Origin: Brachyspira pilosicoli
GTDB taxonomy: Bacteria > Spirochaetota > Brachyspiria > Brachyspirales > Brachyspiraceae
Direction of reading: 5' to 3'
NCBI RefSeq assembly: GCF_008016535.1
Contig: NZ_SAXY01000012.1
Location: 1-64,000, forward strand
Length of the DNA: 64,000 nt
Shown here: piece by piece, positions 1 to 64,000 of the stretch
Layout of the letters: each line of letters begins with the position of its first letter
Position numbering within the stretch: the stretch's first letter is position 1
Notes under the pieces: model-generated
Database searches by the model: none
The model's input: only the letters and a program-made list of their open reading frames with translations
What the model was told of the DNA's origin: nothing
Program-made: the position numbers and the translations under genes

Positions 1-96
1 AGTTCTCAAACGATATAAAATACTTTCTACTCGATATCGAAATCATTTACAAAAGTTAAATACAAGATTTTTTATATTAGCATCAATATATAATTA

Positions 97-288
97 TCAG
101 TTAAAAAATGACTTTTGAAACAAGTCTAATATATCCAAGACAATATCTTGAGGTTTTTTATTAGTCTTTATAGATGTTTGATATATTAGTGTTGCATAAG
201 CATTCAATATATCATCATAATTGCCTTTTATTCGTACAGTGCATTTATCATCTTTGGTATTATCAAATAAAATAATTGTATCTTTCAT
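97..288 (-). CDS. small hypothetical protein of mobile region
   Basis: A 63-residue protein that I do not recognise. It is mixed charged/hydrophobic with no signal peptide or membrane segment and a predicted mainly helical C-terminal half. It starts 8 bases after the stop of the gene at 297-740 on the same strand, so it is the last complete member of the leftward-transcribed mobile-element cassette. The short spacing supports translation as part of that operon. Function unknown. Confidence 0.5.
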   Translation of the reverse strand: MKDTIILFDNTKDDKCTVRIKGNYDDILNAYATLIYQTSIKTNKKPQDIVLDILDLFQKSFFN

Positions 289-296
289 TTATAGCC

Positions 297-740
297 TTAA
301 TCATCAAAAAGCAGTTTATTGCCCTCTTCATCTGCTTTATCCCCATCATTATCAAAATCCCACCTATTTATATCGCTATCTGAACTCAATGGATCTTCAT
401 CTATTTTATAATGTGCTTCTTCTTCTTCTTCACTAAAAGAGATTATTGAGTTATCTTTTTGTAATTGTTCTTCAAATGATTCTTTTTTTCTTTTATCAAT
501 TTCTTTTTCTATATCTTCTTTATATCTATCAAGCATTGTTACTTCTTTTAACTTTTCCAATTCTTCAAGAGTAAGTTCTGAAAGTCTTCTTCCTTTGGTT
601 ATATTATCTTCAAGTTTACGGCTTTTATTAAACTTCCTGCCTTGTAAAATATGTTTTGCTGTTTCAGAATATTTATATATAGCTGCTAATTGACTTTCCA
701 ATAAGGCTATTTTTTCAAGCTCTTCATCAGTAAGTACCAT
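297..740 (-). CDS. acidic hypothetical phage-type protein (probable C-terminal part of a split gene)
   Basis: The 147 residues are strongly charged: a helical N-terminal half beginning VLTDEELEKIALLESQ and a very acidic tail (EEEEEA, then many D/E). No known domain is recognised. The acidic, coiled character resembles phage small structural or terminase-associated proteins, but this is only a resemblance. The same frame stays open upstream for about 50 more codons (to about 915) without an ATG, GTG or TTG and runs into the 3' end of the gene at 892-1161. Removing one A from the six-A run (T run at 904-909) would join the two into one protein of about 285 residues. The ATG at 740 may therefore be internal, and this is either a split gene, a sequencing error or frameshifted translation. 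Confidence 0.5.
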   Translation of the reverse strand: MVLTDEELEKIALLESQLAAIYKYSETAKHILQGRKFNKSRKLEDNITKGRRLSELTLEELEKLKEVTMLDRYKEDIEKEIDKRKKESFEEQLQKDNSIISFSEEEEEAHYKIDEDPLSSDSDINRWDFDNDGDKADEEGNKLLFDD

Positions 741-891
741 TATATCTCTACCGTTTTTTATCTCTTCTATTTTCTTATGAAACTCATGTTCTCTATAGTC
801 ATCTTGTTTATTATTTGAAGTTTTTTCTTTAATCTCTTTTTTAGATTTTTTTGTTTCTTTTACAGGAAGTGATAAATCAAATATTTCTCTT

Positions 892-1161
892 TTATTTAAT
901 AGATTTTTTATATCCTTGTTCTAACTCATCATTATTATAACATTCTATTAATCTTTCATTAGAAAATAAATCAAGATATACATTTTTGCTTGCACCTTCA
1001 AGCGGGTATCTTGAATAATCTTTTTTATTATTTAATATATTGTCTCTCGTTAATATAAATCTCTGTATAGCTTTCATAACGGTATTAGCTTCTTCTTTAT
1101 CATCAGACTTAAAAGTTATACCAAAAAGTCCTTTGTCTTCTATAATGTTTAGTTCTCTCAT
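892..1161 (-). CDS. hypothetical protein of mobile region (probable N-terminal part of a split gene)
   Basis: An 89-residue protein starting MRELNIIEDKGLFGITF, function unknown. Its ATG overlaps the TGA of the upstream small gene as ATGA, a typical translational coupling. The reading frame ends just after a run of six A residues (plus-strand T run 904-909). One base fewer there would carry it on into the frame of the 297-740 protein with sensible Lys/Glu-rich sequence throughout. I infer that the two were, or are, one gene. Everything else about it is unremarkable: no Cys clusters, membrane segment or catalytic motif. Confidence 0.5.
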   Translation of the reverse strand: MRELNIIEDKGLFGITFKSDDKEEANTVMKAIQRFILTRDNILNNKKDYSRYPLEGASKNVYLDLFSNERLIECYNNDELEQGYKKSIK

Positions 1162-1298
1162 TTTTCCATCTTTTTATTTAATTTATATTTTTTACAGATA
1201 TTATTTATATTTGCTATAATATCTTTTTTATGCTTACAGAAATAAGATGATTTTATTTCTAAACAATATATGCAATCTTTACAGTTCTTTTTTATCAT
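1158..1298 (-). CDS. Cys-rich 46-residue mini-protein
   Basis: A short frame of 46 codons starting at the ATG at 1298-1296 (an adjacent ATG at 1301 is in the same frame). It overlaps the end of the upstream gene by 20 bases and ends in a TGA that overlaps the next ATG as ATGA. The overlaps on both sides are strong evidence that it is translated. The product begins MIKKNCKDCIYCLEI and has five Cys: CxxCxxC near the start, then FCKHK and ICKKY. This could bind a metal, as small phage zinc-ribbon-like proteins do, but the partner and role are unknown. Confidence 0.5.
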   Translation of the reverse strand: MIKKNCKDCIYCLEIKSSYFCKHKKDIIANINNICKKYKLNKKMEK

Positions 1299-1518
1299 CA
1301 TTCTTTTCTAACGCATATTTTTTATATATAGTTTTAACTATAGTCTCTACTATTTGTGTAGTATTCTTCTTTTTTCTTTTACAAAAAGTAATTAAAAGCT
1401 CTGCTAATAATAAGATGAACATAGAAGTATTAATTTTAAAATCTTCTATTCTTATCCTATTAGCAGCTTTATCTATTTCTAAATAGATATATGGATTTTG
1501 AGAATTATTTCTTTTCAT
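1279..1518 (-). CDS. small hypothetical phage-type protein
   Basis: 79 residues beginning MKRNNSQNPYIYLEID. A good ribosome binding site (GGAG, about 8 bases upstream) supports the start at 1518. A frame of the same size on the opposite strand (1247-1486) has no such site and lies against the direction of the cassette, so I take the minus strand as real. Its C-terminus is basic and charged (KRKKKN, EKNDDKKEL). No function can be assigned. It lies between the HNH nuclease and the Cys-rich mini-gene. Confidence 0.5.
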   Translation of the reverse strand: MKRNNSQNPYIYLEIDKAANRIRIEDFKINTSMFILLLAELLITFCKRKKKNTTQIVETIVKTIYKKYALEKNDDKKEL

Positions 1519-1548
1519 AATAAACTCCTTTTATTATGTATATAAACT

Positions 1549-1812
1549 TTATTTTTTAGCATTACCAAAACCTCCGTCTTCTTTTGCGGTTTTTCTGGAA
1601 TGGCATCTTTTGCATAATGCCTGCAAATTACTTTCATCATAAAATAATTTATCATCTTCACTTTCTATTCTTTTTATATGATCCACATGTTCTGCAAAAC
1701 TATGGCATTCATTAAAGTTTTTACAAAGAGGATTTTTATCTAAAAACTCTTTTCTAAATGCACGCCATTTTTTGCTTTTGTATCTTTTATATGCTTTTTC
1801 ATCACTTCTCAT
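1549..1812 (-). CDS. HNH endonuclease, phage type
   Basis: An 87-residue stand-alone HNH nuclease. The core is visible: Cys30 and Cys36, His42 in EHVDHI, Asn62, then LCKRCHSRKT with Cys67, Cys70 and His71, giving the structural zinc site and the beta-beta-alpha-metal active site. HNH proteins of this size are common next to phage terminase and packaging genes, where they nick DNA during packaging; others are homing nucleases. A basic N-terminus (YKSKKWRAFRKEFL) fits DNA contact. It follows the iteron-like repeat at 1825-1864 and precedes small unknown genes on the same strand. The family call is firm; a packaging role is inference from context only. Confidence 0.85.
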   Translation of the reverse strand: MRSDEKAYKRYKSKKWRAFRKEFLDKNPLCKNFNECHSFAEHVDHIKRIESEDDKLFYDESNLQALCKRCHSRKTAKEDGGFGNAKK

Positions 1813-1824
1813 TTTATAAACATC

Positions 1825-1864
1825 TTATTAACAAGTTATCAACATTGTTGACAAGTTATTAACA
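1825..1864. promoter_or_regulatory. iteron/DnaA-box-like repeat cluster
   Basis: In the only sizeable gap of the cassette, the 9-mer TTATTAACA occurs at 1825-1833 and 1856-1864, with TTATCAACA at 1836-1844. An inverted relative, TGTTGACAA, lies at 1846-1854. Start-to-start spacings are 11 and 20 bases, close to whole helical turns. The words resemble DnaA boxes (TTATCCACA). Together with the helicase loader and initiator-like genes upstream they could mark a replication origin, or operators for a promoter driving the HNH gene. Inference from sequence pattern only. Confidence 0.4.
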
Positions 1865-1869
1865 TACTA

Positions 1870-2148
1870 TTATTCATTAGCAGCTATTTGCTCTCCAATA
1901 TCTACTAATACAGATTCAAGGTCTTCATAGCAATATGGAGTTTGCCCATCAATACATATCTTGAATGTTTCATTTTCTATATCTATATAACAACAGCATA
2001 AATTACTATTAATTTCTAATCTGTTTCTTTTAATACCCATAGTATCTTTTAACTCTGGATATTCGGAGGCTATTTTATTTGACACTCCTTCTAAAATAGC
2101 CAATTTAGTTTGATTGTAATGTGTTAGCATTTGTTCTAAAAATGACAT
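1870..2148 (-). CDS. hypothetical protein of mobile region
   Basis: 92 residues starting MSFLEQMLTHYNQTKLAI. The ribosome binding site (GGGAG) lies in the last codons of the gene before it, whose stop is only two bases upstream of this ATG, so the two are translationally linked. The middle has a paired Cys (NLCCCYID) and the C-terminus is acidic. No signal peptide or membrane segment is seen. Product and role unknown. Confidence 0.5.
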   Translation of the reverse strand: MSFLEQMLTHYNQTKLAILEGVSNKIASEYPELKDTMGIKRNRLEINSNLCCCYIDIENETFKICIDGQTPYCYEDLESVLVDIGEQIAANE

Positions 2149-2150
2149 TT

Positions 2151-2477
2151 TTATTCTCCCTTTTTATTAATTTTATTTTTTAATTGCTCTATATATTGTT
2201 TTCTTATATCATCCATAACTTTATAATCTGTAATCCAACCATCGTACATACATAAATAATCTCCCACTTCCAAACTTTTTAACCAGTTAGAAAACTTTAC
2301 ATCCCAATTAGATTCTTTATAATCTGGATCATAACTTTTTAGCAGCTCTTTTAATTCCTTTGTTATTAAATTAGAATAAGACGGTTCGCCAAGATGTTTC
2401 AAAAACTTCTCTAATTCAAAACATCCCAATACAAAATACTTTTTAGTATTAATACTGAAAACCATTAATTTTAGCAT
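2151..2477 (-). CDS. hypothetical protein of mobile region
   Basis: 108 residues starting MLKLMVFSINTKKYFVLG, with several Trp and Tyr in the second half (SNWDVKFSNWLKSLEVGDYL). The C-terminal end is lysine-rich. I do not recognise the family. It lies between the helicase loader gene (57 bases downstream of that gene's stop) and the gene at 1870-2148, all in one direction, so it is probably co-transcribed with them. Confidence 0.5.
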   Translation of the reverse strand: MLKLMVFSINTKKYFVLGCFELEKFLKHLGEPSYSNLITKELKELLKSYDPDYKESNWDVKFSNWLKSLEVGDYLCMYDGWITDYKVMDDIRKQYIEQLKNKINKKGE

Positions 2478-2533
2478 ACATATACCTTATTAATAAAATC
2501 TTATAAAAATAGTCATTATGTTATTTTGACTAT

Positions 2534-3394
2534 TTAAGCTGTTATTAATTCTTTAACCTTTTGCATTTTAAGTTCTATAATATTTAAGTTTAATAATCTG
2601 CTTGTCAGTCTTCCTTTGATTTCCTCAATGTTATCTTTTCTTGTTTTTATATTTAAGCTATTCATCAAACTGCAGTAATTTTTATTTGATGTAATAATAA
2701 CAGTTTTTTCTAATGCTCTTATTTTATCAAATAATTTATAATAGCCTTCTGCTGCATAATGAAAGCCTACACTGTCAACATCATCAATCATTATAATGTC
2801 TGCAAACTTTACATTTTCTATTTTTGAATCTATGCTTAATTTTAAATCTCTGTCCTGAGCATTTTTATTAAATAGGTTTTTATGCATATCTTCAAAATTA
2901 GATGCTTCTATATACAATACCTTGATATTATTAATGGCATATATTTGCCATAACATTTTAAGCATTGTTGTTTTACCTGTTCCGCTTTTCCCTTCAAGAT
3001 ATAGAGAACTCATACTTCCTAATTCTAAATATTTTTTAATTGTATCTACTAGCTTTTGATTGTTAAACCTATTTGCAAAAATATCTAATGTCATGTCCAT
3101 ATCTAAAGAATTAAATATCTCGTTATATTTAATTCTAATTTTTTCAAGCTCATCTAATTTATTAGATATTTCAGTTTTTTCATTTTTAACACAATCGCAC
3201 ATCTCAGGTAAAAAAACTTTTCTTCCTGAAAATATTGATGACTGAGAAACTTTTTTAAATCCATCTTCATCACATTTTTTGCAATTTGGGTCTTTTCCAT
3301 CTCTTGCTATTTTTTTCAATTCTTCTAAATATTTCTTATAGTTTTGCAAACAGTAGCTGCTATCCGCAATTTGCAATTTTAGAATACGCTTCAT
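2534..3394 (-). CDS. DnaC/DnaI-like AAA+ helicase loader
   Basis: A 286-residue ATPase of the phage DnaC/DnaI type, which delivers the replicative helicase to single-stranded DNA at an origin. The N-terminal part has a likely zinc-binding Cys set (Cys38, Cys41, Cys66, Cys68). The Walker A motif GKSGTGKT is at about 135-142, Walker B IMIDDVD at about 201-207, a sensor-1 like IITSN, and an arginine-containing GRLTSRLLN near the end. I chose the ATG at 3394 over the in-frame TTG at 3397 because AGGAGG lies just upstream. It overlaps the end of the initiator-like gene by 35 bases. The pair initiator plus loader is the usual replication module of temperate phages and some plasmids. Confidence 0.75.
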   Translation of the reverse strand: MKRILKLQIADSSYCLQNYKKYLEELKKIARDGKDPNCKKCDEDGFKKVSQSSIFSGRKVFLPEMCDCVKNEKTEISNKLDELEKIRIKYNEIFNSLDMDMTLDIFANRFNNQKLVDTIKKYLELGSMSSLYLEGKSGTGKTTMLKMLWQIYAINNIKVLYIEASNFEDMHKNLFNKNAQDRDLKLSIDSKIENVKFADIIMIDDVDSVGFHYAAEGYYKLFDKIRALEKTVIITSNKNYCSLMNSLNIKTRKDNIEEIKGRLTSRLLNLNIIELKMQKVKELITA

Positions 3395-4310
3395 CAATAC
3401 TTCCTCCTCTTTCTATTTCTTTTAATAAAAACTCTAATTTTTCAATTCCGCTTGGTATTGTATATTTTTTATCTTCTTCCGATTTTTGATTTCCTTTGTT
3501 GGTATTATTGTTATTACTTTCATTTTTTTGACACAAAGCCATTCTTAATAAATCCTGAAGTTTTAATGAGTATCTTTTATTTAATGGTAATTTTAAGAAG
3601 TTAAACTTTACAATTGACAAGGCTTCATCAAAGTTATCATGCACACGATTTTTAAATATATCAATTAAAAACTTGGTATATGTAATATGAACTCCATATC
3701 TTATTCTACAACCTAATAATTCTTTATGAAGCTCGTTATATTTTTCTAAAAACTCATTTTTCTTTTTGTCTTCTTCTTTTTCTTCTGGAGTTTTTTCTTC
3801 TTCAGGTTTTTCTTTTTCCTCTTTGATTAATTTATGCGGCTGCAATGGTTCTGTGTTTATATCATCTCCGAATAAGCTAGGCTCATCATATTTCTGCTCT
3901 ACAGGAGCATCCATATTTCTTATAGCTCTATCTTCTTCAACAAGCATCTCTATAGCTTTTTTTAATCCTGATAAATTATATACAGTTCCTGTTCCTGCAA
4001 ATTTACCTTCTTTATAAACATTTCTGCTTGAAAAAGTTAGATACCCCTTAGCATATAGGCTTTGTCTTTGTCTTGTATAAATAGTTGATGTTGGGTTAAT
4101 TTCTTTATCTCTGATTTCTTTTTCTTTCTTCCAGCTTAAACTTATTATAGCTATTATAAACTCAAACTCACTTGCTGTAAGTCCTAATCTTTTTCTATAA
4201 TAAATTAATGTATTAGGTATCGATGTAAAACCTCTCTCAAGCATAGCATCGCCAAACGTTGCTATTAAGTATTCATTTTTCACTTCTGTTTTATTGTTCT
4301 CAGTTTGCAT
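3360..4310 (-). CDS. replication-initiator-like protein (winged-helix N-terminus)
   Basis: 316 residues. The N-terminal portion (GFTSIPNTLIYYRKRLGLTASEFEFI) resembles the winged-helix DNA-binding domain at the start of phage and plasmid replication initiators of the DnaD/RepA_N kind. A long acidic/basic low-complexity linker (about 150-200, rich in EEKEKPEEE) is followed by a second helical domain and a charged, asparagine-rich tail. AGAGG upstream of the ATG at 4310 is a good ribosome binding site. It overlaps its upstream neighbour by 11 bases and the helicase loader downstream. The role as initiator is inferred from domain look and order, not from a motif I can prove. Confidence 0.5.
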   Translation of the reverse strand: MQTENNKTEVKNEYLIATFGDAMLERGFTSIPNTLIYYRKRLGLTASEFEFIIAIISLSWKKEKEIRDKEINPTSTIYTRQRQSLYAKGYLTFSSRNVYKEGKFAGTGTVYNLSGLKKAIEMLVEEDRAIRNMDAPVEQKYDEPSLFGDDINTEPLQPHKLIKEEKEKPEEEKTPEEKEEDKKKNEFLEKYNELHKELLGCRIRYGVHITYTKFLIDIFKNRVHDNFDEALSIVKFNFLKLPLNKRYSLKLQDLLRMALCQKNESNNNNTNKGNQKSEEDKKYTIPSGIEKLEFLLKEIERGGSIDEAYSKIANCG

Positions 4311-4668
4311 TTTTTTCTACCTCTGGAAATAATTTTTTTGCTAATTCATACAAGTTATTAATATGACTTGTGTTGTTATTCTTATCAAGCTCAATCGCCA
4401 TTTCTATAGTTTTTATGTTTCTATTTTTTGCCATTTTTTGAAGATTAATTTTTTTTATTCTTGAATATTCTGTATATAAAATCTCATATCTTAATTTTAT
4501 TAATTTTATGTTTCCAAAACTTGTATTATGAATATGCTCATAAAGTTTTCTTCTGATGATATTATTTGATGCATGCTCTTCTTCAAAGTGTAATAAATCT
4601 TTTTTATTAAATATTTTTTTTATTATATATTTTAATAATTCTTTTATTCCTCTTTTTTGAACTATCAT
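4300..4668 (-). CDS. hypothetical basic protein, first intact gene of the cassette
   Basis: 122 residues, strongly basic, predicted all-helical (IKELLKYIIKKIFNKKDLL at the start). A very purine-rich ribosome binding site (GGGGGGAAG) precedes the ATG at 4668. That ATG overlaps, as ATGA, the TGA of an open frame extending upstream to 5015, which suggests a gene formerly lay before it. No recognised domain. It could be a DNA-binding accessory of the replication module that follows. Confidence 0.5.
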   Translation of the reverse strand: MIVQKRGIKELLKYIIKKIFNKKDLLHFEEEHASNNIIRRKLYEHIHNTSFGNIKLIKLRYEILYTEYSRIKKINLQKMAKNRNIKTIEMAIELDKNNNTSHINNLYELAKKLFPEVEKNAN

Positions 4669-5015
4669 TTTAAACTTCCCCCCATAACCATATTATTTAA
4701 AAATACTCCTCCTTCTGCAGTAATAAATATTATGACATCAAAGAGTGATGTTAAAGATTTAAATAAATTTCTACTGCATTTGTTTTTGATATTTTTTAGC
4801 AGGAATGCTAATTGATAAAATATATTCTGTTTTTTATTATAAAAGTTGATGCCAAACTTTTTATCTGATTTTATTTTCGAGATTTTTAATGATTGTTTTT
4901 GATTAAAATCTAAAATGTTTTTAAGACATCTTAGATTTTTTAATTTGTTGATAAATAAGATTTTTGAACCTTGTACCGCTTCCCATACTCTTTTTAAATT
5001 CGTTGAAATAAATAT
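4665..5015 (-). pseudogene. start-less open frame, probable 5'-truncated gene at the cassette boundary
   Basis: An uninterrupted frame of 116 codons with no ATG, GTG or TTG except in its last eight codons. In DNA this AT-rich a frame this long without a stop is unlikely by chance. Its TGA overlaps the next ATG (ATGA), the arrangement seen throughout the cassette. The translated text is lysine- and asparagine-rich and ends in a hydrophobic stretch (SLFDVIIFITAEGGVFLNN). Immediately beyond its 5' end the structured-repeat locus begins (5034), so I infer that the head of the gene was lost at that junction. A plus-strand frame over part of the same DNA (4915-5127) has no ribosome binding site. 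Family unknown. Confidence 0.35.
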
Positions 5016-5033
5016 TTATGTTGTTTTAATTTA

Positions 5034-5460
5034 TGTTCTTATTTTTATTCAACTTTTTCCCGCCGCAAAAAGTTGCAAAAAGTGCAAATACTACAACTTT
5101 ATATTTTACAATATATCTTTGATGTAATATAACATCTAAAATTTAACCTACACCTAAATGTAGATTTTATAAAATGCAGCCTTTTTGCTTCTTTGTGGCA
5201 ACAAAAGAAGTGGGGTGCTACCCTACGGGCACGCTTCGCAGGGGGCAAAGCCCTGCAAATATATTAATTTAAACAAATAATTTTTTTATATTAATATATG
5301 TTTTATTCAACTTTTTCCCGCCTTCGCACCCACAGGCACTTCCTTCGGTCGCTGTGCGGACTTCGTCAAAGTTGCAAAAAGTGCAAGTTAAGAAAGTAAT
5401 ACTAATCATATTTTACATACTAAATATTAAATCAAAAACAATACAAATATTTATTAATTT
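5034..5460 (+). repeat. dispersed structured repeat, composite short A - B - long A
   Basis: Short module A: a perfect hairpin, AACTTTTT (5051-5058), loop CCCGCCGC, AAAAAGTT (5067-5074), followed by GCAAAAAGTGCAAAT. Module B: near 5178-5230, a hairpin with arms CTTCTTTG and CAAAAGAAG (5188-5210), followed by GC-rich small hairpins (GCAGGG..CCCTGC). Long module A: arms AACTTT (5309-5314) and AAAGTT (5368-5373) around a GC-rich insert, then a tail starting AGTGCAAGTTAAGAAAG reaching about 5460. Related copies are at 10985, 15597 and 34108. The GC-rich insides stand out against the AT-rich genome. No protein is encoded. This fills most of the gap before the gene at 5560. Confidence 0.7.
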
Positions 5461-5559
5461 TCTTTATAAAAACTATAGTTAATTATTGGATATTTGGCTA
5501 TATCTTTTTATTTTAAATGATATATAATCATTTTATATTATTATATTAAAAAGGTATAA

Positions 5560-7089
5560 ATGTTTAGGTTTATTTATTTTTTTCTTATTTTGTTAAGCAT
5601 ACTTTCATGCAATAAAAATAATCATCGCTTAGAAGATAAAAATGGTAATAATAATACTTTTGAAAATTCTCAGCTCATATCCAAAGATGGTATAAAAGGA
5701 AGTATTGTTAGAGGTCAAAAGGATTATTATTATTTCAATGTTAATAAAGAAGAGATTATTGATTTTGATATATCTAATCTAGGCGATAAAGCTATTACTA
5801 TGACTTTATGCAACTATAAAACTAATATTGTTAAAGTGATAAGTGAGTTTGAGAATACAAATGAAAACACTAGAGTTTATACTATTCAAACTAATGATAA
5901 AGGTGAAGTATATTCTTCTCAGGTTATGAAAGGTATTTATTTTAGACCATCAGAAAATACTGAAGAAAACAAATATTATATAGTTATAGAATCAAAAAAT
6001 GATGACACTGAATATAGCTTTGTTCTTAAAAAAAGAGAATATAATGAAACTGATGAAAAAGAGCCTAATGATATAATATCTAGGTCGCAGATAATAGATG
6101 TTAATAGTGAAAATAGACTCTATACTATAGATGGATATTATAGCCAAATTTTTAACCCTAAGTTATATTCTGGAGATTTAAAAAACATGGAAATAGATTC
6201 TTATAAAGTTACAAACAGTTCTTTTAATGCTTATTCTATATCTATAGAGCTTTCTGGAGTTCCTTCTGTTGATGCTAGTATAAGATTATATGACAATATG
6301 GGAAACTTTATTGCCAATTATGACCTTAATAATGTTGGTGATGGAGAAACTGTGGATAAGTTAGTGTTATATCCTTATATGTCATATTATTTTGTTTTGG
6401 TGTCTGAGAGGGCTGTATTAAATATACCATATAGGGTAAGTGTATTAGCTAAACCTTATGATAAATATACTGAAGATGAACCTAATAATAAATATACACA
6501 AGCACAAAATTTAGAGTTTAATAAAACTTATAAGGGTGCTATAGATTATTCTTATGACAGAGATTATTATACATTTAATGTTCCGATACAATCAAGTATA
6601 AAATTATCTTATTTTTTGATAGATTCTCAGGCTATTAATTTAAGAATATCTAATGAAAATGAAGGAATAATAGCTACTATGCCTCAAAATGATGATGAGT
6701 ATATTACTAGCTTAAAACAAGGAAAATATTATTTGATTTTTGAGAGAGATACCACTAAAGAGAAATGGGTGAAGGGCAGTTCTAATATTAGAAATTATGA
6801 GTTTAGTATGGCTATATCCAATGAAATTAGCGGCTATTATGAGGATTTAAATTACCTTAATGATTATTATAGCAATGATTATGATGATAGTTTCTATAAT
6901 AATAGTGACGGCTTTTACAATAATGGATATAGCGGCAGTGTTAATAATGATAATCAAACAGAATATAAAAATGAAGAAACTAATAATTATATTATACTAA
7001 AAGATGAAGATTATAATGCAGAGTATTATCATTATAATAGTGAAGATAATGATATAATACAAGAATATACTAATTATGGTGAATATTAA
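5560..7089 (+). CDS. lipoprotein with pre-peptidase-like (PPC) repeats
   Basis: 509 residues with a lipoprotein signal peptide; the lipobox ILSC puts the lipidated Cys at position 17. The body holds repeated beta-rich units. They are marked by acidic EPND/EPNN linkers (DEKEPND, TEDEPNN) followed by GAIDYSYDRDYYTF-like strands, the signature layout of bacterial pre-peptidase C-terminal domains, which are usually extracellular accessory beta-sandwiches. The last 90 residues are low complexity, rich in Asn, Tyr, Asp and Glu. It is the first gene of an operon with the AsmA-like gene (2-base gap). A likely -10 (TATAAT, 5523-5528) and AAGG precede the ATG. Likely an envelope-associated scaffold; no enzyme motif is present. 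Confidence 0.7.
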   Translation: MFRFIYFFLILLSILSCNKNNHRLEDKNGNNNTFENSQLISKDGIKGSIVRGQKDYYYFNVNKEEIIDFDISNLGDKAITMTLCNYKTNIVKVISEFENTNENTRVYTIQTNDKGEVYSSQVMKGIYFRPSENTEENKYYIVIESKNDDTEYSFVLKKREYNETDEKEPNDIISRSQIIDVNSENRLYTIDGYYSQIFNPKLYSGDLKNMEIDSYKVTNSSFNAYSISIELSGVPSVDASIRLYDNMGNFIANYDLNNVGDGETVDKLVLYPYMSYYFVLVSERAVLNIPYRVSVLAKPYDKYTEDEPNNKYTQAQNLEFNKTYKGAIDYSYDRDYYTFNVPIQSSIKLSYFLIDSQAINLRISNENEGIIATMPQNDDEYITSLKQGKYYLIFERDTTKEKWVKGSSNIRNYEFSMAISNEISGYYEDLNYLNDYYSNDYDDSFYNNSDGFYNNGYSGSVNNDNQTEYKNEETNNYIILKDEDYNAEYYHYNSEDNDIIQEYTNYGEY

Positions 7090-7091
7090 TT

Positions 7092-10000
7092 ATGGGTATA
7101 AAGGATATTTTTAAGAAAAAAAATATAAAAAAAGATTCATCTGAAAATAAAGAATCATATTTAGAAAATAATACTAAAGAAAATAATTCTAAAAAAAGAA
7201 GATTTAAAAAGAGATATATTCCTTTAATAATAATTTGTGTTTTAATTATAGCTTTAATTGGGGTTAGGATATATTTAAATAATGATAGGGTAAAGACTAT
7301 AGTAGAGAATGTAGTATATTCTTCTCTAAACAGAAAATTAGTAATAGAAAAATTTAGTTATGGACTGCTCTTTCCTAAGATAGAAGCAAGCAATGTAATT
7401 CTTTATAATTCTACAAATTTTAATGAAGCAGAAAATATAAGTTTAGATAATTTAAGATTAAGGTTTTCATTATTTCAATTATTTTTTTTAAGGCTTCATA
7501 TAAAAGAATTAAGCATAGACAATTTGTATGTTAATATGTTTACCGATGAGGCAGGAAATTGGAATCTTCCAGATATGCCGCCTTCAGAGCCAAAGATTGA
7601 AGACACAAACAAAGAGCCTTTTGATTTTACTAAATTAGATTTTCTAAAATTAAAAGCTGATATAGAAAATATTAGAATTAATAATTTATCATTTAGTGCT
7701 GATAGTTTATCTTATGTTACAAATAACAGCGGACTTTTTGCAAGTTTAAATAATTTTAATTTGCATTTAGATTTAAATACTAAAAGATTTTCTTTGTCTA
7801 AAGTAATGGGAGTTTCTGCTCCTGAGGTTCTAAAAAAACTTAATATAAAAAGTTTTATAAGTAATGATTTAGTTTATAATAATTCTGCTTTAAATTTCAA
7901 AGATGAACCATTATTTAATTTGGATATATCTTATCTTAATGAAGATGAGATAAAAATTGTATTTGATTTTGAAGTGAGCGAGCCAAATTTAAGATATAAT
8001 GGAATTAAAAAAGATGATATGCAATTAGCATTTAATTTGCTTGCAAGATATAACATAAAAACTCAAAGCGTATTTATAGATAATATTTCATCAGAGCTTT
8101 TGAATGATGAAATATTAAAAGTAATAGCATCTGCAGCAAATATATTTAATGACAATATAGGAATTGATTTAAATACTTTTTATGCAAGGCTTGATTTAGG
8201 AAAATTAAATAGTTTAACTTCTATGTTTGTTCCAGCATTAGGTATAAACATGAATGGGCTTTTGAATGTTGATGCTGATAAAACTACAGGCACTATTAAT
8301 AATCTTAACAATAAACTTACTATAGCTATGAAGAATATCAATTTTGATATGCAAAAAACTATATCTATAAATAATCTTAATTCTACAACTGTAGTAGATT
8401 TAATTATTAATCCAGAAATACAAGTAGCTGTTGATAATAAACTCACAATAGAGAGAGCAACTGCTTTAAGAAGATATAGATTTAATAATGCTAATGCGGC
8501 ATTGAGGGTGGATTCTTCATTAAACGGACTTACTTCTATAGCTACTGTAATAAATGACCCTAATAAAAAAAGCGATGCTGTTGTTTATATAGATGATATT
8601 TCTGCTAAATATGGAAACTCTAGTATTTTACTTAAAGGGATTGTACGTTTTGATGAGCCTACAGATTTAAAATTGAATGTTACATCTCTTCCAGTAGCTG
8701 ATTTTAGCGGAGGTATTGCGAGAGGTTCATTAAACTTAGATGCTAATATTTTTGGTAAGCTATTAAGCGATATAGACCTTAATTTGAAAGGAATAATAAA
8801 TAATTTCTCTTACAATTTAAATGGTGAGGTTTCTTCTACTACAAAGGCTAATATTAATATGCTTGCTAATGCCAATATTATTTCACAGGATATTAATGTT
8901 TCTGAGTTTAATATTGATTTGGGTAATTTCTTTAATTTTAAGTCTTATTTAAATTTACAAGGTATGGGGTTAAAAAGCGGTTTTGTTAATGTGCATACTT
9001 TAAGAATTGCTCCTTATGCTATGAAAAATTGGCTTTCTACAAAGTTTGCTGAGTTAGTAGACGGACTTCCTTTTGAAGATGATGTTAAGCTAACAAGTGC
9101 TATTGCTTATAATTTGTCTTTAGAAGATACATTTGCGAGCGTTACAAATTATACAACTGTTTATGTAACAGAAAAGCAGTATAAGCTTCAAGATGTTACT
9201 ATGAAAGTTGATGCTGATGTTAATTTTGGTGAGAACTTATATGCTAATATAAGAAAGTTTAATATAGATAGTCCTACTAATAATTTGAAGGTGAGAGTTG
9301 ATGGATATTTTTCACCTGTGCTAAAAAATGCTAATTTAAATTATGAGGTTGGTTTAGATACTGATAGTTTATATTTGCCTTTTGGAATTGAGATTGGAGG
9401 GCTTTTAAGCATAATAGGAAATTTAAAAAATAATATTGCTGATGGAGATTTGATTGCTGATAATTTCTTTGCTAATATGGATTCCCCAGATAAAATGTCT
9501 ATATTATTAAAAGGTTTGGATTCTAATATAGATTATCATTTTGATTTAACTCCTAATAAAAATCAGACGGTTTCAACTGCTGCAAGATATAACCCTCTAA
9601 CAAGCCAAGTACCAAATTTATTTATTGACCAGCTTAGAGTATATTTAAAAATACCTCCTTTTATAGATGACAGTATTAGGATAATGGATTTTTCTTCTTC
9701 TGTGAGAGTACAAGGACATGGACTTACAATACAAGATTTGAAATCATCACTATACATTGGTGGAGAGAAGTTTGATGATAATTTATTTTTAGCATCTATA
9801 TCAAATAACACAGCACCTAGAAGGGGGGCTATAAACTTGCCTTGGCTTAATGTTGATTTGGGAAGCTTTGATACTAGCACTATAAAATATGATATGAGAA
9901 TGCTTGCAAGTGATATTAACTTTAAATATTTGCTTCCTCCAGAAAATAGAGATAAAATTAATGATGAAAAATTGTTGGTTAATTTAACAGCAGATATTGC

Positions 10001-10343
10001 AGGAGTTGGAATTAGCCCTCTTAATAATATAAGACCTACTACATTCTTTGTAGGTATTAGTAAAATGTCTACAGAGTTTTCTAAATTCTTAATAGAAATG
10101 ATACGACCTATTAACCCCGGCATATCTACAGTTGAAAATATTGTTCAATTTGGTTATGACCCTAATTCTGTAGAGTTTAGTATATCTGCAAATAAAGTGT
10201 TTACAACATTCTACTTTAGAGACCAAAATTTAGATAAACCTAGTCAGCAAAAACAGCAACTAATAGCATTTGAAGGCGATAAATTTGGTCTTGAGCCTAT
10301 GCCTTTTTCTGATGTTATATCTTACTTAGAAGGCGGAAATTAA
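7092..10343 (+). CDS. AsmA-like inner-membrane anchored envelope protein
   Basis: 1083 residues. After a basic cytoplasmic tail of about 42 residues comes one membrane segment (about 43-62, PLIIICVLIIALIGVRIYL), then a very long periplasmic region. The region after the anchor (NRKLVIEKFSYGLLFPKIEA, then NLRLRF..) matches the start of AsmA/YhdP/TamB-type proteins. These form long beta-sheet grooves thought to move phospholipid between inner and outer membrane. Repeated amphipathic strands with N-L-x-L-x-L patterns continue to the C-terminus. It is sandwiched by lipoprotein genes 2 bases upstream and 9 bases downstream, so all three are surely one operon. The family call rests on architecture; the lipid-transport role is established for relatives but inferred here. 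Confidence 0.7.
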   Translation: MGIKDIFKKKNIKKDSSENKESYLENNTKENNSKKRRFKKRYIPLIIICVLIIALIGVRIYLNNDRVKTIVENVVYSSLNRKLVIEKFSYGLLFPKIEASNVILYNSTNFNEAENISLDNLRLRFSLFQLFFLRLHIKELSIDNLYVNMFTDEAGNWNLPDMPPSEPKIEDTNKEPFDFTKLDFLKLKADIENIRINNLSFSADSLSYVTNNSGLFASLNNFNLHLDLNTKRFSLSKVMGVSAPEVLKKLNIKSFISNDLVYNNSALNFKDEPLFNLDISYLNEDEIKIVFDFEVSEPNLRYNGIKKDDMQLAFNLLARYNIKTQSVFIDNISSELLNDEILKVIASAANIFNDNIGIDLNTFYARLDLGKLNSLTSMFVPALGINMNGLLNVDADKTTGTINNLNNKLTIAMKNINFDMQKTISINNLNSTTVVDLIINPEIQVAVDNKLTIERATALRRYRFNNANAALRVDSSLNGLTSIATVINDPNKKSDAVVYIDDISAKYGNSSILLKGIVRFDEPTDLKLNVTSLPVADFSGGIARGSLNLDANIFGKLLSDIDLNLKGIINNFSYNLNGEVSSTTKANINMLANANIISQDINVSEFNIDLGNFFNFKSYLNLQGMGLKSGFVNVHTLRIAPYAMKNWLSTKFAELVDGLPFEDDVKLTSAIAYNLSLEDTFASVTNYTTVYVTEKQYKLQDVTMKVDADVNFGENLYANIRKFNIDSPTNNLKVRVDGYFSPVLKNANLNYEVGLDTDSLYLPFGIEIGGLLSIIGNLKNNIADGDLIADNFFANMDSPDKMSILLKGLDSNIDYHFDLTPNKNQTVSTAARYNPLTSQVPNLFIDQLRVYLKIPPFIDDSIRIMDFSSSVRVQGHGLTIQDLKSSLYIGGEKFDDNLFLASISNNTAPRRGAINLPWLNVDLGSFDTSTIKYDMRMLASDINFKYLLPPENRDKINDEKLLVNLTADIAGVGISPLNNIRPTTFFVGISKMSTEFSKFLIEMIRPINPGISTVENIVQFGYDPNSVEFSISANKVFTTFYFRDQNLDKPSQQKQQLIAFEGDKFGLEPMPFSDVISYLEGGN

Positions 10344-10352
10344 GGAGATTTT

Positions 10353-10955
10353 ATGAAAAAGCATTTAATATTTTGTATTTTTATATCAATGATTTTTACT
10401 AGCTGTTCTAAACTAATATTAGTTCAAGAGCCTGAGATGAGAGTTTTGGGAGGAAAAACTTTGATAGAGGCACAGGTTTTAGGAAGATATAGACAGATTG
10501 ATGAGAGTGCTTATCAGATTTCTACTCTTTCAACTGATAAAGATTTAAGCCTAATAATGGTGAGTACAAATGTTTCTGATGAAGTAGCTGCAGAATATAA
10601 AGAAGCTTTAATTAGAAGTATGTTTAATCAAGATGAGATTAACCTTTATAAAACCAATGCCTATATTGGTGAGAACAATAGCGGATATTTATCATATATA
10701 GCTTTTGATGTTACAGAGCCTGAAGTTCAATATGGAGAAACTAGAATAGAATATATAAAAGAGATAATGGAAAAAGAAAATGCTGATAGAAAGATTATAG
10801 CGGAATATTTAATATTATCAGACCCAAAACTTACAATGTCTAATATAAAAGAAGTAGAAGCTGCACTTTATAAGAGAAATATAGAGCGTCTTGTAAATAA
10901 CAGCTACTATCAGCTGCCAGATAATAGTTGGACTTTATACACAAACTCTAATTAA
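10353..10955 (+). CDS. lipoprotein of the AsmA-like operon
   Basis: 200 residues with a lipoprotein signal peptide; the FTSC lipobox gives lipidated Cys18. The mature part is a mixed alpha/beta domain without a family I recognise. A strong ribosome binding site (AAGGAG) lies between the AsmA-like stop and this ATG, only 9 bases away. Being third in the operon, it may be an outer-membrane partner for the AsmA-like bridge. The AsmA link is inference from position. Confidence 0.65.
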   Translation: MKKHLIFCIFISMIFTSCSKLILVQEPEMRVLGGKTLIEAQVLGRYRQIDESAYQISTLSTDKDLSLIMVSTNVSDEVAAEYKEALIRSMFNQDEINLYKTNAYIGENNSGYLSYIAFDVTEPEVQYGETRIEYIKEIMEKENADRKIIAEYLILSDPKLTMSNIKEVEAALYKRNIERLVNNSYYQLPDNSWTLYTNSN

Positions 10956-10984
10956 TATTAGCTAAAAAATTAAGTTTATAAAAA

Positions 10985-11124
10985 TTCTATTGTTCTTTTT
11001 CCTGCAGCTCGCGGTGCGGACTTCGTCAAAAGAACTAAAAAGTGCAAGTTAAGAAAGTAATACTAATCATATTTTATATACTAAATATTAAATCAAAAAC
11101 AATACAAATATTTATTAATTTAGT
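10985..11124 (+). repeat. dispersed structured repeat, long module A
   Basis: Arms GTTCTTTT (10992-10999) and AAAAGAAC (11028-11035) enclose a GC-rich insert, GCTCGCGGTGCGGACTTCGTC and neighbours. It is followed by the tail AGTGCAAGTTAAGAAAGTA shared nearly base for base with 5383-5460. The arm sequence differs from the 5034 locus (AACTTTTT) yet remains self-complementary, so the pairing is kept while the bases change. It sits just after the AsmA operon and could act as its terminator. Confidence 0.65.
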
Positions 11125-11140
11125 TTTTAAACAACTCTAT

Positions 11141-12121
11141 TTACTTTTCACAAGGATATTTTATCTTCCAACTTCTCCTTAAAGTATCCATTATATTCAT
11201 AACTCTTATAATATCTTCATGCGGCATCTCTTTACATTCTAACTTTTTATTTCTAATAGCATCTGCACAAGAAATAACTTCATATTCATAACCGCTTATT
11301 TGTTTTGGAATTTTAATAGTTTTTATAATTTTTCTGTCTAATGAATAAACTGTTATACTTTCTGGGTTATTGATATTTTTTACAACAATATAACCTTTAT
11401 CTCCATTAATAACACCTTCCCTATTTGTTAGTGCTGACATAGTGCTGTTTAATACAGCCATTTTGCCGTCATCAAAAGTAAGCGTAATAGAGTTTTGTTC
11501 ATCTACTCCTTTTTTAGTTTTCACGCAAGTAGAATCTATTTTTTTTATTTTATTTCCAAATACCATAAGAGCGAAATTGATAGTATAAACTCCAACATCA
11601 AGCAAAGCCCCTCCTGCTAATTCCGGCTCTATCAATCTTTCTTTTTTATTTACAACATAGCCTAAATTTGCTGTTAGAGAACTTACTTTACCTATGATAC
11701 CACTTTTTATAGTTTCGTTAATTATTTCTCTGCTTGGCATATATCTAGTACAAATAGCCTCAGCAAGTAAAAGTTTTTTCTTTTTGGCAAGTAAAATAAC
11801 ATCTCTAGCTTGTTTTGTATTGACAGTAAAAGCCTTTTCGCATAAAACATTTTTATTATTATTAAGACACAATTTTATATGCTCATAATGATGAGAATGA
11901 GGTGTTGCTATATAAACTAAATCTACATTTTCATCTTTAACCATCTCTTCATAAGAACCATAAAACTTTTTAAATCCATATTCCTTAGCAAATAGCTTAC
12001 TTCTTTTTATATCTCTTGCACTCACGGCATAAGATTCTACATCTTTAATTTTTGCAATAGTCTTAGCCATTTTTTTAGCTATAGAACCTGCCCCTATAAA
12101 ACCTATATTAATTTTTTTCAT
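11141..12121 (-). CDS. Gfo/Idh/MocA family NAD(P)-dependent oxidoreductase
   Basis: 326 residues, the usual family length. The N-terminal Rossmann fold shows GFIGAGSIAKKMA (about 6-18), then YIATPHSHHYEHIKLCL and the family motif CEKAFTVN (EKP-type, here EKA) at about 94-101 with the lysine used for substrate and cofactor binding. A C-terminal alpha/beta domain follows (GGALLDVGVYTINFA with the conserved D-x-G-x-Y/H region). Relatives oxidise or reduce sugars, inositol or trans-dihydrodiols; the substrate cannot be told from sequence. It is monocistronic between a repeat and a gap of about 240 bases (12122-12361) in which I see only a terminator. Confidence 0.85.
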   Translation of the reverse strand: MKKINIGFIGAGSIAKKMAKTIAKIKDVESYAVSARDIKRSKLFAKEYGFKKFYGSYEEMVKDENVDLVYIATPHSHHYEHIKLCLNNNKNVLCEKAFTVNTKQARDVILLAKKKKLLLAEAICTRYMPSREIINETIKSGIIGKVSSLTANLGYVVNKKERLIEPELAGGALLDVGVYTINFALMVFGNKIKKIDSTCVKTKKGVDEQNSITLTFDDGKMAVLNSTMSALTNREGVINGDKGYIVVKNINNPESITVYSLDRKIIKTIKIPKQISGYEYEVISCADAIRNKKLECKEMPHEDIIRVMNIMDTLRRSWKIKYPCEK

Positions 12122-12310
12122 TATAAAAACCTCTTATAAAATGCTTATAGAAAGATAATATTATTATTTATTATATTGTCAAGAAAATTATTTTTATAAG
12201 TTTTTTAATCATATTATAATTTTTAAATTTATTCATATAATATACTTAATCAATATTCAAAAATATAAATAAAAAATAATTTAATTACAATTATTAAACT
12301 ATTTATATAC

Positions 12311-12339
12311 AAAAAAGATGCACCTAAAAAGATGCACCT
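12311..12339 (-). terminator. minus-strand intrinsic terminator built from a duplicated near-palindrome
   Basis: On the minus strand AGGTGCATCT occurs twice with TTTT between and five T after the second copy. The unit is self-complementary when G-U pairs are allowed, so the two direct copies can pair as a 10-bp stem with a four-base loop and a U tail. On the plus strand the G-U pairs become A-C mismatches, so only leftward transcripts should terminate. It lies 23 bases beyond the stop of the broken lipoprotein gene. Confidence 0.65.
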
Positions 12340-12361
12340 CTATATTTATGTGTACTATAAC

Positions 12362-13299
12362 TTATAGCTGTACTTTTTTAATTAAGCTTGTAGAAAGTTC
12401 AGGTATATATATAACATTATTAACCAAATCTATATCAGCAACACCAGACAAAGAACCTTCAATTTTTTCAACTTGTTCTTTAGTATTTAAATCAAACACA
12501 TAAATACAAGCATTATTATTAGCACCATTTTCACCCCAATCAGAAACATATAATTTACCATTAGCAATAGCTATACCATCTAAAGCCCCAGCACCCAATC
12601 TCGAAGCTGTCCATTTAGTTAAGCCTGTAGCATCTATATTTAAAGTATAAATATCTCCTCCGTTAGCATCTCCTCCAAATGTGCTGCCTGCTATATATAA
12701 TACTCCATTGTCTAATAATATACCATTAGCACCAACTACTCCTGTTACTGATGAAGCAATAGATAAAGCTGAGTTATTATCTACTTTTACAAAATGAACT
12801 GTAGAAGCACCTGTATCAGTTAAAGCTACTGTTGTAGGGTCTATAACTACTGTATCATTTAAGAATTTAGAACCTTATATAGGAAGTTTAGTAATTATTT
12901 TATTTTCTTTAACATTAGCTAATACTAAATTACCTGTCATAGAGCTATCATTAACTTGATCAGGAATAATAATAATATCATCAGTTAAGAAAGAAAAACC
13001 TTTAGGACTATCTAACTCACCTTCAAAAAGTTTTTGAGGATTAGAACCATCTTCATTAGCAACAATAATAAATCCGTCTTTAGGAGCATTAGGGTCACCT
13101 AAATTTGCTATGTATAATTTACCATTTCTAAACTTAACACTCTCAGGGCTGCTAATCCTTCGACATTAATACCAACAGCTTTTTTTACATATTGAGCCCC
13201 TGAAGTGCTGCTGTTAGCTTTACTTGTACCATCTCCAGAATTATTTAAACAAGAAATTGCAAATACTGCTAGTGATAAAATTAAAAAAAGTTTATTCAT
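12362..13299 (-). pseudogene. broken beta-propeller-type lipoprotein gene
   Basis: The ATG at 13299 has GAGGAG upstream and encodes a lipoprotein signal (AISC, Cys17). After about 48 codons the frame is lost near 13145-13155. Restoring one base there continues as SSPESVKFRNGKLYIANLG and runs in one frame to 12362, except for a single TAA at 12875-12877. The rebuilt protein of about 310 residues has repeated NGKLYIANLG, NGVLYIAGSTFGG and NGKLYVSDWGENG strands, typical of NHL/SMP-30 like six-bladed propellers. Two separate lesions make a dead gene more likely than phase variation, though sequencing error is not excluded. The terminator at 12311 still follows it. Confidence 0.75.
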
Positions 13300-13357
13300 T
13301 TTTTCTCCTCTTTATTTATTCATTTTAAAAAATTTATACAGCACTTTCAATATTATA

Positions 13358-13454
13358 TCAATAGTTTTTAAACAAAAGATTGTTACCAAAATAGTTACAA
13401 TGCTAAAAATAAAAAACTATTGACTATTATGCTTATTAAATTTATTATAATATT
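13358..13454. promoter_or_regulatory. divergent promoter region with 12-bp inverted repeat
   Basis: TCAATAGTTTTT (13358-13369) is exactly mirrored by AAAAACTATTGA (13412-13423). The right arm runs into TTGACT (13420-13425), the -35 of a promoter with TATTAT at 13443-13448 (17-bp spacer) for the Rrf2 gene. Outward of the left arm on the minus strand is TATAAT, a -10 for the lipoprotein gene. Each arm thus abuts one of two divergent promoters, a layout expected of a shared operator. Confidence 0.55.
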
Positions 13455-13895
13455 ATGAAGATTAACACTAAATTATCAGTTGCAACACATATAGTTTTAT
13501 GCATAGCCTTTTTTGAAAATGAAGGCACTACTTCTCATCTGCTTGCTAAAAGCGTAAAAACGAATCCCTCTCTAACAAGAAGAATTCTATTAAAACTTCA
13601 AGATGCTAAAATAGTTGAAACCATTAAAAATGGAAGCAAACTTATAAAAGATGAAAAAGATATAACATTGCTATCAATATATAAAGCAGTATTCACGGAA
13701 GAAGAGAGAGGACTATTTAGCTTTCATCATCCTAATCATGTTTGCCCGGTGGGTTGTGCTACGTTTGATGTACTTGGAGAAGAGTTTAATAGCGTAAAAG
13801 AAGACTTTGAAAAATCATTATCCAAAATCACTATCAAAAAAATAGTTGATGAAGTAAGAAAAAGAAAGAAGCATTCAGACTTTATGAATAAATAA
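13455..13895 (+). CDS. Rrf2-family transcriptional regulator
   Basis: 146 residues. The N-terminal winged helix (KLSVATHIVLCIAFF, then SHLLAKSVKTNPSLTRRILLKLQDAKIV) is the standard Rrf2 DNA-binding domain. It is followed by the family motif HHPNHVCPVGC with Cys97 and Cys101, similar to YwnA-like members rather than the three-Cys Fe-S set of IscR. Rrf2 proteins sense redox, cysteine or Fe-S state; here the CPVGC pair is the candidate sensor. No ribosome binding site precedes the ATG, and the predicted transcription start from TTGACT/TATTAT falls at or within a base or two of it, so the mRNA may be leaderless. It probably controls itself and the divergent (now broken) lipoprotein gene. Confidence 0.8.
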   Translation: MKINTKLSVATHIVLCIAFFENEGTTSHLLAKSVKTNPSLTRRILLKLQDAKIVETIKNGSKLIKDEKDITLLSIYKAVFTEEERGLFSFHHPNHVCPVGCATFDVLGEEFNSVKEDFEKSLSKITIKKIVDEVRKRKKHSDFMNK

Positions 13896-13899
13896 TCCT

Positions 13900-14541
13900 T
13901 TAATGTTTTAAAATTGTTATTTTGTTGCCTTCTAATTTTATTATTTTTTCCTTTGATAGTCTGTTTAATTCTCTTGATAATGCACTTCTGTCTGAAGATA
14001 TAAACTCTGCTAATTTATCTCTATTATATGGTATTACTATGTTGTTAGATTTTTGTATATTAGACATATATTTTAAATAAAGCATTATTTTGCTTCTTAA
14101 ACTTTTTTGACTTAATATATCATTTTTTATAGAGAGAAATATATTTTTATCAGATAAAACTTTTATGAGATTTTGCAAAAAAATTGCATTATTAAAAATA
14201 TTATTGGTATTGATTTTTAATATTTTAGTATTGGTAAAAGATAATGCTTGTATTGTAGAAATTTTATTTGTAGATAATGCAAAAGATTCAGCAAAAATAT
14301 CTCCTGCATTTAATATATTAACTATATTTTTTCTAGCATCATCATATTCTTTGGAAACTTCTACCATACCATCTAATATTAAATAAATATGCTCTATATA
14401 ATCTCCTATATCTATAATTGTATTTCCTTTTTTATATGATTTATTTTGATACCCAAAACTATTAATTATATTAAGAATATTATCTCTATTTATATTATTA
14501 AATAAACTTGATTTTAATATTATATCTATATATTCTTCCAT
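13900..14541 (-). CDS. Crp/Fnr-family transcriptional regulator
   Basis: About 213 residues from the ATG at 14541, chosen over the TTG at 14568 because AGGA lies about 9 bases upstream of it. The N-terminal cyclic-nucleotide-binding-like beta barrel (KKGNTIIDIGDYIEHIYLILDGMVEVSKE, split by turns) is followed by a dimer helix and a C-terminal Crp helix-turn-helix (RDKLAEFISSDRSALSRELNRL). No N-terminal Cys cluster of the FNR Fe-S type is visible, so it probably binds another effector or heme. It converges with the Rrf2 gene (4-base gap) and is divergent from the ferredoxin gene, with a palindrome centred midway. Confidence 0.85.
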   Translation of the reverse strand: MEEYIDIILKSSLFNNINRDNILNIINSFGYQNKSYKKGNTIIDIGDYIEHIYLILDGMVEVSKEYDDARKNIVNILNAGDIFAESFALSTNKISTIQALSFTNTKILKINTNNIFNNAIFLQNLIKVLSDKNIFLSIKNDILSQKSLRSKIMLYLKYMSNIQKSNNIVIPYNRDKLAEFISSDRSALSRELNRLSKEKIIKLEGNKITILKH

Positions 14542-14618
14542 AAGATAATTCCTAAAATAAACTCTCAATTATATAGTAACTAATATAGTATTTTTTATTA
14601 AAAAAATCAATATTAGTT

Positions 14619-14634
14619 AGTTGCCATAGCAACT
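14619..14634. promoter_or_regulatory. Crp/Fnr-type palindromic operator
   Basis: AGTTGC, CATA, GCAACT: a perfect 6+6 inverted repeat with a four-base spacer, the geometry of Crp/Fnr family sites. It lies in the 160-base region between the divergent regulator (start 14541) and ferredoxin gene (start 14702), about 80 bases from each start, so it is well placed for control of both. The assignment to the neighbouring regulator is inference. Confidence 0.55.
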
Positions 14635-14701
14635 GAGTTTTTTATAAAAAATAGTATTATAAAAACAATTAATAACTTTTATAAATAGGAGTTTAAGTAA
14701 A

Positions 14702-15511
14702 ATGAAAAGAAGAATAATAAAAATAGATGAAGATAAATGCACAGGCTGCGGAGAATGCATACCTGATTGTCCTGAGGGAGCTTTGCAGATAATAGACGGA
14801 AAAGCAAGACTTATAAGCGATTTGTTTTGTGATGGGCTTGGAGCTTGCATAAAAAAATGTCCGGAAAATGCCATGACTATAGAAGAGAGAGAAGCAGAAG
14901 AATATAATGAAGAAAAAGTAATGGCAAATATTGTTAAAGGTGGTGCTAATGTAATAAAGGCTCATCTTAAACATTTAAAAGAGCATGGAGAAGATACACT
15001 TTTTAATGAAGCTATAAAATATTTAAAAGATAATAATTTGGAGGTACCTAACATGGAAGAAAACAAACCTTGCGGATGTCCCGGAAGTATGCAAAGAGAT
15101 ATGAGAGATAAAATGCCTACATCCAACAACAATATAGAAATGTATTCCGAGTTAAGAAATTGGCCTATACAATTAAAACTTATGAATCCAAATGCTTCCT
15201 ATCTTAATGATATAGATTTGCTTATTAGTGCAGATTGTGTTCCTTTTACTTATGCGAATTTCCATTCAAAATTCTTAAAAGGCAAAGTGCTTATGATGTT
15301 ATGTCCTAAACTTGACAGCGACATAGATTCATATATAGAAAAACTTGCTAATATATTTAAAACAAAAAATATAAAATCTATTACAATAGTACGTATGGAA
15401 GTGCCTTGCTGCGGAGGTGTTGAAATGATAGTGGAAGCGGCTCTTAAAAAAGCAAATAAAAATATCATCATCAAAGAATATACTATATCCATAGACGGAG
15501 AAATAATTTAA
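14702..15511 (+). CDS. 2[4Fe-4S] ferredoxin-domain protein of the Crp-linked type
   Basis: 269 residues. The first cluster motif is CTGCGECIPDCP (Cys13, 16, 19, 23). The second is CDGLGACIKKCP (Cys43, 49, 53), the distinctive variant in which CDGLGAC replaces CxxCxxC. A Cys-rich linker CGCPG sits at about 118-122. The C-terminal domain (NWPIQLKLMNPNASYLN, LISADCVPFTYANFH, MEVPCCGGVEMIVEA) is typical of a family of anaerobe ferredoxin-like proteins often found beside a Crp/Fnr gene and induced with hybrid-cluster or nitrosative stress genes. Cytoplasmic redox protein; partner unknown. The shared palindrome suggests control by the divergent regulator. Confidence 0.8.
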   Translation: MKRRIIKIDEDKCTGCGECIPDCPEGALQIIDGKARLISDLFCDGLGACIKKCPENAMTIEEREAEEYNEEKVMANIVKGGANVIKAHLKHLKEHGEDTLFNEAIKYLKDNNLEVPNMEENKPCGCPGSMQRDMRDKMPTSNNNIEMYSELRNWPIQLKLMNPNASYLNDIDLLISADCVPFTYANFHSKFLKGKVLMMLCPKLDSDIDSYIEKLANIFKTKNIKSITIVRMEVPCCGGVEMIVEAALKKANKNIIIKEYTISIDGEII

Positions 15512-15596
15512 AATAAATCTATAAAGATAATTAAATGGTTATTATACCTAAACAATTATAATTTGTCAAAAATTAAAATTGTATTTTGTTTTATAT

Positions 15597-15770
15597 CTGG
15601 GGCTTTGCCCCAGACCCCACTTCTTTTGTTGCCACAAAGAAGCAAAAAGGCTATTTTTTAGTTAAAATATATATTTTATCCTATATTTTAAGGATTATTA
15701 GTATGATTTAATACTAATTTTATATTTGCACTTTTTGGTTCTTTTTGCGGCGGGAAAAAGAACAACAAAA
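15597..15770 (-). repeat. dispersed structured repeat, B plus short A, reverse orientation
   Basis: Module B (15597-15660) carries the hairpin CTTCTTTTG..CAAAGAAG, preceded by GGGGCTTTGCCCC. Short module A has arms GTTCTTTTT (15738-15746) and AAAAAGAAC (15755-15763) around GCGGCGGG. That loop is the complement of the loop at 5059-5066, although the arms are different there. The long tail module is absent here. The rest of the 390-base gap before 15900 is AT-rich with no gene. Confidence 0.7.
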
Positions 15771-15899
15771 AAAATTGACAAACTTAAGAATTTTTAGTAT
15801 ATACTGCCAATAGCCATTTAATTATAAAACACTTGAAATAATAACAAAATATTATATTATTATATTGTTTATAATGCAGAATTATTTTTTGGGGTAGCT

Positions 15900-16931
15900 A
15901 TGATAAATATAGAGAATATCACTAAAAAATATAAAAACAATATAGTTTTAAAATCTGTTTCTTTAAACATAGAACAAGGCGAATTTGTATCAATAATAGG
16001 TTCAAGCGGCTGCGGCAAAACTACTCTCCTAAAAATGATAAATAGATTAATAAAACCTACAAGCGGTAAGATATATATAAATAACGAAAACATATACGAT
16101 AAAGATCCAATAAAACTTAGAAGAAATATAGGTTATGTTATACAACAAACAGGCTTATTTCCTCATATGACTATAAAAGAAAACATAGAAATCATACCAA
16201 AAATTGAAAAAATAAAAACAGATGATATATACAAAAAAACTTTAGAATTAATGGAGATGGTTTCATTAAATCCTGAAGAGTATTTAGATAGATATCCTTA
16301 TGAATTAAGCGGCGGACAACAGCAAAGAGTTGGAGTTGCTAGGGCATTTGCAAATAATCCAGATATTATACTTATGGATGAACCTTTTAGTGCTTTAGAT
16401 CCTATTACAAGAAATGATTTACAAAATGAACTTTTGAATATGCAATCTAAACTAAAAAAAACTATAGTATTTGTTACACATGATATGGATGAAGCTATAA
16501 AATTATCAGATAAAATATGCTTAATGAAAGATGGTGAAATATTACAATATGATATACCTGAAAAAATATTAAAAGAACCTGCAAATGAATATGTAGAATC
16601 TTTTGTTGGTAAAAACAAGATTTGGGATAATCCTGAATATATAAGAGCTAAAAATATAATGCTTGCTATAGAAGATAATATAAAAGATAATGATAGTAAT
16701 ATAACTAAAATATTTAAACATATCACTAATGCTTATAAATATAGAGATTCTATAAAAATTAAAGAAGAAGAAAATATATCAACAATATTACAAATATTTG
16801 ATGAAACTAAAAAAGAGAGTTTATATGTAATAGATGATAAAAATAAAGTAATAGGGATAATCACTAAAGATGAATTAGTTTATATTTTAAACAAAAAGTT
16901 CCTTTATGATAAAGAAAAAAGTGAGGTATAA
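15900..16931 (+). CDS. opuCA: glycine betaine/carnitine/choline ABC transporter ATP-binding protein
   Basis: 343 residues of the OpuCA/ProV type. Walker A GSSGCGKT is at 34-41, the Q-loop follows, the signature is LSGGQQQR, Walker B is IILMDEP, and the H-loop is VTHD. The C-terminal 100 residues hold CBS-like sequence (ESLYVIDDKNKVIGIITKDEL), the ionic-strength sensor region of this family, though only one clear CBS unit is visible. GGGG lies before the ATG. It is followed two bases after its stop by the fused permease/binding protein gene, so the two form a complete importer for compatible solutes. Confidence 0.85.
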   Translation: MINIENITKKYKNNIVLKSVSLNIEQGEFVSIIGSSGCGKTTLLKMINRLIKPTSGKIYINNENIYDKDPIKLRRNIGYVIQQTGLFPHMTIKENIEIIPKIEKIKTDDIYKKTLELMEMVSLNPEEYLDRYPYELSGGQQQRVGVARAFANNPDIILMDEPFSALDPITRNDLQNELLNMQSKLKKTIVFVTHDMDEAIKLSDKICLMKDGEILQYDIPEKILKEPANEYVESFVGKNKIWDNPEYIRAKNIMLAIEDNIKDNDSNITKIFKHITNAYKYRDSIKIKEEENISTILQIFDETKKESLYVIDDKNKVIGIITKDELVYILNKKFLYDKEKSEV

Positions 16932-16933
16932 TA

Positions 16934-18523
16934 TTGAAAATAGTATTTGAATTTTTAAATTACATACTAGAACAAAGAAATGAAATATTAACTTTACTAA
17001 TACAGCATATTAGATTAACTGTATTTTCTGTATTACTTGCAATAGTTTTAGGGGTACCATTAGGAATATTAGTTAAATATGTGCAAAAGTTAAACAAGCC
17101 AATTTTAGGTTTTGCTAATATAGTTCAAGCTATACCTAGCATGGCATTATTAGGAATAGCTATACCATTGTTAGGTATAGGTTCTGCCCCTGCTATAGCT
17201 ATGGTAATACTCTATTCACTTCTGCCTATAATAAAAAATACATACACTGGCCTTTCAAACATAAGCCCGCAAATAATGGAAGCTGCTAAAGGAATTGGAC
17301 TCACAAAAATGCAAAGACTATTTAAAATACAAATACCTTTATCACTTCCTGTAATAATGGCAGGTATAAGAGTATCAGCTGTTACTGCTGTCGGACTAAT
17401 GACTATAGCGGCATATATCGGTGCTGGAGGTTTAGGTTATTTGGTATTTTCTGGAATAAGAACTATAAACAATTTTCAAATACTTGCCGGAGCTATTCCT
17501 GCATGTTTATTAGCTTTATTTGTAGATTATATATTTTCTATTATAGAGAGATTAGTAACACCTATTAGCTTGCAAACTAATACTTTAATCAATACAAGAG
17601 AAATATATTTACAAAGAAAAAAAGAGAAAAAAATAATATATACTGTCGTTCTTGTAATAATATTAATTGCATCATTACAGATAATAAATAATAACAAAAA
17701 AAATATCAAAACTATAACTGTAGGTTCATTAATGTTTACAGAACAGCTTATTTTGGGCAATATGATATCTGATTTAATAGAAAGTAATACCGATATAAAA
17801 GTTAACCGAAAATTAGCTTTAGGAGGAACACAGATAGTATTTGGGGCATTAGAAAGAGGAGATATAGATTTATATGTAGATTATACTGGAACTATGTATT
17901 CTAGTGTGCTTAAATATACTCCAACAAATGATGTTCAATTTGTTTATGATACTGTAAAAAAAGAATTAAAAGAGAAGAATAAAATAGAAGTATTAGAGCC
18001 TTTTTATTTCAATAATACTTATGTGCTTGCCATAAGAGAAGATACAAAAAAAAGGTATAATCTCAAAAATATAAGTGACTTAAGAATAGCTGATAACAGA
18101 TTAAATTTTTGCGGTACTATAGAGTTTATGAATAGAAAAGACGGAATTATAGGCCTTACTAATCTTTATTCATTAAACTTTAAATCATATACAGCAATAG
18201 ATGATGCTCCTAGATACATAGCCATTAATAATAAAGAAGTAGATATAATAACTGCATTCTCTACTGACGGATTACTTAAAAAGTTTTCTCTTGTTACATT
18301 AAAAGATGATAAAAACTTATTCCCGCCATATTATCCTGTACCATTAATGCGTGAAAGCACATTAAAAAAATATAAAGAATTAAGAGGGTTATTAAATAGA
18401 TTGGGCGTATTATTAAATGAAAATATTATGATAGAATTAAACTATCAAGTAGATGAGTTACAAAAAGACCCTAGAATAGTTGCTAGAGAGTTTCTTATAA
18501 AAAATAATCTAATAAAGGAATAA
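16934..18523 (+). CDS. fused permease and substrate-binding protein of osmolyte ABC importer
   Basis: 529 residues from a TTG start two bases after the previous stop, with GTGAGG as ribosome binding site. Residues 1-210 are the membrane permease (five to six helices, EAAKGIGLTKMQRLFKIQIP coupling loop). After one more helix (about 233-250), residues 260-525 are an OpuAC-type binding domain (TVGSLMFTEQLILGNMISDL, DLYVDYTGTMYSSVL). This OpuCB-OpuCC fusion is a known arrangement in the quaternary-amine transporter family; the binding domain is tethered and faces the periplasm. Substrates are expected to be glycine betaine, choline or carnitine. Confidence 0.85.
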   Translation: MKIVFEFLNYILEQRNEILTLLIQHIRLTVFSVLLAIVLGVPLGILVKYVQKLNKPILGFANIVQAIPSMALLGIAIPLLGIGSAPAIAMVILYSLLPIIKNTYTGLSNISPQIMEAAKGIGLTKMQRLFKIQIPLSLPVIMAGIRVSAVTAVGLMTIAAYIGAGGLGYLVFSGIRTINNFQILAGAIPACLLALFVDYIFSIIERLVTPISLQTNTLINTREIYLQRKKEKKIIYTVVLVIILIASLQIINNNKKNIKTITVGSLMFTEQLILGNMISDLIESNTDIKVNRKLALGGTQIVFGALERGDIDLYVDYTGTMYSSVLKYTPTNDVQFVYDTVKKELKEKNKIEVLEPFYFNNTYVLAIREDTKKRYNLKNISDLRIADNRLNFCGTIEFMNRKDGIIGLTNLYSLNFKSYTAIDDAPRYIAINNKEVDIITAFSTDGLLKKFSLVTLKDDKNLFPPYYPVPLMRESTLKKYKELRGLLNRLGVLLNENIMIELNYQVDELQKDPRIVAREFLIKNNLIKE

Positions 18524-18531
18524 TAAAATCA

Positions 18532-19686
18532 ATGAAAAAAAGAGTTCTTATACTTGGTGCTACAGGTTCTATAGGAGTAAATACTTGCTCGGTAATAGAA
18601 CATTTTTATAATGACTTTGAAATAGTAGGAATTACTACAAATACAAAAATTGATGTTTTAAAAGAAGAATGTATAAAATTCAAGCCAAAATATGTGCATA
18701 TATCTTCTCAGGAAGCATTAGAGAATTTCAAAAAATTTAATATCAATGTTAACATTCATGAAGGAAGCATAGCTGATTTCGTAAAAGATATTGATTTTGA
18801 TATACTAGTAAATGCTTTAGTAGGATATTCTGGTTTTCTTCCAACAATAGAAGCAATAAAAAAATCTAAAGTTGTAGCATTAGCAAATAAAGAAACATTA
18901 GTTGTAGGGGGAGATATAATTAATGATTTATTAAAAAAACATAATGCTAAATTAGTACCTATAGACAGCGAACATTCTGCAATCTTTCAAATATTAAATC
19001 ATTTTAAAAATGTACCAATATCCAAAGTAATAATAACAGCATCTGGAGGACCTTTCTTTAGAACTCCAAAAGAAGAGTTAAAAAATGTTACAGTAGAAAT
19101 GGCATTAAAACACCCAACTTGGAATATGGGCGGAAAAATTACAATAGATAGTGCCACTATGATGAATAAGGGTTTTGAAGTAATAGAAGCCCATCATTTA
19201 TTTAATTTAGATTATGAGAAAATAGAAACTATAATACACCCTCAAAGTTTGATACATTCTATGGTTGAGTTTGTAGATGGAGAGATTTATGCTCAGATTG
19301 GTAAAAATGATATGCGTCTTCCCATACAACATGCCCTCACCTACCCAGAAGTAAAAAATACACCTTTTGAAAAATTAAAACTTTATGAACATAGCGAGAT
19401 TAATTTTTATAAGATGGATTTTAATAAATTTATTATGCTTAAACTTGCATATGAGTGCGGTAAAAAAGGAGGCTTATATCCTTGCATATTAAACGCTGCT
19501 AATGAAGTATGCGTGTATTCTTTTTTGGAGAGAAAAATAAGATTTACAGAAATATTTGATATAGTAGAAAGAATGGTAAAAATAAATGTTGATCACATAC
19601 CGCTTACTGTAGAAAATATTATAAAAATTGACAATGAAACAAGAAAAGAAACTTTAAAATTAATAGAAACTATAAAACATATGTGA
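18532..19686 (+). CDS. dxr: 1-deoxy-D-xylulose 5-phosphate reductoisomerase
   Basis: 384 residues, normal for Dxr/IspC. It rearranges and reduces DXP to 2-C-methyl-D-erythritol 4-phosphate with NADPH and a divalent metal, the second step of the non-mevalonate isoprenoid route. Seen: NADPH-binding GATGSIG (8-14), ALANKETLV, the metal/substrate region IDSEHSAIFQ, the flexible loop SGGPF, and NMGGKITIDSATMMNKGFE. It starts 8 bases after the transporter gene with AAGGA inside the previous stop region, and is followed by the DUF815 ATPase 7 bases on, so all four genes may be one transcript although the functions are unrelated. Confidence 0.95.
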   Translation: MKKRVLILGATGSIGVNTCSVIEHFYNDFEIVGITTNTKIDVLKEECIKFKPKYVHISSQEALENFKKFNINVNIHEGSIADFVKDIDFDILVNALVGYSGFLPTIEAIKKSKVVALANKETLVVGGDIINDLLKKHNAKLVPIDSEHSAIFQILNHFKNVPISKVIITASGGPFFRTPKEELKNVTVEMALKHPTWNMGGKITIDSATMMNKGFEVIEAHHLFNLDYEKIETIIHPQSLIHSMVEFVDGEIYAQIGKNDMRLPIQHALTYPEVKNTPFEKLKLYEHSEINFYKMDFNKFIMLKLAYECGKKGGLYPCILNAANEVCVYSFLERKIRFTEIFDIVERMVKINVDHIPLTVENIIKIDNETRKETLKLIETIKHM

Positions 19687-19693
19687 GCAAATT

Positions 19694-20854
19694 ATGAAAG
19701 AAAAAATAATAATTGGGTTTTCAAAATTAATAATATTTAGAGAAATATTGAAAACAAAAACTATAAAAAAATTAATAAAGTTATTAAAATATAATTCTAA
19801 TGATTATACAGAAACAACATATTTGTATTATGATTTTTTAAATGAACTTTATAATAACAATGATAATATAGGGGACTATTTATTAGAATATATATTTAGA
19901 GATGATAACATATATATAAAAAAGATTTTATTAAAACAAAATATAAATAAAAATATAGAAAATGCTTTAAAAGAAGAATTAGATTTTTTTAGTTATTTAT
20001 CTGAAATTAATTTTTCTGATATTTATAATAATTTAGCAGAGTTAGAAACAAAAAAAATTGATTTTTATAATATATATTCTACTCATATAAAAGAAATTAA
20101 CAAAAAAGGATACGGCATATTTTATAATAGCAATATGTTCACACTTGATGAAAGAAACAATATAATAAAAGCAGAACATCAAGACAATCAAAATATCAAA
20201 CAACTATATGGCTATGATAGAGAAAGAGAGAAAGTAATACAAAATACTAGAGTCTTATTAGAAGGCAAGAAGGCAAATAACATACTTCTTTATGGAGATG
20301 CTGGTACTGGTAAAAGCAGCACTATAAAAGCAGTTGCAAATATGTTTAGAGATGAAGGTTTAAGGCTTATTGAAGTTAAAAAAACTCAATTATCATTTAT
20401 CACAGATATAATACAAAAATTGAGTTTAAGTCCTCTTAAATTTATAATATTCATAGATGATTTAACTTTTTCTTCAAATGATGATAGTTTCTCATATTTA
20501 AAAGCTGTACTTGAAGGCGGAGTAAACTCTTTTCCGCAGAATATAGTAGTCTATGTTACTTCAAATTACAGGCATTTAATAAAAGAAAACTTTAATGACA
20601 GAACAGGCGATGATATACATTTGGAAGACACCATTCAGCAGATAATGAGTTTAACAAATAGATTTGGTATAGTTATAACCTTCCAAAGACCAGATAGGGA
20701 TTTATTTATAGATATAGTATTATCGTATGCCAAAGACAATAATATACAAATAGATAAAGAAGAGCTTATAAAACAAGCTGAAAGCTATGCTATAAGAAGT
20801 GCTGGAAGAAGCCCAAGAGCGGCAAAGCAGTTTATAGAAACATTAATATTATAA
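19694..20854 (+). CDS. DUF815-family AAA+ ATPase
   Basis: 386 residues. The N-terminal 170 residues are variable and helical. The ATPase domain follows: Walker A GDAGTGKS at about 201-208, Walker B FIIFIDDLTF, sensor YVTSNYRHLIKENF, and a lid with RSAGRSPRAAKQFIE at the end. This layout is that of the DUF815 proteins, single-chain AAA+ ATPases of unknown cellular role found in many anaerobes. It is co-directional with dxr and converges on the membrane protein gene with only two bases between stops. Confidence 0.8.
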   Translation: MKEKIIIGFSKLIIFREILKTKTIKKLIKLLKYNSNDYTETTYLYYDFLNELYNNNDNIGDYLLEYIFRDDNIYIKKILLKQNINKNIENALKEELDFFSYLSEINFSDIYNNLAELETKKIDFYNIYSTHIKEINKKGYGIFYNSNMFTLDERNNIIKAEHQDNQNIKQLYGYDREREKVIQNTRVLLEGKKANNILLYGDAGTGKSSTIKAVANMFRDEGLRLIEVKKTQLSFITDIIQKLSLSPLKFIIFIDDLTFSSNDDSFSYLKAVLEGGVNSFPQNIVVYVTSNYRHLIKENFNDRTGDDIHLEDTIQQIMSLTNRFGIVITFQRPDRDLFIDIVLSYAKDNNIQIDKEELIKQAESYAIRSAGRSPRAAKQFIETLIL

Positions 20855-20856
20855 AA

Positions 20857-22431
20857 CTATTTTTCTATATATCTATAAACTTTTAATTTGTCATTGCCTA
20901 CAATGAGTTTAGCATCATTAGGTAAATTATTTAATATATCATCATAAGGTTTTGATTTGCCTGTAGTTTTTAGCCTCACATTATCTATTTCATAATATAT
21001 AAAGTAAGTTAATTTTGAATTATCATCTCTACTCCAATCCAAATTTGGAAAATAAGCTAACCGCATATTATCAAAATAATTTTCATCATATGGTAGTATT
21101 TTAAATGGTTTTCCTCCAGCATCTTTGGATATAGCAGTTAATATACTTCTAAATCTTGTTTCTGTATATGGAGCTTCAAATAAATTATAATATCTTGTCA
21201 TATGTAAAAAACCCATATTGATACTATTTAATGTAAGAAGTATTATAGAAATCAATAATAATTTATTTTTATTATTTAATAATTCATTAAATAATATTAT
21301 TATAGTTATAAAAGAAAAAGCAAATATACCATATAAATATCTAAATGTACCAGGCACTGATTTAAATGCCACAAATGTCAAACAAGTAACTGGTATAAAT
21401 AATAAATAAAATATAAAACCTTCTTTTTCAATAATCTTGGCTGTATTTTTAAACTCCATTTTTTTCGACTTAATAAGAAATATTATAGAATATATAAATG
21501 CTGATAAAGAAATAACTGCTGTAATTGCTAAAAATACCATACCAATAAAAAAAGTATTTTCAGTAAACCAAAAATATTTTACTGGTGTTGAATTAGTACC
21601 ATATAAAACAGAAATTTCATTAGTAGGAAAAATAAATATTGAATAAACTTGTGGAAGTCCTTTAAAATAAGAAGATCTTTGCATATTAAGCATTAAATTC
21701 ATATTAAAGAAACCATTTTTTATCTCTGAAACTAAATAAGGCAAATATGTTAAAAATGCAATAAATACTCCAAGCAAATGAGCCTTAATATATTTAAACG
21801 TTCTTTTATATCTAATTATAAGATAAACAATAGTAGTAGGAACAACCGAGAAAAATACTGCTATATGTCCTTGAGCCATTAAAGCCTCTATTGGGAAAAT
21901 AAACATTGCAGATATAAAAGCTAACTTTTCATCATTATTTGAAACATACTCTGAAAAAACTATCAGTAATATAAAAGAAAGCATTAATGGTATATTAGGA
22001 TTCCAAAAATCATTAGAAGAAAATATAACATAACCATTTGTAAGAATTAATGCCGATAAAACCGCACAAATATAAAGCGAAAATCTTTTATATATCCAAA
22101 ATAAAAATAATATTAATATTAAAGCACAAATTATTATGTAAATAATTCTAGCACCAACAATAGATGCCCCACCCAAAGTATAACATAATAAATATAGTAT
22201 ATAATAAAATCCCCCCGGTATTCTGGCATAAGTAGTATTATCACTAACAGATTGAGGATTCATAAGTCTATTACCTACAACAGGTATAGTCTTTGTCTCA
22301 TAATATTGTTTCATATCATATAAATGATATATTGGGTCTATATAAATAGCAGTTCTATTAAAAGCATAAAAATGTATAAATATCGTAGATATAAATGATA
22401 CTACAATAGATAAAATTAGTATTTTTTTCAT
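20857..22431 (-). CDS. polytopic membrane protein, GT-C glycosyltransferase-like
   Basis: 524 residues with an N-terminal membrane helix, then an extracytoplasmic loop holding acidic residues (YIDPIYHLYDMKQYY), followed by about ten more membrane helices and a soluble C-terminal domain of about 100 residues (RSILTAISKDAGGKPFKILP). That layout, with acidic residues in the first outer loop, is characteristic of the GT-C superfamily (PMT/ArnT-like), which transfer sugars from lipid carriers. Similarity in sequence is weak, so the substrate and even the activity are open. No glycan genes adjoin it; the opp operon ends 15 bases upstream of its ATG. Confidence 0.5.
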   Translation of the reverse strand: MKKILILSIVVSFISTIFIHFYAFNRTAIYIDPIYHLYDMKQYYETKTIPVVGNRLMNPQSVSDNTTYARIPGGFYYILYLLCYTLGGASIVGARIIYIIICALILILFLFWIYKRFSLYICAVLSALILTNGYVIFSSNDFWNPNIPLMLSFILLIVFSEYVSNNDEKLAFISAMFIFPIEALMAQGHIAVFFSVVPTTIVYLIIRYKRTFKYIKAHLLGVFIAFLTYLPYLVSEIKNGFFNMNLMLNMQRSSYFKGLPQVYSIFIFPTNEISVLYGTNSTPVKYFWFTENTFFIGMVFLAITAVISLSAFIYSIIFLIKSKKMEFKNTAKIIEKEGFIFYLLFIPVTCLTFVAFKSVPGTFRYLYGIFAFSFITIIILFNELLNNKNKLLLISIILLTLNSINMGFLHMTRYYNLFEAPYTETRFRSILTAISKDAGGKPFKILPYDENYFDNMRLAYFPNLDWSRDDNSKLTYFIYYEIDNVRLKTTGKSKPYDDILNNLPNDAKLIVGNDKLKVYRYIEK

Positions 22432-22446
22432 GAAAGCTCTTATAAT

Positions 22447-23409
22447 TTAAACTAAATGGCAAGCACAATAATGACCATTTTCAATCTCTCTAAACTCAGG
22501 CACTTTCTCAGCACAAATAGCCTCTGCCTTAGGACATCTTGTTCTAAACTTGCAGCCTGATGGAGGATTGATTGGAGAAGGTATTTCCCCAGAAAGTATT
22601 ATACGTTGTTTGTTTTTTGCCACTGAAGGCTCTGATATAGGTATAGCAGAAATTAAAGACTGAGTATAAGGGTGAAGCGATTTTGTATATAATGATTCAC
22701 TGTCTGTAAGCTCAACAATATTACCCAAATACATAACAGCTATTCTTTTGGATATTTGACGAACTACTGCTAAATCATGAGCAATAAATAAGTAAGTAAG
22801 CTTCATATCCTGCTGCATATCATAAAGCATATTTATAATCTGAGCCTGAATAGAAACATCTAAAGCAGATACTGGTTCATCGCAAACTATAAACTCTGGA
22901 TCAACAGCCAAAGCACGAGCTATACCTATACGTTGTCTTTGCCCGCCAGAAAACTCATGCGGATATCTCTGTGCCTGTTCAGCATTAAGCCCAACAAGTT
23001 TAAGGAGATTTATTACTTTCTCTCTTCTCTCTGCCTTTGTAGAATAAAGTTTATGTACATCAAGAGCCTCCCCTATTATATCTTCAACAGTCATACGAGG
23101 ATTAAGTGAAGCATAAGGGTCTTGGAAAATAATTTGCATTCTTTTAGCATACTGCCTATAATTATTTTCATTAACTTCTTCGCCATTAAAAAATATTTTA
23201 CCGCCTGTAGGTTTATATAGATGAAGTAAAGTTCTTCCAAGTGTAGTTTTACCGCTTCCAGATTCTCCCACAAGTCCAAAAGTTTCTCCTTTATTTATGG
23301 TAAAAGATACTCCATCAACGGCTTTCACAGTTTGTATATTTCTTCCAAACAAACCGCCCTTTATTTTAAAATGTTGTTTTAAGTCTTGTATTTCTATTAA
23401 AGGTGTCAT
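22447..23409 (-). CDS. oppF: oligopeptide/dipeptide ABC transporter ATP-binding protein (F type)
   Basis: 320 residues. Walker A GESGSGKT is at 48-55, the Q-loop is FQDPYASLNPR, the signature FSGGQRQRIGIARAL and Walker B FIVCDEPVSALD. The C-terminal peptide-transporter extension has a Cys-rich motif GCKFRTRCPKAEAIC, which in this family can hold a 4Fe-4S cluster. It is the last gene of the oppBCDF operon, on the inner face of the membrane pairing with the D subunit. Opp and Dpp (or nickel) importers cannot be told apart without the binding protein, which is not in this window. Confidence 0.9.
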   Translation of the reverse strand: MTPLIEIQDLKQHFKIKGGLFGRNIQTVKAVDGVSFTINKGETFGLVGESGSGKTTLGRTLLHLYKPTGGKIFFNGEEVNENNYRQYAKRMQIIFQDPYASLNPRMTVEDIIGEALDVHKLYSTKAERREKVINLLKLVGLNAEQAQRYPHEFSGGQRQRIGIARALAVDPEFIVCDEPVSALDVSIQAQIINMLYDMQQDMKLTYLFIAHDLAVVRQISKRIAVMYLGNIVELTDSESLYTKSLHPYTQSLISAIPISEPSVAKNKQRIILSGEIPSPINPPSGCKFRTRCPKAEAICAEKVPEFREIENGHYCACHLV

Positions 23410-23440
23410 AATAAACTACTCTCTTTTTTTAATTAGTATT

Positions 23441-24412
23441 TTAATTAGGCATTTGATGAAGCCAGCAAGCAGAAAAATGCCCTTTCTCAAACTCGGTTCT
23501 AGGAGGTTTATTATCTATACAAACCTTCATACATTCTTCGCATCTTGTGCTAAAAGGACAGCCTGCCTTCATATTAAGTAAATCTATAGGAGTTCCTTCT
23601 ATAGGTATAAGTCTGTCTTGCTTAATATCAATACGAGGCAAAGATTTTAGAAGCCCTAAAGTATAAGGGTGTTTAGGTCTTTCAAATATATCAAATACAG
23701 TACCCCTCTCTACTATACTGCCGCCGTACATAACTATAATATCATCAGCCATATCAGCAACAATTCCAAAGTCATGCGTAATGAGTATAACAGCCATATG
23801 TATTTTTTTCTGTATATCTTTTATAAGCTCGAGTATCTGTGCCTGTATTGTAACATCTAATGCAGTTGTAGGCTCATCAGCAATAAGTATTTTAGGATCT
23901 CCTGCAAGAGCCATAGCTATCATTATACGCTGACGCATACCGCCTGAAAGCTCATGCGGATATTGTTTTATTCTTCTTCTTGGCTCATTAATACCAACTA
24001 ATGTTAAAAGCTCTACAATTCTTTCTACTGCATCTGTTGTACTTATTTTTTTATGAGTAGTTAAAGCCTCCATAAGCTGATTGCCTATAGTATATACTGG
24101 ATTTAAACATGTCATGGGGTCTTGGAAAATCATTGATATAGAATCGCCCCTTATTTTCTTTTTTTCATGTTCAGAAAGCTTTATTAAATCAGTACCTTCA
24201 AAAAGTATCTCTCCATTAATAATTTTACCGGGCTCTTCTATAAGCCCCATAATAGAATAAGCTGATACACTTTTACCGCTTCCAGACTCCCCAACTATTC
24301 CTAACACTTTAGATTTATCTAATTTATAAGAAATATTATTAACAGCCTTAACCTCTCCAAGCGGTGTAAAAAAAGATACGCTTAAATTTTTAACTTCTAG
24401 TAAACTTTCCAT
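23441..24412 (-). CDS. oppD: oligopeptide/dipeptide ABC transporter ATP-binding protein (D type)
   Basis: 323 residues. Walker A GESGSGKS is at 41-48, the Q-loop FQDPMTCLNPVY, the signature LSGGMRQRIMIAMAL and Walker B ILIADEPTTALD. The C-terminal extension has GCPFSTRCEECMKVC, the Cys-rich peptide-importer tail. AAGGTGG precedes the ATG. Lies 22 bases after the second permease gene and 31 bases before the F subunit, all co-transcribed. It hydrolyses ATP as a heterodimer with the F protein. Confidence 0.9.
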   Translation of the reverse strand: MESLLEVKNLSVSFFTPLGEVKAVNNISYKLDKSKVLGIVGESGSGKSVSAYSIMGLIEEPGKIINGEILFEGTDLIKLSEHEKKKIRGDSISMIFQDPMTCLNPVYTIGNQLMEALTTHKKISTTDAVERIVELLTLVGINEPRRRIKQYPHELSGGMRQRIMIAMALAGDPKILIADEPTTALDVTIQAQILELIKDIQKKIHMAVILITHDFGIVADMADDIIVMYGGSIVERGTVFDIFERPKHPYTLGLLKSLPRIDIKQDRLIPIEGTPIDLLNMKAGCPFSTRCEECMKVCIDNKPPRTEFEKGHFSACWLHQMPN

Positions 24413-24434
24413 TAAATACCACCTTTATAGCTTT

Positions 24435-25418
24435 TTATCTGTTTTTCATTCTAGGATCCAAAGCATCTCTAAGTCCGTCACCCACCAAATTAAAACAAAG
24501 TATTATCACACTTATTAAAGCAGCAGGGAAAAGCAACTGATAAGGATAAGAATAAACCCCGCTAACAGCATTTGAAGTTAAAGAGCCAAGTGAAACCATA
24601 GGAGCACTTACACCCAAACCTAAGAAACTTAAAAAAGCCTCAACAAATATCGCATTAGGTATCTGAACCATAGCTGATACTATTATTGCACCCATAGCAT
24701 TAGGTATTAAGTGCTTAAAAATTATTCTGCCATGTGAAGTACCTAAAGCCCTCGCAGCAGTTACAAACTCCTGATTTTTTAATGCTAAAATCTGTCCCCT
24801 AGTCATTCTAGCCATATTAGTCCAATAAAGCAAAGATATAACTATAAATATACTAAAAAGTCCGGGACCTAAAAGTCCGATTCCTCTCAAAGATTCGCTT
24901 TGTAAAAATAACTTATCCATAGGAGCTTTAAGAACTACAGATAATAATACAACAATCAAAAGTGTAGGCACAGCACTGATAATATCTACTATACGCATCA
25001 TGATATTATCAAGCATGCCACCAAAATATCCAGATATAGAACCATAAACTATACCTATTATTACAACCAAAGTAGCAGACACTATACCTATTAAAAGAGA
25101 TATTCTAGCCCCTATCATACAACGCACAAGTAAGTCCCTCCCTAAAGTATCTGTACCAAAAGGGTGTTCTAATGTAGGCAAACTATTTTCTACCCCTCTG
25201 TTTATTTGAGCATATTCATATTCTGATATCATAGGTATAAATATAGCAAGAAGTGCTATAATACCTATTATTATAATAGAAACTAAAGCCACTTTATTTT
25301 TTTTGAATCTTCTATACGCATCCTGCCAATAAGTTACACTCTCTCTCTTTACCTCTGCAGAAGCCTTTTCTTCTTCGCTTGCCTTTACAAATAATGATTT
25401 ATCTAAACTATTTTCCAT
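24435..25418 (-). CDS. oppC: oligopeptide/dipeptide ABC transporter permease (C type)
   Basis: 327 residues with a charged cytoplasmic N-terminus, a first membrane helix at about 40-62, a periplasmic loop (HPFGTDTLGRDLLVRCMIGA is the conserved C-permease signature), and five further helices. The coupling loop is EFVTAARALGTSHGRIIFKH. AAAGGA precedes its ATG. It pairs with the B permease 15 bases upstream to form the membrane channel of the peptide importer. Confidence 0.9.
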   Translation of the reverse strand: MENSLDKSLFVKASEEEKASAEVKRESVTYWQDAYRRFKKNKVALVSIIIIGIIALLAIFIPMISEYEYAQINRGVENSLPTLEHPFGTDTLGRDLLVRCMIGARISLLIGIVSATLVVIIGIVYGSISGYFGGMLDNIMMRIVDIISAVPTLLIVVLLSVVLKAPMDKLFLQSESLRGIGLLGPGLFSIFIVISLLYWTNMARMTRGQILALKNQEFVTAARALGTSHGRIIFKHLIPNAMGAIIVSAMVQIPNAIFVEAFLSFLGLGVSAPMVSLGSLTSNAVSGVYSYPYQLLFPAALISVIILCFNLVGDGLRDALDPRMKNR

Positions 25419-25433
25419 TTATTATTCCTTTTA

Positions 25434-26354
25434 TTAATCTTGAATCTTTATTCTAGGGTCTATAATACCATAAGATAAATCAACTAAAAAATTCATTGCT
25501 ATTAAAAAAGCACCATAAAATATAGTAACTCCTAATATTGTAGGATAATCTCTTTGTGTTATGCTTTCAACAAAATATCTTCCAAGCCCAGGTATATTAA
25601 AAATTTTCTCTACAACAAAAGAACCTGTAAGTATAGCCGCAGCAAGTGGTCCTATATATGTAACAATCGGTATAATAGCATTTCTTAAAGCATGCTTAAA
25701 TATAATGATGCTTCTTGATATCCCCTTTGCCCTAGCTGTTTTAATATAATCTTGGTGAATAACATCAAGCATAGAACTTCTCATAAGTCTAGCCATAAAA
25801 CTAAGCGAACTAAAAGATAAAGCAAAACCAGGCATTAAATACTGTCTAAAAGAATCAAACCCATAAGCAGGAAGTATTTTTAATTTAACAGAAAAAATAA
25901 TTATAGAAACAGTAGCAACAACAAAACTAGGTACTGCTATACCTAAAGTAGCCGCAACCATAACAGCCCTGTCTATTACTTTACCTTGTCTAAGAGCAGC
26001 AATTATACCAAATAAAACTCCTATAGTAGTAGATATAAACATACTAAATATTCCAAGTCTAAAAGATACAGGAAAAGCCCTTACTATAGTACCTGATACA
26101 GATTGACCTATTTTAGTAAGGGAAGTACCTAAATCTCCTCTAATTGCATTTTTTAGATAGTTTGCATATTGAACTACGAGAGGTTTATCTAAACCATATT
26201 TTTTATTTAAATTCTCTAAAGCAACTTTACTAAGCGGCTTCTCTCCAACAAATGGTCCCCCCGGTACCGTATGCATTAAGAAAAAAGTGATAGTTACTAT
26301 AATAAACAAAGTTAAAATTGATATAAACAATCTCTTTAAAACATAATCAAGCAT
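25434..26354 (-). CDS. oppB: oligopeptide/dipeptide ABC transporter permease (B type)
   Basis: 306 residues counted from the ATG at 26354, which has GGGG about 9 bases upstream. A longer reading from 26399 adds 15 residues not found in the family. Starting MLDYVLKRLFISILTL, it has six membrane helices, the large first loop of B permeases (GPFVGEKPLSKVALENLNKKYGLD in part) and coupling loop YIKTARAKGISRSIIIFKH. First gene of the operon oppBCDF. No solute-binding protein gene precedes it in the window; in relatives binding proteins are often encoded elsewhere in several copies. Confidence 0.9.
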   Translation of the reverse strand: MLDYVLKRLFISILTLFIIVTITFFLMHTVPGGPFVGEKPLSKVALENLNKKYGLDKPLVVQYANYLKNAIRGDLGTSLTKIGQSVSGTIVRAFPVSFRLGIFSMFISTTIGVLFGIIAALRQGKVIDRAVMVAATLGIAVPSFVVATVSIIIFSVKLKILPAYGFDSFRQYLMPGFALSFSSLSFMARLMRSSMLDVIHQDYIKTARAKGISRSIIIFKHALRNAIIPIVTYIGPLAAAILTGSFVVEKIFNIPGLGRYFVESITQRDYPTILGVTIFYGAFLIAMNFLVDLSYGIIDPRIKIQD

Positions 26355-26462
26355 AAAGTATACCCCAAAATTAATAATACAATTATTAAAGATACGCAAT
26401 TATATAATAAAAATTTTGTTTAGTCAATTAAAAAAACTGAATAAAATTACATATAAAAAGAG

Positions 26463-29400
26463 TCATGCATATTCTATTTCTATTAGAGACCTTAAAGCAC
26501 TTTTAGTTTCATTTAAAAATTTCTGATTAGGATCAACTTTGTAGTTTTCACCTATCTTAAATACTTCAGTACCGCTTTCTGATTTTAGTTTTAAGAAAAT
26601 AGTATAATCACCTGGGTTTGATGATATAGCATTTTGCAAGCATAATAAATCCATATCATCAAATATATTTTTATTAACATAAAGTGCTAATTGTTTTTTG
26701 CCTGTATTAGTATTTTTTATAATATTGTTATTATTTTCTTTTTTTATTATAGGGGAAGCTTTAGTATTTTCATTAGACGGTTTAGGTATTTTATTTTCTG
26801 TTACTAAAGTTTCTGCATTGTCTCCTCTTTTTATTTCCCTTTTTACTTCTTTTAAAACATTCTTTTTATCATTAAGAACACTATCTAAATCTTCTATCTC
26901 TAATATGTTATTATATATCTTGCCAGAAAACTTATTTTTATCTCTTTTACCTCTTATAAGTATGCCCATATTTTCATCAAGTAAATCTCTATACTTATCT
27001 ACTTTTGTAGTAATATAAAAAGTATTCTCTGTAAACAAATCCATAACTTTTAATATAAGCATAGGGCTATTTTTCTTTGTAGTACCCTCTGATATATTCA
27101 TCAAAATTGCTGGTATAGAAAACTCATATTTATCTTCAAGTTCTTCTAATTCAAGTAAATTATTAAAATACTTATAATCAATCTTTGTAATATATCTTGC
27201 AAAAGGATGATATCTCAAAGAAAAACCTAAAACTTCTTTTTCATTTTCCATTAAAATATTATTAGCATATTCAACTTGCTTTTCTATCACCAAAGAAGCA
27301 CTTCCTGTGTCATCTTCAGACATAGAATCAAAAAGCATAGTTTGTCCTGATAATGTTTCTTTTTGATAATTAGAAGCATGAGCAAGTATTGCATCAAGCG
27401 AAGCAAGTAATGCACTTTCAGTATGTCCGAACTCAGAGAAGGCTCCGCATTTTATGAGTGTTTCATATACTTTTCTATTAACCAAATGAACATCTACACG
27501 TTTTACAAAATCTTCTAAATTTTTAAATTGTCCATTATTTTCTCTCTCTTCCTGTATAGCTAAAGCAGCCTGAAGACCTACACCTTTAACAGCATGTAAA
27601 GCATAAACTATCTTTCCATTTTTTTGAGAGAATAAAGCATCACTTTCAAAAACACTAGCAGTAACGACCTCTATATTTTTTTGTTTGATTTCGTTTAAAT
27701 ATAATGCTATCTTATCAGTATCAGCTATCACAGTATTAAGCAAAGCTACATAATATTCCATTGGGTAATGAGCTTTAATATAAGCTTCCTGATAAGCTAT
27801 TAAAGCATAACAAACAGAGTGAGATTTATTAAAACCATACTCAGCAAAACCTTTCATTGTATCAAAAAGATAATTTAACAATTCTTCATCATATCCTCTT
27901 TCAAGTCCGCCTTTAATGAATTTCTCTTCCATAGAGTTCATTTTATCTGCTATTTTTTTACCCATAGCCTTTCTTAAATCATCAGCTTCAGCAGCAGTAA
28001 AACCTCCTATAACTCTGCTTATAGCCATAATCTGCTCTTGATATATGAGTACGCCCTGACTTTCTTTAAGTATAGGCTCTAAATCTGGGTGTTTGTATAC
28101 TATCTCTTTTCTTTTGTTTTTTCTGTCTGCATAATCTTTATCCATTCCAGAGTTTAAAGGACCAGGACGATATAATGCCACACTTGATACTAAGTCATCA
28201 AACCCCGTAGGCTGAATATTTATAAGCATCTGACGCATACCTGGACTTTCAAACTGAAAAACTCCTCCTGTATCAGCTTTTCTAAATATATCATAAACAG
28301 CTTCATCATCTAAAGGAAGTTTGTCTATATCTATTTCAACGCCATATCTCTCTTTTATATCTTTTATAGCATCTTTTATGAGTCTTAAGTTTTTAATACC
28401 CAAAAAGTCCATCTTTATAAGACCAGCACTTTCAACATAAGTCATCTCATATTGACAAGCTCTAGTACCTGTTTTTGAGTCCTGATAAACTGGTGCTAAA
28501 TCAGCTATAGGATGAGAAGATATAATAACACCCGCAGCATGGAGCCCAACATTGCGAACTAATCCATCAAGCCTCATAGATATTTCATACATATTCTTTA
28601 ATTCTCTGTTTCCTTCTATTTCTTTCACTAAAGCAGCACAATCAGGATGATCATATATATCTACAACTCTCTTTATATCATTAGGTATACCTTTAGCAAG
28701 TCTATCAGCAGTAGCTAAATCTATACCCATTACGCGGCATACATCTCTTATAACAGAACGTCCACCCAAAGCTCCAAAAGTAGCTATTTGAGAAACATTA
28801 TCCTTACCATATTTTTTTGTTACATAATCTATGACAACTTCTCTTTTATCATCTTGAAAGTCAACGTCTATATCAGGCATGCTTTTTCTTTCTGGATTTA
28901 AAAATCTCTCAAAAAGCAAATTATAATCAAGCGGATTAACTTTAGTAATCCCTGTAGCAAATGCAACTATTGAACCTGCCGCACTTCCACGACCAGGTCC
29001 TACCGCAACATCATTATTTCTTGCATAGTTAATAAAGTCTTGAACTACTAAAAAATATCCTTCAAAACCCATCTTAGCTATAACACCAAGCTCCATCTCA
29101 AGTCTGTCCATAGCCTCTTTTGGTATATTGTTATTATAATACTTATTAAGACCATCTATACACATTTTTCTTAATGCTGTAGTTTCTGTTTCTCCATTAG
29201 GAAGCTCATAATTTGGCATATAATAAGTTTTTGTCATTATATTTAAATCTTTGCATTGCTCTGCAATTTTTACTGTGTTTTCAAAAGCTTTTGGAAGTTT
29301 TGCAAAAGATTTTTTCATTTCTTCTTCTGTTTTTAAATGAAACTCGTTACTTGGAAACTTATATCTTCTTGGCATGTCTAAAGTAGCTTTAGTTTGTATT

Positions 29401-30110
29401 GCTAAAAGTATTTCATGAGCCTTAGCATCTTCTTTAGATACGTAATGAACATCATTTGTAACTACTAATTCTATATTATGATGATTTGCTAATTTATATA
29501 ATGCACTATTTAATGTTTTCTCTTCTGCTAAACCATGATCTTGTAATTCTATATAAAAATCTTCTCCAAATATAGATTTATAATATTCAGCTAATTTTGA
29601 AGCTTGTTTATAATCTTTTTTTCTTATAGCAATAGGAATCTCTCCGCCCATACAAGCAGACAAACAAATTAAGCCTTTATTGTATTTTTCTATTAATTCA
29701 TGATCAACTCTTGGTCTATAATAAAAACCTTCAGTATATCCAAAAGTTACTAATTTGCATAAATTGTTATAACCCTCTTTATCCTTAGCAAGAAGCACTA
29801 AATGCATAGCACTTTTTTCTTCAGAGTTATCTAATTTTTTGTCAAATCTTGTTTTTGGAGCAACATATACTTCGCATCCTATTATAGGTATAATTCCTTT
29901 ATCTTTAGCCTCAGAAAAAAACTCCATAGCTCCAAACATATTACCATGGTCTGTCATAGCTATAGCAGGCATATCTAATTCTTTTGCCCTATCTATTAAA
30001 CCGGGTATAAGCCTTTTAGTTTTATCCTTTTTAGAATATAATGATTTAATACGAGCAGCTCCGTCAAGTATAGAATACTGAGTATGTACATGCAAGTGAA
30101 CAAATGACAT
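26463..30110 (-). CDS. dnaE: DNA polymerase III alpha subunit
   Basis: 1215 residues, the replicative DNA polymerase of the DnaE1 kind. The N-terminal PHP domain is clear (HLHVHTQYSILDG, 5-17; MTDHGNMFGAMEF). The polymerase core shows GPGRGSAAGS near 370 and the catalytic acidic pair in PDIDVDFQDD near 405-415. Next come the beta-clamp and helix-hairpin-helix region (GVGLQAALAIQEER) and an OB-fold part. The tail of about 150 residues after the OB fold is lysine-rich and divergent, as usual in spirochaetes. Transcribed alone, divergent from gyrA, with a candidate promoter at 30142-30168. Confidence 0.95.
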   Translation of the reverse strand: MSFVHLHVHTQYSILDGAARIKSLYSKKDKTKRLIPGLIDRAKELDMPAIAMTDHGNMFGAMEFFSEAKDKGIIPIIGCEVYVAPKTRFDKKLDNSEEKSAMHLVLLAKDKEGYNNLCKLVTFGYTEGFYYRPRVDHELIEKYNKGLICLSACMGGEIPIAIRKKDYKQASKLAEYYKSIFGEDFYIELQDHGLAEEKTLNSALYKLANHHNIELVVTNDVHYVSKEDAKAHEILLAIQTKATLDMPRRYKFPSNEFHLKTEEEMKKSFAKLPKAFENTVKIAEQCKDLNIMTKTYYMPNYELPNGETETTALRKMCIDGLNKYYNNNIPKEAMDRLEMELGVIAKMGFEGYFLVVQDFINYARNNDVAVGPGRGSAAGSIVAFATGITKVNPLDYNLLFERFLNPERKSMPDIDVDFQDDKREVVIDYVTKKYGKDNVSQIATFGALGGRSVIRDVCRVMGIDLATADRLAKGIPNDIKRVVDIYDHPDCAALVKEIEGNRELKNMYEISMRLDGLVRNVGLHAAGVIISSHPIADLAPVYQDSKTGTRACQYEMTYVESAGLIKMDFLGIKNLRLIKDAIKDIKERYGVEIDIDKLPLDDEAVYDIFRKADTGGVFQFESPGMRQMLINIQPTGFDDLVSSVALYRPGPLNSGMDKDYADRKNKRKEIVYKHPDLEPILKESQGVLIYQEQIMAISRVIGGFTAAEADDLRKAMGKKIADKMNSMEEKFIKGGLERGYDEELLNYLFDTMKGFAEYGFNKSHSVCYALIAYQEAYIKAHYPMEYYVALLNTVIADTDKIALYLNEIKQKNIEVVTASVFESDALFSQKNGKIVYALHAVKGVGLQAALAIQEERENNGQFKNLEDFVKRVDVHLVNRKVYETLIKCGAFSEFGHTESALLASLDAILAHASNYQKETLSGQTMLFDSMSEDDTGSASLVIEKQVEYANNILMENEKEVLGFSLRYHPFARYITKIDYKYFNNLLELEELEDKYEFSIPAILMNISEGTTKKNSPMLILKVMDLFTENTFYITTKVDKYRDLLDENMGILIRGKRDKNKFSGKIYNNILEIEDLDSVLNDKKNVLKEVKREIKRGDNAETLVTENKIPKPSNENTKASPIIKKENNNNIIKNTNTGKKQLALYVNKNIFDDMDLLCLQNAISSNPGDYTIFLKLKSESGTEVFKIGENYKVDPNQKFLNETKSALRSLIEIEYA

Positions 30111-30141
30111 AAAATTATACCTCTAATTTTCTAAATCTTAT

Positions 30142-30168
30142 TTTATACCTAATTATGTTAAATATCAA
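30142..30168 (-). promoter_or_regulatory. candidate dnaE promoter
   Basis: On the minus strand TTGATA (30168-30163) and TATAAA (30147-30142) are separated by 15 bases, slightly short, with the dnaE ATG 32 bases further. GAGG just before the ATG is the ribosome binding site. AT-rich surroundings make chance matches common. Confidence 0.35.
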
Positions 30169-30368
30169 GTTAAAAATCGATTTAAAAACAATATTATATA
30201 CACTATAAATATTTACGGTAAAATATACAATAAATTTAATATATAGTATATAAAAAAACTGTTATTTAAACTTATATACTTAAATATATTTTGCTATACT
30301 AGTTTTTTTATTGTTTCAGCTACCCTATTTAATTTACAAAACTATAAATTTATTAAAAAACACCTCCC

Positions 30369-30450
30369 CCGCACGGTGAGCGTATTTACACAAATATAAC
30401 ATTTTTTATCACACATTTTTTCTCTAATATTTGATTAGTTTAACGTGCGG
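30369..30450. repeat. GC-rich 7-bp inverted repeat between dnaE and gyrA
   Basis: CCGCACG at 30369-30375 and CGTGCGG at 30444-30450 are perfect reverse complements 68 bases apart. They are the only GC-rich words in a 450-base intergenic stretch (30111-30560) that is otherwise almost all A/T. The rest of the gap holds the two divergent promoters and no gene. May be the ends of a small mobile remnant or a regulatory structure. Confidence 0.45.
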
Positions 30451-30499
30451 CTGATTATATATATTTTATTTTTCATTTAATCTTTACTATATTTTTATA

Positions 30500-30527
30500 T
30501 TGATAATTTTACAGTAAATGTTATAAT
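30500..30527 (+). promoter_or_regulatory. candidate gyrA promoter
   Basis: TTGATA (30500-30505), 16-base spacer, TATAAT (30522-30527), with the gyrA ATG 33 bases downstream and AAGGA (30547-30551) as ribosome binding site. A good vegetative sigma match. Confidence 0.55.
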
Positions 30528-30560
30528 TATTTGAATATATTTCTATAAGGATAAAAATCT

Positions 30561-33059
30561 ATGGCTTTAAAAAAGAATAATGAGAATAGTGAAGAGAGAA
30601 AATATTCTACACTAACAAAAGATATTTTAAAAAGAGTTGATCATATTTCTATAGAAAATGAATTAAAAGAGTCTTATTTAAATTACGCTATGAGTGTTAT
30701 AGTGTCAAGGGCTTTGCCTGATGTAAGAGATGGACTTAAGCCTGTGCATAGAAGAATACTTTATGCAATGTATGATGCTAATTTAACACATGATAAACCA
30801 TATAAGAAATCTGCTGCTACCGTGGGTGAAGTGTTGGCACGTTATCACCCTCACGGAGATGCTGCTGTTTATGGCACTATGGTGAGAATGGCACAAGATT
30901 TTTCTATGCGTTATTTGCTTGTAGACGGACAAGGTAACTTTGGTTCTGTGGACGATGACCCTCCTGCTGCTATGCGTTATACTGAAGCGAGAATGACTAA
31001 ATTCGCAGAAGAGATGCTAAACGACATAGAAAAAGAAACTGTTAAATTTGTACCAAACTTTGATGATTCTAGAACAGAGCCTTCTGTGCTTCCTGCAACA
31101 GTGCCTCAGCTTTTAGTTAATGGTAGTATGGGTATTGCTATTGGTATGGCTACTAATATGCCTCCTCATAACTTGAAAGAGGTTGTTAATGCTGTTATTT
31201 ACTATATAGACCATCAAGACGCTGAAATTAAAGATTTGATGCGTTATATACAAGGTCCTGACTTCCCTACTGCTGGAATTATATACGGCAAAGAGGGCAT
31301 TAAAGAGGCTTATACTACTGGTAAAGGAAGAATAAAATTAAGAGCAAGGCTTGAAATAGAAGAGACAAAAAAAGACAGAGAGGCTATTGTTGTAAAAGAG
31401 CTTCCTTATGGTGTTGTAAAGACCACTTTGCATGAGAAGATTGCTGAATTAGTAAAACAAGGCAAAATTGAGGGAGTTGCTGATATTAGAGATGAATCAA
31501 GCAATAGATCTGGAATTAGGCTTATAATAGAGCTTAAAAAGGGTGTTGCTACTCAGATAGTATTAAATCAGCTTTGGAAGCATACAGATTTAGAAATTAC
31601 TTTTGGTATTATAAACCTTGCTTTGGTTAATGGCGAGCCTAAAGTATTAAACTTAAAAGAGCTTATAAAATATTTTGTTGATCATAGAGTTGAAGTAATA
31701 ACAAAAAGAACAGAATATGATTTAAATCAAGCTAAAGCGAAGGCACATATATTAGAAGGGTTATTAATAGCTCAGGCTAATATTGAAGAGGTTATAAGAA
31801 TTATTAGGCAGAGCGAAAACACAGAAGCTGCAAGAAACACTTTAATGAGTAAGTTTAAGCTATCAGAAAAACAGGCTCAAGCTATACTCGATATGCCTCT
31901 TAAACGTTTAACTGCTTTAGAAAAACTCAAAATAGAACAAGAATTACAACAGTTAAGAGAGTTTATTGCTTATTGTGAAGACTTGCTTGCTCATCCGGAA
32001 AAAATACTTGCTGTTATTAAAGATGAACTTAAAAACATAGCAGAAAAATACGGAGATGACAGAAGAAGCGAGATAATAGGCAAAACTAATGATACTGAAA
32101 TTGATGAAGAAGATTTGATTCATGATGAAGATGTGGCAGTATCTATCACTACTCAAGGCTTTATTAAAAGAGTACCTGCTTCAAGCTATCGTACGCAAGG
32201 AAGAGGCGGAGTAGGAGTACAGGGCGGTAAATCTCAAGGCGAACATTATATAGAACATTTATTCGTTGCTTCTACCAAAGATTATTTATTTATATTCACA
32301 GACAGAGGTAAGGCTTTCTGGATGAAGGTGCATGAGATTCCTGCTCTCACAAAAACTTCACAGGGTAAGAGCATAAAGTTTATACTCAATTTGGCACCAG
32401 ATGAAAAGATTACAAGCTACTTTACAGTATCTGAGTTTAACCCTAAACAATCAATTATAATGGTTACTAAGATGGGTACTATTAAGAAGATGGAGCTTAA
32501 ACATTTGGAGAATGCTAAGAAGAGGGGTATACTTGCTTTAACATTAGAGAATAATGATGAGCTTATAGGGGTATCTGCTGTTGAAAGCGGCGATGACTTT
32601 ATTATGACTACTGCTTCTGGGCTTGCTTTGAGGATAAATGAACAGAAAGTGAGAAATATGGGACGTGCTGCTTCCGGAGTTAAGGGTATTAGTTTAGACG
32701 ACAATGATGTTTGTGTATCTGGAAACGGCATACATAAAGGTGAATCATTAATAGTGATTACAGAAAACGGCATAGGCAAAAGACTTTCTTCTAAGCAGTT
32801 TAATGCTAAAGGAAGAGGCGGTAAAGGACAGATTTATATTAAGCCAGACAACAAAACAGGAAATGTAGTCAGCGTAAAAACTGTAGGCGACAAAGATGAG
32901 ATAATGGTTGTTACTACAGATGACATGACTATAAAGATAAAGGCTGATTCTATACCAGAGTTAGGAAGAAACGCTAAGGGTGTAAAAATAGTTAATATTT
33001 CTGACGGTGCTAAGGTAAGCGATTTGGCAGTAGTGCCTGCATATACCGAAAACAAATAA
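30561..33059 (+). CDS. gyrA: DNA gyrase subunit A
   Basis: 832 residues; the A subunit cuts and rejoins DNA in negative supercoiling. The N-terminal winged-helix/tower domain begins with [20 protein letters not shown]. The catalytic tyrosine is Tyr140 in [10 protein letters not shown]. The C-terminal beta-pinwheel has a GyrA-box-like [11 protein letters not shown] at about 546-556, which supports gyrase over topoisomerase IV. In the quinolone-binding helix GDAAVYGT, Ala101 and Gly105 stand at the places of E. coli Ser83 and Asp87 (offset 18 fixed by the catalytic Tyr). Single-gene unit with its own promoter and a strong terminator at 33077; gyrB is not in the window. Confidence 0.95.
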
Positions 33060-33076
33060 ATAAAAATTATATTATT

Positions 33077-33105
33077 AAGCCTGTATTTTTAATACAGGCT
33101 TTTTT
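33077..33105 (+). terminator. intrinsic terminator of gyrA
   Basis: AAGCCTGTATT (33077-33087), three-base loop, AATACAGGCTT (33091-33101) and a T tail to 33105. An 11-bp perfect stem placed 18 bases after the gyrA stop. Confidence 0.85.
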
Positions 33106-33230
33106 ATGTTTGATGATTACTCTAAAAAGTAAATATAAGTAAAAAATATAAAAATATAGTAAAAAAAGAGAAAATTTATAAAAAATTAGTAAAAAAACAT
33201 TAATTTTTTATAAAAAATAGTAAAATAAAC

Positions 33231-33260
33231 TTTACAAATAGTATTCTTTTGTGTTATAAT
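33231..33260 (+). promoter_or_regulatory. strong promoter with upstream A-tracts
   Basis: TTTACA (33231-33236), 18-base spacer, extended -10 TGTTATAAT (TATAAT at 33255-33260). Upstream, 33126-33230 contains repeated A-tracts (GTAAAAAA words at roughly helical intervals), which would act as UP elements or bend DNA. GGGGAG before the ATG at 33295 adds efficient translation. Expected high expression of the lipoprotein. Confidence 0.6.
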
Positions 33261-33294
33261 ATATATAAACAACAATGAAAGGGGAGAAAATCCT

Positions 33295-34002
33295 ATGAAA
33301 AAATTTTTATTAATAATATCTATTATATCAATGGCAGCAATTTCTTGTGCTAATAAAGATAATGCTGGCGGTGCTACAGAGAGTTTAGTTACTAAAAATA
33401 TACCTAGTTTAAACAAATCTCAGAAAACTGGTACAGCTAATACTCAAAGTAGTGTTTCTCTTTCAGTATCAGCTCAGGCAACTGCTCCAGCAGCTGGAAC
33501 TCTTGAATTAAAAGAAACTACAGATACTGGTACTGGAACAACTTATAGTGTTTTAGAAAGACTTTATTCTACAACTTGGTATCAATCTGAAGAAGATTAT
33601 GATGATGGTAAATTAGAAACAAATGAAACTTTTATTTTCTTTAATGAGAATTCAGAAGTAGTTGAAAGAGAATATGAAAATGGTGTATTAGACGGAAGAG
33701 ATGAATATTCTGCATTAACTTGGATTGCAGATATTGCATTAGCATCAGGATCATCAGATTTAGAAAATTTATCTGGTGAAAGAAGTAGAAATGCTTGTAT
33801 AGTTAGAAATACTGAGATGGATGATGATAGAGATACTGAATATGAAGCTTATTATTTAGCAGATGAAAATAATTTATACGTTGTTGATGGTAAAACTAAA
33901 GAAGATGTATCAGCTAATTTGCAAAAATTAATAAGAAATATTGCAAACAACTCTCCTAGAACTTATGGCGATAAATATGTGTTATCTGTAAAACAAAAAT
34001 GA
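33295..34002 (+). CDS. lipoprotein, hypothetical
   Basis: 235 residues. The signal peptide ends in the lipobox AISC (lipidated Cys18). A Ser/Thr/Ala/Gln-rich linker (about 35-70) is followed by a small beta-rich domain (TTWYQSEEDYDDGKLETNET, then DGRDEYSALTW) resembling short MORN-like or lipocalin-like strands, not firmly classifiable. The paired terminator at 34026 and its own strong promoter make it a single-gene unit. Probably surface or periplasmic lipoprotein; function unknown. Confidence 0.75.
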   Translation: MKKFLLIISIISMAAISCANKDNAGGATESLVTKNIPSLNKSQKTGTANTQSSVSLSVSAQATAPAAGTLELKETTDTGTGTTYSVLERLYSTTWYQSEEDYDDGKLETNETFIFFNENSEVVEREYENGVLDGRDEYSALTWIADIALASGSSDLENLSGERSRNACIVRNTEMDDDRDTEYEAYYLADENNLYVVDGKTKEDVSANLQKLIRNIANNSPRTYGDKYVLSVKQK

Positions 34003-34025
34003 TTTACTTTTATAAATAGTTTTAG

Positions 34026-34061
34026 AGGCTTAAGCGGTATTGATTACCCTTAAGCCTTTTT
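34026..34061 (+). terminator. intrinsic terminator of the lipoprotein gene
   Basis: AGGCTTAAG (34026-34034) and CTTAAGCCT (34049-34057) form a perfect 9-bp stem with a 14-base loop, followed by four T. Confidence 0.75.
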
Positions 34062-34107
34062 ATTGCATTTATTGCCATTACTTAAAACCTTTTGGGATTA
34101 ATAATAT

Positions 34108-34430
34108 TTATGTTGTTTTTGATTTAATATTTAGTATGTAAAATAATTAGTATTACTTTCTTAACTTGCACTTTCGCGAAGCGTGCCCGAAGGGCGAAAA
34201 CTTTTTGCTACGGGAAAAAGTTGAATAAAAAACTTATATAACAAAATTTTTTAAGTTTTATGATTTGTGGGGACTAGCCCCCGCACCACCACTTCTTTTG
34301 CTGCCACAAAGAAGCAAAAAGGCTATATTTAACCAACTTAATAATTTATACTATATATAAAATATAATTATTATAATTTTGTATTAATTTTATATTTGCA
34401 CTTTTTGCAACGGTAAAATATGATAATAGA
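34108..34430 (-). repeat. dispersed structured repeat, composite short A - B - long A, reverse orientation
   Basis: Read on the minus strand: short A remnant (34430-34386, GTTGCAAAAAGTGCAAAT), module B (34330-34267, CTTCTTTGTGGCAGCAAAAGAAG split by loop), then long A. The long A hairpin is AACTTTTT, CCCGTAGC, AAAAAGTT (34222-34199), followed by a GC-rich hairpin GCCCTTCGGGC and the tail AGTGCAAGTTAAGAAAG to 34108. Same module order as the 5034 locus but inverted in the chromosome. It fills most of the 589-base gap before flgL; no gene is present. Confidence 0.7.
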
Positions 34431-34520
34431 TTTATAAAAATATATGAACTATCAAAATATAGTTGTTTATATATTTACAAAAATAATAATAAAAATTTCT
34501 TCAATAAAATAAAAAAATAA

Positions 34521-34547
34521 TAAAACAATTTTCCATTATGACGATAA
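34521..34547 (+). promoter_or_regulatory. sigma-28 (FliA) type promoter for flgL-fliW-csrA
   Basis: TAAA (34521-34524), exactly 15 bases, GACGATAA (34540-34547). The motility sigma factor consensus is TAAA-N15-GCCGATAA, so only one core base differs. The flgL ATG is 45 bases downstream with AGGAG in between. Late flagellar genes are the expected targets. Confidence 0.75.
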
Positions 34548-34591
34548 AACAAACTGGGATAATATATATTTTTTAATTAGGAGTTAAAAAT

Positions 34592-35845
34592 ATGAGAGTT
34601 ACAGAGCAAGCCCAATATAATAGAGCTATAAGCAGTATTAAAAAAAATTATAGTGAAATGGAAGCATCTCAAACAAGGCTATCTACAGGTCAAAGAGTAC
34701 AAAGAGCACATGAAAATGTTACATCCACAATCAATTCTATTTATTACAGAACAAGAAAATCATCATTAGATAGATATCAAAACAACATAGTAGACGGTAA
34801 AGAAAGATTAAACGTAGCACATGATTCTATGAGTTCTATTACACAAGCATTAGCAAGATCAAGAGATTTAGCAGTACAAGGTGCAAACAGTACTTACTCT
34901 GCAGAAGACAGAGCTAAAATGGCTATGGAAGTAGAAGAAATGATAGAAAGAATATATGACATATCTAAAACTCAAAGCAAGGGAGAGTTTATATTCTCTG
35001 GAACAAGTGTAAAAACTGCACCGTTTAGAGCATTATACGGACATGATGAAAAAGCAGGCCGTTCAATAATTCAAACAGTTATGTATGAAGGTGATGCTAA
35101 TGCTCAAAACAGAGAAATAGAAAATGGTCAATATATAAATGTAGGCACTCCGGGAAACTATGCTTTTTGGGGAACAAACATGGAAATAATATCAACAGTT
35201 GATGCTGGTAATTATGTTGCTTCAGAAAATCAAGATATTATGATAGATGATATGGTTATAAACATAAAGCAAGGCGATAATATTGAAGCTATAGTTCAAA
35301 GAATAAACGATGCTAATGGAAATGTTAGTGCTACTATAGGAGATTTAAGAGGAGGTGCTAAAGTTATACAATTAAAAACATCTACTCCTCATAAAATACT
35401 TTTACAAGATTTAAAAGGCGGCACTGTATTACAAGACATAGGTTTAGTAAGACAAGGTGCTGGAAACATTCCAGAAAATAATTATGAACCTAGTGCTGTT
35501 ATCTCTGGTAAATCTTTATTTGAGAGTTTAATATATTTAAGAGATGCTATGCTTAATGACGATGTTAGAGCTATAGGAAGTGAGGCTTTAGGATATATAG
35601 ACAGTGCTATAGATAATGTTTTAACTGTTCAGGCTAATGCTTCTTCAAAAGTAACAAGACTTGATATGGGTTACAATAGCTTTGAAGATCAAAAACTTGC
35701 AATAGATGAGGCTTTGGCTAAAAATGAAAATATTGATTATGCTGAAGAGATTGTTAATTTCAATATGTGGCAATATGCTCATAATGCAACATTACAAACT
35801 ACAGGAAAATTATTAGGAAGAACATTATTAGATTATATGAGATAA
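34592..35845 (+). CDS. flgL: flagellar hook-filament junction protein FlgL (HAP3)
   Basis: 417 residues. The N-terminus (RVTEQAQYNRAISSIKKNYSEMEASQTRLSTG in parts) and C-terminus (NFNMWQYAHNATLQTTGKLL) form the paired flagellin-type coiled coils, with a variable domain between. The region ...ANQ-like SKGEFIFSGTSVKTAPF is the FlgL signature. It joins the hook to the periplasmic filament in spirochaetes. Preceded by a sigma-28 type promoter and followed by fliW and csrA in the same direction; this gene order is common because FliW and CsrA control flagellin translation. Confidence 0.9.
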   Translation: MRVTEQAQYNRAISSIKKNYSEMEASQTRLSTGQRVQRAHENVTSTINSIYYRTRKSSLDRYQNNIVDGKERLNVAHDSMSSITQALARSRDLAVQGANSTYSAEDRAKMAMEVEEMIERIYDISKTQSKGEFIFSGTSVKTAPFRALYGHDEKAGRSIIQTVMYEGDANAQNREIENGQYINVGTPGNYAFWGTNMEIISTVDAGNYVASENQDIMIDDMVINIKQGDNIEAIVQRINDANGNVSATIGDLRGGAKVIQLKTSTPHKILLQDLKGGTVLQDIGLVRQGAGNIPENNYEPSAVISGKSLFESLIYLRDAMLNDDVRAIGSEALGYIDSAIDNVLTVQANASSKVTRLDMGYNSFEDQKLAIDEALAKNENIDYAEEIVNFNMWQYAHNATLQTTGKLLGRTLLDYMR

Positions 35846-35885
35846 TATAACTATTTAACAATAAAAACTTAAAGGAAATTATTTA

Positions 35886-36350
35886 ATGCCAGAAATAGAA
35901 TCTAGAATATTAGGAAAAGTAGAAGTTTCTGATAACAATTTATATCACCTTAACGGAAGCATATTAGCATTTGAAGATTATGATGAGTTTTATTTGCTCA
36001 ATATGGACGAAGAAGGTACTTTTAAAATACTTCAATCTAAAGATGATAAAAATATATGTTTTATATTGATAGATCCATTTCTGGTATTTAAAGATTATAA
36101 ACCTGATGTTCATGATAATGATATAAAATTGCTTGAAATTGAAAAAGAAGAAGATATACATTTATTAACAATAGTAACAATACCAAATGATAATTTTAAA
36201 GCTATGAGTACAAATTTAATAGCACCAATAGTTTTTAATATAAAGAATCATAAAGCAAGACAATGCACTGTTATCGGAGATAAATATAATACCAGACATT
36301 CTATATTTGCAGAAAACGATGCTGAAAATAAAAAAGAGGAGAAGAGTTGA
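35886..36350 (+). CDS. fliW: flagellar assembly factor FliW
   Basis: 154 residues, usual size. It shows GKVEVSDNNLYHLNGSILAFEDYDEF split around the FliW beta-barrel start, FILIDPFLVFKDY and the family end LIAPIVFNIKNHKARQ, with a charged tail. FliW binds CsrA and, in competition, flagellin; free flagellin releases FliW to trap CsrA and lift translational repression. AAAGG lies upstream of the ATG. The stop is three bases before csrA, so the antagonist pair is made from one message. Confidence 0.9.
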   Translation: MPEIESRILGKVEVSDNNLYHLNGSILAFEDYDEFYLLNMDEEGTFKILQSKDDKNICFILIDPFLVFKDYKPDVHDNDIKLLEIEKEEDIHLLTIVTIPNDNFKAMSTNLIAPIVFNIKNHKARQCTVIGDKYNTRHSIFAENDAENKKEEKS

Positions 36351-36353
36351 TAT

Positions 36354-36599
36354 ATGCTTGTACTATCTAGAAAAATCAATCAAAGCATTGTTATAGGCGA
36401 TAACATAGAAATTATGCTTGTTGATATAAGAGGCGACCAAATAAAATTAGGCATCAATGCTCCAAGAGATGTAAAAATATTTAGAAAAGAGGTTTATGAA
36501 GAGATAGAAAGCCAAAACTTAGAAGCTTCTAAAACAAATCCAGAACAACTAAATATCTTAAGTAATTTTGTAAAGAACAAATTAGAAAAAAATAAATAA
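36354..36599 (+). CDS. csrA: carbon storage/flagellin translation regulator CsrA
   Basis: 81 residues. [20 protein letters not shown] is the canonical start with the RNA-binding Leu4/Arg6; [25 protein letters not shown] gives the second RNA-binding edge (Arg44 region). The last 25 residues are an extended helical tail typical of FliW-linked CsrA proteins, whose C-terminus is the FliW contact. It represses target mRNAs at GGA motifs; the flagellin message is the expected target. Converges with murI, three bases between stops. Confidence 0.95.
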
Positions 36600-36602
36600 T
36601 TC

Positions 36603-37406
36603 TTATAATACCACTCTTTCTAACTCATAATTATTTTTTATATAGATAGATACAAAATCATTAAAATCTTTTTTGCTGCCTGTTGTAAAAAATTTTAAAC
36701 TTCCTCCAGAATTATTAATTAAATTATTCTCAAGAAGATATTTTTTTATAGATAATGCTATTTTTGTGCTAGGGTCTATTATATTTTTTATATTAGTTTT
36801 TTTGATATTTACAACAGCTTTTATATCATCCATTATAAGAGGATAATGCGTACAAGCAAGAAGCAAAGTATCAGAATTATCATCTATTTTTTTTATATAC
36901 TCTTCTAAAACCTTAAATCTATCATCATAACTATACCAATTATTTTCTATCATAGGACATAATTTTTGGCAAGCTACTTGGGTAACTTTCATTTTTTTAT
37001 TGTAATCAAGTATTTTATCATGATACATATTAGAGTGAACTGTAAACTCTGTTGCCATTATGGATATATTATTATTTTTTGTATTGTCAATAATATCCTC
37101 TACCCCATGAGATATTGTTTCTATTATTGGTATATTATATTTTTCTTTTAATATATCATAAGAAGAAGCAGTGATAGTATTACAAGCAATAACTGCCATT
37201 TTGCAATCTTGCTTTATAAGGAAGTCTAATATCTTTATAGATAATTGAGTTATTTCTTCTTTAGATTTATCTCCATAAGGTATATTATGATTATCTCCAA
37301 GATATATATAATTTTCATTGGGAAGCATATCTAATAATTTTTTTAAAACACTTATACCGCCAAATCCAGAATCAAAAACTGCTATATGTTTAGAAGATGT
37401 ATTCAT
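36603..37406 (-). CDS. murI: glutamate racemase
   Basis: 267 residues counted from the ATG at 37406; the frame is open to 37538 but the extra 44 residues are hydrophobic, AT-rich noise outside the family. It makes D-glutamate for peptidoglycan by a two-base mechanism. Seen: FDSGFGGISV (Asp12), YLGDNHNIPYGDKS, the first catalytic cysteine in VIACNTITA and the second in LACTHYPL with its His. Not in an operon; its stop is three bases from that of csrA. Confidence 0.9.
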   Translation of the reverse strand: MNTSSKHIAVFDSGFGGISVLKKLLDMLPNENYIYLGDNHNIPYGDKSKEEITQLSIKILDFLIKQDCKMAVIACNTITASSYDILKEKYNIPIIETISHGVEDIIDNTKNNNISIMATEFTVHSNMYHDKILDYNKKMKVTQVACQKLCPMIENNWYSYDDRFKVLEEYIKKIDDNSDTLLLACTHYPLIMDDIKAVVNIKKTNIKNIIDPSTKIALSIKKYLLENNLINNSGGSLKFFTTGSKKDFNDFVSIYIKNNYELERVVL

Positions 37407-37501
37407 TAATATAAATCCAAATAAGCTTTTTAATATTATATACAGTATATTATAAAAGTCAAATATATTGTGATATGTAGTTTTATTTTGTATAAATATA
37501 C

Positions 37502-37530
37502 TTGTATATATGTGTAAAATATTGTATAAT
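37502..37530 (+). promoter_or_regulatory. promoter of the oad-bioY operon
   Basis: TTGTAT (37502-37507), 17-base spacer, TATAAT (37525-37530), with AGGAGG (37550-37555) before the oadG ATG at 37561 region. A strong match upstream of a likely highly expressed operon. Confidence 0.55.
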
Positions 37531-37559
37531 GGTTTCAAAATAAAAGTTAGGAGGATTTC

Positions 37560-37799
37560 ATGAACGGAAGTATCATAGAAGCCTTACAAATAATGGTTAT
37601 AGGTATGGGCGTAGTAGTGTTGTTCTTGATAATATTAGTTTATGTAATGAAGCTAGTAAGTGTTATTATAGCACAAGTAGATAAAATTATGCCTCAAAAA
37701 GAAGAAGAACAAACTGCATTACCTGTTCAATCTGTGAGTAATGACAAAATGGTTGCTATTGCGATAGCTTTAGCACATGCTCATAGTAATAAAAAGTAA
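37560..37799 (+). CDS. oadG: oxaloacetate decarboxylase gamma subunit
   Basis: 79 residues with one membrane helix (about 10-35, LQIMVIGMGVVVLFLIILVYVMK in part) and a short charged cytoplasmic tail, the typical OadG layout. In the Na+-pumping decarboxylase it anchors the alpha subunit to the beta channel and aids assembly, usually through a zinc-binding C-terminus; here the tail ends AHAHSNKK, with His that could serve. Very strong ribosome binding site (AGGAGG). First gene of the operon oadG-oadA-oadB-bioY. Confidence 0.8.
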   Translation: MNGSIIEALQIMVIGMGVVVLFLIILVYVMKLVSVIIAQVDKIMPQKEEEQTALPVQSVSNDKMVAIAIALAHAHSNKK

Positions 37800-37825
37800 T
37801 GGACAAGTTATAAGGAGACAATAAT

Positions 37826-39625
37826 ATGGCAAAAAAAGAAGTAAAATTTATGGTAACAGCATTTAGGGACGGATTTCAATCTGTTTACGGTGCTAGAGTA
37901 TTATCCAAAGACTTTATGCCGGCTGTAGAAGCATTTGTAAAAGCTGGTGTTAAATATTTTGAATCTGGCGGCGGTGCAACTTTCCAAAGTGCATTCTTTT
38001 ACAACAATGAAAATGCTTTTGATGTAATGGATACTTTTAGAAAGACTGTTGGACCAGATGTTAATTTACAAACTTTGGCAAGAGGAGTTAATGTTGTTGG
38101 TTTGGAATCTCAGCCTAGAGATATGATTAAACTTCATGCTCAGCTTTTCAAAAAACATGGTATTACAACTATTAGAAACTTTGATGCATTAAACGATGTA
38201 AACAACTTAATTTATAGCGGACAATGTATTAAAGAAGCAGGTTTAAAACACCAAGTATGTGTTACTATGATGGCTCTTCCTCCTGGCTGTGAAGGTGCTC
38301 ATGATGCTGCTTTCTATGGAAGAGTATTAACTCAAATAAAAGATAAAGTAGATTTTGACTCAGTATGTTTCAAAGATGCTTCTGGTACTACTACTCCTCA
38401 AGTAGTTTATGATACAATTAAAGAAGCTAGAAAGATTTTAGGTAAAGATGTACATATACAAATGCACAGCCATGAAACTGCTGGTATTGGTGCTTTACAA
38501 TATAGAGCTGCTTTAGATGCTGGTGCTGATTGTATAGACGTTTCTTTAGCTCCTGTATCCGGCGGTACTTGTTCTACGGATTTAATAGTTATGTGGCATG
38601 CTTTAAGAGGCACTGATTTCTATTTTGATATTGATATAGACAAAATTAGAGAGGCTGAAGAAGTATTCAAAGAATGTATGAAAGATTACTTCCTTCCGCC
38701 TGAAAGTAGAACTGTTGAGCCTATGATTCCATTTGCTCCTATGCCTGGTGGTGCATTAACAGCTAATACTCAGATGATGAGAGATATTAATGTAATGAAC
38801 CGTTTCCCTGAAGTTATTAAAGCTATGACTGAAGTAGTTAAAAAAGGCGGTTTTGGTACTTCTGTAACTCCTGTATCACAATTCTATTTCCAACAAGCAT
38901 TTAACAATGTAATGCAAGGCGATTGGAAAAAGATTGCTGATGGTTATGGAAAAATGGTATTAGGTTATTTTGGTAGAACTCCTTCTACCCCAGACCCAGA
39001 AATAGTAAAAATAGCTAGCGAACAATTAGGTTTAGAGCCTACTACAGAGCTTGCTATGGATATAGATGATAGAAACCCTAAAAAAGGAAGAAAAGCTGCT
39101 GAACAGGCTTTAAAAGATGCTGGTATCACTGACCTTTCTGATGAAAATGTATTTATAGCTGCTGCTTGTAAAGAAAAAGGTATACAATTCCTTAAAGGTG
39201 AAGCTAAACTTGGTATTAGAAAGAATGCTGCTGGTTCTTCTGATGGTGTTAAAGCTACAAGCAATGAAGTTACTGTTACAGTTGGCGGTTCTAGCTATGG
39301 AGTAAAAATAGAAAATGGCAAAGCTATAGTTGATGGTGTAAGCTATGATTATACTATTAAAGATGGTATATCTGCTCAATCTTCTTCTTCTGCTGCTTCA
39401 TCAAGTGGTTCTGCTACTCCTGTTACTGCTGGTTTGCCTGGTACAGTTTTAAAAATACTTGCTCCTGTTGGAACACAAGTTCAAGATGGAACAACTATAT
39501 TGATTGTAGAAGCTATGAAAATGGAAGTAGAAATTAAATCTTCTGCAAATGGTGTTGTAAAAGAGTTAAAAGTTAAACCGGGTGATGCTGTAGTTGCTGG
39601 TCAGGAATTAGCTATTGTTGGATAA
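37826..39625 (+). CDS. oadA: oxaloacetate decarboxylase alpha subunit, biotin carrier
   Basis: 599 residues. The carboxyltransferase TIM barrel starts KFMVTAFRDGFQSVYGARV, with the metal site HMHSHETAG-like QMHSHETAGIGA. The middle is the PycB-type domain, then a Ser/Ala-rich flexible linker (about 508-525, SSSSAASSSGSATP). The C-terminal biotinyl domain has EAMKME, with biotin on Lys565, 34 residues from the end. It moves the carboxyl group from oxaloacetate to biotin in the cytoplasm. A start DGFQS where E. coli-type OadA has DAHQS is an unusual reading of the usual RDAHQSL motif. Confidence 0.9.
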   Translation: MAKKEVKFMVTAFRDGFQSVYGARVLSKDFMPAVEAFVKAGVKYFESGGGATFQSAFFYNNENAFDVMDTFRKTVGPDVNLQTLARGVNVVGLESQPRDMIKLHAQLFKKHGITTIRNFDALNDVNNLIYSGQCIKEAGLKHQVCVTMMALPPGCEGAHDAAFYGRVLTQIKDKVDFDSVCFKDASGTTTPQVVYDTIKEARKILGKDVHIQMHSHETAGIGALQYRAALDAGADCIDVSLAPVSGGTCSTDLIVMWHALRGTDFYFDIDIDKIREAEEVFKECMKDYFLPPESRTVEPMIPFAPMPGGALTANTQMMRDINVMNRFPEVIKAMTEVVKKGGFGTSVTPVSQFYFQQAFNNVMQGDWKKIADGYGKMVLGYFGRTPSTPDPEIVKIASEQLGLEPTTELAMDIDDRNPKKGRKAAEQALKDAGITDLSDENVFIAAACKEKGIQFLKGEAKLGIRKNAAGSSDGVKATSNEVTVTVGGSSYGVKIENGKAIVDGVSYDYTIKDGISAQSSSSAASSSGSATPVTAGLPGTVLKILAPVGTQVQDGTTILIVEAMKMEVEIKSSANGVVKELKVKPGDAVVAGQELAIVG

Positions 39626-39654
39626 TAGATGCTTGTTTTAAGGAGTGAAAAAGA

Positions 39655-41034
39655 ATGAAAAAAATATTTTTAGTATTTACACTTGTCTTGATGACGGCAT
39701 CTGTAGTTTTAGCACAAGGAAATGAAGAATATAAACCTATTGATATAAAAGAATCACTTATCTCTTTAGCTAGAAATACTGCTTTTGGCGGACTTTTCCC
39801 TAGAAGCGAAAAAGAAATAGCTGATGCTCAAGTGAAAGCTGAAAAAAGTAAACAAGAAAAATATCAAACAAAACTTAATGATATTAAAGTAAAAACTGCT
39901 CCGCTATGGCAGAATATTATTATGATTTGTGTAGGTTTACTTTTAGTATATCTTGCTATAGCTAAAGGTTTTGAACCGCTTCTTCTTATTCCTATAGGTA
40001 TGGGCGGAATACTTGCTAATATACCTGTTGCTAATATTGCAGCTTTGCCTGTTGTAGAAATTATTAATGGGCTTCCTGTTACTATAAGCAGCGGTGGGTT
40101 CTTGGGTCAAATATATACTTTTGGTATTGAATCTGGATTATTCCCGCTATTCATCTTTATTGGTGTTGGTGCTATGACAGATTTTGGTCCGCTTATTGCT
40201 AACCCTAAAACTGCTTTGCTTGGTGCTGCTGCTCAGATAGGTATATTTGGTACTTTACTTGGTGCTATGGTTTTATCTACTTATGTGCCTATTATCAATT
40301 TCTCACTTAAAGATGCTGCTTCTATAGGTATTATAGGCGGTGCTGACGGTCCTACTGCTATATTTACAGCTTCAAGACTTTCACCTAGTTTATTGGGTGC
40401 TATTGCTGTTGCTGCTTATTCTTATATGGCTTTAGTTCCTATTATTCAGCCTCCTATTATGAAATGGCTTACTACTGAAAATGAAAGAAAAATTGAAATG
40501 AAGCAGTTACGTCCTGTTAGCAAAAGAGAGAAAATCATATTCCCTCTTGTAGTTATCATACTTGTTGCTTTACTTTTACCAGATGCTGCTCCTTTAATTG
40601 GTGCTTTGATGTTTGGTAATTTAATTAAAGAATCTGGTGTTACTGACAGATTATCAAAAACTGCTCAAAATGAATTAATTAACATTGTTACTATAATGTT
40701 AGGTTTATCTGTAGGAAGTAAATTGGCTGCTGATAAATTCTTACGTTTTGAAACACTTGGTATATTGGTATTAGGTTTAGTAGCATTCTCTATGGGTACT
40801 GCAGGCGGTGTTTTACTTGCTAAATTAATGAATGCATTTAGTAAAGATAAAATCAATCCTTTAATAGGAGCTGCTGGTGTATCTGCTGTTCCTATGGCTG
40901 CTAGGGTTGCTAACAAAGTTGGTCAAGAAGCTAATCCTCATAACTTCTTGCTTATGCATGCTATGGGACCTAATGTTTCAGGAGTAATTGGTTCTGCTGT
41001 TGCTGCTGGTGTACTGCTTGCTATATTAGGTTAA
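39655..41034 (+). CDS. oadB: oxaloacetate decarboxylase beta subunit, Na+ pump
   Basis: 459 residues. A signal-like hydrophobic start (about 1-20) and a charged segment of about 60 residues precede the conserved body, which has about ten membrane segments. Seen: [26 protein letters not shown], the pump motif [10 protein letters not shown] with the Asp needed for Na+ coupling, and [19 protein letters not shown]. It decarboxylates carboxybiotin and exports two Na+. The N-terminal extension is longer than in enterobacterial OadB. SD AAGGAG. Confidence 0.9.
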
Positions 41035-41072
41035 TAAAAATTATTAAAATATAAATAAAGGAGTTAAAAATT

Positions 41073-41654
41073 ATGACTACAATATTAAAAAGATATAATA
41101 CTGCTAGAGCTTATTTAATTAATGATGCTTCTGCTGTAAAAAAATTATCACTTGCTTTTGTTTTTGCTATTGCTTTAGCTATTGCTTCACAAATAAAAAT
41201 ATATTTACCATTCACACCTGTACCTATTAACTTTGCTACTTTTGCTGTATGTGCTAGTGCTTTAACACTTGGTGGTTTTTGGGCTTTCGTTTCTGTAGCT
41301 TTATTTATATTAGCAGGTTCTATGGGACTTCCTTCTACAATAGCTCCAAATGCTTTAGGTGCTACTACTGGTTATTTAGTAGGTTATGCTTTATGTGCTT
41401 TAGTATTAGGTAAATATACTGAAAAAAATAATGCTGTAAGCTTTGTAAAAACTTCTGTAATATTGTTTGTATCACAAATTGCTATAATACATATTTGCGG
41501 TATGATAGGTTTATACATATGGTCTGCAAATGTTGGCACTCCATACACTTTAATAGAAGTTATAATGAAAGGAAGTGTTCCTTTTCTTATTGGTGATTGT
41601 GTGAAAGCTATAGCTCTTTCTTCATTAATGACTGTTGTATTAAAAAACAAATAA
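41073..41654 (+). CDS. bioY: biotin importer S-component BioY
   Basis: 193 residues with six membrane helices. Family marks are seen: SQIKIYLPFTPVPINFATFAV split over the first loop, GSMGLP, GATTGYLVGYAL, and PFLIGDCVKA near the end. BioY is the biotin-binding part of ECF transporters; no EcfA/T genes adjoin, so it uses shared energy modules or works alone. Placement 38 bases after oadB links biotin supply to the biotin-dependent pump. AAAGGAG precedes the ATG. Terminator at 41676. Confidence 0.9.
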   Translation: MTTILKRYNTARAYLINDASAVKKLSLAFVFAIALAIASQIKIYLPFTPVPINFATFAVCASALTLGGFWAFVSVALFILAGSMGLPSTIAPNALGATTGYLVGYALCALVLGKYTEKNNAVSFVKTSVILFVSQIAIIHICGMIGLYIWSANVGTPYTLIEVIMKGSVPFLIGDCVKAIALSSLMTVVLKNK

Positions 41655-41675
41655 TATAATATTTTTATTAATATA

Positions 41676-41711
41676 AAAAAAGGAAGTTCAATTTTTTGAG
41701 CTTCCTTTTTT
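41676..41711 (+). terminator. intrinsic terminator of the oad-bioY operon
   Basis: GGAAGTTCAA (41682-41691) pairs with TTGAGCTTCC (41697-41706), one G-T pair, followed by five or more T; A-run on the other side lets it also work in reverse. Confidence 0.8.
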
Positions 41712-41805
41712 ATTGCAAATATTATACACTATTGAAATTACACACTTGAAAAATAATATATTTGTTATATCATATACAAAAACTTTTACTTGAGGATAAT
41801 CATTA

Positions 41806-42843
41806 ATGAAAAGTAAATTGGATGAAAATAGGATAAAACAAGGTGTCGGCGGACAGGCTGTAATAGAAGGCATTATGCTTAGAAATAAAACTCATTATGT
41901 TGTGGCTGTTAGAAAGCCGAATAAAAAAATAGATTTTATAAAACACAAAGTAGAAGCTAATAAAAATAAATTAAGTAAAATGTTTTTCTTTAGAGGGATT
42001 GTAAACTTTATAGATATGATGAAATTAGGTTATAAGACTTTAGTTTTCTCTGTTAACACTGCAGGACTTGAAGAAGAAAAAGAAAAAAACAAAAAAAATC
42101 TTACAAAAGAAGAAAATAGTAAAAAAGAAAGTGTTGCTATGACTTTAAGTATGTTAGTTTCTTTATTCTTTGCTATTGGACTTTTTATAGCATTGCCATA
42201 TTTCATTACAACTCTAATAGGTATAAACGAGAAAGAACATGTTATATTATTTAATCTTACAAGAGGTGTTATAAAATTAGGTATATTTATTGGATATTTA
42301 CTTGTTATTTCTTTGTTTAGCGATGTGAGAAGAGTATTTGAATATCATGGTGCTGAACATATGGTTGTTAATGCATATGAACATGGGCTTAATCCAGACA
42401 TGAACAATATAAGAGATTATACAACTATACATCCAAGATGCGGTACTACTTTTATGTTTTTGGTATTAACTGTTTCTATACTTCTTTATATGTTTACAAG
42501 TTATTTTGTATATTCTTATATTTATGCAGCATATATTCCGCCTAAAATTTTGGGTAATCTTACTGTACTTGCTATGAATATAATTTTGCTTCCTATAGTG
42601 TCTGGAATATCTTATGAATTATTAAAATTAGGTTTTATATTTTATAATTTTCCGTTAATGAGACTTGCAATACTTCCGGGTTTGCTGCTTCAAAAAATAA
42701 CAACTAAAAGACCAAAAGATGATGAATTGGAAGTTGCTTTATTTGCTCTAAACAAATTATTAGATGATTCTATAGGAGAAAGAAGCGAAGAAGAAGTAAA
42801 GGCTGAGATTGAAAAGGAAAATGAAGCTCAGTTATGCGTATAA
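41806..42843 (+). CDS. DUF1385 family membrane protein
   Basis: 345 residues. The start GVGGQAVIEGIMLRNKTHYV is the DUF1385 signature. A charged segment (about 85-105) and five membrane helices follow, with EYHGAEHMVVNAYEHG and HPRCGTTFMF, conserved His/Cys motifs suggesting metal binding. Known only as a conserved membrane protein of Gram-positive bacteria, Thermotoga and spirochaetes; it is often near prmC/prfA or rpmE, not so here. Overlaps the next gene by 10 bases. Confidence 0.85.
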   Translation: MKSKLDENRIKQGVGGQAVIEGIMLRNKTHYVVAVRKPNKKIDFIKHKVEANKNKLSKMFFFRGIVNFIDMMKLGYKTLVFSVNTAGLEEEKEKNKKNLTKEENSKKESVAMTLSMLVSLFFAIGLFIALPYFITTLIGINEKEHVILFNLTRGVIKLGIFIGYLLVISLFSDVRRVFEYHGAEHMVVNAYEHGLNPDMNNIRDYTTIHPRCGTTFMFLVLTVSILLYMFTSYFVYSYIYAAYIPPKILGNLTVLAMNIILLPIVSGISYELLKLGFIFYNFPLMRLAILPGLLLQKITTKRPKDDELEVALFALNKLLDDSIGERSEEEVKAEIEKENEAQLCV

Positions 42844-43955
42844 AAAAACGTTTAATAGCAAATGATGATTATTATGAATATTCAGCAAGCTATATAAAAA
42901 AATATATTTTAGTAGCTTTTGTTATAGTTGTTATAATATTATCTATATGCTTATTTATATATATTAATTATTATACTGTTCCCAATAAATCTTTTATAAA
43001 AAATAATATTCCTACTATTGAAAATAATAATATTATGAATAAAAAAGGAATATATTATACTGGAACTTTTACTAATATTCCTAAATCTATAGTTATTAAT
43101 GATAATATAAAAGAATCTATTTATATGTGTTTATTTCATGATAATAATATAATATTTTGGCAATTATATAAATATGGATTAAAAAGATATTTCTCATATA
43201 ATGCATTTAATATATTAGATGGAGATTTTCAAAACTTCACAATAAAAGAAGATAAAAAAAATTTTTTAGATTTTTATGACAATTTTATAAGAAGCCAATT
43301 TAGAAAAACAGAAGGTTCTTTTAATTTGGAAATACCTAATTTTGAAAATACAAAAATTAATTTGGAAACTTCTATAAATAATTTAATTAATAGTGAATTA
43401 AGTTTTAAATTCACAAACTTTCATGCATCTATGATAAATTGGAAAGGAAACAGAGCATTATATAATGCATTTTATTTTGGCATTCCTAAAGGATATTTAA
43501 CAGTACCCGGGAGCGATAATACTATAGATGAAAGAAGTTCTATTTTAATTTTTAATACCGTAGGAAGAACTCCATCAAGATATATGCATAATATTATAAT
43601 GGCATTAGTATATTCTTCATACAGCACAAAACCAATACCTATACTTATATATGATAGTAAACCAGAATCTCAAAACTCTAAAATTATAAAAATATTATAC
43701 AGAAACAAATGGTATGTATATGATACTTTTATATCTCATCAATACAAAGATAGTATAGACTTTTATTCTAAAGAATTAGGTTTTAGTTTAGTATTTAATC
43801 TCACAGGAAAAGAAAATAAAGACTCATTTGGAAATATCACTAAAATGGATAACACTATATCTTTAGGAATTTTAAATGGTTATGTTACCATTGATAATGA
43901 ACAATTAAATATTAACGGTAATGCTATAAAAGAATCTATGCATAGTGTATTTTAA
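42834..43955 (+). CDS. membrane-anchored hypothetical protein coupled to the DUF1385 gene
   Basis: 373 residues. A cytoplasmic basic start is followed by one membrane helix (about 22-45), then a large extracytoplasmic domain. It has alternating beta strands and conserved-looking aromatic patches (NWKGNRALYNAFYFGIPKGY). No catalytic motif is recognised; the latter half (FDSKPES-like IYDSKPESQNSKIIKILYRN) is unclassified. The 10-base overlap with the DUF1385 gene implies coupled translation, so the two may act together at the membrane. Convergent with the hydrogenase gene. Confidence 0.65.
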   Translation: MRIKKRLIANDDYYEYSASYIKKYILVAFVIVVIILSICLFIYINYYTVPNKSFIKNNIPTIENNNIMNKKGIYYTGTFTNIPKSIVINDNIKESIYMCLFHDNNIIFWQLYKYGLKRYFSYNAFNILDGDFQNFTIKEDKKNFLDFYDNFIRSQFRKTEGSFNLEIPNFENTKINLETSINNLINSELSFKFTNFHASMINWKGNRALYNAFYFGIPKGYLTVPGSDNTIDERSSILIFNTVGRTPSRYMHNIIMALVYSSYSTKPIPILIYDSKPESQNSKIIKILYRNKWYVYDTFISHQYKDSIDFYSKELGFSLVFNLTGKENKDSFGNITKMDNTISLGILNGYVTIDNEQLNINGNAIKESMHSVF

Positions 43956-43975
43956 CATATTTTTTAATATATATT

Positions 43976-44010
43976 AAAAAAGCACATATTATTTTTTATA
44001 ATATGTGCTT
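43976..44010 (-). terminator. minus-strand terminator of the hydrogenase gene
   Basis: AAGCACATATTAT (43980-43992) pairs fully with ATAATATGTGCTT (43998-44010). The minus strand continues into T residues, the plus strand into A residues, so it should stop only hydrogenase transcripts. It lies 30 bases beyond that gene's stop. Confidence 0.65.
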
Positions 44011-44039
44011 AAAAATTATTTGATAATATATATTTATTA

Positions 44040-45509
44040 TTATTTATTTAATTCTTTACCAGTAGAAGCATATCTTTGTAATTGTACAGTAGCAGCTTTA
44101 GGGTTTTTAACTACACAAGGTCCCCCCACACATCCGCCATTACAAGCCATAACCTCAACCAAATTCGGAGTATCATCAGTAACAGGAGTCTCTCCAGATT
44201 GTACTTTACCATAACCTCTTAATTGTTTCATACCTTCTTTATCAAGACCATTAATAACAGCAGATTTTAATTTTTCAGGGTGTTTTAATCTTATTTTAAC
44301 TGCCTCAGCAACTCCGCCACTCATAGCATATTTTCTTCCAGAAGCAGTAGGAACAGTACCTACATCTAAATCAGGCTCTTTAGCAACATCAGTTCCTGTA
44401 GCTATAAATAAAGCATCAAGCTCTTCCATAGATAAACAATAATCTACTAAATCATCATCAATACTCTCTCTTCTCTTAGCAAGACAAGGTCCTATAAATA
44501 CATTAATAGCATCAGAATCTTCCTTTCGCATCATTTCAGCAGTGTAATGCATAGGAGTCCTAGTTTCAGATACGCAAGGAATTAATTCTGGAACATGTTT
44601 TCTAACAGCCTTAACATAAGCAGGACAGCATGAAGTAGTCATTAATTTATCTCCCCTCTCCATTCTCTCCTCAAACTCAGCTGCCTCTCTATCAGAAGTA
44701 ACATCAGCTCCCAAAGCTACCTCCCAAACTTTATTAAATCCTATTTTTAATAAAGCACTTTTTAATTGTCCTGGCTTAGCATTAAATTGTGAAGCTATAG
44801 CAGGTGCATACATTACATTAACTTTTTTATCCGCTTTTAAATATTTAAGCACGTCTAAAAGTTGTCCCTTATCCATCATAGCACTAAAAGGACATTCTCT
44901 CATACAATTACCGCAGAATATACATTTATGATAATCTATTACCTCTTTTCCCTGCTCATTTTTATTAATAGCACCAACAGGACAAGATTCTTCACATGGT
45001 ACAGGTATATATATGATTGCATGATAAGGACAATTTTTTAAACATAATCCGCAGTTAATACATTTACTGCTGTCTATATAAGCTCTCTTCTCATCTAATA
45101 TAGTAATAGCATTTTTTGGACAGTTCATCATACAAGGTCTAGCCAAACAAGCCTGACAAGCATCTGTAACCATAAAATTAGCTCTAACACAAGCATTGCA
45201 AGCCTCATAAAGTACTGTAAGCATAGGCCAAGTAGGTTTATCTCTTTCTAACGCCAATTTAGCATATTCTGATAAAGGTATACCGCTATCCTCTTTACCT
45301 TCAACACTTATGCCAAGTCTAGCTATTATTCTATTTTTTATTATCTCTCTATCATGATAAATACAGCATCTTATTGATTTGCTGTCTCTTGGTATTATCT
45401 CTATAGGCATTCTATCAATTTCTTCTATTAACCTATCCTCAATAAAAAGTGTAGCTATTCTTACAAGAATATCTTTTTTTAATTGAGCAGCATTGTTATT
45501 AATATTCAT
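44040..45509 (-). CDS. monomeric [FeFe] hydrogenase
   Basis: 489 residues. The N-terminal domain (about 1-100) has its own Cys (CEACNACVRANF). Ferredoxin-type clusters follow: CQACLARPCMMNCP, CINCGLCLKNCP, a reduced CEESCP and CIFCGNCMRECP. The H-cluster domain has L1 TTSCCPAYVK, L2 GPCLAKRRES and L3 MACNGGCVGGPC. These carry the four Cys for the H cluster, but with GPC instead of MPC and GGP instead of GGG. This resembles the group B monomeric enzymes of anaerobes rather than bifurcating or HydA1 types. It makes or uses H2 with ferredoxin. No maturase genes nearby. Expressed alone from a promoter at 45541-45568. Confidence 0.85.
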   Translation of the reverse strand: MNINNNAAQLKKDILVRIATLFIEDRLIEEIDRMPIEIIPRDSKSIRCCIYHDREIIKNRIIARLGISVEGKEDSGIPLSEYAKLALERDKPTWPMLTVLYEACNACVRANFMVTDACQACLARPCMMNCPKNAITILDEKRAYIDSSKCINCGLCLKNCPYHAIIYIPVPCEESCPVGAINKNEQGKEVIDYHKCIFCGNCMRECPFSAMMDKGQLLDVLKYLKADKKVNVMYAPAIASQFNAKPGQLKSALLKIGFNKVWEVALGADVTSDREAAEFEERMERGDKLMTTSCCPAYVKAVRKHVPELIPCVSETRTPMHYTAEMMRKEDSDAINVFIGPCLAKRRESIDDDLVDYCLSMEELDALFIATGTDVAKEPDLDVGTVPTASGRKYAMSGGVAEAVKIRLKHPEKLKSAVINGLDKEGMKQLRGYGKVQSGETPVTDDTPNLVEVMACNGGCVGGPCVVKNPKAATVQLQRYASTGKELNK

Positions 45510-45540
45510 TTATTTTCTCCAATTGTAATTAATTGCATTT

Positions 45541-45568
45541 ATTATAACTCATAATAACACTTTTTCAA
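45541..45568 (-). promoter_or_regulatory. hydrogenase promoter
   Basis: Minus strand TTGAAA (45568-45563), 16-base spacer, TATAAT (45546-45541), leaving a leader of roughly 25 bases with GGAG before the ATG at 45509. The rest of the gap 45569-45854 is AT-rich with no gene. Confidence 0.5.
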
Positions 45569-45767
45569 GTCAAAACAGTACAATATATACTATTTTGTAT
45601 AAATAAATTGCTAAAAATATTATTTTATATTATTATAAACTGCATAAAAAGACTATAAATATTTATATTTTATTATTCTTCTTGATAATAATAATGAAAT
45701 ATTCTATTTTATATAAATATTATTAATTATGAGAAAATTATTGTTATATATAAATAAAAGTATTATT

Positions 45768-45801
45768 AAAAAGCAGGAACGTTTTATTTTTTATGCTTTT
45801 T
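45768..45801 (-). terminator. weak candidate terminator of the beta-barrel gene
   Basis: AAAAAGCA (45768-45775) and TGCTTTTT (45794-45801) can pair around an 18-base loop, 54 bases after the stop at 45855. AT-rich, so a low-confidence call. Confidence 0.3.
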
Positions 45802-45854
45802 ATTTTGCTTAATTTAACTTTACTAATATTAGAAAAGTAAACTTATCTCTAAAC

Positions 45855-46730
45855 CTATTTTATTTTCGTATCCAAAATAACTTGAAGCCCCCTAGGCTTA
45901 CCAAATCCATATTTCAAAGCAACAGTAAATCTATAAAACTCTAGACCAACAGCTACATTAACATATCCATGCCAAGGCTCTTTTATCAGTCCTAATCTAT
46001 CTTTTTTATCGAGTATAGCACCACCATTAATACCAGCTATTAAACTAATAACATCTTTATAAAATGGAAATCTATAATCCAAACCAGTATGCACTCTAAA
46101 AAGCTGAGGACTATTTCCTACAGCATTATAAGATAATTCCGCCCCTAAATATACAGTAAAGTTTTTTACATAATAATATGCCGCAACTGAAGCAAACTCA
46201 TAACTGCTCCCGCTTCTAATCGTATAATCACCCTTAAACCCATCAACCAAATGCGTGGATTGATGATACATTGGAATAAACCTTATTTTTATATTAATGC
46301 CTGCAATATTTTGAAGCCACAAATCAGCAAATACTGCAAACTGCCCTGCAAAATCATACACATCAAAAAGACCTGTATTTCTGCCAAGTATAGAAATATC
46401 CATTCCAGCTCCCATACCCACAGAAAAATATTTGTTTCTATAAAACATTATCTCAGTAGCAAGCCTACCCTCTATATAGATAGAAACAGATTTAAAATCC
46501 CAATTAGCGTTATTATCCATTAGTGTTAAATTTTTATGAACATCAAAATTTTTAGCAAAAAGCAGTCTTCCTATAAAAGCCCTAGTGTCCTGCCAACCAA
46601 CATAATATTTATCAACCTCATAAACACGAAAAGGATTTCTAAAACTATAATCATTTGATACTGCATCTTGTGAATATAATAAAAAATAAAAATTTAAAAA
46701 AAGTATTGTAATAATATATATTCTTTTCAT
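45855..46730 (-). CDS. outer-membrane beta-barrel protein, DUF1207-like
   Basis: 291 residues with a cleavable signal peptide (about 1-20, IITILFLNFYFLLYS). Alternating amphipathic strands with many aromatic girdle residues and a C-terminal strand (RFTVALKYGFGKPRGLQVIL region) fit an outer membrane barrel. RFIPMYHQSTHLVDGF resembles the H-x-S-x-H-L-x-D motif of DUF1207 proteins, whose role is unknown. Divergent from the barrel protein at 46882, sharing the 150-base region between. Confidence 0.6.
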   Translation of the reverse strand: MKRIYIITILFLNFYFLLYSQDAVSNDYSFRNPFRVYEVDKYYVGWQDTRAFIGRLLFAKNFDVHKNLTLMDNNANWDFKSVSIYIEGRLATEIMFYRNKYFSVGMGAGMDISILGRNTGLFDVYDFAGQFAVFADLWLQNIAGINIKIRFIPMYHQSTHLVDGFKGDYTIRSGSSYEFASVAAYYYVKNFTVYLGAELSYNAVGNSPQLFRVHTGLDYRFPFYKDVISLIAGINGGAILDKKDRLGLIKEPWHGYVNVAVGLEFYRFTVALKYGFGKPRGLQVILDTKIK

Positions 46731-46819
46731 AATAAAAACTTAATATTAATTTATTTTGAACTATTCTAATATAATAAAAAATTTTTAACAAGTTTTTTGA
46801 TAATAAAAAAATAATTAAT

Positions 46820-46847
46820 TTGACATTATATAGTTTTATTATATAGT
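46820..46847 (+). promoter_or_regulatory. promoter of the beta-barrel/mgtE pair
   Basis: TTGACA (46820-46825), 16 bases, TATAGT (46842-46847), with GAGAGAG before the ATG at 46882. A perfect -35. Confidence 0.5.
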
Positions 46848-46881
46848 AATATATAGAATTATTTTTTAGAGAGAGTGTTTT

Positions 46882-47556
46882 ATGAAAAAATTGTTTGTAT
46901 TATTTTGCACAATATTTATGATAACTTCAACAGTATTTGCAAGACATGGAGGCGGAGCTGCTTTATTTGTACCTCTCACTGGAAGTTTTGCTTTTACAGA
47001 CATAAAAACCTCAGACGGGAAAAAAATTGATTCACTAAAATCTTCAGGTGCTTTTGATTTTGGAGTGCTTCTTCAGCCCGGTTACTTTTATGATTTCTCA
47101 GGACTCCTTGGTGTAGATATACTCGCTGATATTGGATATTATAGAAGTTCTTACAACTTTAGAGATACTGATAATAGCGGAAGTATTGTTTCATATAATT
47201 TTGACACTCTAAATATTGGCGGAGTGGCAAGAGTATCAATTTTATTTTTATCTTTAGGAATAGGTTCTGGTGTAAAATTACCGCTTCAGGCAAATATTCA
47301 ATATGCTGAAAATAAAGTTACTTATAACTACGATAAAATTAAAGAAAACTTTTATAATGCTTATATACCATATATAAAATTCACAATAGATTTTAGATAT
47401 TATTTAAATAGTTTTTCAGCATTAGCAGCCGGATTATATTTTAATTATGATTTTAATATAAATCAAAAAATTCCAAACTATTCAAGATATAATATATCTT
47501 CATTTGACTTTGGTTTCCAAATAGGGGTTTATTTAGTAGGGTCTAGTGATTATTAA
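46882..47556 (+). CDS. small outer-membrane beta-barrel protein
   Basis: 224 residues with a signal peptide ending VFA-RHGG (about 20). Body of amphipathic strands (GVLLQPGYFYDFSGLLGVDIL, DFRYYLNSFSALAAGLYFNYDF, FGFQIGVYLVG in pieces) ending in an aromatic C-terminal strand, as in OmpW/OmpA-like eight- to ten-strand barrels. No enzyme motif. It lies 17 bases before mgtE in the same direction, so both are likely on one message; a role in ion passage across the outer membrane is only a guess from that. Confidence 0.65.
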   Translation: MKKLFVLFCTIFMITSTVFARHGGGAALFVPLTGSFAFTDIKTSDGKKIDSLKSSGAFDFGVLLQPGYFYDFSGLLGVDILADIGYYRSSYNFRDTDNSGSIVSYNFDTLNIGGVARVSILFLSLGIGSGVKLPLQANIQYAENKVTYNYDKIKENFYNAYIPYIKFTIDFRYYLNSFSALAAGLYFNYDFNINQKIPNYSRYNISSFDFGFQIGVYLVGSSDY

Positions 47557-47573
47557 TAGTTGGAAAAGTAAAA

Positions 47574-48938
47574 ATGCTAAAAGAATTATTATTGCCGGAA
47601 ATAGAAGACTTAATAGAACAAAATCAATGGGAAGATATCAGTGAAATACTATCTCTCTGGCAAGAAGCAGAAACTGCAGATTTAATCACTTCTATCAAAA
47701 AACTTGAAGACAAAATTAATATATTTAAAACTCTTCCAAAAGAATATTCTATAAAAGTTTTTCCAGAATTAGTTTCTATAGATCAACAGCATATTATAGA
47801 AAGTATGACTGATGAGGAAATAAAAGAATTACTTGAGAATATTAGTCCAGATGACAGAACTTCATTCTTAGAATCCATAGATGAAGATATGTCTAAAAAT
47901 ATATTGAAATTACTTGGAAGCGAAGAGAGAGAGATAGCATCTTTGTTGTTGTCATATCCAGAAGGCAGTATTGGCCGTATGATGACGCCTGAATATATAA
48001 GCATAAAACCAGATTGGACTGTTGAAGAGGCTTTTGAATATGTTAGAAGCAATATAGAAGATGCAGAAACTTATACTACAATATATGTATTAGATAATAA
48101 AAGAACTTTAATAGGCTCTATTACTTTAAGACAATTATTTTTCAGCGGACAAAAAGTACTTATACAATATATAGTTAATAATTGTCCATATATATTAGCA
48201 TATGAAGATAAAGAAAATGCTATAGAAATTATAAAAAAATATAATTTGCATTCATTAGCAGTTATAGACAATAAACACTCTATGGTTGGAATTGTAACTG
48301 TAGATGATATATTAGATATTGCAGAAGAAGAATATACAGAAGATTTCCACAAGATGGCTGGTATCACTTCTGATGACAATCAATTTGATGATAATCTAAA
48401 AATTACGCCTATATTTACAATGTACAAAAAAAGAATATTATGGCTTTTAGCTTTAGTATTTGTTAATTTATTTTCAGGCGGTGTTATAAGTATATTCCAA
48501 AACACATTACAAAAGCATATAGTATTGGTAGCATTTTTACCATTACTCATAGGAAGCGGCGGCAATGCTGGAAGTCAATCTGCAACTTTAGTTATACGCT
48601 CTCTTGCTATAGGGGATATTGTATTGAAAGACTGGATATATTTACTTTCAAAAGAAGTGTTGGTCTCTTCCATATTGGGATTAAGTATGGCATTGGGTGC
48701 TAGTATACTTGGCGTTATAAGGGGAGGTTTTGAAATAGCTATAATAGTGAGCATATCTATGTTTAGTATAGTTTTTATAGGAAGCGTTATTGGTTTAACT
48801 TTGCCTTTTATATTAACAAAATGCAAATTAGATCCTGCTATAAGCGGTGCTCCTGTATTAACTTCTATATGTGATATTGCGGGGGCAGCTATATATTGTT
48901 CTATAGCTACCATAATTTTTTATATATTGGCTAAATAA
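47574..48938 (+). CDS. mgtE: magnesium transporter MgtE
   Basis: 454 residues, the usual length. The cytoplasmic N domain of superhelical repeats (about 1-125, LPKEYSIKVFPEL, ISPDDRTSFLESI) is followed by two CBS domains (YPEGSIGRMMTPEYISIKP; CPYILAYEDKENA) that act as the Mg2+ gate. Then come the connecting helix and a five-helix pore domain (PLLIGSGGNAGSQSATLVIR with the conserved Pro-Asn/Gly-rich pore lining, DPAISGAPVLTSICDIAG with the Mg2+-selecting Asp). Closes when cytoplasmic Mg2+ is high. No Mg2+ riboswitch is visible in the short gap before it. Confidence 0.95.
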   Translation: MLKELLLPEIEDLIEQNQWEDISEILSLWQEAETADLITSIKKLEDKINIFKTLPKEYSIKVFPELVSIDQQHIIESMTDEEIKELLENISPDDRTSFLESIDEDMSKNILKLLGSEEREIASLLLSYPEGSIGRMMTPEYISIKPDWTVEEAFEYVRSNIEDAETYTTIYVLDNKRTLIGSITLRQLFFSGQKVLIQYIVNNCPYILAYEDKENAIEIIKKYNLHSLAVIDNKHSMVGIVTVDDILDIAEEEYTEDFHKMAGITSDDNQFDDNLKITPIFTMYKKRILWLLALVFVNLFSGGVISIFQNTLQKHIVLVAFLPLLIGSGGNAGSQSATLVIRSLAIGDIVLKDWIYLLSKEVLVSSILGLSMALGASILGVIRGGFEIAIIVSISMFSIVFIGSVIGLTLPFILTKCKLDPAISGAPVLTSICDIAGAAIYCSIATIIFYILAK

Positions 48939-49013
48939 AAAAATATTATAATTTGATGTTTTTATAATATATTATATAATATAAAATGAAATAATAATAA
49001 GGTATATTCATTT

Positions 49014-50648
49014 ATGATGAGAGAAATAGAAATAGAATTACATGAAGCTTCAGCTAATAATAATATACTTGCTTTAGAAATTTTATTAAAAAATAAAGAT
49101 ATAAATATTAATTTAGAAAATGTATTAGGACTTACTCCTTTAAGTCATGCTGCTAAATTTGGCTATACCCAAATAGTAGAAATGCTCATAAAAGCAGGTG
49201 CTGATGTAAATAAGGCTGATAAATTGTTTATAACGCCTCTAATGAGTGCAGCTGCTAATGGTTATTATGATGTAGCAAAACTTCTTATAGAAAATAATGC
49301 TGATGTTAACAAAAAAGATGTTAACAATACAACAGCTTTGCATTATGCTTCTTCTTCTAATCATACTGATATAATAAAATTATTAGTAGAAAATAATGCT
49401 GATATTAATGCCAAAACAGATGTTCATATCACTCCTATTATGTATTCTTGTCAATTATCAAATTATGAGGCTGTAAAATTTTTAGCTGATAATGGTGCTA
49501 AACTTGATGAATGCGACATATATGAAGAGAATGTACTCCATTATGCTATATCCAGCGGAAATATAGAAATAGTAGAATATATATTAAATAAACAAGAATT
49601 AGAAATACCAAGATATGCTCTTACAAGAGCTTCTATTAGCGGTAATTTATCACTCGTTCATTATATTCATTCAAAATTAAAAAATGATAGAAAAGAAAAT
49701 ATATTCTCTAGTGCCTTTATATCGGCAGCACATAACGGATATTTAGATATTGTTAGGTATTTTTTTTACACATCCAAAAAAGATGCTCCTAAAGCTATAG
49801 CTCTGGCATCTTCAGGCGGGCATAAAGATGTAGTTGAATATTTGCTTATGAATAAAATATCACCTAATGGTATATCTGATGAAGGTAAGTCAGCTTTAAT
49901 ATATGCTATAGAAACCTCTAATAAAGATATTATTGAGCTTTTAATTAAATACAATGTTGATATTAATATGCCTGATGATGATGATATAACTCCATTAATG
50001 CATGCTGCAAGTGTTGGAGACATTGAAATAGTAAAAAAACTTTTGGACAATAATGCTGATGTTAAATTGGCAGATAATTTGGGAAGAAATGCTCTTGCTC
50101 ATGCTGCTATGAGCGGGAATATAACAATTATCGAGCTTTTACTTCATAATGGTTTAACTCTAAAAAACAAAAAAGAAAATATTAGTCTTTTAATGTGGGC
50201 TGTAATATATGATAATTTAAAATCTGTTAAATATTTAATACAAAAAGGAATGGATATAAAAGAAAAAGATAAAAATGGCTGGAATCCTTTTATGTTTGCT
50301 TGTGCAAGGGGATATATGGATATTATTGAATATACATTAAAAGCATATCCAGATATATTGTTAGAAAAAAGTAAAAATAATGAAACAGCATTGATAATAG
50401 CGACTGATAATGAAAAAATAGAAGTAGTTGCTTATTTGCTTTCTAAGGGTATTTGTATTAAAGAAAAAAACTCTCAATGTCGTACTGCTTTAGAGATCGC
50501 AATAATAAAAAATAACTTTGAAATTTGCGAATCAATTATAAACTTTTACAAAATAAATTATCCAAATTATAGTTTACAAGAAGAGTATAATTTTGCAAAA
50601 GATATAGCAAATAAAGAGATAATAGATTTTATTCAAAGCAAGTTGTAA
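49014..50648 (+). CDS. ankyrin-repeat protein
   Basis: 544 residues made almost wholly of ankyrin repeats, about fifteen units of 33 residues. Typical units: GLTPLSHAAKFGYTQIVEML, ITPLMSAAANGYYDVAKLL, TTALHYASSSNHTDIIKLL and ITPLMHAASVGDIEIVKKLL. No signal peptide or membrane helix is found, so it is cytoplasmic unless exported by another route. Units at about 190-270 are degenerate. Ankyrin proteins are numerous in Brachyspira; they bind partner proteins, here unknown. Single gene. Confidence 0.85.
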   Translation: MMREIEIELHEASANNNILALEILLKNKDININLENVLGLTPLSHAAKFGYTQIVEMLIKAGADVNKADKLFITPLMSAAANGYYDVAKLLIENNADVNKKDVNNTTALHYASSSNHTDIIKLLVENNADINAKTDVHITPIMYSCQLSNYEAVKFLADNGAKLDECDIYEENVLHYAISSGNIEIVEYILNKQELEIPRYALTRASISGNLSLVHYIHSKLKNDRKENIFSSAFISAAHNGYLDIVRYFFYTSKKDAPKAIALASSGGHKDVVEYLLMNKISPNGISDEGKSALIYAIETSNKDIIELLIKYNVDINMPDDDDITPLMHAASVGDIEIVKKLLDNNADVKLADNLGRNALAHAAMSGNITIIELLLHNGLTLKNKKENISLLMWAVIYDNLKSVKYLIQKGMDIKEKDKNGWNPFMFACARGYMDIIEYTLKAYPDILLEKSKNNETALIIATDNEKIEVVAYLLSKGICIKEKNSQCRTALEIAIIKNNFEICESIINFYKINYPNYSLQEEYNFAKDIANKEIIDFIQSKL

Positions 50649-50699
50649 ATAAATATTTTAACCACAAATCAAAATAATACATTAGGACTTTTAATTAAT

Positions 50700-51584
50700 A
50701 TGATAGATAAAAATAATAAAGAAAAATTAGGAAGTATTGGACTTTTTTTAACTGCATTGATATGGGGATATAGTTTTGTTGCTGTAAAAGTTGTTGTAAA
50801 TGAGGTTGCACCATTTTATCTTGTTGGTTTTAGAAACTTTTTTGGCGGAATATTTTTATTTTTAATATTTTTTAAAATTACAAAAACTACGACTAAAAGA
50901 GATATTTTATTAAGTTTACCTGTTGGCATAACTTTATTTTTTGGTTTTTGGCTTCAGACAATTAGTGCTCAATTTATAACGGCTTCAAAAATAGCATTCT
51001 TTACAGGAGCTTATGTTATATTAGTGCCTTTTTTCACTTGGATAGTATATAAAAAGAAACCTCATGCAGCAGCATTCATCGCAGCATTTATAACATTAAT
51101 AGGTTTATATTTACTTACATCAGTAGACGGAATAAAAAGTATAAAAGTTGGAGATTTATTTGCAATATTATGTGCTGCAGCTTTTGCTGTTCACTTAGTA
51201 TTAATAGATGCTGTAATATCAAAAGTTAATGGTATAAAAATGGCTTCTTTACAACTATTGGTTGCAGGAAGTATATCATTAATATTAGGAATTATAACAA
51301 AAACACCTTTTAATTTTTCAGCTTTATCTAATGAAACTATATATTCATTTTTATATTTAGCATTAGGAGCTACTGCAATGGCTTATTTGCTTCAAACCGT
51401 TTCACAAAAATATGTGTCTCCTCATAAAACTGGTATAATATTAAGTTTAGAGTCTTTTTTAGGAGCTTTATGCGGTATTATATTTATGCAAGATGCCATT
51501 AATTTCAAAACAATTTTGGGCGGACTCTTGATAATATCAGCAATCTTTATATGCGAAACAGGAAGCAATATTAAAAAAAGTTAA
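50700..51584 (+). CDS. EamA/DMT-family transporter (RhaT/YdcZ-like)
   Basis: 294 residues, ten membrane helices in two repeats of five, each an EamA domain. Marks: ALIWGYSFVAVKVVVNEVAPFYLVGFRNF in the first repeat and YLALGATAMAYLLQTVSQKYVSPHKTGIILSLE in the second. Drug/metabolite superfamily exporters move amino acids, metabolites or drugs; the substrate is not predictable. Its stop overlaps the fliD stop by four bases on the opposite strand. Confidence 0.85.
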   Translation: MIDKNNKEKLGSIGLFLTALIWGYSFVAVKVVVNEVAPFYLVGFRNFFGGIFLFLIFFKITKTTTKRDILLSLPVGITLFFGFWLQTISAQFITASKIAFFTGAYVILVPFFTWIVYKKKPHAAAFIAAFITLIGLYLLTSVDGIKSIKVGDLFAILCAAAFAVHLVLIDAVISKVNGIKMASLQLLVAGSISLILGIITKTPFNFSALSNETIYSFLYLALGATAMAYLLQTVSQKYVSPHKTGIILSLESFLGALCGIIFMQDAINFKTILGGLLIISAIFICETGSNIKKS

Positions 51585-53788
51585 TTACCATTATTATTTT
51601 GGTTTTGCATAGATTCAAGTCTTTTTCTCTCGCGTTCAGCCTGCTGCAATTCTGACTGCATTCTATAGTAGGAAGCTAATCTCTGCTGTCTATATTCTTC
51701 TATTCTATCTTTTTCTGCATCCATACGCTTTTTATTATCATCAAGACGGCTTTTTGTCATAGCAATACTATTTTCAACTATACCCCTAGTCTGTGAATAA
51801 GGTGTTACAAAATCATTCATAGTATAAGCAACTCCTGTGTCTGGTATATCATCTCCAGAAGTATCATTAGCAAATAACTCTTCTATACCGTCCATCTGAG
51901 TTTCTATTTTATTCATAAACTTTTCTTCATCTATTTGCAAATATCCCTTTTTAACTACAGACCAATCCTCTCCAGCATTTCCTCTATTAATACCTATCTG
52001 GTCTAATAAAGCTAACTCCTCTCCATACTCTGTTTCATAAGGAGAAGCTATAATAGATTTTATTCTCTGTGATATATTATTAACTAAAGTATTACCGCTA
52101 AATACTCCTATATAATATAATTTTTTTCTTAAAGCAGTATCAGTAAGCTCAGGGTCAAAAACAACCCCCAATGTATTTGCCAAATCTATCATATCAGTTC
52201 TGCTCATAGTCTCTAAACTTTCCATTACATCATTATTTAAAGGTGTATGAGTGGTATCATTAAGTAAATCTATAACATCATTATAGGCACTTACAAAATT
52301 AACTATAGCATCAACTACTTTCTCTTTATCTACTTCTATTGTAGTAGCAAATGCCTCTGGTGTAGGTTTTAAAGCTGTAATATTAAGTCCGTCTACAACA
52401 TCTTTAAACTCATTGCTTTCACTAATTACATCTATACCATCAACTGAAGCCCTAGCATCAGCTGCCTCAGATATTAAATAGTTTGGAGCATCTTCTTCTC
52501 TGCCCATATCCTCAACTAATAAATCCTTATAAAAAATATTGTATCCCTCATTTTTATTGATAAGAACTACCTGAGTAATAACATCACCCTCTTCAAACTG
52601 ACTTCCTATAGGTATATTTAATCTCTGCCAGCTAGAACTAATTGTAGGTAAAGCAAAGAATTTTTCAACTTCATCTCCTGCCTTATTAATATATTTAACT
52701 CCTATTATCTCAGAATTAAATCCTGTAGCATCTATTGCCTGAGGTGCTTCAGCCTCAACATCTTTTTTGGCTGCCCTCTCTGCCTCAAGTGCTTCTTTAT
52801 ATTTTTTTATATCCTCAAATGTCCTAGAACTATCTGCAGGAGATAATCCTTCACCATAAAGCTCAACATCTTTATATATTACACTATCTATTTTATTGAA
52901 AGTAAGCCCCGTATCTGGTATAGATAAATCAACAGTAGGAGGCATTATAGGTGCTTCTTCATCAACATCATCTAAAGTGTCTGAAGCCCTTGCCGTAATT
53001 GAAATAGTAATGTTTTCATTAGCTTCAGCTTCTCTATGTAAAGGCATTGATAATTTATTTACACCCTTTAATACAATAAAATCATTCTTTATCATATAAT
53101 TTGTAGTTAAATTATCAGATTCATCTTTCCATTTATTTATTAAACTTTCATTAAATATATGACCCAAGTATCTATAAGGTCTTCTAGTAAACATATTAAG
53201 CTCTTTTAATATACCTGCATCATCGCTTACTACTTCTACTATATTTTTAGAGCCTGTTTTTACCAAGTCTATAGTGAGAACCTGAAGATTTCTTGATTTT
53301 TGTGTAATTGTTGTTTTTATTTTTTTACCGAATGCTTTTTCTAAAGTTTTTTGTAAATTGACTAAGCTTCCGCCTGCAAAATCTATAGTATATTCATCTT
53401 CTGCAACTTTTAATTTTATAGTACCAGCAGGAAGAGTATCATTCATATTATATGCTTTTGAAGAGAATTTCTGACTATTTGCTAACTCTTTAATTGCTAT
53501 ATCATAAGTAGTTGTACTTGCAAGTCTATTAGCAGATACAGTAAAATAATCTGGAACTCCCTCTCCTGTACCAACATAATTTTTAAATGGTGAACGAAAA
53601 CCATACAATTCTTTTGAAGTAGTTGTTAATATATTTAACCTATTTTTTAAATCTTCATAAGCAGATATTTCTCTTTGATAATTTATAGCATTATCTGCAA
53701 GATTTGAAAGAGTAAGACTTCTCTTATTAACTTCAGCATCTACTGCATTTTTATAAACGTCTTGAAGAAAAGCATCACTAGTAGCCAT
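51581..53788 (-). CDS. fliD: flagellar filament cap protein FliD (HAP2)
   Basis: 735 residues, longer than enterobacterial FliD (about 470) as usual in spirochaetes. The N-terminal domain has NYQREISAYEDLKNRL and then FTVSANRLASTTTYDIAIKELANSQKF, the FliD_N signature. The C-terminal domain has FVSAYNDVIDLLND, VFSGN, YLQIDEEKFMNKIETQMDGIEELFAN and a final coiled coil (about 680-730) rich in R, E and Q. The middle 250 residues are variable. It caps the periplasmic filament and folds flagellin. AGGAG precedes the ATG; a weak sigma-28 like site lies at 53881-53907. Confidence 0.9.
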   Translation of the reverse strand: MATSDAFLQDVYKNAVDAEVNKRSLTLSNLADNAINYQREISAYEDLKNRLNILTTTSKELYGFRSPFKNYVGTGEGVPDYFTVSANRLASTTTYDIAIKELANSQKFSSKAYNMNDTLPAGTIKLKVAEDEYTIDFAGGSLVNLQKTLEKAFGKKIKTTITQKSRNLQVLTIDLVKTGSKNIVEVVSDDAGILKELNMFTRRPYRYLGHIFNESLINKWKDESDNLTTNYMIKNDFIVLKGVNKLSMPLHREAEANENITISITARASDTLDDVDEEAPIMPPTVDLSIPDTGLTFNKIDSVIYKDVELYGEGLSPADSSRTFEDIKKYKEALEAERAAKKDVEAEAPQAIDATGFNSEIIGVKYINKAGDEVEKFFALPTISSSWQRLNIPIGSQFEEGDVITQVVLINKNEGYNIFYKDLLVEDMGREEDAPNYLISEAADARASVDGIDVISESNEFKDVVDGLNITALKPTPEAFATTIEVDKEKVVDAIVNFVSAYNDVIDLLNDTTHTPLNNDVMESLETMSRTDMIDLANTLGVVFDPELTDTALRKKLYYIGVFSGNTLVNNISQRIKSIIASPYETEYGEELALLDQIGINRGNAGEDWSVVKKGYLQIDEEKFMNKIETQMDGIEELFANDTSGDDIPDTGVAYTMNDFVTPYSQTRGIVENSIAMTKSRLDDNKKRMDAEKDRIEEYRQQRLASYYRMQSELQQAERERKRLESMQNQNNNGN

Positions 53789-53880
53789 ATATAAAATTCT
53801 CCTAAATTTTTTATATATAATTAAAAACTAAAATATAAATGATATGTAAAAATATCTTTTACTATATAAATATATAAAAT

Positions 53881-53907
53881 ATTTCGGTATAATGTTAAAT
53901 ATAGTTA
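53881..53907 (-). promoter_or_regulatory. weak sigma-28 type promoter candidate for fliD
   Basis: Minus strand TAAC (53907-53904), 15 bases, ACCGAAAT (53888-53881). Spacing is exact for FliA sites, but three bases differ from TAAA-N15-GCCGATAA. The ATG is 93 bases away. Confidence 0.35.
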
Positions 53908-53924
53908 GCATAATATTTGAAAAA

Positions 53925-54354
53925 CTATTCTTCAATCTTTTTTATATCATTTATAATATTATCTATATTCTCCAACTCTTCAACTGAATAATCTTTTAAT
54001 TTCATAGCAATAGAGAGTAATTTTTCATTTTTTCCATATCTGCAATTTCCTCATTACAAAGAAGTAATGATATAGGTATATTTAAAACTCTAGCTATTTT
54101 ATTTAGATTAGTAATGGATATATTTCTCTTTCCAACTTCAACTCCTTGCAAATACTTTGGAGATATTTTTTTGCCATATCAGCTATATATGATATAGTTC
54201 TATTTTGTGATTTTCTTATAATTCGTATTCTTCTGCCAATATAGTATAAAAAAGATAACTCATTATTTTCATTATTATTATTTTTATTTTCTTCTTTTTT
54301 ATAATCGGATACCACTCTCTTAAAAAAATGCTTTTTTAAATTATTTTTATCCAT
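53925..54354 (-). pseudogene. frameshifted XRE-type helix-turn-helix regulator
   Basis: The frame from 54354 reads IGRRIRIIRKSQNRTISYIADMAKK, the start of a Cro/C1-type domain. It loses phase at a seven-A run (plus T run 54166-54172). One more A there restores ISPKYLQGVEVGKRNISITNLNKIARVLNIPISLLL, the rest of the domain. A second slip at a six-A run (54028-54033) must also be repaired to reach the natural end (YSVEELENIDNII, stop TAG at 53925). The repaired protein would have about 143 residues. Lesions in A tracts can be phase-variable, decay or sequencing errors. Its start is three bases downstream of the RadC stop on the same strand. Confidence 0.75.
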
Positions 54355-54357
54355 TTA

Positions 54358-55050
54358 TCAAACTCCTGCAATTACAGCTTCTTTATAATTATCTATTATG
54401 CCATTTTCTCTAAAACTATAATGAAGATTTCCTGCTATTATAATATGGTCTAACACTTTTATATTAATCATAAAAAATGCCTTATATATTATTTCTGTTA
54501 TTTCAATATCTGCTTTAGAAGGTTTAGCTATACCAGAAGGGTGATTATGTGATAATATAACATAAGAAGCTCCTAAAGATAATGCTTTATCAACTAAATC
54601 TCTTGGATAAATAGTGGCAGAATCTATAGTACCTCTAAATATTTGTTCTATAGAAATAAAACGTTTATTAATATCAAAACATATTAAAGAAAAAGTTTCA
54701 AATTTTAATCTGCCAAATTTTATGGTAAGATACTCTATTAAATCTTTTTTCTTAAATTCTAAACTATCAACTCTTAGGCTATTAACTAAATAGTATTCTA
54801 AAAGTGAAGATATACTTTTTAATATGAAAACTTTCTTTGGAGTTAATCCCTTAATTTTTAAAAGTTCTTCTTCACTAGCATTTACTATATTATATAAATT
54901 ATGAAACCTATAATAAAGCTTATCTGTTATATTATTAGCATTATTTAAAGAAACACCATTAGAAAGTAAATAAGATACTATCTCTTTTTCTTTGTCTAAA
55001 TAAAGGTCTTCATAATTTTTATTTGAAATAAAATTATCACTAATAAACAT
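54358..55050 (-). CDS. radC: RadC-family JAB-domain protein
   Basis: 230 residues. The N-terminal helix-hairpin-helix-like part (LKIKGLTPKKVFILKSIS) is followed by the JAB/MPN metalloprotease-like domain: the zinc motif SHNHPSGIAKPSKADIEIT and LDHIIIAGNLHYSFRENG. Despite the name, a repair role was not upheld for E. coli RadC; relatives are frequent in mobile elements and competence regions, and the biochemical activity is unknown. It is followed at three bases by the broken XRE regulator, so the two were co-transcribed. Confidence 0.9.
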   Translation of the reverse strand: MFISDNFISNKNYEDLYLDKEKEIVSYLLSNGVSLNNANNITDKLYYRFHNLYNIVNASEEELLKIKGLTPKKVFILKSISSLLEYYLVNSLRVDSLEFKKKDLIEYLTIKFGRLKFETFSLICFDINKRFISIEQIFRGTIDSATIYPRDLVDKALSLGASYVILSHNHPSGIAKPSKADIEITEIIYKAFFMINIKVLDHIIIAGNLHYSFRENGIIDNYKEAVIAGV

Positions 55051-55205
55051 AATAACATATCCTTTAAATTAAGTGTTACCTATAGTTAAACAAATATTTT
55101 TTTAAAATAAGCTAAAATTAAATAAATTAAAACAATATTTAATTCATAATTACCGCTTAAAAAATATATTTATTTATTTTTTTAAATTAATAATTAGATA
55201 AAATA

Positions 55206-55233
55206 TTGACTTTTTACATAATAGCTATATCAT
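55206..55233 (+). promoter_or_regulatory. promoter candidate of the broken lipoprotein gene
   Basis: TTGACT (55206-55211), 16 bases, TATCAT (55228-55233), with TGGAG before the ATG at 55262. It suggests the gene may still be transcribed. Confidence 0.4.
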
Positions 55234-55261
55234 TTTTTTATATAGAGTTTTGGAGTATATT

Positions 55262-56287
55262 ATGACAAAAAAACTAATTATTATATTAGCTGCTATTAAT
55301 TTATTTTTAATATCTTGCAAATCAAATTCAACAACTCCATTTGATATAGAATATTTTATACTTCTTTTTGGCGGAGGAAGCGTAATAGAAAAAGAAAAAG
55401 CTATCACTGACCCTACCCAAATATCAGCCTTTATAAAAGAACATAATGGAATATATTATGCTACATATGAAGATAATAGCCTTGATTTAAGATACAGATT
55501 ATAAAATGATAAAATATATAACGGATATGGTACAGAAATAATTGGTACAGAAACATTATTTGGAACTAAATTACAAATATATATTAATGGAAAAACAGAT
55601 GGAACTGGTTATGATAAAAATGATGAAATGTTTACTTTCAATTTTGCAACTAATCAAAATATATATTTATTTGCAAATGCAATATTTCATAAAGAACAAT
55701 ATGCTGCTAAACAAGGATATAACCATAAAATAGGAGAAGCTATTGAAGAATTAAAACAATATTCTGGAAATTACTATTATGATTATGATGATACTCAAAA
55801 ATATTATATATTAATAGATACATTAGGATAAATATATATAGATGATAATTTAAATATCATATACTCAACTGCCTCCATGGAAAATAAAGTACTTACTATT
55901 ACATATACAAAAATAGGAGGAACTAAAATAAAACAAGAATTACATTTTTATGATGATAAATTAATATTTGGTAATTCTTGGATAAATGACAAGCTTCAAT
56001 ATGAAGAATTAAAAAGATATGATTTGTTTACTCCACATAATGGTACATATACAGGAAAAGATGGAACTAGTGATATAACTTTAACTGTTGCCTCCGATAA
56101 AATAACATTAAGCTCTCTTGGAAGATACTATACATTTACACCTATTACGACTGGAAACACATTAACTCTTTATCAATACTCATCTAGGTATTCTACAAAA
56201 GAATATAAATTTGTATTTGAAGGTAATAGTGTTACATATACAAAACCAGATAATCAGGGTACTGTTATATTAAATAAACAAAACTAA
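55262..56287 (+). pseudogene. lipoprotein gene with two in-frame TAA stops
   Basis: From the ATG at 55262 (TGGAG upstream) a lipoprotein signal (LISC, Cys19) is encoded. The same frame stays open to 56287 except for TAA at 55502-55504 and 55829-55831. There is no frameshift at all: three open pieces of 80, 108 and 152 codons lie in exact phase. Each TAA could come from AAA or GAA by one base. The product would be about 340 residues, beta-rich with repeats of HNGTYTGKDGTSDITLTVASD type seen in short Brachyspira lipoproteins. Either recent decay, a strain variant or sequencing error; readthrough is a remote option. Confidence 0.75.
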
Positions 56288-56366
56288 TTTTTTTAATTAA
56301 ATTGTAATTGAAAAGATTATATTATTATGGTATTATTTTATCAATTTATTATTGGAGAAATTTTTA

Positions 56367-56594
56367 ATGAAAAAAATTAGTAAAAATCCTTTTCTTATTG
56401 AAGTAGAGAGAAAATTTGGAAAAGATAGTTTTGAATATTCTGCATTTATGCGCGGAAGTAAAAAATTTAAAATAACTAAAGAAGAAATAGATGACAGATA
56501 TAATTTAACATTAAAAGAGTTTGCCTATTATGCTCAAGTGTCTGGTTTTAAAGTATTATCTGATGCAGACAGCTTAATTATATTTAAAGAATAA
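56367..56594 (+). CDS. small conserved-looking hypothetical protein
   Basis: 75 residues from the ATG at 56367, preferred to the TTG at 56352 because GGAG (56354-56357) lies between. Charged, with FEYSAFMRGSKKFKITKEEIDDRYNLTLKEFAYYAQVSGFKVLSDADSL in pieces predicting a small alpha/beta fold. No family recognised. It precedes the pyridoxamine kinase gene by about 36 bases in the same direction. Confidence 0.55.
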   Translation: MKKISKNPFLIEVERKFGKDSFEYSAFMRGSKKFKITKEEIDDRYNLTLKEFAYYAQVSGFKVLSDADSLIIFKE

Positions 56595-56630
56595 AATAAT
56601 AAAAATTAAATTAATTAAAAAGTGATAATA

Positions 56631-57455
56631 ATGAAAGATTGTAATGTACTTCTTATAAATGATATATGCTCCTATGGTAAAGCTTCTTTAACTGTTAATA
56701 TACCTGTTCTTTCTGCTTTTGGAATGAAAGTATCTCCATTAATAACTGTATTACTTTCTAATCATACTGCTTTTGAATCTTTTTATGCTTTTAATTTAAC
56801 AGAACAATTAAAGCAAATAGTAAATGAATTAAAAAAGAGAGAGGCAAAATTTGATGCCTTATATATAGGCTGGCTTGCATCCGATGAACAAGTTGATATA
56901 GTTATAGATATAATAGAATATTTCAAAATAAAAATTGTATTATTAGACCCAATATTAGGAGATAATGGAAAATTGTATTCTTCTATGACTGAAAAACATA
57001 TAAAATCACTTAAAAGAATATTAAAATATGCTACAATAGTAACACCTAATATCACAGAATTATGTTTACTTTTAGATAAAGATGCAAGTAAAAAATATAC
57101 AGAAGATAATATAATAGAAATGGCTAAAGAGTTATCAAATATAGCTTCGGAAAATATTATTGTAACAAGTGTAGAAAAAGATAATAAATTTGGTTCTTTA
57201 GCATACAATAAAGAAAATAATAATGTTGTAACAAGCTACTTTAATAAAATAAATATAGCAATGCCTGGTACTGGGGATGCTTTTGCTTCAGCATTATTAG
57301 GATATATATTAAATGATTATTCTATAGAAGATGCATTAAAAAAAGCAACTCAATTCATATACAAAGCAATAGAACTCTCTGTAAAAGAAAATGATAATAG
57401 AATATACGGCATATCTATAGAAAAAAGACTTAACCTATTAAAAGATTTATTTTAA
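56631..57455 (+). CDS. pdxY: pyridoxamine/pyridoxal kinase
   Basis: 274 residues from the ATG at 56631 (a GTG at 56622 is also in frame; neither has a strong ribosome binding site). Ribokinase-like fold: LLINDICSYGKASLTVNIPVLSAFGMKV in pieces matches the start of Firmicutes-type pyridoxamine kinases, then ALYIGWLASDEQVDIV, LLDPILGDNGKLYSSMT, and the catalytic anion hole MPGTGDAFASALLGY with Asp as base. It phosphorylates B6 vitamers in salvage of pyridoxal phosphate. PdxK and PdxY cannot be told apart here. Its 3' end overlaps the TPR gene by nine bases tail to tail. Confidence 0.8.
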   Translation: MKDCNVLLINDICSYGKASLTVNIPVLSAFGMKVSPLITVLLSNHTAFESFYAFNLTEQLKQIVNELKKREAKFDALYIGWLASDEQVDIVIDIIEYFKIKIVLLDPILGDNGKLYSSMTEKHIKSLKRILKYATIVTPNITELCLLLDKDASKKYTEDNIIEMAKELSNIASENIIVTSVEKDNKFGSLAYNKENNNVVTSYFNKINIAMPGTGDAFASALLGYILNDYSIEDALKKATQFIYKAIELSVKENDNRIYGISIEKRLNLLKDLF

Positions 57456-60197
57456 TAGTTTGTTTAATATATCTTCTATTTCTTTTTCTATATATTTTTT
57501 ATCATTCATATCTTTACCCCAAACAGATTTATTTAATGCTGTTTTATATAATTGCAAAGATTGTTTTAAAAGAGTATTTGTGTTTCTATCTATATAACTT
57601 TCAGCTCTCAATTTATATATTCTAGCAAGCAAAGCATATCCGCTTCCATCATCAGGAAGAAGTGAAATATAATTTAGAGCATATTTCTGAGCCTTGTTAT
57701 AATCTCTAAAATTATTTAAAGCTACAATAGAAGCCCTATAATTAGCAGCAGCTTGATTTTTATTGATACTAACAATGTTCTCATATCCTTCTAATGCTTC
57801 ACGAGTATTTCCTGTACTCTCATTTACATAAGATATTTGATATAAATAGTCAAGATTATCTCCATTAATTAAAACTGCCCTGTTAGCATATCTCATAGCA
57901 GCTTCATTATTTCCTAATTTAATATTTAATTTTGATAATGCATAAAAATCTCTATCAGATTCATATTCCTTATTTAAATTAAATAAAGATAAAGGATAAG
58001 ATGAAACATTAATAATACTATCTACCTTCCAAAGCAAATCAACGTCCATATATTTAGAAGCCCTATCAAAAGCATTAATAGAATATCCATATAATCTGCT
58101 TTTACTATAAATTCTTCCTAATACAGCATCTTTTGCTCCCTCAATATTAACATACTGAAAAATATTATAAGTTATGTCATAAGCACTATTATCATACTCA
58201 TATGCTAACGCCTCTGCCAAAGCTATAACATTATTCATATAAGCAGGTGATATTCTTAAAACCTCTCTTCTCACATCAGAAAACTTTACATACCCATTAA
58301 CATTATTATAATTGCCCATAGAAGCTAAATAAGAATCAATATATATTTTATTTTTTATAGCTATAGCATCATAATTATCTCTATTAATTCTTGTAGCTAA
58401 ATTAACAATATTTTTAGATTTTTCATACTCTTTTTGATTATATAAATATGAAGCATAATAACCATATATTATAGAGTTAATCTTTTTTATATAAGGGTCT
58501 TTAGTATCAATATTCTTAAGTCCGTCTATATAATTAATAGCTTCTTCATATCTATCAGCTCTTAAATACTCAAATACTTTATCTGTAATAAGAGAAGTAT
58601 TATATTTTAAATCATCTTCCCAAAATAAAGTGGATTTCATATCCGTAAGATATATCTCTTTTTGATAATCAGAAATATCGTTTGATTTTATTCTTAAACT
58701 TAATAACTCTCTTAATAATACAACATTATCAACACTTATAATATTATTATCAAAAGCTCTTTTTAAAACCTTAATTGCTTCATCTGTAGAACCTAATTTA
58801 GAATAGCTGCTTGCCATATACCATAATCTTTTTTGCTCTTCATAACCATTAAATCTACTATTCATAATTAAATTAACAACATCAACATAAAGTCCATTAT
58901 TATATAAATAATCAACCCTATCAAGAACAATATTATTTTCAAGTGACTTTATCAAATTAGCAACTGTATTTCTATAAGCATTAACACTAACTAATATTTC
59001 TCTTGCTTTTTTATAGTTTCTTTTAAATATCAAATATTTAGCATATTCTATTTTATTTTCATCAGATATATCATATATACCAACAATTTGAGAAATTATT
59101 TCATTTGGATAATATAAGTATCCATAATTATAAAGCATATTAGCAAGAGTTTCATATAATCTAGGCTTATTATAAGAATATTTTAATCCCTCTTCTAATG
59201 TATTAATAGCCTCTCTCTCTTTACCCTCATACAAAAATATTTGAGCAAGTATAGCATATGCCTCATCAAAGTCTTTATTCTCTCTTATAAAACCATTTAG
59301 CATACTTTTAGCTTCAGTATAATTTTGAGTTTTAAAATAAGTCTTAGCCAAAGCAAGTTCTATTTCAGGATAATCTTTTGTATAATTTGAAAGAGAATTT
59401 AATTTACTAAAGGCATTACTATAATCATTAGAAATTACATAATTATCCCAAAGATAAAGCTCTTTTTGAACCGTAGCATTAGATATTTTAGAGTTTATTC
59501 TAATTAAACTAGCAGTATTAGAAACATTTTCTCTAACAGCTACATTATAATTGTTTAGGGCATCATCATACTGCTTTTTAAAAATACTAATATCTCCAAA
59601 ACCCTCGTATCCGCATTCACTGCCATTTTTTATACATAAACTATAATATTTCTCAGCACTCTTTATATCAAAATTTCTTAAAGCAATATCTCCAGCTAAA
59701 TATAACCAATAATTATCATTATATATTTTATACGCAGATATATAAGCTATTAAAGCATATTCATACTCATTAATCTTGTAAAAGAAATCAGTTATATTAG
59801 TATGCACTTCTCTATCATTAATATACCAGTTTATAATTTTGCTGAAATCTAAAGAAGCATAATATAAATCTCCATGCCTATAATAAGCAATCCCTCTTGT
59901 ATAATAAATATCATAATAATCTTTATAACTTTCTTCTAATAAATTACAAATATTAATAGCTTCATTATATTTAAACTCTTCTATTAATAGTTTAGCCTCA
60001 TTTAATTTATTTATAATATCTATTTTAATTTCTTCATTTGCATTATTAAAAAAATCATTTGTAACTATATTTACATTTTCTAAATTAATATCTAAATTTC
60101 TATCAGATACAGTTTTTTGAGAATATTGTAAAATATCTTTGGAATATGCCGAAATATATAGCATAAAAATAGCTAGTAGTATCTTTATTAATTTCAT
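57447..60197 (-). CDS. TPR-repeat periplasmic protein
   Basis: 916 residues with a signal peptide (about 1-19, ILLAIFMLYISAYS). Nearly all of the rest is tetratricopeptide-like helical hairpins, e.g. AINICNLLEESYKDYYDIYYTRGIAYYRHGDLYYASLDFSK (in pieces), YTEAKSMLNGFI, EAYAILAQIFLYEGKEREAINTLEEGL and a final EALEGYENIVSINKNQAAANYRAS. Such large TPR proteins scaffold envelope assemblies. Single gene with GGAAA before the ATG; 77 bases separate it from the divergent glycosyltransferase gene. Confidence 0.8.
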   Translation of the reverse strand: MKLIKILLAIFMLYISAYSKDILQYSQKTVSDRNLDINLENVNIVTNDFFNNANEEIKIDIINKLNEAKLLIEEFKYNEAINICNLLEESYKDYYDIYYTRGIAYYRHGDLYYASLDFSKIINWYINDREVHTNITDFFYKINEYEYALIAYISAYKIYNDNYWLYLAGDIALRNFDIKSAEKYYSLCIKNGSECGYEGFGDISIFKKQYDDALNNYNVAVRENVSNTASLIRINSKISNATVQKELYLWDNYVISNDYSNAFSKLNSLSNYTKDYPEIELALAKTYFKTQNYTEAKSMLNGFIRENKDFDEAYAILAQIFLYEGKEREAINTLEEGLKYSYNKPRLYETLANMLYNYGYLYYPNEIISQIVGIYDISDENKIEYAKYLIFKRNYKKAREILVSVNAYRNTVANLIKSLENNIVLDRVDYLYNNGLYVDVVNLIMNSRFNGYEEQKRLWYMASSYSKLGSTDEAIKVLKRAFDNNIISVDNVVLLRELLSLRIKSNDISDYQKEIYLTDMKSTLFWEDDLKYNTSLITDKVFEYLRADRYEEAINYIDGLKNIDTKDPYIKKINSIIYGYYASYLYNQKEYEKSKNIVNLATRINRDNYDAIAIKNKIYIDSYLASMGNYNNVNGYVKFSDVRREVLRISPAYMNNVIALAEALAYEYDNSAYDITYNIFQYVNIEGAKDAVLGRIYSKSRLYGYSINAFDRASKYMDVDLLWKVDSIINVSSYPLSLFNLNKEYESDRDFYALSKLNIKLGNNEAAMRYANRAVLINGDNLDYLYQISYVNESTGNTREALEGYENIVSINKNQAAANYRASIVALNNFRDYNKAQKYALNYISLLPDDGSGYALLARIYKLRAESYIDRNTNTLLKQSLQLYKTALNKSVWGKDMNDKKYIEKEIEDILNKLLK

Positions 60198-60274
60198 AAT
60201 ATTTCCTTACAAATACTGCTATAAATATCGGAAATAATAATATTAATTTTTAGTAAAGACACAAAAAATAAATT

Positions 60275-61318
60275 ATGAAAGAAATTATAATATTAACATC
60301 AAATATAACAATAAAAAATAAAACAAATCTATTTATATTAAATTTAATAGATTTACTATATAAAAAAGGCTTAAAAGTTACATTATATTCAAATAAATTC
60401 CCAAAAACTTTTCATGGATATATTACAAAAAAACATCTATCATTAAAACTCCCAAATATAAAAGATATAGTAAATCAATCAAGAAATGCTCATGCAATAA
60501 TAGCCATAGATTATCCAATGAATATAATAGCATATAAAATAAAAAATATGTTTAATAAAATGAAAACAAAATCGCCTTTAATAATATGGTATTCAATAAA
60601 CTTTCAAAAACATATATATAAAAATAACAATAGAAGAAAATTAAAAGAAGATTATAAAAGTATTTCTAATATAGATGTAGTATTATCTGCTAATGAAAAA
60701 ACAAAAAATATGTTAGAATATATTTATAATATAGAAACAATAGAAATAGTTCGCCCATACTACTCACCATATATTTTTAATTATAATAACAATAAAGAAA
60801 ATTATATACTCACTTTCTTTGATGCCAAAAACAGCATATATAAATGTACTGCTGCATACTGTGAATATATAAATAATTCAATAAAAAATAATAAAGAGAT
60901 ATACAAATTAATAATAGTAGGCTACAATAAATACTTAGAAGATAATATAAATAAATTAAATATAAAAGACCACGTAGAGTTAGTGGATTATAATTCTAAT
61001 ATAGAAAAGATAATATCAAATGCCTATACAATTTTAATACATAATATAGACGATCCTTTCTATATAGAATTAATATCCGCTTGGAATAATAAACAAATAC
61101 CAATAATAGACTCTAAAAGTCCATCTGCAGAAATTAGCATAGATAATAAAAACGCTCTAATATATAACTCTCAAAACCCAATATCTCTATACAATAAATT
61201 AATTACACTTATAGAAGATAAAAAGTTATATAATAGCCTCACTTCTTCAATAGAAAATATTCCAAGCATTGAAGATAGTGTAAATCAATTATTAGAAATA
61301 ATAACAAAAAAATTATAA
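60275..61318 (+). CDS. glycosyltransferase, GT-B (family 4-like)
   Basis: 347 residues. Two Rossmann-like halves: [19 protein letters not shown] at the start, then the C-terminal domain ([46 protein letters not shown] in pieces) with the sugar-nucleotide region [24 protein letters not shown] near the end. That last piece takes the place of the GT4 E-x7-E motif: only [14 protein letters not shown] is seen, so an acidic residue is present but the motif is not standard. Donor and acceptor unknown. No SD is obvious. Ends tail to tail with dnaJ, six bases overlapping. Confidence 0.65.
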
Positions 61319-62443
61319 ATTATTTCTGCTAGGTTTTCTCAATTTTGGCTCTTCATTATTTGGAATAACTTTTTTAAGCTCATTAAACAATCTTTTCTCT
61401 TCAGAAGACAATTTATTATTAACGTCAATATTTACTATAACAAACAAATCTCCGCGAGATGATCTATTGATATGATTAGCACCATTTCCTTTTAACTTAA
61501 AAATCTGTCCGCTATTAGTACCAGCAGGAATTTTTATTTTTACTTTCTTTTTGTCTAATGTTTCTATAAATATATCATCACCGAGAGTAGCTTGAACTAT
61601 ATTAATGCCTACTTCGGTAATTAAATCAATACCTTCTCTAACAAAATACTGATGCGGTGCAACATGTATATAAAGATATAAATCTCCATTTACACCTCTA
61701 GCTATAGCTTCTCCCTCACCAGATATTCTTAATTGAGTATTATCATCAATTCCCTTAGGTATATTAACAGATATAGTTTTAGGTTTTTTAATAGTACCAG
61801 TTCCATGACATTTTTTACAAGGCGTAGTAACAATAGAGCCAGTACCATGACATTTTTTACAAGTTCTTCTCACACTAAAAAAGCCCTGAGCCATTCTCAC
61901 TTCACCCGTACCATTACAAGAAGGACAAGTTTGAGTTTTTGTACCCGGTTCAGCTCCGCTTCCATTACAAGCATCACAAATATCTTTTTTATCTAATTTA
62001 ATCTCCATCTTTCTGCCAAATACGGCATCTTCAAGAGAAAGTGTAATATCATGTCTTAAATCATTTCCTCGTCTTTGTCCTCTTGAACTTCTAGAAGAAA
62101 ATCCGCCTCCAAAAAAAGAACTAAATATATCATCCAAATCGCCAAAACCGCCTGAACCTCCAAACATTTGTGAAAAATCAAATCCACCACTTCCATAAGC
62201 ATCAGCAAAATCACTATGAACGCCTTGAAAACCAAATTGATCATACTGAGCACGTTTCTTCTCATCAGATAATATTTCATAAGCCTCCGTAGCTTCTTTA
62301 AACTTCTCTTCTGCTTCTTTATTTCCCGGATTTCTATCAGGGTGATATTGCATAGCTAATTTTCTATAAGCCTTTTTAATTTCATCAGCACTAGCTGTTT
62401 TGTTTACTCCCAATACTTCGTAATAATCTCTTTTGTTTGCCAT
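61313..62443 (-). CDS. dnaJ: chaperone DnaJ (type I Hsp40)
   Basis: 376 residues. J domain with HPD at 34-36, Gly/Phe-rich linker (about 75-120, [17 protein letters not shown]), then four zinc repeats [24 protein letters not shown] and CKKCHGTG, and a substrate-binding C-terminal beta domain. It passes unfolded proteins to DnaK and stimulates its ATPase. dnaK and grpE are not adjacent. GAGGA precedes the ATG. A second J-domain gene lies 80 bases upstream in the same direction. Confidence 0.95.
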
Positions 62444-62523
62444 TTTAACATATCCTCATTAATTAAAATACATAAAAAATAAAAGCTTCTATATATAAAA
62501 TCAAAAAATAAATATTAAAAAAA

Positions 62524-62811
62524 TTATTTTCTTCTCTTACTTCCAACTATTATGCTAACACCTAAACCTAAAGCTGCTAGCCCTGTAATAACATATTTAT
62601 TATTAGCTAAATACTTAATATTATATTCCATTCTCTTTTTTTTGTCAGATAAAACATCATAAGCCTCAGTAATCTCTTTAAACTTATTAGTAGCTATATC
62701 ATCTCCATCATTTCTATCAGGATGATATAATTTTGCTAACTCTCTATAAGACTTTTTTATTTTCTCTTCACTTGCAAATATATTAACATTAAGTATCTTA
62801 TAATAATCCAT
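62524..62811 (-). CDS. tail-anchored mini J-domain protein
   Basis: 95 residues: a J domain ([29 protein letters not shown] at 30-32) followed directly by one hydrophobic segment (about 72-88, [18 protein letters not shown]) and a basic end SKRRK. There is no Gly/Phe or zinc region, so it is a type III J-protein. Its only membrane segment is at the C-terminus, with the J domain predicted to face the cytoplasm. It could recruit DnaK to the membrane. Located just upstream of dnaJ, maybe co-transcribed. Confidence 0.75.
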
Positions 62812-62875
62812 AAAAATATCCTTAAATTATATATATAAAAACAATTTTCATCAATACAAAAAACTAAACAAAAAA

Positions 62876-63568
62876 TTAATTATCAAAAAACATTAGACTT
62901 TCAACTATAAGCAATAATCCACTAGCTATCCATATACTCTTAGTACCTAAAATATTAGTAAACAAACTACCCAAAAATGCTCCGAACATAAAACATAATA
63001 AAATACTTAAATATATAAGACCATTTTTTAAACCTGTTTTATCTTTATTAAATAAAAATTTAAAAAAATTTTCTGAAGCAGATCTTAAATTCCCAGTACA
63101 CATATTAGTAACATAAGCAAGTCCCTCAACCCTATTAAAAGTTATCATCAAAATACCAGACATAAAAGCTATAAAACTAATAACTAAACTATCAAATAAT
63201 TTTTCAGGTAAAATACCAACTATAAAAAGTATGATAGCATTTATAAGTATTACAACATATTCTAATTCCATTAATTTTTTTTTGTTTAAGATTTTTTTTA
63301 TATATAAAGCAAACCAAATACCTATTACAAACACAAAAATAGATATTAAATAATGAATAGCCTCAAAAAAATTCCTCTCAGCAATATTCATAGCAAAAAA
63401 TATAATATTTCCTGTTTGAGCATAGGCAAATACACCATCTCTTGTAATATAGGTATATGAATCAACAAACCCTCCTATAATGCTAAATATAGATGCTATA
63501 TAAATAGTTTGTGTTGTATGTATTGATTCATTCTTTCCTTTTATAAAAGATATGAGATTGCTTTTCAT
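62876..63568 (-). CDS. YoaK/DUF1275 family membrane protein
   Basis: 230 residues from the ATG at 63568, which has GGGAA upstream. An in-frame start at 63676 would add 36 hydrophobic residues outside the family. Six membrane helices with the DUF1275 marks IIGGFVDSYTYITRDGVFAYAQTGNIIFFA and ITFNRVEGLAYVTNMCTGNLRSASEN in pieces. Function unknown; relatives are annotated as possible permeases. It is divergent from the IS element at the right edge, so its upstream region may be altered by that insertion. Confidence 0.75.
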   Translation of the reverse strand: MKSNLISFIKGKNESIHTTQTIYIASIFSIIGGFVDSYTYITRDGVFAYAQTGNIIFFAMNIAERNFFEAIHYLISIFVFVIGIWFALYIKKILNKKKLMELEYVVILINAIILFIVGILPEKLFDSLVISFIAFMSGILMITFNRVEGLAYVTNMCTGNLRSASENFFKFLFNKDKTGLKNGLIYLSILLCFMFGAFLGSLFTNILGTKSIWIASGLLLIVESLMFFDN

Positions 63569-63747
63569 ATAAAAAATATTCCCATAAAATTTAATTGCAA
63601 ATATTATAACATAAAACAGTATTTTTAGAAATATATATAATTTTATTTGTGTTAAGGAGTATGAGATATTGGACATTTTTTAGTATAAAAAAAGCAGTAT
63701 CCTTGTTATAATATTTTGAACATAAAACAAATAAAAAGGATGCTACT

Positions 63748-64000
63748 ATGAAAAAAGATTATAGCACAGAATTTAAATTATTTATAGTGGATGAAGCATT
63801 AGAAACTAAAAATATTAAAAGATTTCTAAAGATAGAAGAAATACCCAAATCTACTTTTTATACTTGGATTAAGAAATATAAAAATACTGGAACAGTTGCT
63901 AATTTTAGTACTAGACCGAAAACTTCTCCAAATATCTTTAATAATCAAGAAGCTATTAATTTAATTATTGAACTCTATACTAAAGAATATCGAGGTAAGC
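63748..64000 (+). mobile_element. insertion sequence, 5' part with transposase start, cut by window edge
   Basis: A transposase frame opens at 63748 with AAAGGA upstream and runs off the window (84 codons seen). The N-terminus MKKDYSTEFKLFIVDEALE, then IPKSTFYTWIKKYKNTGTV is the helix-turn-helix of IS3/IS481-type transposases (HTH_Tnp_1). After RPKTSPNIFNN comes INLIIELYTKEYRG, similar to the start of the region before the DDE core. A TATAAT at 63707-63712 may be its -10. The left end of the element probably lies between 63670 and 63700 but the inverted repeat cannot be fixed without the other end. Confidence 0.7.

Follow-up and report, generated by a model that had tools for sequence, protein, structure and literature searches.

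How phospholipids reach the outer membrane of spirochaetes is, to our knowledge, an open question. In the stretch of 64,000 nt of Brachyspira pilosicoli DNA analysed here (the window), three adjoining genes on the plus strand encode a 509-aa lipoprotein, an AsmA-like protein of 1083 aa and a 200-aa lipoprotein (P0001, P0002 and P0003), which raises the question whether they form a lipid bridge between the two membranes and which of the lipoproteins would serve as its partner. The first-pass annotation had described the AsmA-like gene as locked between two lipoprotein genes only 2 and 9 bases away, and the open reading frames and both gaps (7090-7091 and 10344-10352) were confirmed. The features of the locus are listed in Table 1.

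Table 1. Positions of the three genes and their features in the window.
Feature	Position	Strand	Basis
P0001, 509-aa lipoprotein, PPC-like, block member in Brachyspira	5560..7089	+	ORF, gene-order conservation
Putative lipidation Cys17 of P0001	5608..5610	+	invariant in 17 rows
Conserved core of P0001, residues 161-425	6040..6834	+	pairwise identity
P0002, 1083-aa AsmA-like bridge	7092..10343	+	DUF748, LIC_11026, spirochaete AsmA profile
Residues 42-61 of P0002, putative helix anchoring it in the inner membrane	7215..7274	+	hydropathy peak, predicted helix
Residues 82-992 of P0002, repeated beta-strands, probable groove	7335..10067	+	AF2 model, Foldseek
P0002 C-terminus (residues 910-1083), proposed to dock on the outer-membrane side	9819..10340	+	conservation
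P0003, lipoprotein of 200 aa carrying a YdbL (DUF1318) domain at its C-terminus	10353..10955	+	profile and fold comparison
Putative lipidation Cys18 of P0003	10404..10406	+	invariant in 16 Brachyspira rows
P0003 segment 30-58, candidate docking strand, comparable to YnbE in position only	10440..10526	+	conservation, predicted disorder
DUF1318/YdbL domain of P0003	10638..10934	+	PF07027, hhalign, fold match

A conserved three-gene block in Brachyspira

Conservation of the trio across the genus had been named beforehand as a check. All three genes are present in each of the 26 Brachyspira genomes examined, the window's own included, and in 24 of these, again counting the window's own, they form a single block with gene order and strand unchanged; contig ends interrupt the trio in G003 and G012, where the remaining pieces fit the same order. 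This arrangement is not due to chance, because order and strand are kept in 24 of 26 genomes. Out of nine window neighbours tested, none adjoins the trio in the flanks examined in the remaining 25 genomes, which cover about 7 kb per side and less where contigs are short, except for one partial match of 31% identity in L044. The first gap of 2 bp is restricted to the window and four close species, and in 20 other loci measured it ranges from 14 to 127 bp, with no room for an extra gene of usual size. Promoter and terminator scans of the block, which lies in an AT-rich region, were uninformative. A 95-bp direct repeat flanks the trio (5376-5470 and 11037-11131); since the minus strand bears a third copy (34097-34174) and L031 contains further ones, we rejected it as the border of a mobile element and regard it as a dispersed intergenic repeat.

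The AsmA-like protein and the YdbL lipoprotein

P0002 starts with a basic tail followed by a single hydrophobic helix (residues 42-61), by which the protein is probably anchored in the inner membrane, judging from hydropathy and the predicted structure. The sole AsmA-family match in its Pfam scan was DUF748 (PF05359) on residues 32-180 (E 1.7e-10), and the LIC_11026 model (NF047499) matched with an E-value of 1.1e-25. P0002 and its relatives match the N-terminal part of these families (PF05170, PF05359, NF047499), although P0002 itself stays under the curated cut-offs of DUF748 (40.1 bits, cut-off 50) and LIC_11026 (89.8 bits, cut-off 325). The AsmA cut-off (PF05170) is passed by four of the six relatives scanned (L099, L091, L107 and L097, not L103 and L085), L099 also passes that of LIC_11026, and a profile built from 19 spirochaete AsmA proteins outside Brachyspira matches both halves of P0002 (E 6.5e-37).

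The AF2 model of P0002 is of medium confidence, with a mean pLDDT of 63 and values mostly between 70 and 90 at residues 48-420 and 530-820 and low values past about 823, and contains 50 predicted, repeated strands. Foldseek matches include two lipid-bridge folds, the N-terminus of Vps13 (prob 0.96) and LPD-3 (prob 0.89), both with TM-scores of 0.30 or less; the same list also has beta-barrels and ApoB, and among the best 50 matches there is one AsmA-superfamily entry, a TamAB hybrid barrel (prob 0.35). VIA-align likewise listed ApoB together with numerous beta-barrels, at Z-scores of 13.4 or lower and in many cases with an rmsd of more than 10 A; we take these matches as a resemblance of repeated strands only. 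Hydrophobic alternation along the strands is modest (reached by 39 of 2000 shuffles), and a hydrophobic groove is likely. The highest conservation among the regions compared is found at residues 910-1083 (126 of 174 invariant, pairwise identity 0.929), the C-terminal 180 residues are also the best conserved part across 19 homologues outside Brachyspira, and it is precisely at this C-terminus that the AF2 model is poor.

P0003 belongs to the YdbL (DUF1318) proteins and bears a putative lipidation cysteine, an identity overlooked in the first-pass annotation. P0003 itself scores 26.0 bits against PF07027 (curated cut-off 27), its relatives L099 and L091 pass with 37.9 and 43.4 bits, and all 20 spirochaete P0003-type proteins scanned, P0003 counted, match the family. 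Comparison of the P0003 profile with YdbL by hhalign gave a probability of 98.2% (E 3.9e-14), and the predicted domain superimposes on the crystal structure of E. coli YdbL (28oj) over 87 of 87 residues with a Z-score of 10.2 and an rmsd of 2.1 A (Foldseek prob 1.00), the second-best chain reaching Z 4.3. The protein begins with a signal peptide ending in Cys18, invariant in an alignment of 16 Brachyspira rows, as P0001 does with Cys17 (invariant in 17 rows); both proteins would be lipidated at these positions, and the residues ahead of the two cysteines are by inspection not strictly canonical. In the segment 30-58 of P0003, 28 of 29 residues are invariant, a conservation matched by none of the 113 windows of equal length in residues 59-200, and a pLDDT of about 40 predicts disorder. 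By eye, homology of the N-terminal segment to YnbE seemed plausible (position after the cysteine; IEHEI compared with IERQI), but profile comparison of residues 18-62 found no similarity to YnbE, and we therefore call the segment 30-58 YnbE-like by position only.

With P0003 identified as a YdbL protein, the known ydbH-ynbE-ydbL system supplies the partner. In E. coli ydbL lies within this gene order, and ynbE precedes ydbL in seven of eight proteobacterial loci read; the eighth is from Phenylobacterium, where a solitary YdbL protein is encoded on a plasmid with no ynbE or AsmA partner adjoining. The E. coli genes concern lipid homeostasis (PMC8593681), YnbE is reported to dock on YdbH (PMC11784454) and the interaction is proposed at the C-terminus of YdbH (PMC12045153). 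In E. coli K-12 without tamB and yhdP, growth on MacConkey agar returns when ydbH-ynbE-ydbL is supplied on a plasmid (PMC8593681). The spirochaete locus resembles this system in that an AsmA-superfamily protein with one predicted inner-membrane helix is encoded beside a lipoprotein and a YdbL-domain protein, and in the YdbL fold of P0003. It differs in that P0002 is not a YdbH: PF11739 gave no match in P0002 up to E 1 and none in six relatives up to E 0.1 (E. coli YdbH, as positive control, scores 970 bits), and hhalign of P0002 with YdbH found nothing (probability 0.7%). A separate YnbE was not found either. None of the 26 Brachyspira genomes has a PF13617 match over the cut-off, sub-threshold matches (E 0.01-1.5) falling mostly in very short frames, and none of the 20 P0003-type spirochaete proteins matches this model, with which E. 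coli YnbE scores 59.3 bits. A further difference is that the YdbL domain of P0003 follows the lipidation cysteine and an N-terminal segment unlike YnbE.

TamB is likewise described as an AsmA-superfamily bridge whose C-terminus meets an outer-membrane partner, TamA or the lipoprotein TamL (PMC12045153); P0002, however, has no PF04357 match, and its partner would be a small YdbL lipoprotein and not a barrel. TamB is encoded elsewhere in the window's genome (25.6 bits, cut-off 22.4). A search for LPS-transport genes of the LptF/LptG and LptA/LptD_N types in the same genome gave two genes of the former type (259 and 206 bits) and one protein of the latter (39.9 bits), and the earlier assumption that spirochaetes do without the common form of LPS transport is not supported.

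Distribution of the AsmA-YdbL pair and of P0001 relatives

Outside Brachyspira the YdbL lipoprotein was found in 78 genomes from a sample of 296 Spirochaetota genomes, and in 60 of them an AsmA match lies directly upstream on the same strand. In a second collection this was the case for 25 of 28 among the loci listed, which are not independent, several being contigs of the same genomes. An AsmA match anywhere in the genome was seen in 77 of the 78 genomes with the lipoprotein versus 21 of 192 without it, a comparison among related genomes in which some AsmA matches are weak or N-terminal only. The two genes are non-adjacent in 18 of the 78, including 10 of 10 in family f17, where the DUF1318 gene of the one locus read adjoins another gene. 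In other spirochaete families the gene that comes after the pair often encodes a very large, lipoprotein-like product; both of those scanned contain a TolB-type propeller and TPRs. This gene was rejected as a core member in the window's genome, where the homologue is unlinked. No description of the AsmA-YdbL pair in spirochaetes was found in titles and the starts of abstracts of the open-licence literature.

Within P0001, residues 161-425 form a conserved core, where pairwise identities are 0.84 and 0.82, compared with 0.54 in the tail (426-509). The core contains EPNN/EPND motifs, which we take to be of the PPC type. As to the pre-peptidase-like repeats noticed earlier, none of the 17 Brachyspira copies reaches the Pfam PPC model (PF04151), and two of six distant relatives scanned, connected to P0001 by profile search, pass with 49.4 and 40.1 bits (cut-off 25.9). 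Among known proteins, the PPC-domain lipoproteins come closest to P0001. Relatives of P0001 occur in 31 genomes outside Brachyspira, and at 12 of 12 places inspected the examined stretch has no AsmA-YdbL pair. Conversely, G146 from a sister genus has the pair without P0001, and G065 and G073 retain a P0001 relative and lack the pair. From the original interpretation of the locus, an AsmA-like, probably inner-membrane-anchored protein kept with lipoprotein partners stands, whereas the PPC lipoprotein as a spirochaete-wide partner is not supported.

Alternatives and proposed mechanism

The same observations bear on whether the bridge might nevertheless dock at the outer membrane chiefly through P0001, with P0003 being only a YdbL-type chaperone. 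It lies directly upstream in every Brachyspira genome with an intact locus, opening the block at a distance of 2 bp from P0002 in the window and its four close species, and its core is conserved; yet it is separable from the pair in both directions, its relatives elsewhere stand without the pair, and P0003 carries a putative lipidation cysteine and an invariant tether of its own, so that we regard this role as quite unlikely. The separability of P0001, together with the 18 of 78 genomes whose DUF1318 gene has no adjoining AsmA match, could also mean that the three genes are merely co-transcribed and act separately. Adjacency of the pair in 60 and co-occurrence in 77 of 78 genomes, and a block that is intact in 24 of 26 Brachyspira genomes while its neighbours vary, make this very improbable. 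Unlikely, if less so than either of these, is a function of the pair in exporting or assembling proteins or lipoproteins of the outer membrane instead of bulk lipid transfer: a cargo-like, very large lipoprotein-like gene often follows the pair in other families, and TamB has been linked to protein assembly besides lipids (PMC12045153), but that gene is unlinked to the pair in the window's genome, and the usual place of ynbE ahead of ydbL ties YdbL to a system of lipid homeostasis (PMC8593681).

We therefore favor, with a probability of about 0.6, a lipid bridge like YdbH-YnbE-YdbL in which one lipoprotein takes the place of YnbE and YdbL. In such a two-gene intermembrane bridge P0002 would be held in the inner membrane by its one helix and span the periplasm with a repeated beta-groove, which may carry phospholipids or other lipids of the spirochaete outer membrane. 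P0003 would dock on the conserved C-terminus of P0002 by means of the attached lipid and of the N-terminal segment, which is invariant and predicted to be unstructured, as reported for YnbE on YdbH; conservation peaks at both ends expected to meet, which is compatible with docking. The YdbL domain, a separate protein in E. coli, would be tethered to the P0003 chain and control or cap the junction, and P0001 may be an accessory or third partner in the Brachyspira block. More tentatively, and with slightly less than even confidence, we suggest a distinct spirochaete bridge whose single lipoprotein combines the outer-membrane docking of YnbE with the assembly control of YdbL. A strand formed by the invariant, disordered segment of 29 residues would complete this bridge on the outer-membrane side, and the YdbL domain, tethered one-to-one, would keep the strand from self-stacking; YdbL domains would then partner AsmA-type bridges generally and not YdbH alone.

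Despite the crystal structure 28oj in the PDB, YdbL is scarcely mentioned in the open-licence literature searched, and a natural lipoprotein with this domain suggests that YdbL acts where an AsmA bridge reaches the outer membrane. P0003 moreover supplies a short invariant segment as a target for mutation. The results suggest that spirochaetes possess their own version of the lipid-transport system known from E. coli, in which the bridge has a single partner protein instead of two, and roughly one in three of the sampled Spirochaetota genomes carries the two genes put forward here as a candidate for lipid transport.

Layout and conservation of the trio in Brachyspira

The genes for P0001 (a PPC-like lipoprotein), P0002 (the AsmA-like putative bridge) and P0003 (a lipoprotein with a YdbL/DUF1318 domain) are spaced as tightly as the first-pass annotation had claimed, with gaps of 2 bp between P0001 and P0002 and 9 bp between P0002 and P0003. 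A clear ribosome-binding sequence (AAGGAG) precedes P0003. Ahead of the P0002 ATG there is no clear one, which together with the 2-bp gap suggests that P0001 and P0002 may be translationally coupled. Four close species share the window's 2-bp spacing; in the 20 remaining loci that were measured, P0001 and P0002 lie 14–127 bp apart. Each of the three genes is present in all 26 genomes of the genus, and the expected conservation across Brachyspira was borne out, with all three genes in unchanged order and orientation on a single contig in 24 of 26 genomes (the window plus 23 of 25 other loci fetched); in the remaining two, G003 and G012, the block is cut by contig ends. BLAST identity ranges from 51 to 93% for P0001, 60 to 97% for P0002 and 71 to 98.5% for P0003. 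Nine window neighbors sought beside the trio in the stretches fetched elsewhere were absent, except for one weak partial match. The trio is a real, conserved unit.

A dispersed intergenic repeat of 95 bp (copies 93–96% identical) brackets the trio in the window and recurs at 34 kb, and in a related species (L031) the trio is likewise flanked by diverged copies. Upstream of the trio lie genes that resemble those of a DnaC-like loader (judged by eye) and of a phage-type replication protein (weak Pfam Phage_rep_O match, E 0.099), a possible mobile remnant.

Coordinates of the trio and of associated features
Feature	Sequence	Position	Strand	Remark
P0001	window	5560-7089	+	ORF, 509 aa
P0002	window	7092-10343	+	ORF, 1083 aa
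P0003	window	10353-10955	+	ORF, 200 aa
95-bp repeat	window	5376-5470	+	
95-bp repeat	window	11037-11131	+	
95-bp repeat	window	34097-34174	-	
Genes resembling a DnaC-like loader and a phage-type replication protein	window	2534-4668	-	
Very large lipoprotein-like gene	L097	8110-15477		right after pair
Very large lipoprotein-like gene	L093	5994-13679		right after pair
Very large lipoprotein-like genes	others			right after pair, many other spirochaete loci
Homologue of these in the window's genome	L158 (contig C53)	4337-11266		2309 aa
DUF1318 lipoprotein and AsmA genes of G077	L155; L156	5797-6456; 5608-8697		

The bridge candidate and its YdbL-domain lipoprotein

P0002 matches DUF748 and the LIC_11026 family, each under the cut-off. 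Among six relatives adjoining DUF1318 lipoproteins the AsmA cut-off is passed by four and that of LIC_11026 by one (330 against 325), and a profile from 19 such relatives alone matches P0002 with E 6.5e-37 over residues 13–430 and 559–1055. The AF2 model (20 sequences) has a mean pLDDT of 63, 50 strands and one anchor helix (42–61), and is poor beyond about residue 823. Its near-top Foldseek matches, with low TM-scores, include ApoB, the bridge-like lipid transporter LPD-3 and the Vps13 N-terminus, and barrels as well. The hydrophobic alternation of the strands was reached or beaten by only 39 of 2000 shuffles, and a groove is likely in the modeled protein. Within the genus, no other region compared is as conserved as the C-terminus (910–1083); in 19 homologues outside the genus the last 180 residues are likewise most conserved (0.52–0.59 per 50-residue window of L107, the next-best being 0.51 at 151–200).

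Residues 96–194 of P0003 match Pfam DUF1318 with 26.0 bits against a cut-off of 27 (E 1.4e-5), and all 20 rows of an alignment picked by us as a spread, P0003 among them, match it (best E 4e-13). The E. coli member is YdbL, encoded in ydbH-ynbE-ydbL; profile comparison of the P0003 family with six proteobacterial YdbL sequences gave 98.2% and E 3.9e-14. For the predicted P0003 model (mean pLDDT 74, 92 of 200 residues ≥90), comparison with the crystal structure of E. coli YdbL (28oj) gave a Foldseek probability of 1.00 and, in VIA-align, Z 10.2 and rmsd 2.1 over 87 of 87 residues, the next chain reaching Z 4.3. An invariant Cys follows the P0003 signal peptide in the 16-row genus alignment, whereas E. 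coli YdbL has no such Cys. Disorder is predicted for residues 20–70, and within them segment 30–58 is invariant at 28 of 29 positions, exceeding all 113 equal windows in residues 59–200. Because a segment that is unstructured yet invariant usually serves binding, we regard it as a putative binding segment.

YdbH is one of three E. coli AsmA-type proteins collectively needed for lipid homeostasis (PMC8593681; PMC12977461). P0002 itself was ruled out as a YdbH by PF11739 scan and hhalign, and homology of the P0003 N-terminal segment to YnbE was not detectable by profile comparison. Neither of the two defining features tested, a PF11739 bridge and a separate YnbE, is found in the trio, which is therefore not assigned to YdbH-YnbE-YdbL. 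YdbL reportedly curbs the self-stacking of YnbE; by analogy with E. coli, segment 30–58 would dock on the end of P0002, with the YdbL domain sitting on the same chain.

The pair across Spirochaetota and the place of P0001

Among 296 sampled Spirochaetota genomes, relatives of P0003 were found in 58 with the 16-row P0003 alignment as profile and in 104 with a broader 24-row profile. Outside the genus, 78 of the sampled genomes carry a DUF1318 lipoprotein, and in 60 of these an AsmA match lies just upstream on the same strand; the other 18 (all ten of family f17, two each of f40 and f31, one each of f13, f23, f45 and f6) may in part reflect contig-end splits. Anywhere in the genome, an AsmA match is present in 77 of 78 genomes with the lipoprotein versus 21 of 192 without. 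A second, named genome collection yielded at least 28 loci, several being contigs of genomes already counted; among these listed matches 26 of 28 are titled Spirochaetes or similar, and the AsmA gene is directly upstream in 25, whole or contig-cut, the exceptions being L132–L134. In the f17 genome G077 about 0.9 Mb separates the AsmA gene from the DUF1318 lipoprotein gene, which adjoins a gene we take, from a motif, to be ZapA-like.

The pair is often followed by a lipoprotein-like gene of about 1,400–2,600 aa, with many copies truncated where the fetched stretch ends. Both scanned proteins carry a TolB-like/PD40 propeller and TPRs, and that of L093 has a CHAT match slightly above cut-off. The homologue in the window's genome is unlinked to the trio.

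The pre-peptidase-like repeats ascribed to P0001 are detectable as PPC in two of six distant relatives and in none of 17 copies of the genus. Relatives outside the genus occur in 31 genomes, and at all 12 places inspected the pair was absent from the fetched stretch, so P0001 is probably accessory. A P0001-type lipoprotein gene also occurs in two small genomes, G065 and G073, from another genus of the same family, close to a gene judged by eye to be rhodanese-like; AsmA and DUF1318 profile searches of both genomes gave no match.

The premise that the usual LPS transport is lacking finds no support in this genome, where searches for LptF/G, LptA/LptD_N and TamB found two LptF/G genes, one LptA/LptD_N-type gene and TamB. 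Borrelia, which has no LPS, still keeps an Lpt system (PMC10353723).

The YdbL domain is not bound to a bridge everywhere, since it occurs on a Phenylobacterium plasmid away from AsmA or ynbE neighbors and in family f17 away from an AsmA neighbor. Intermembrane bridges are already known as a kind, and the trio is a new form, a putative bridge.
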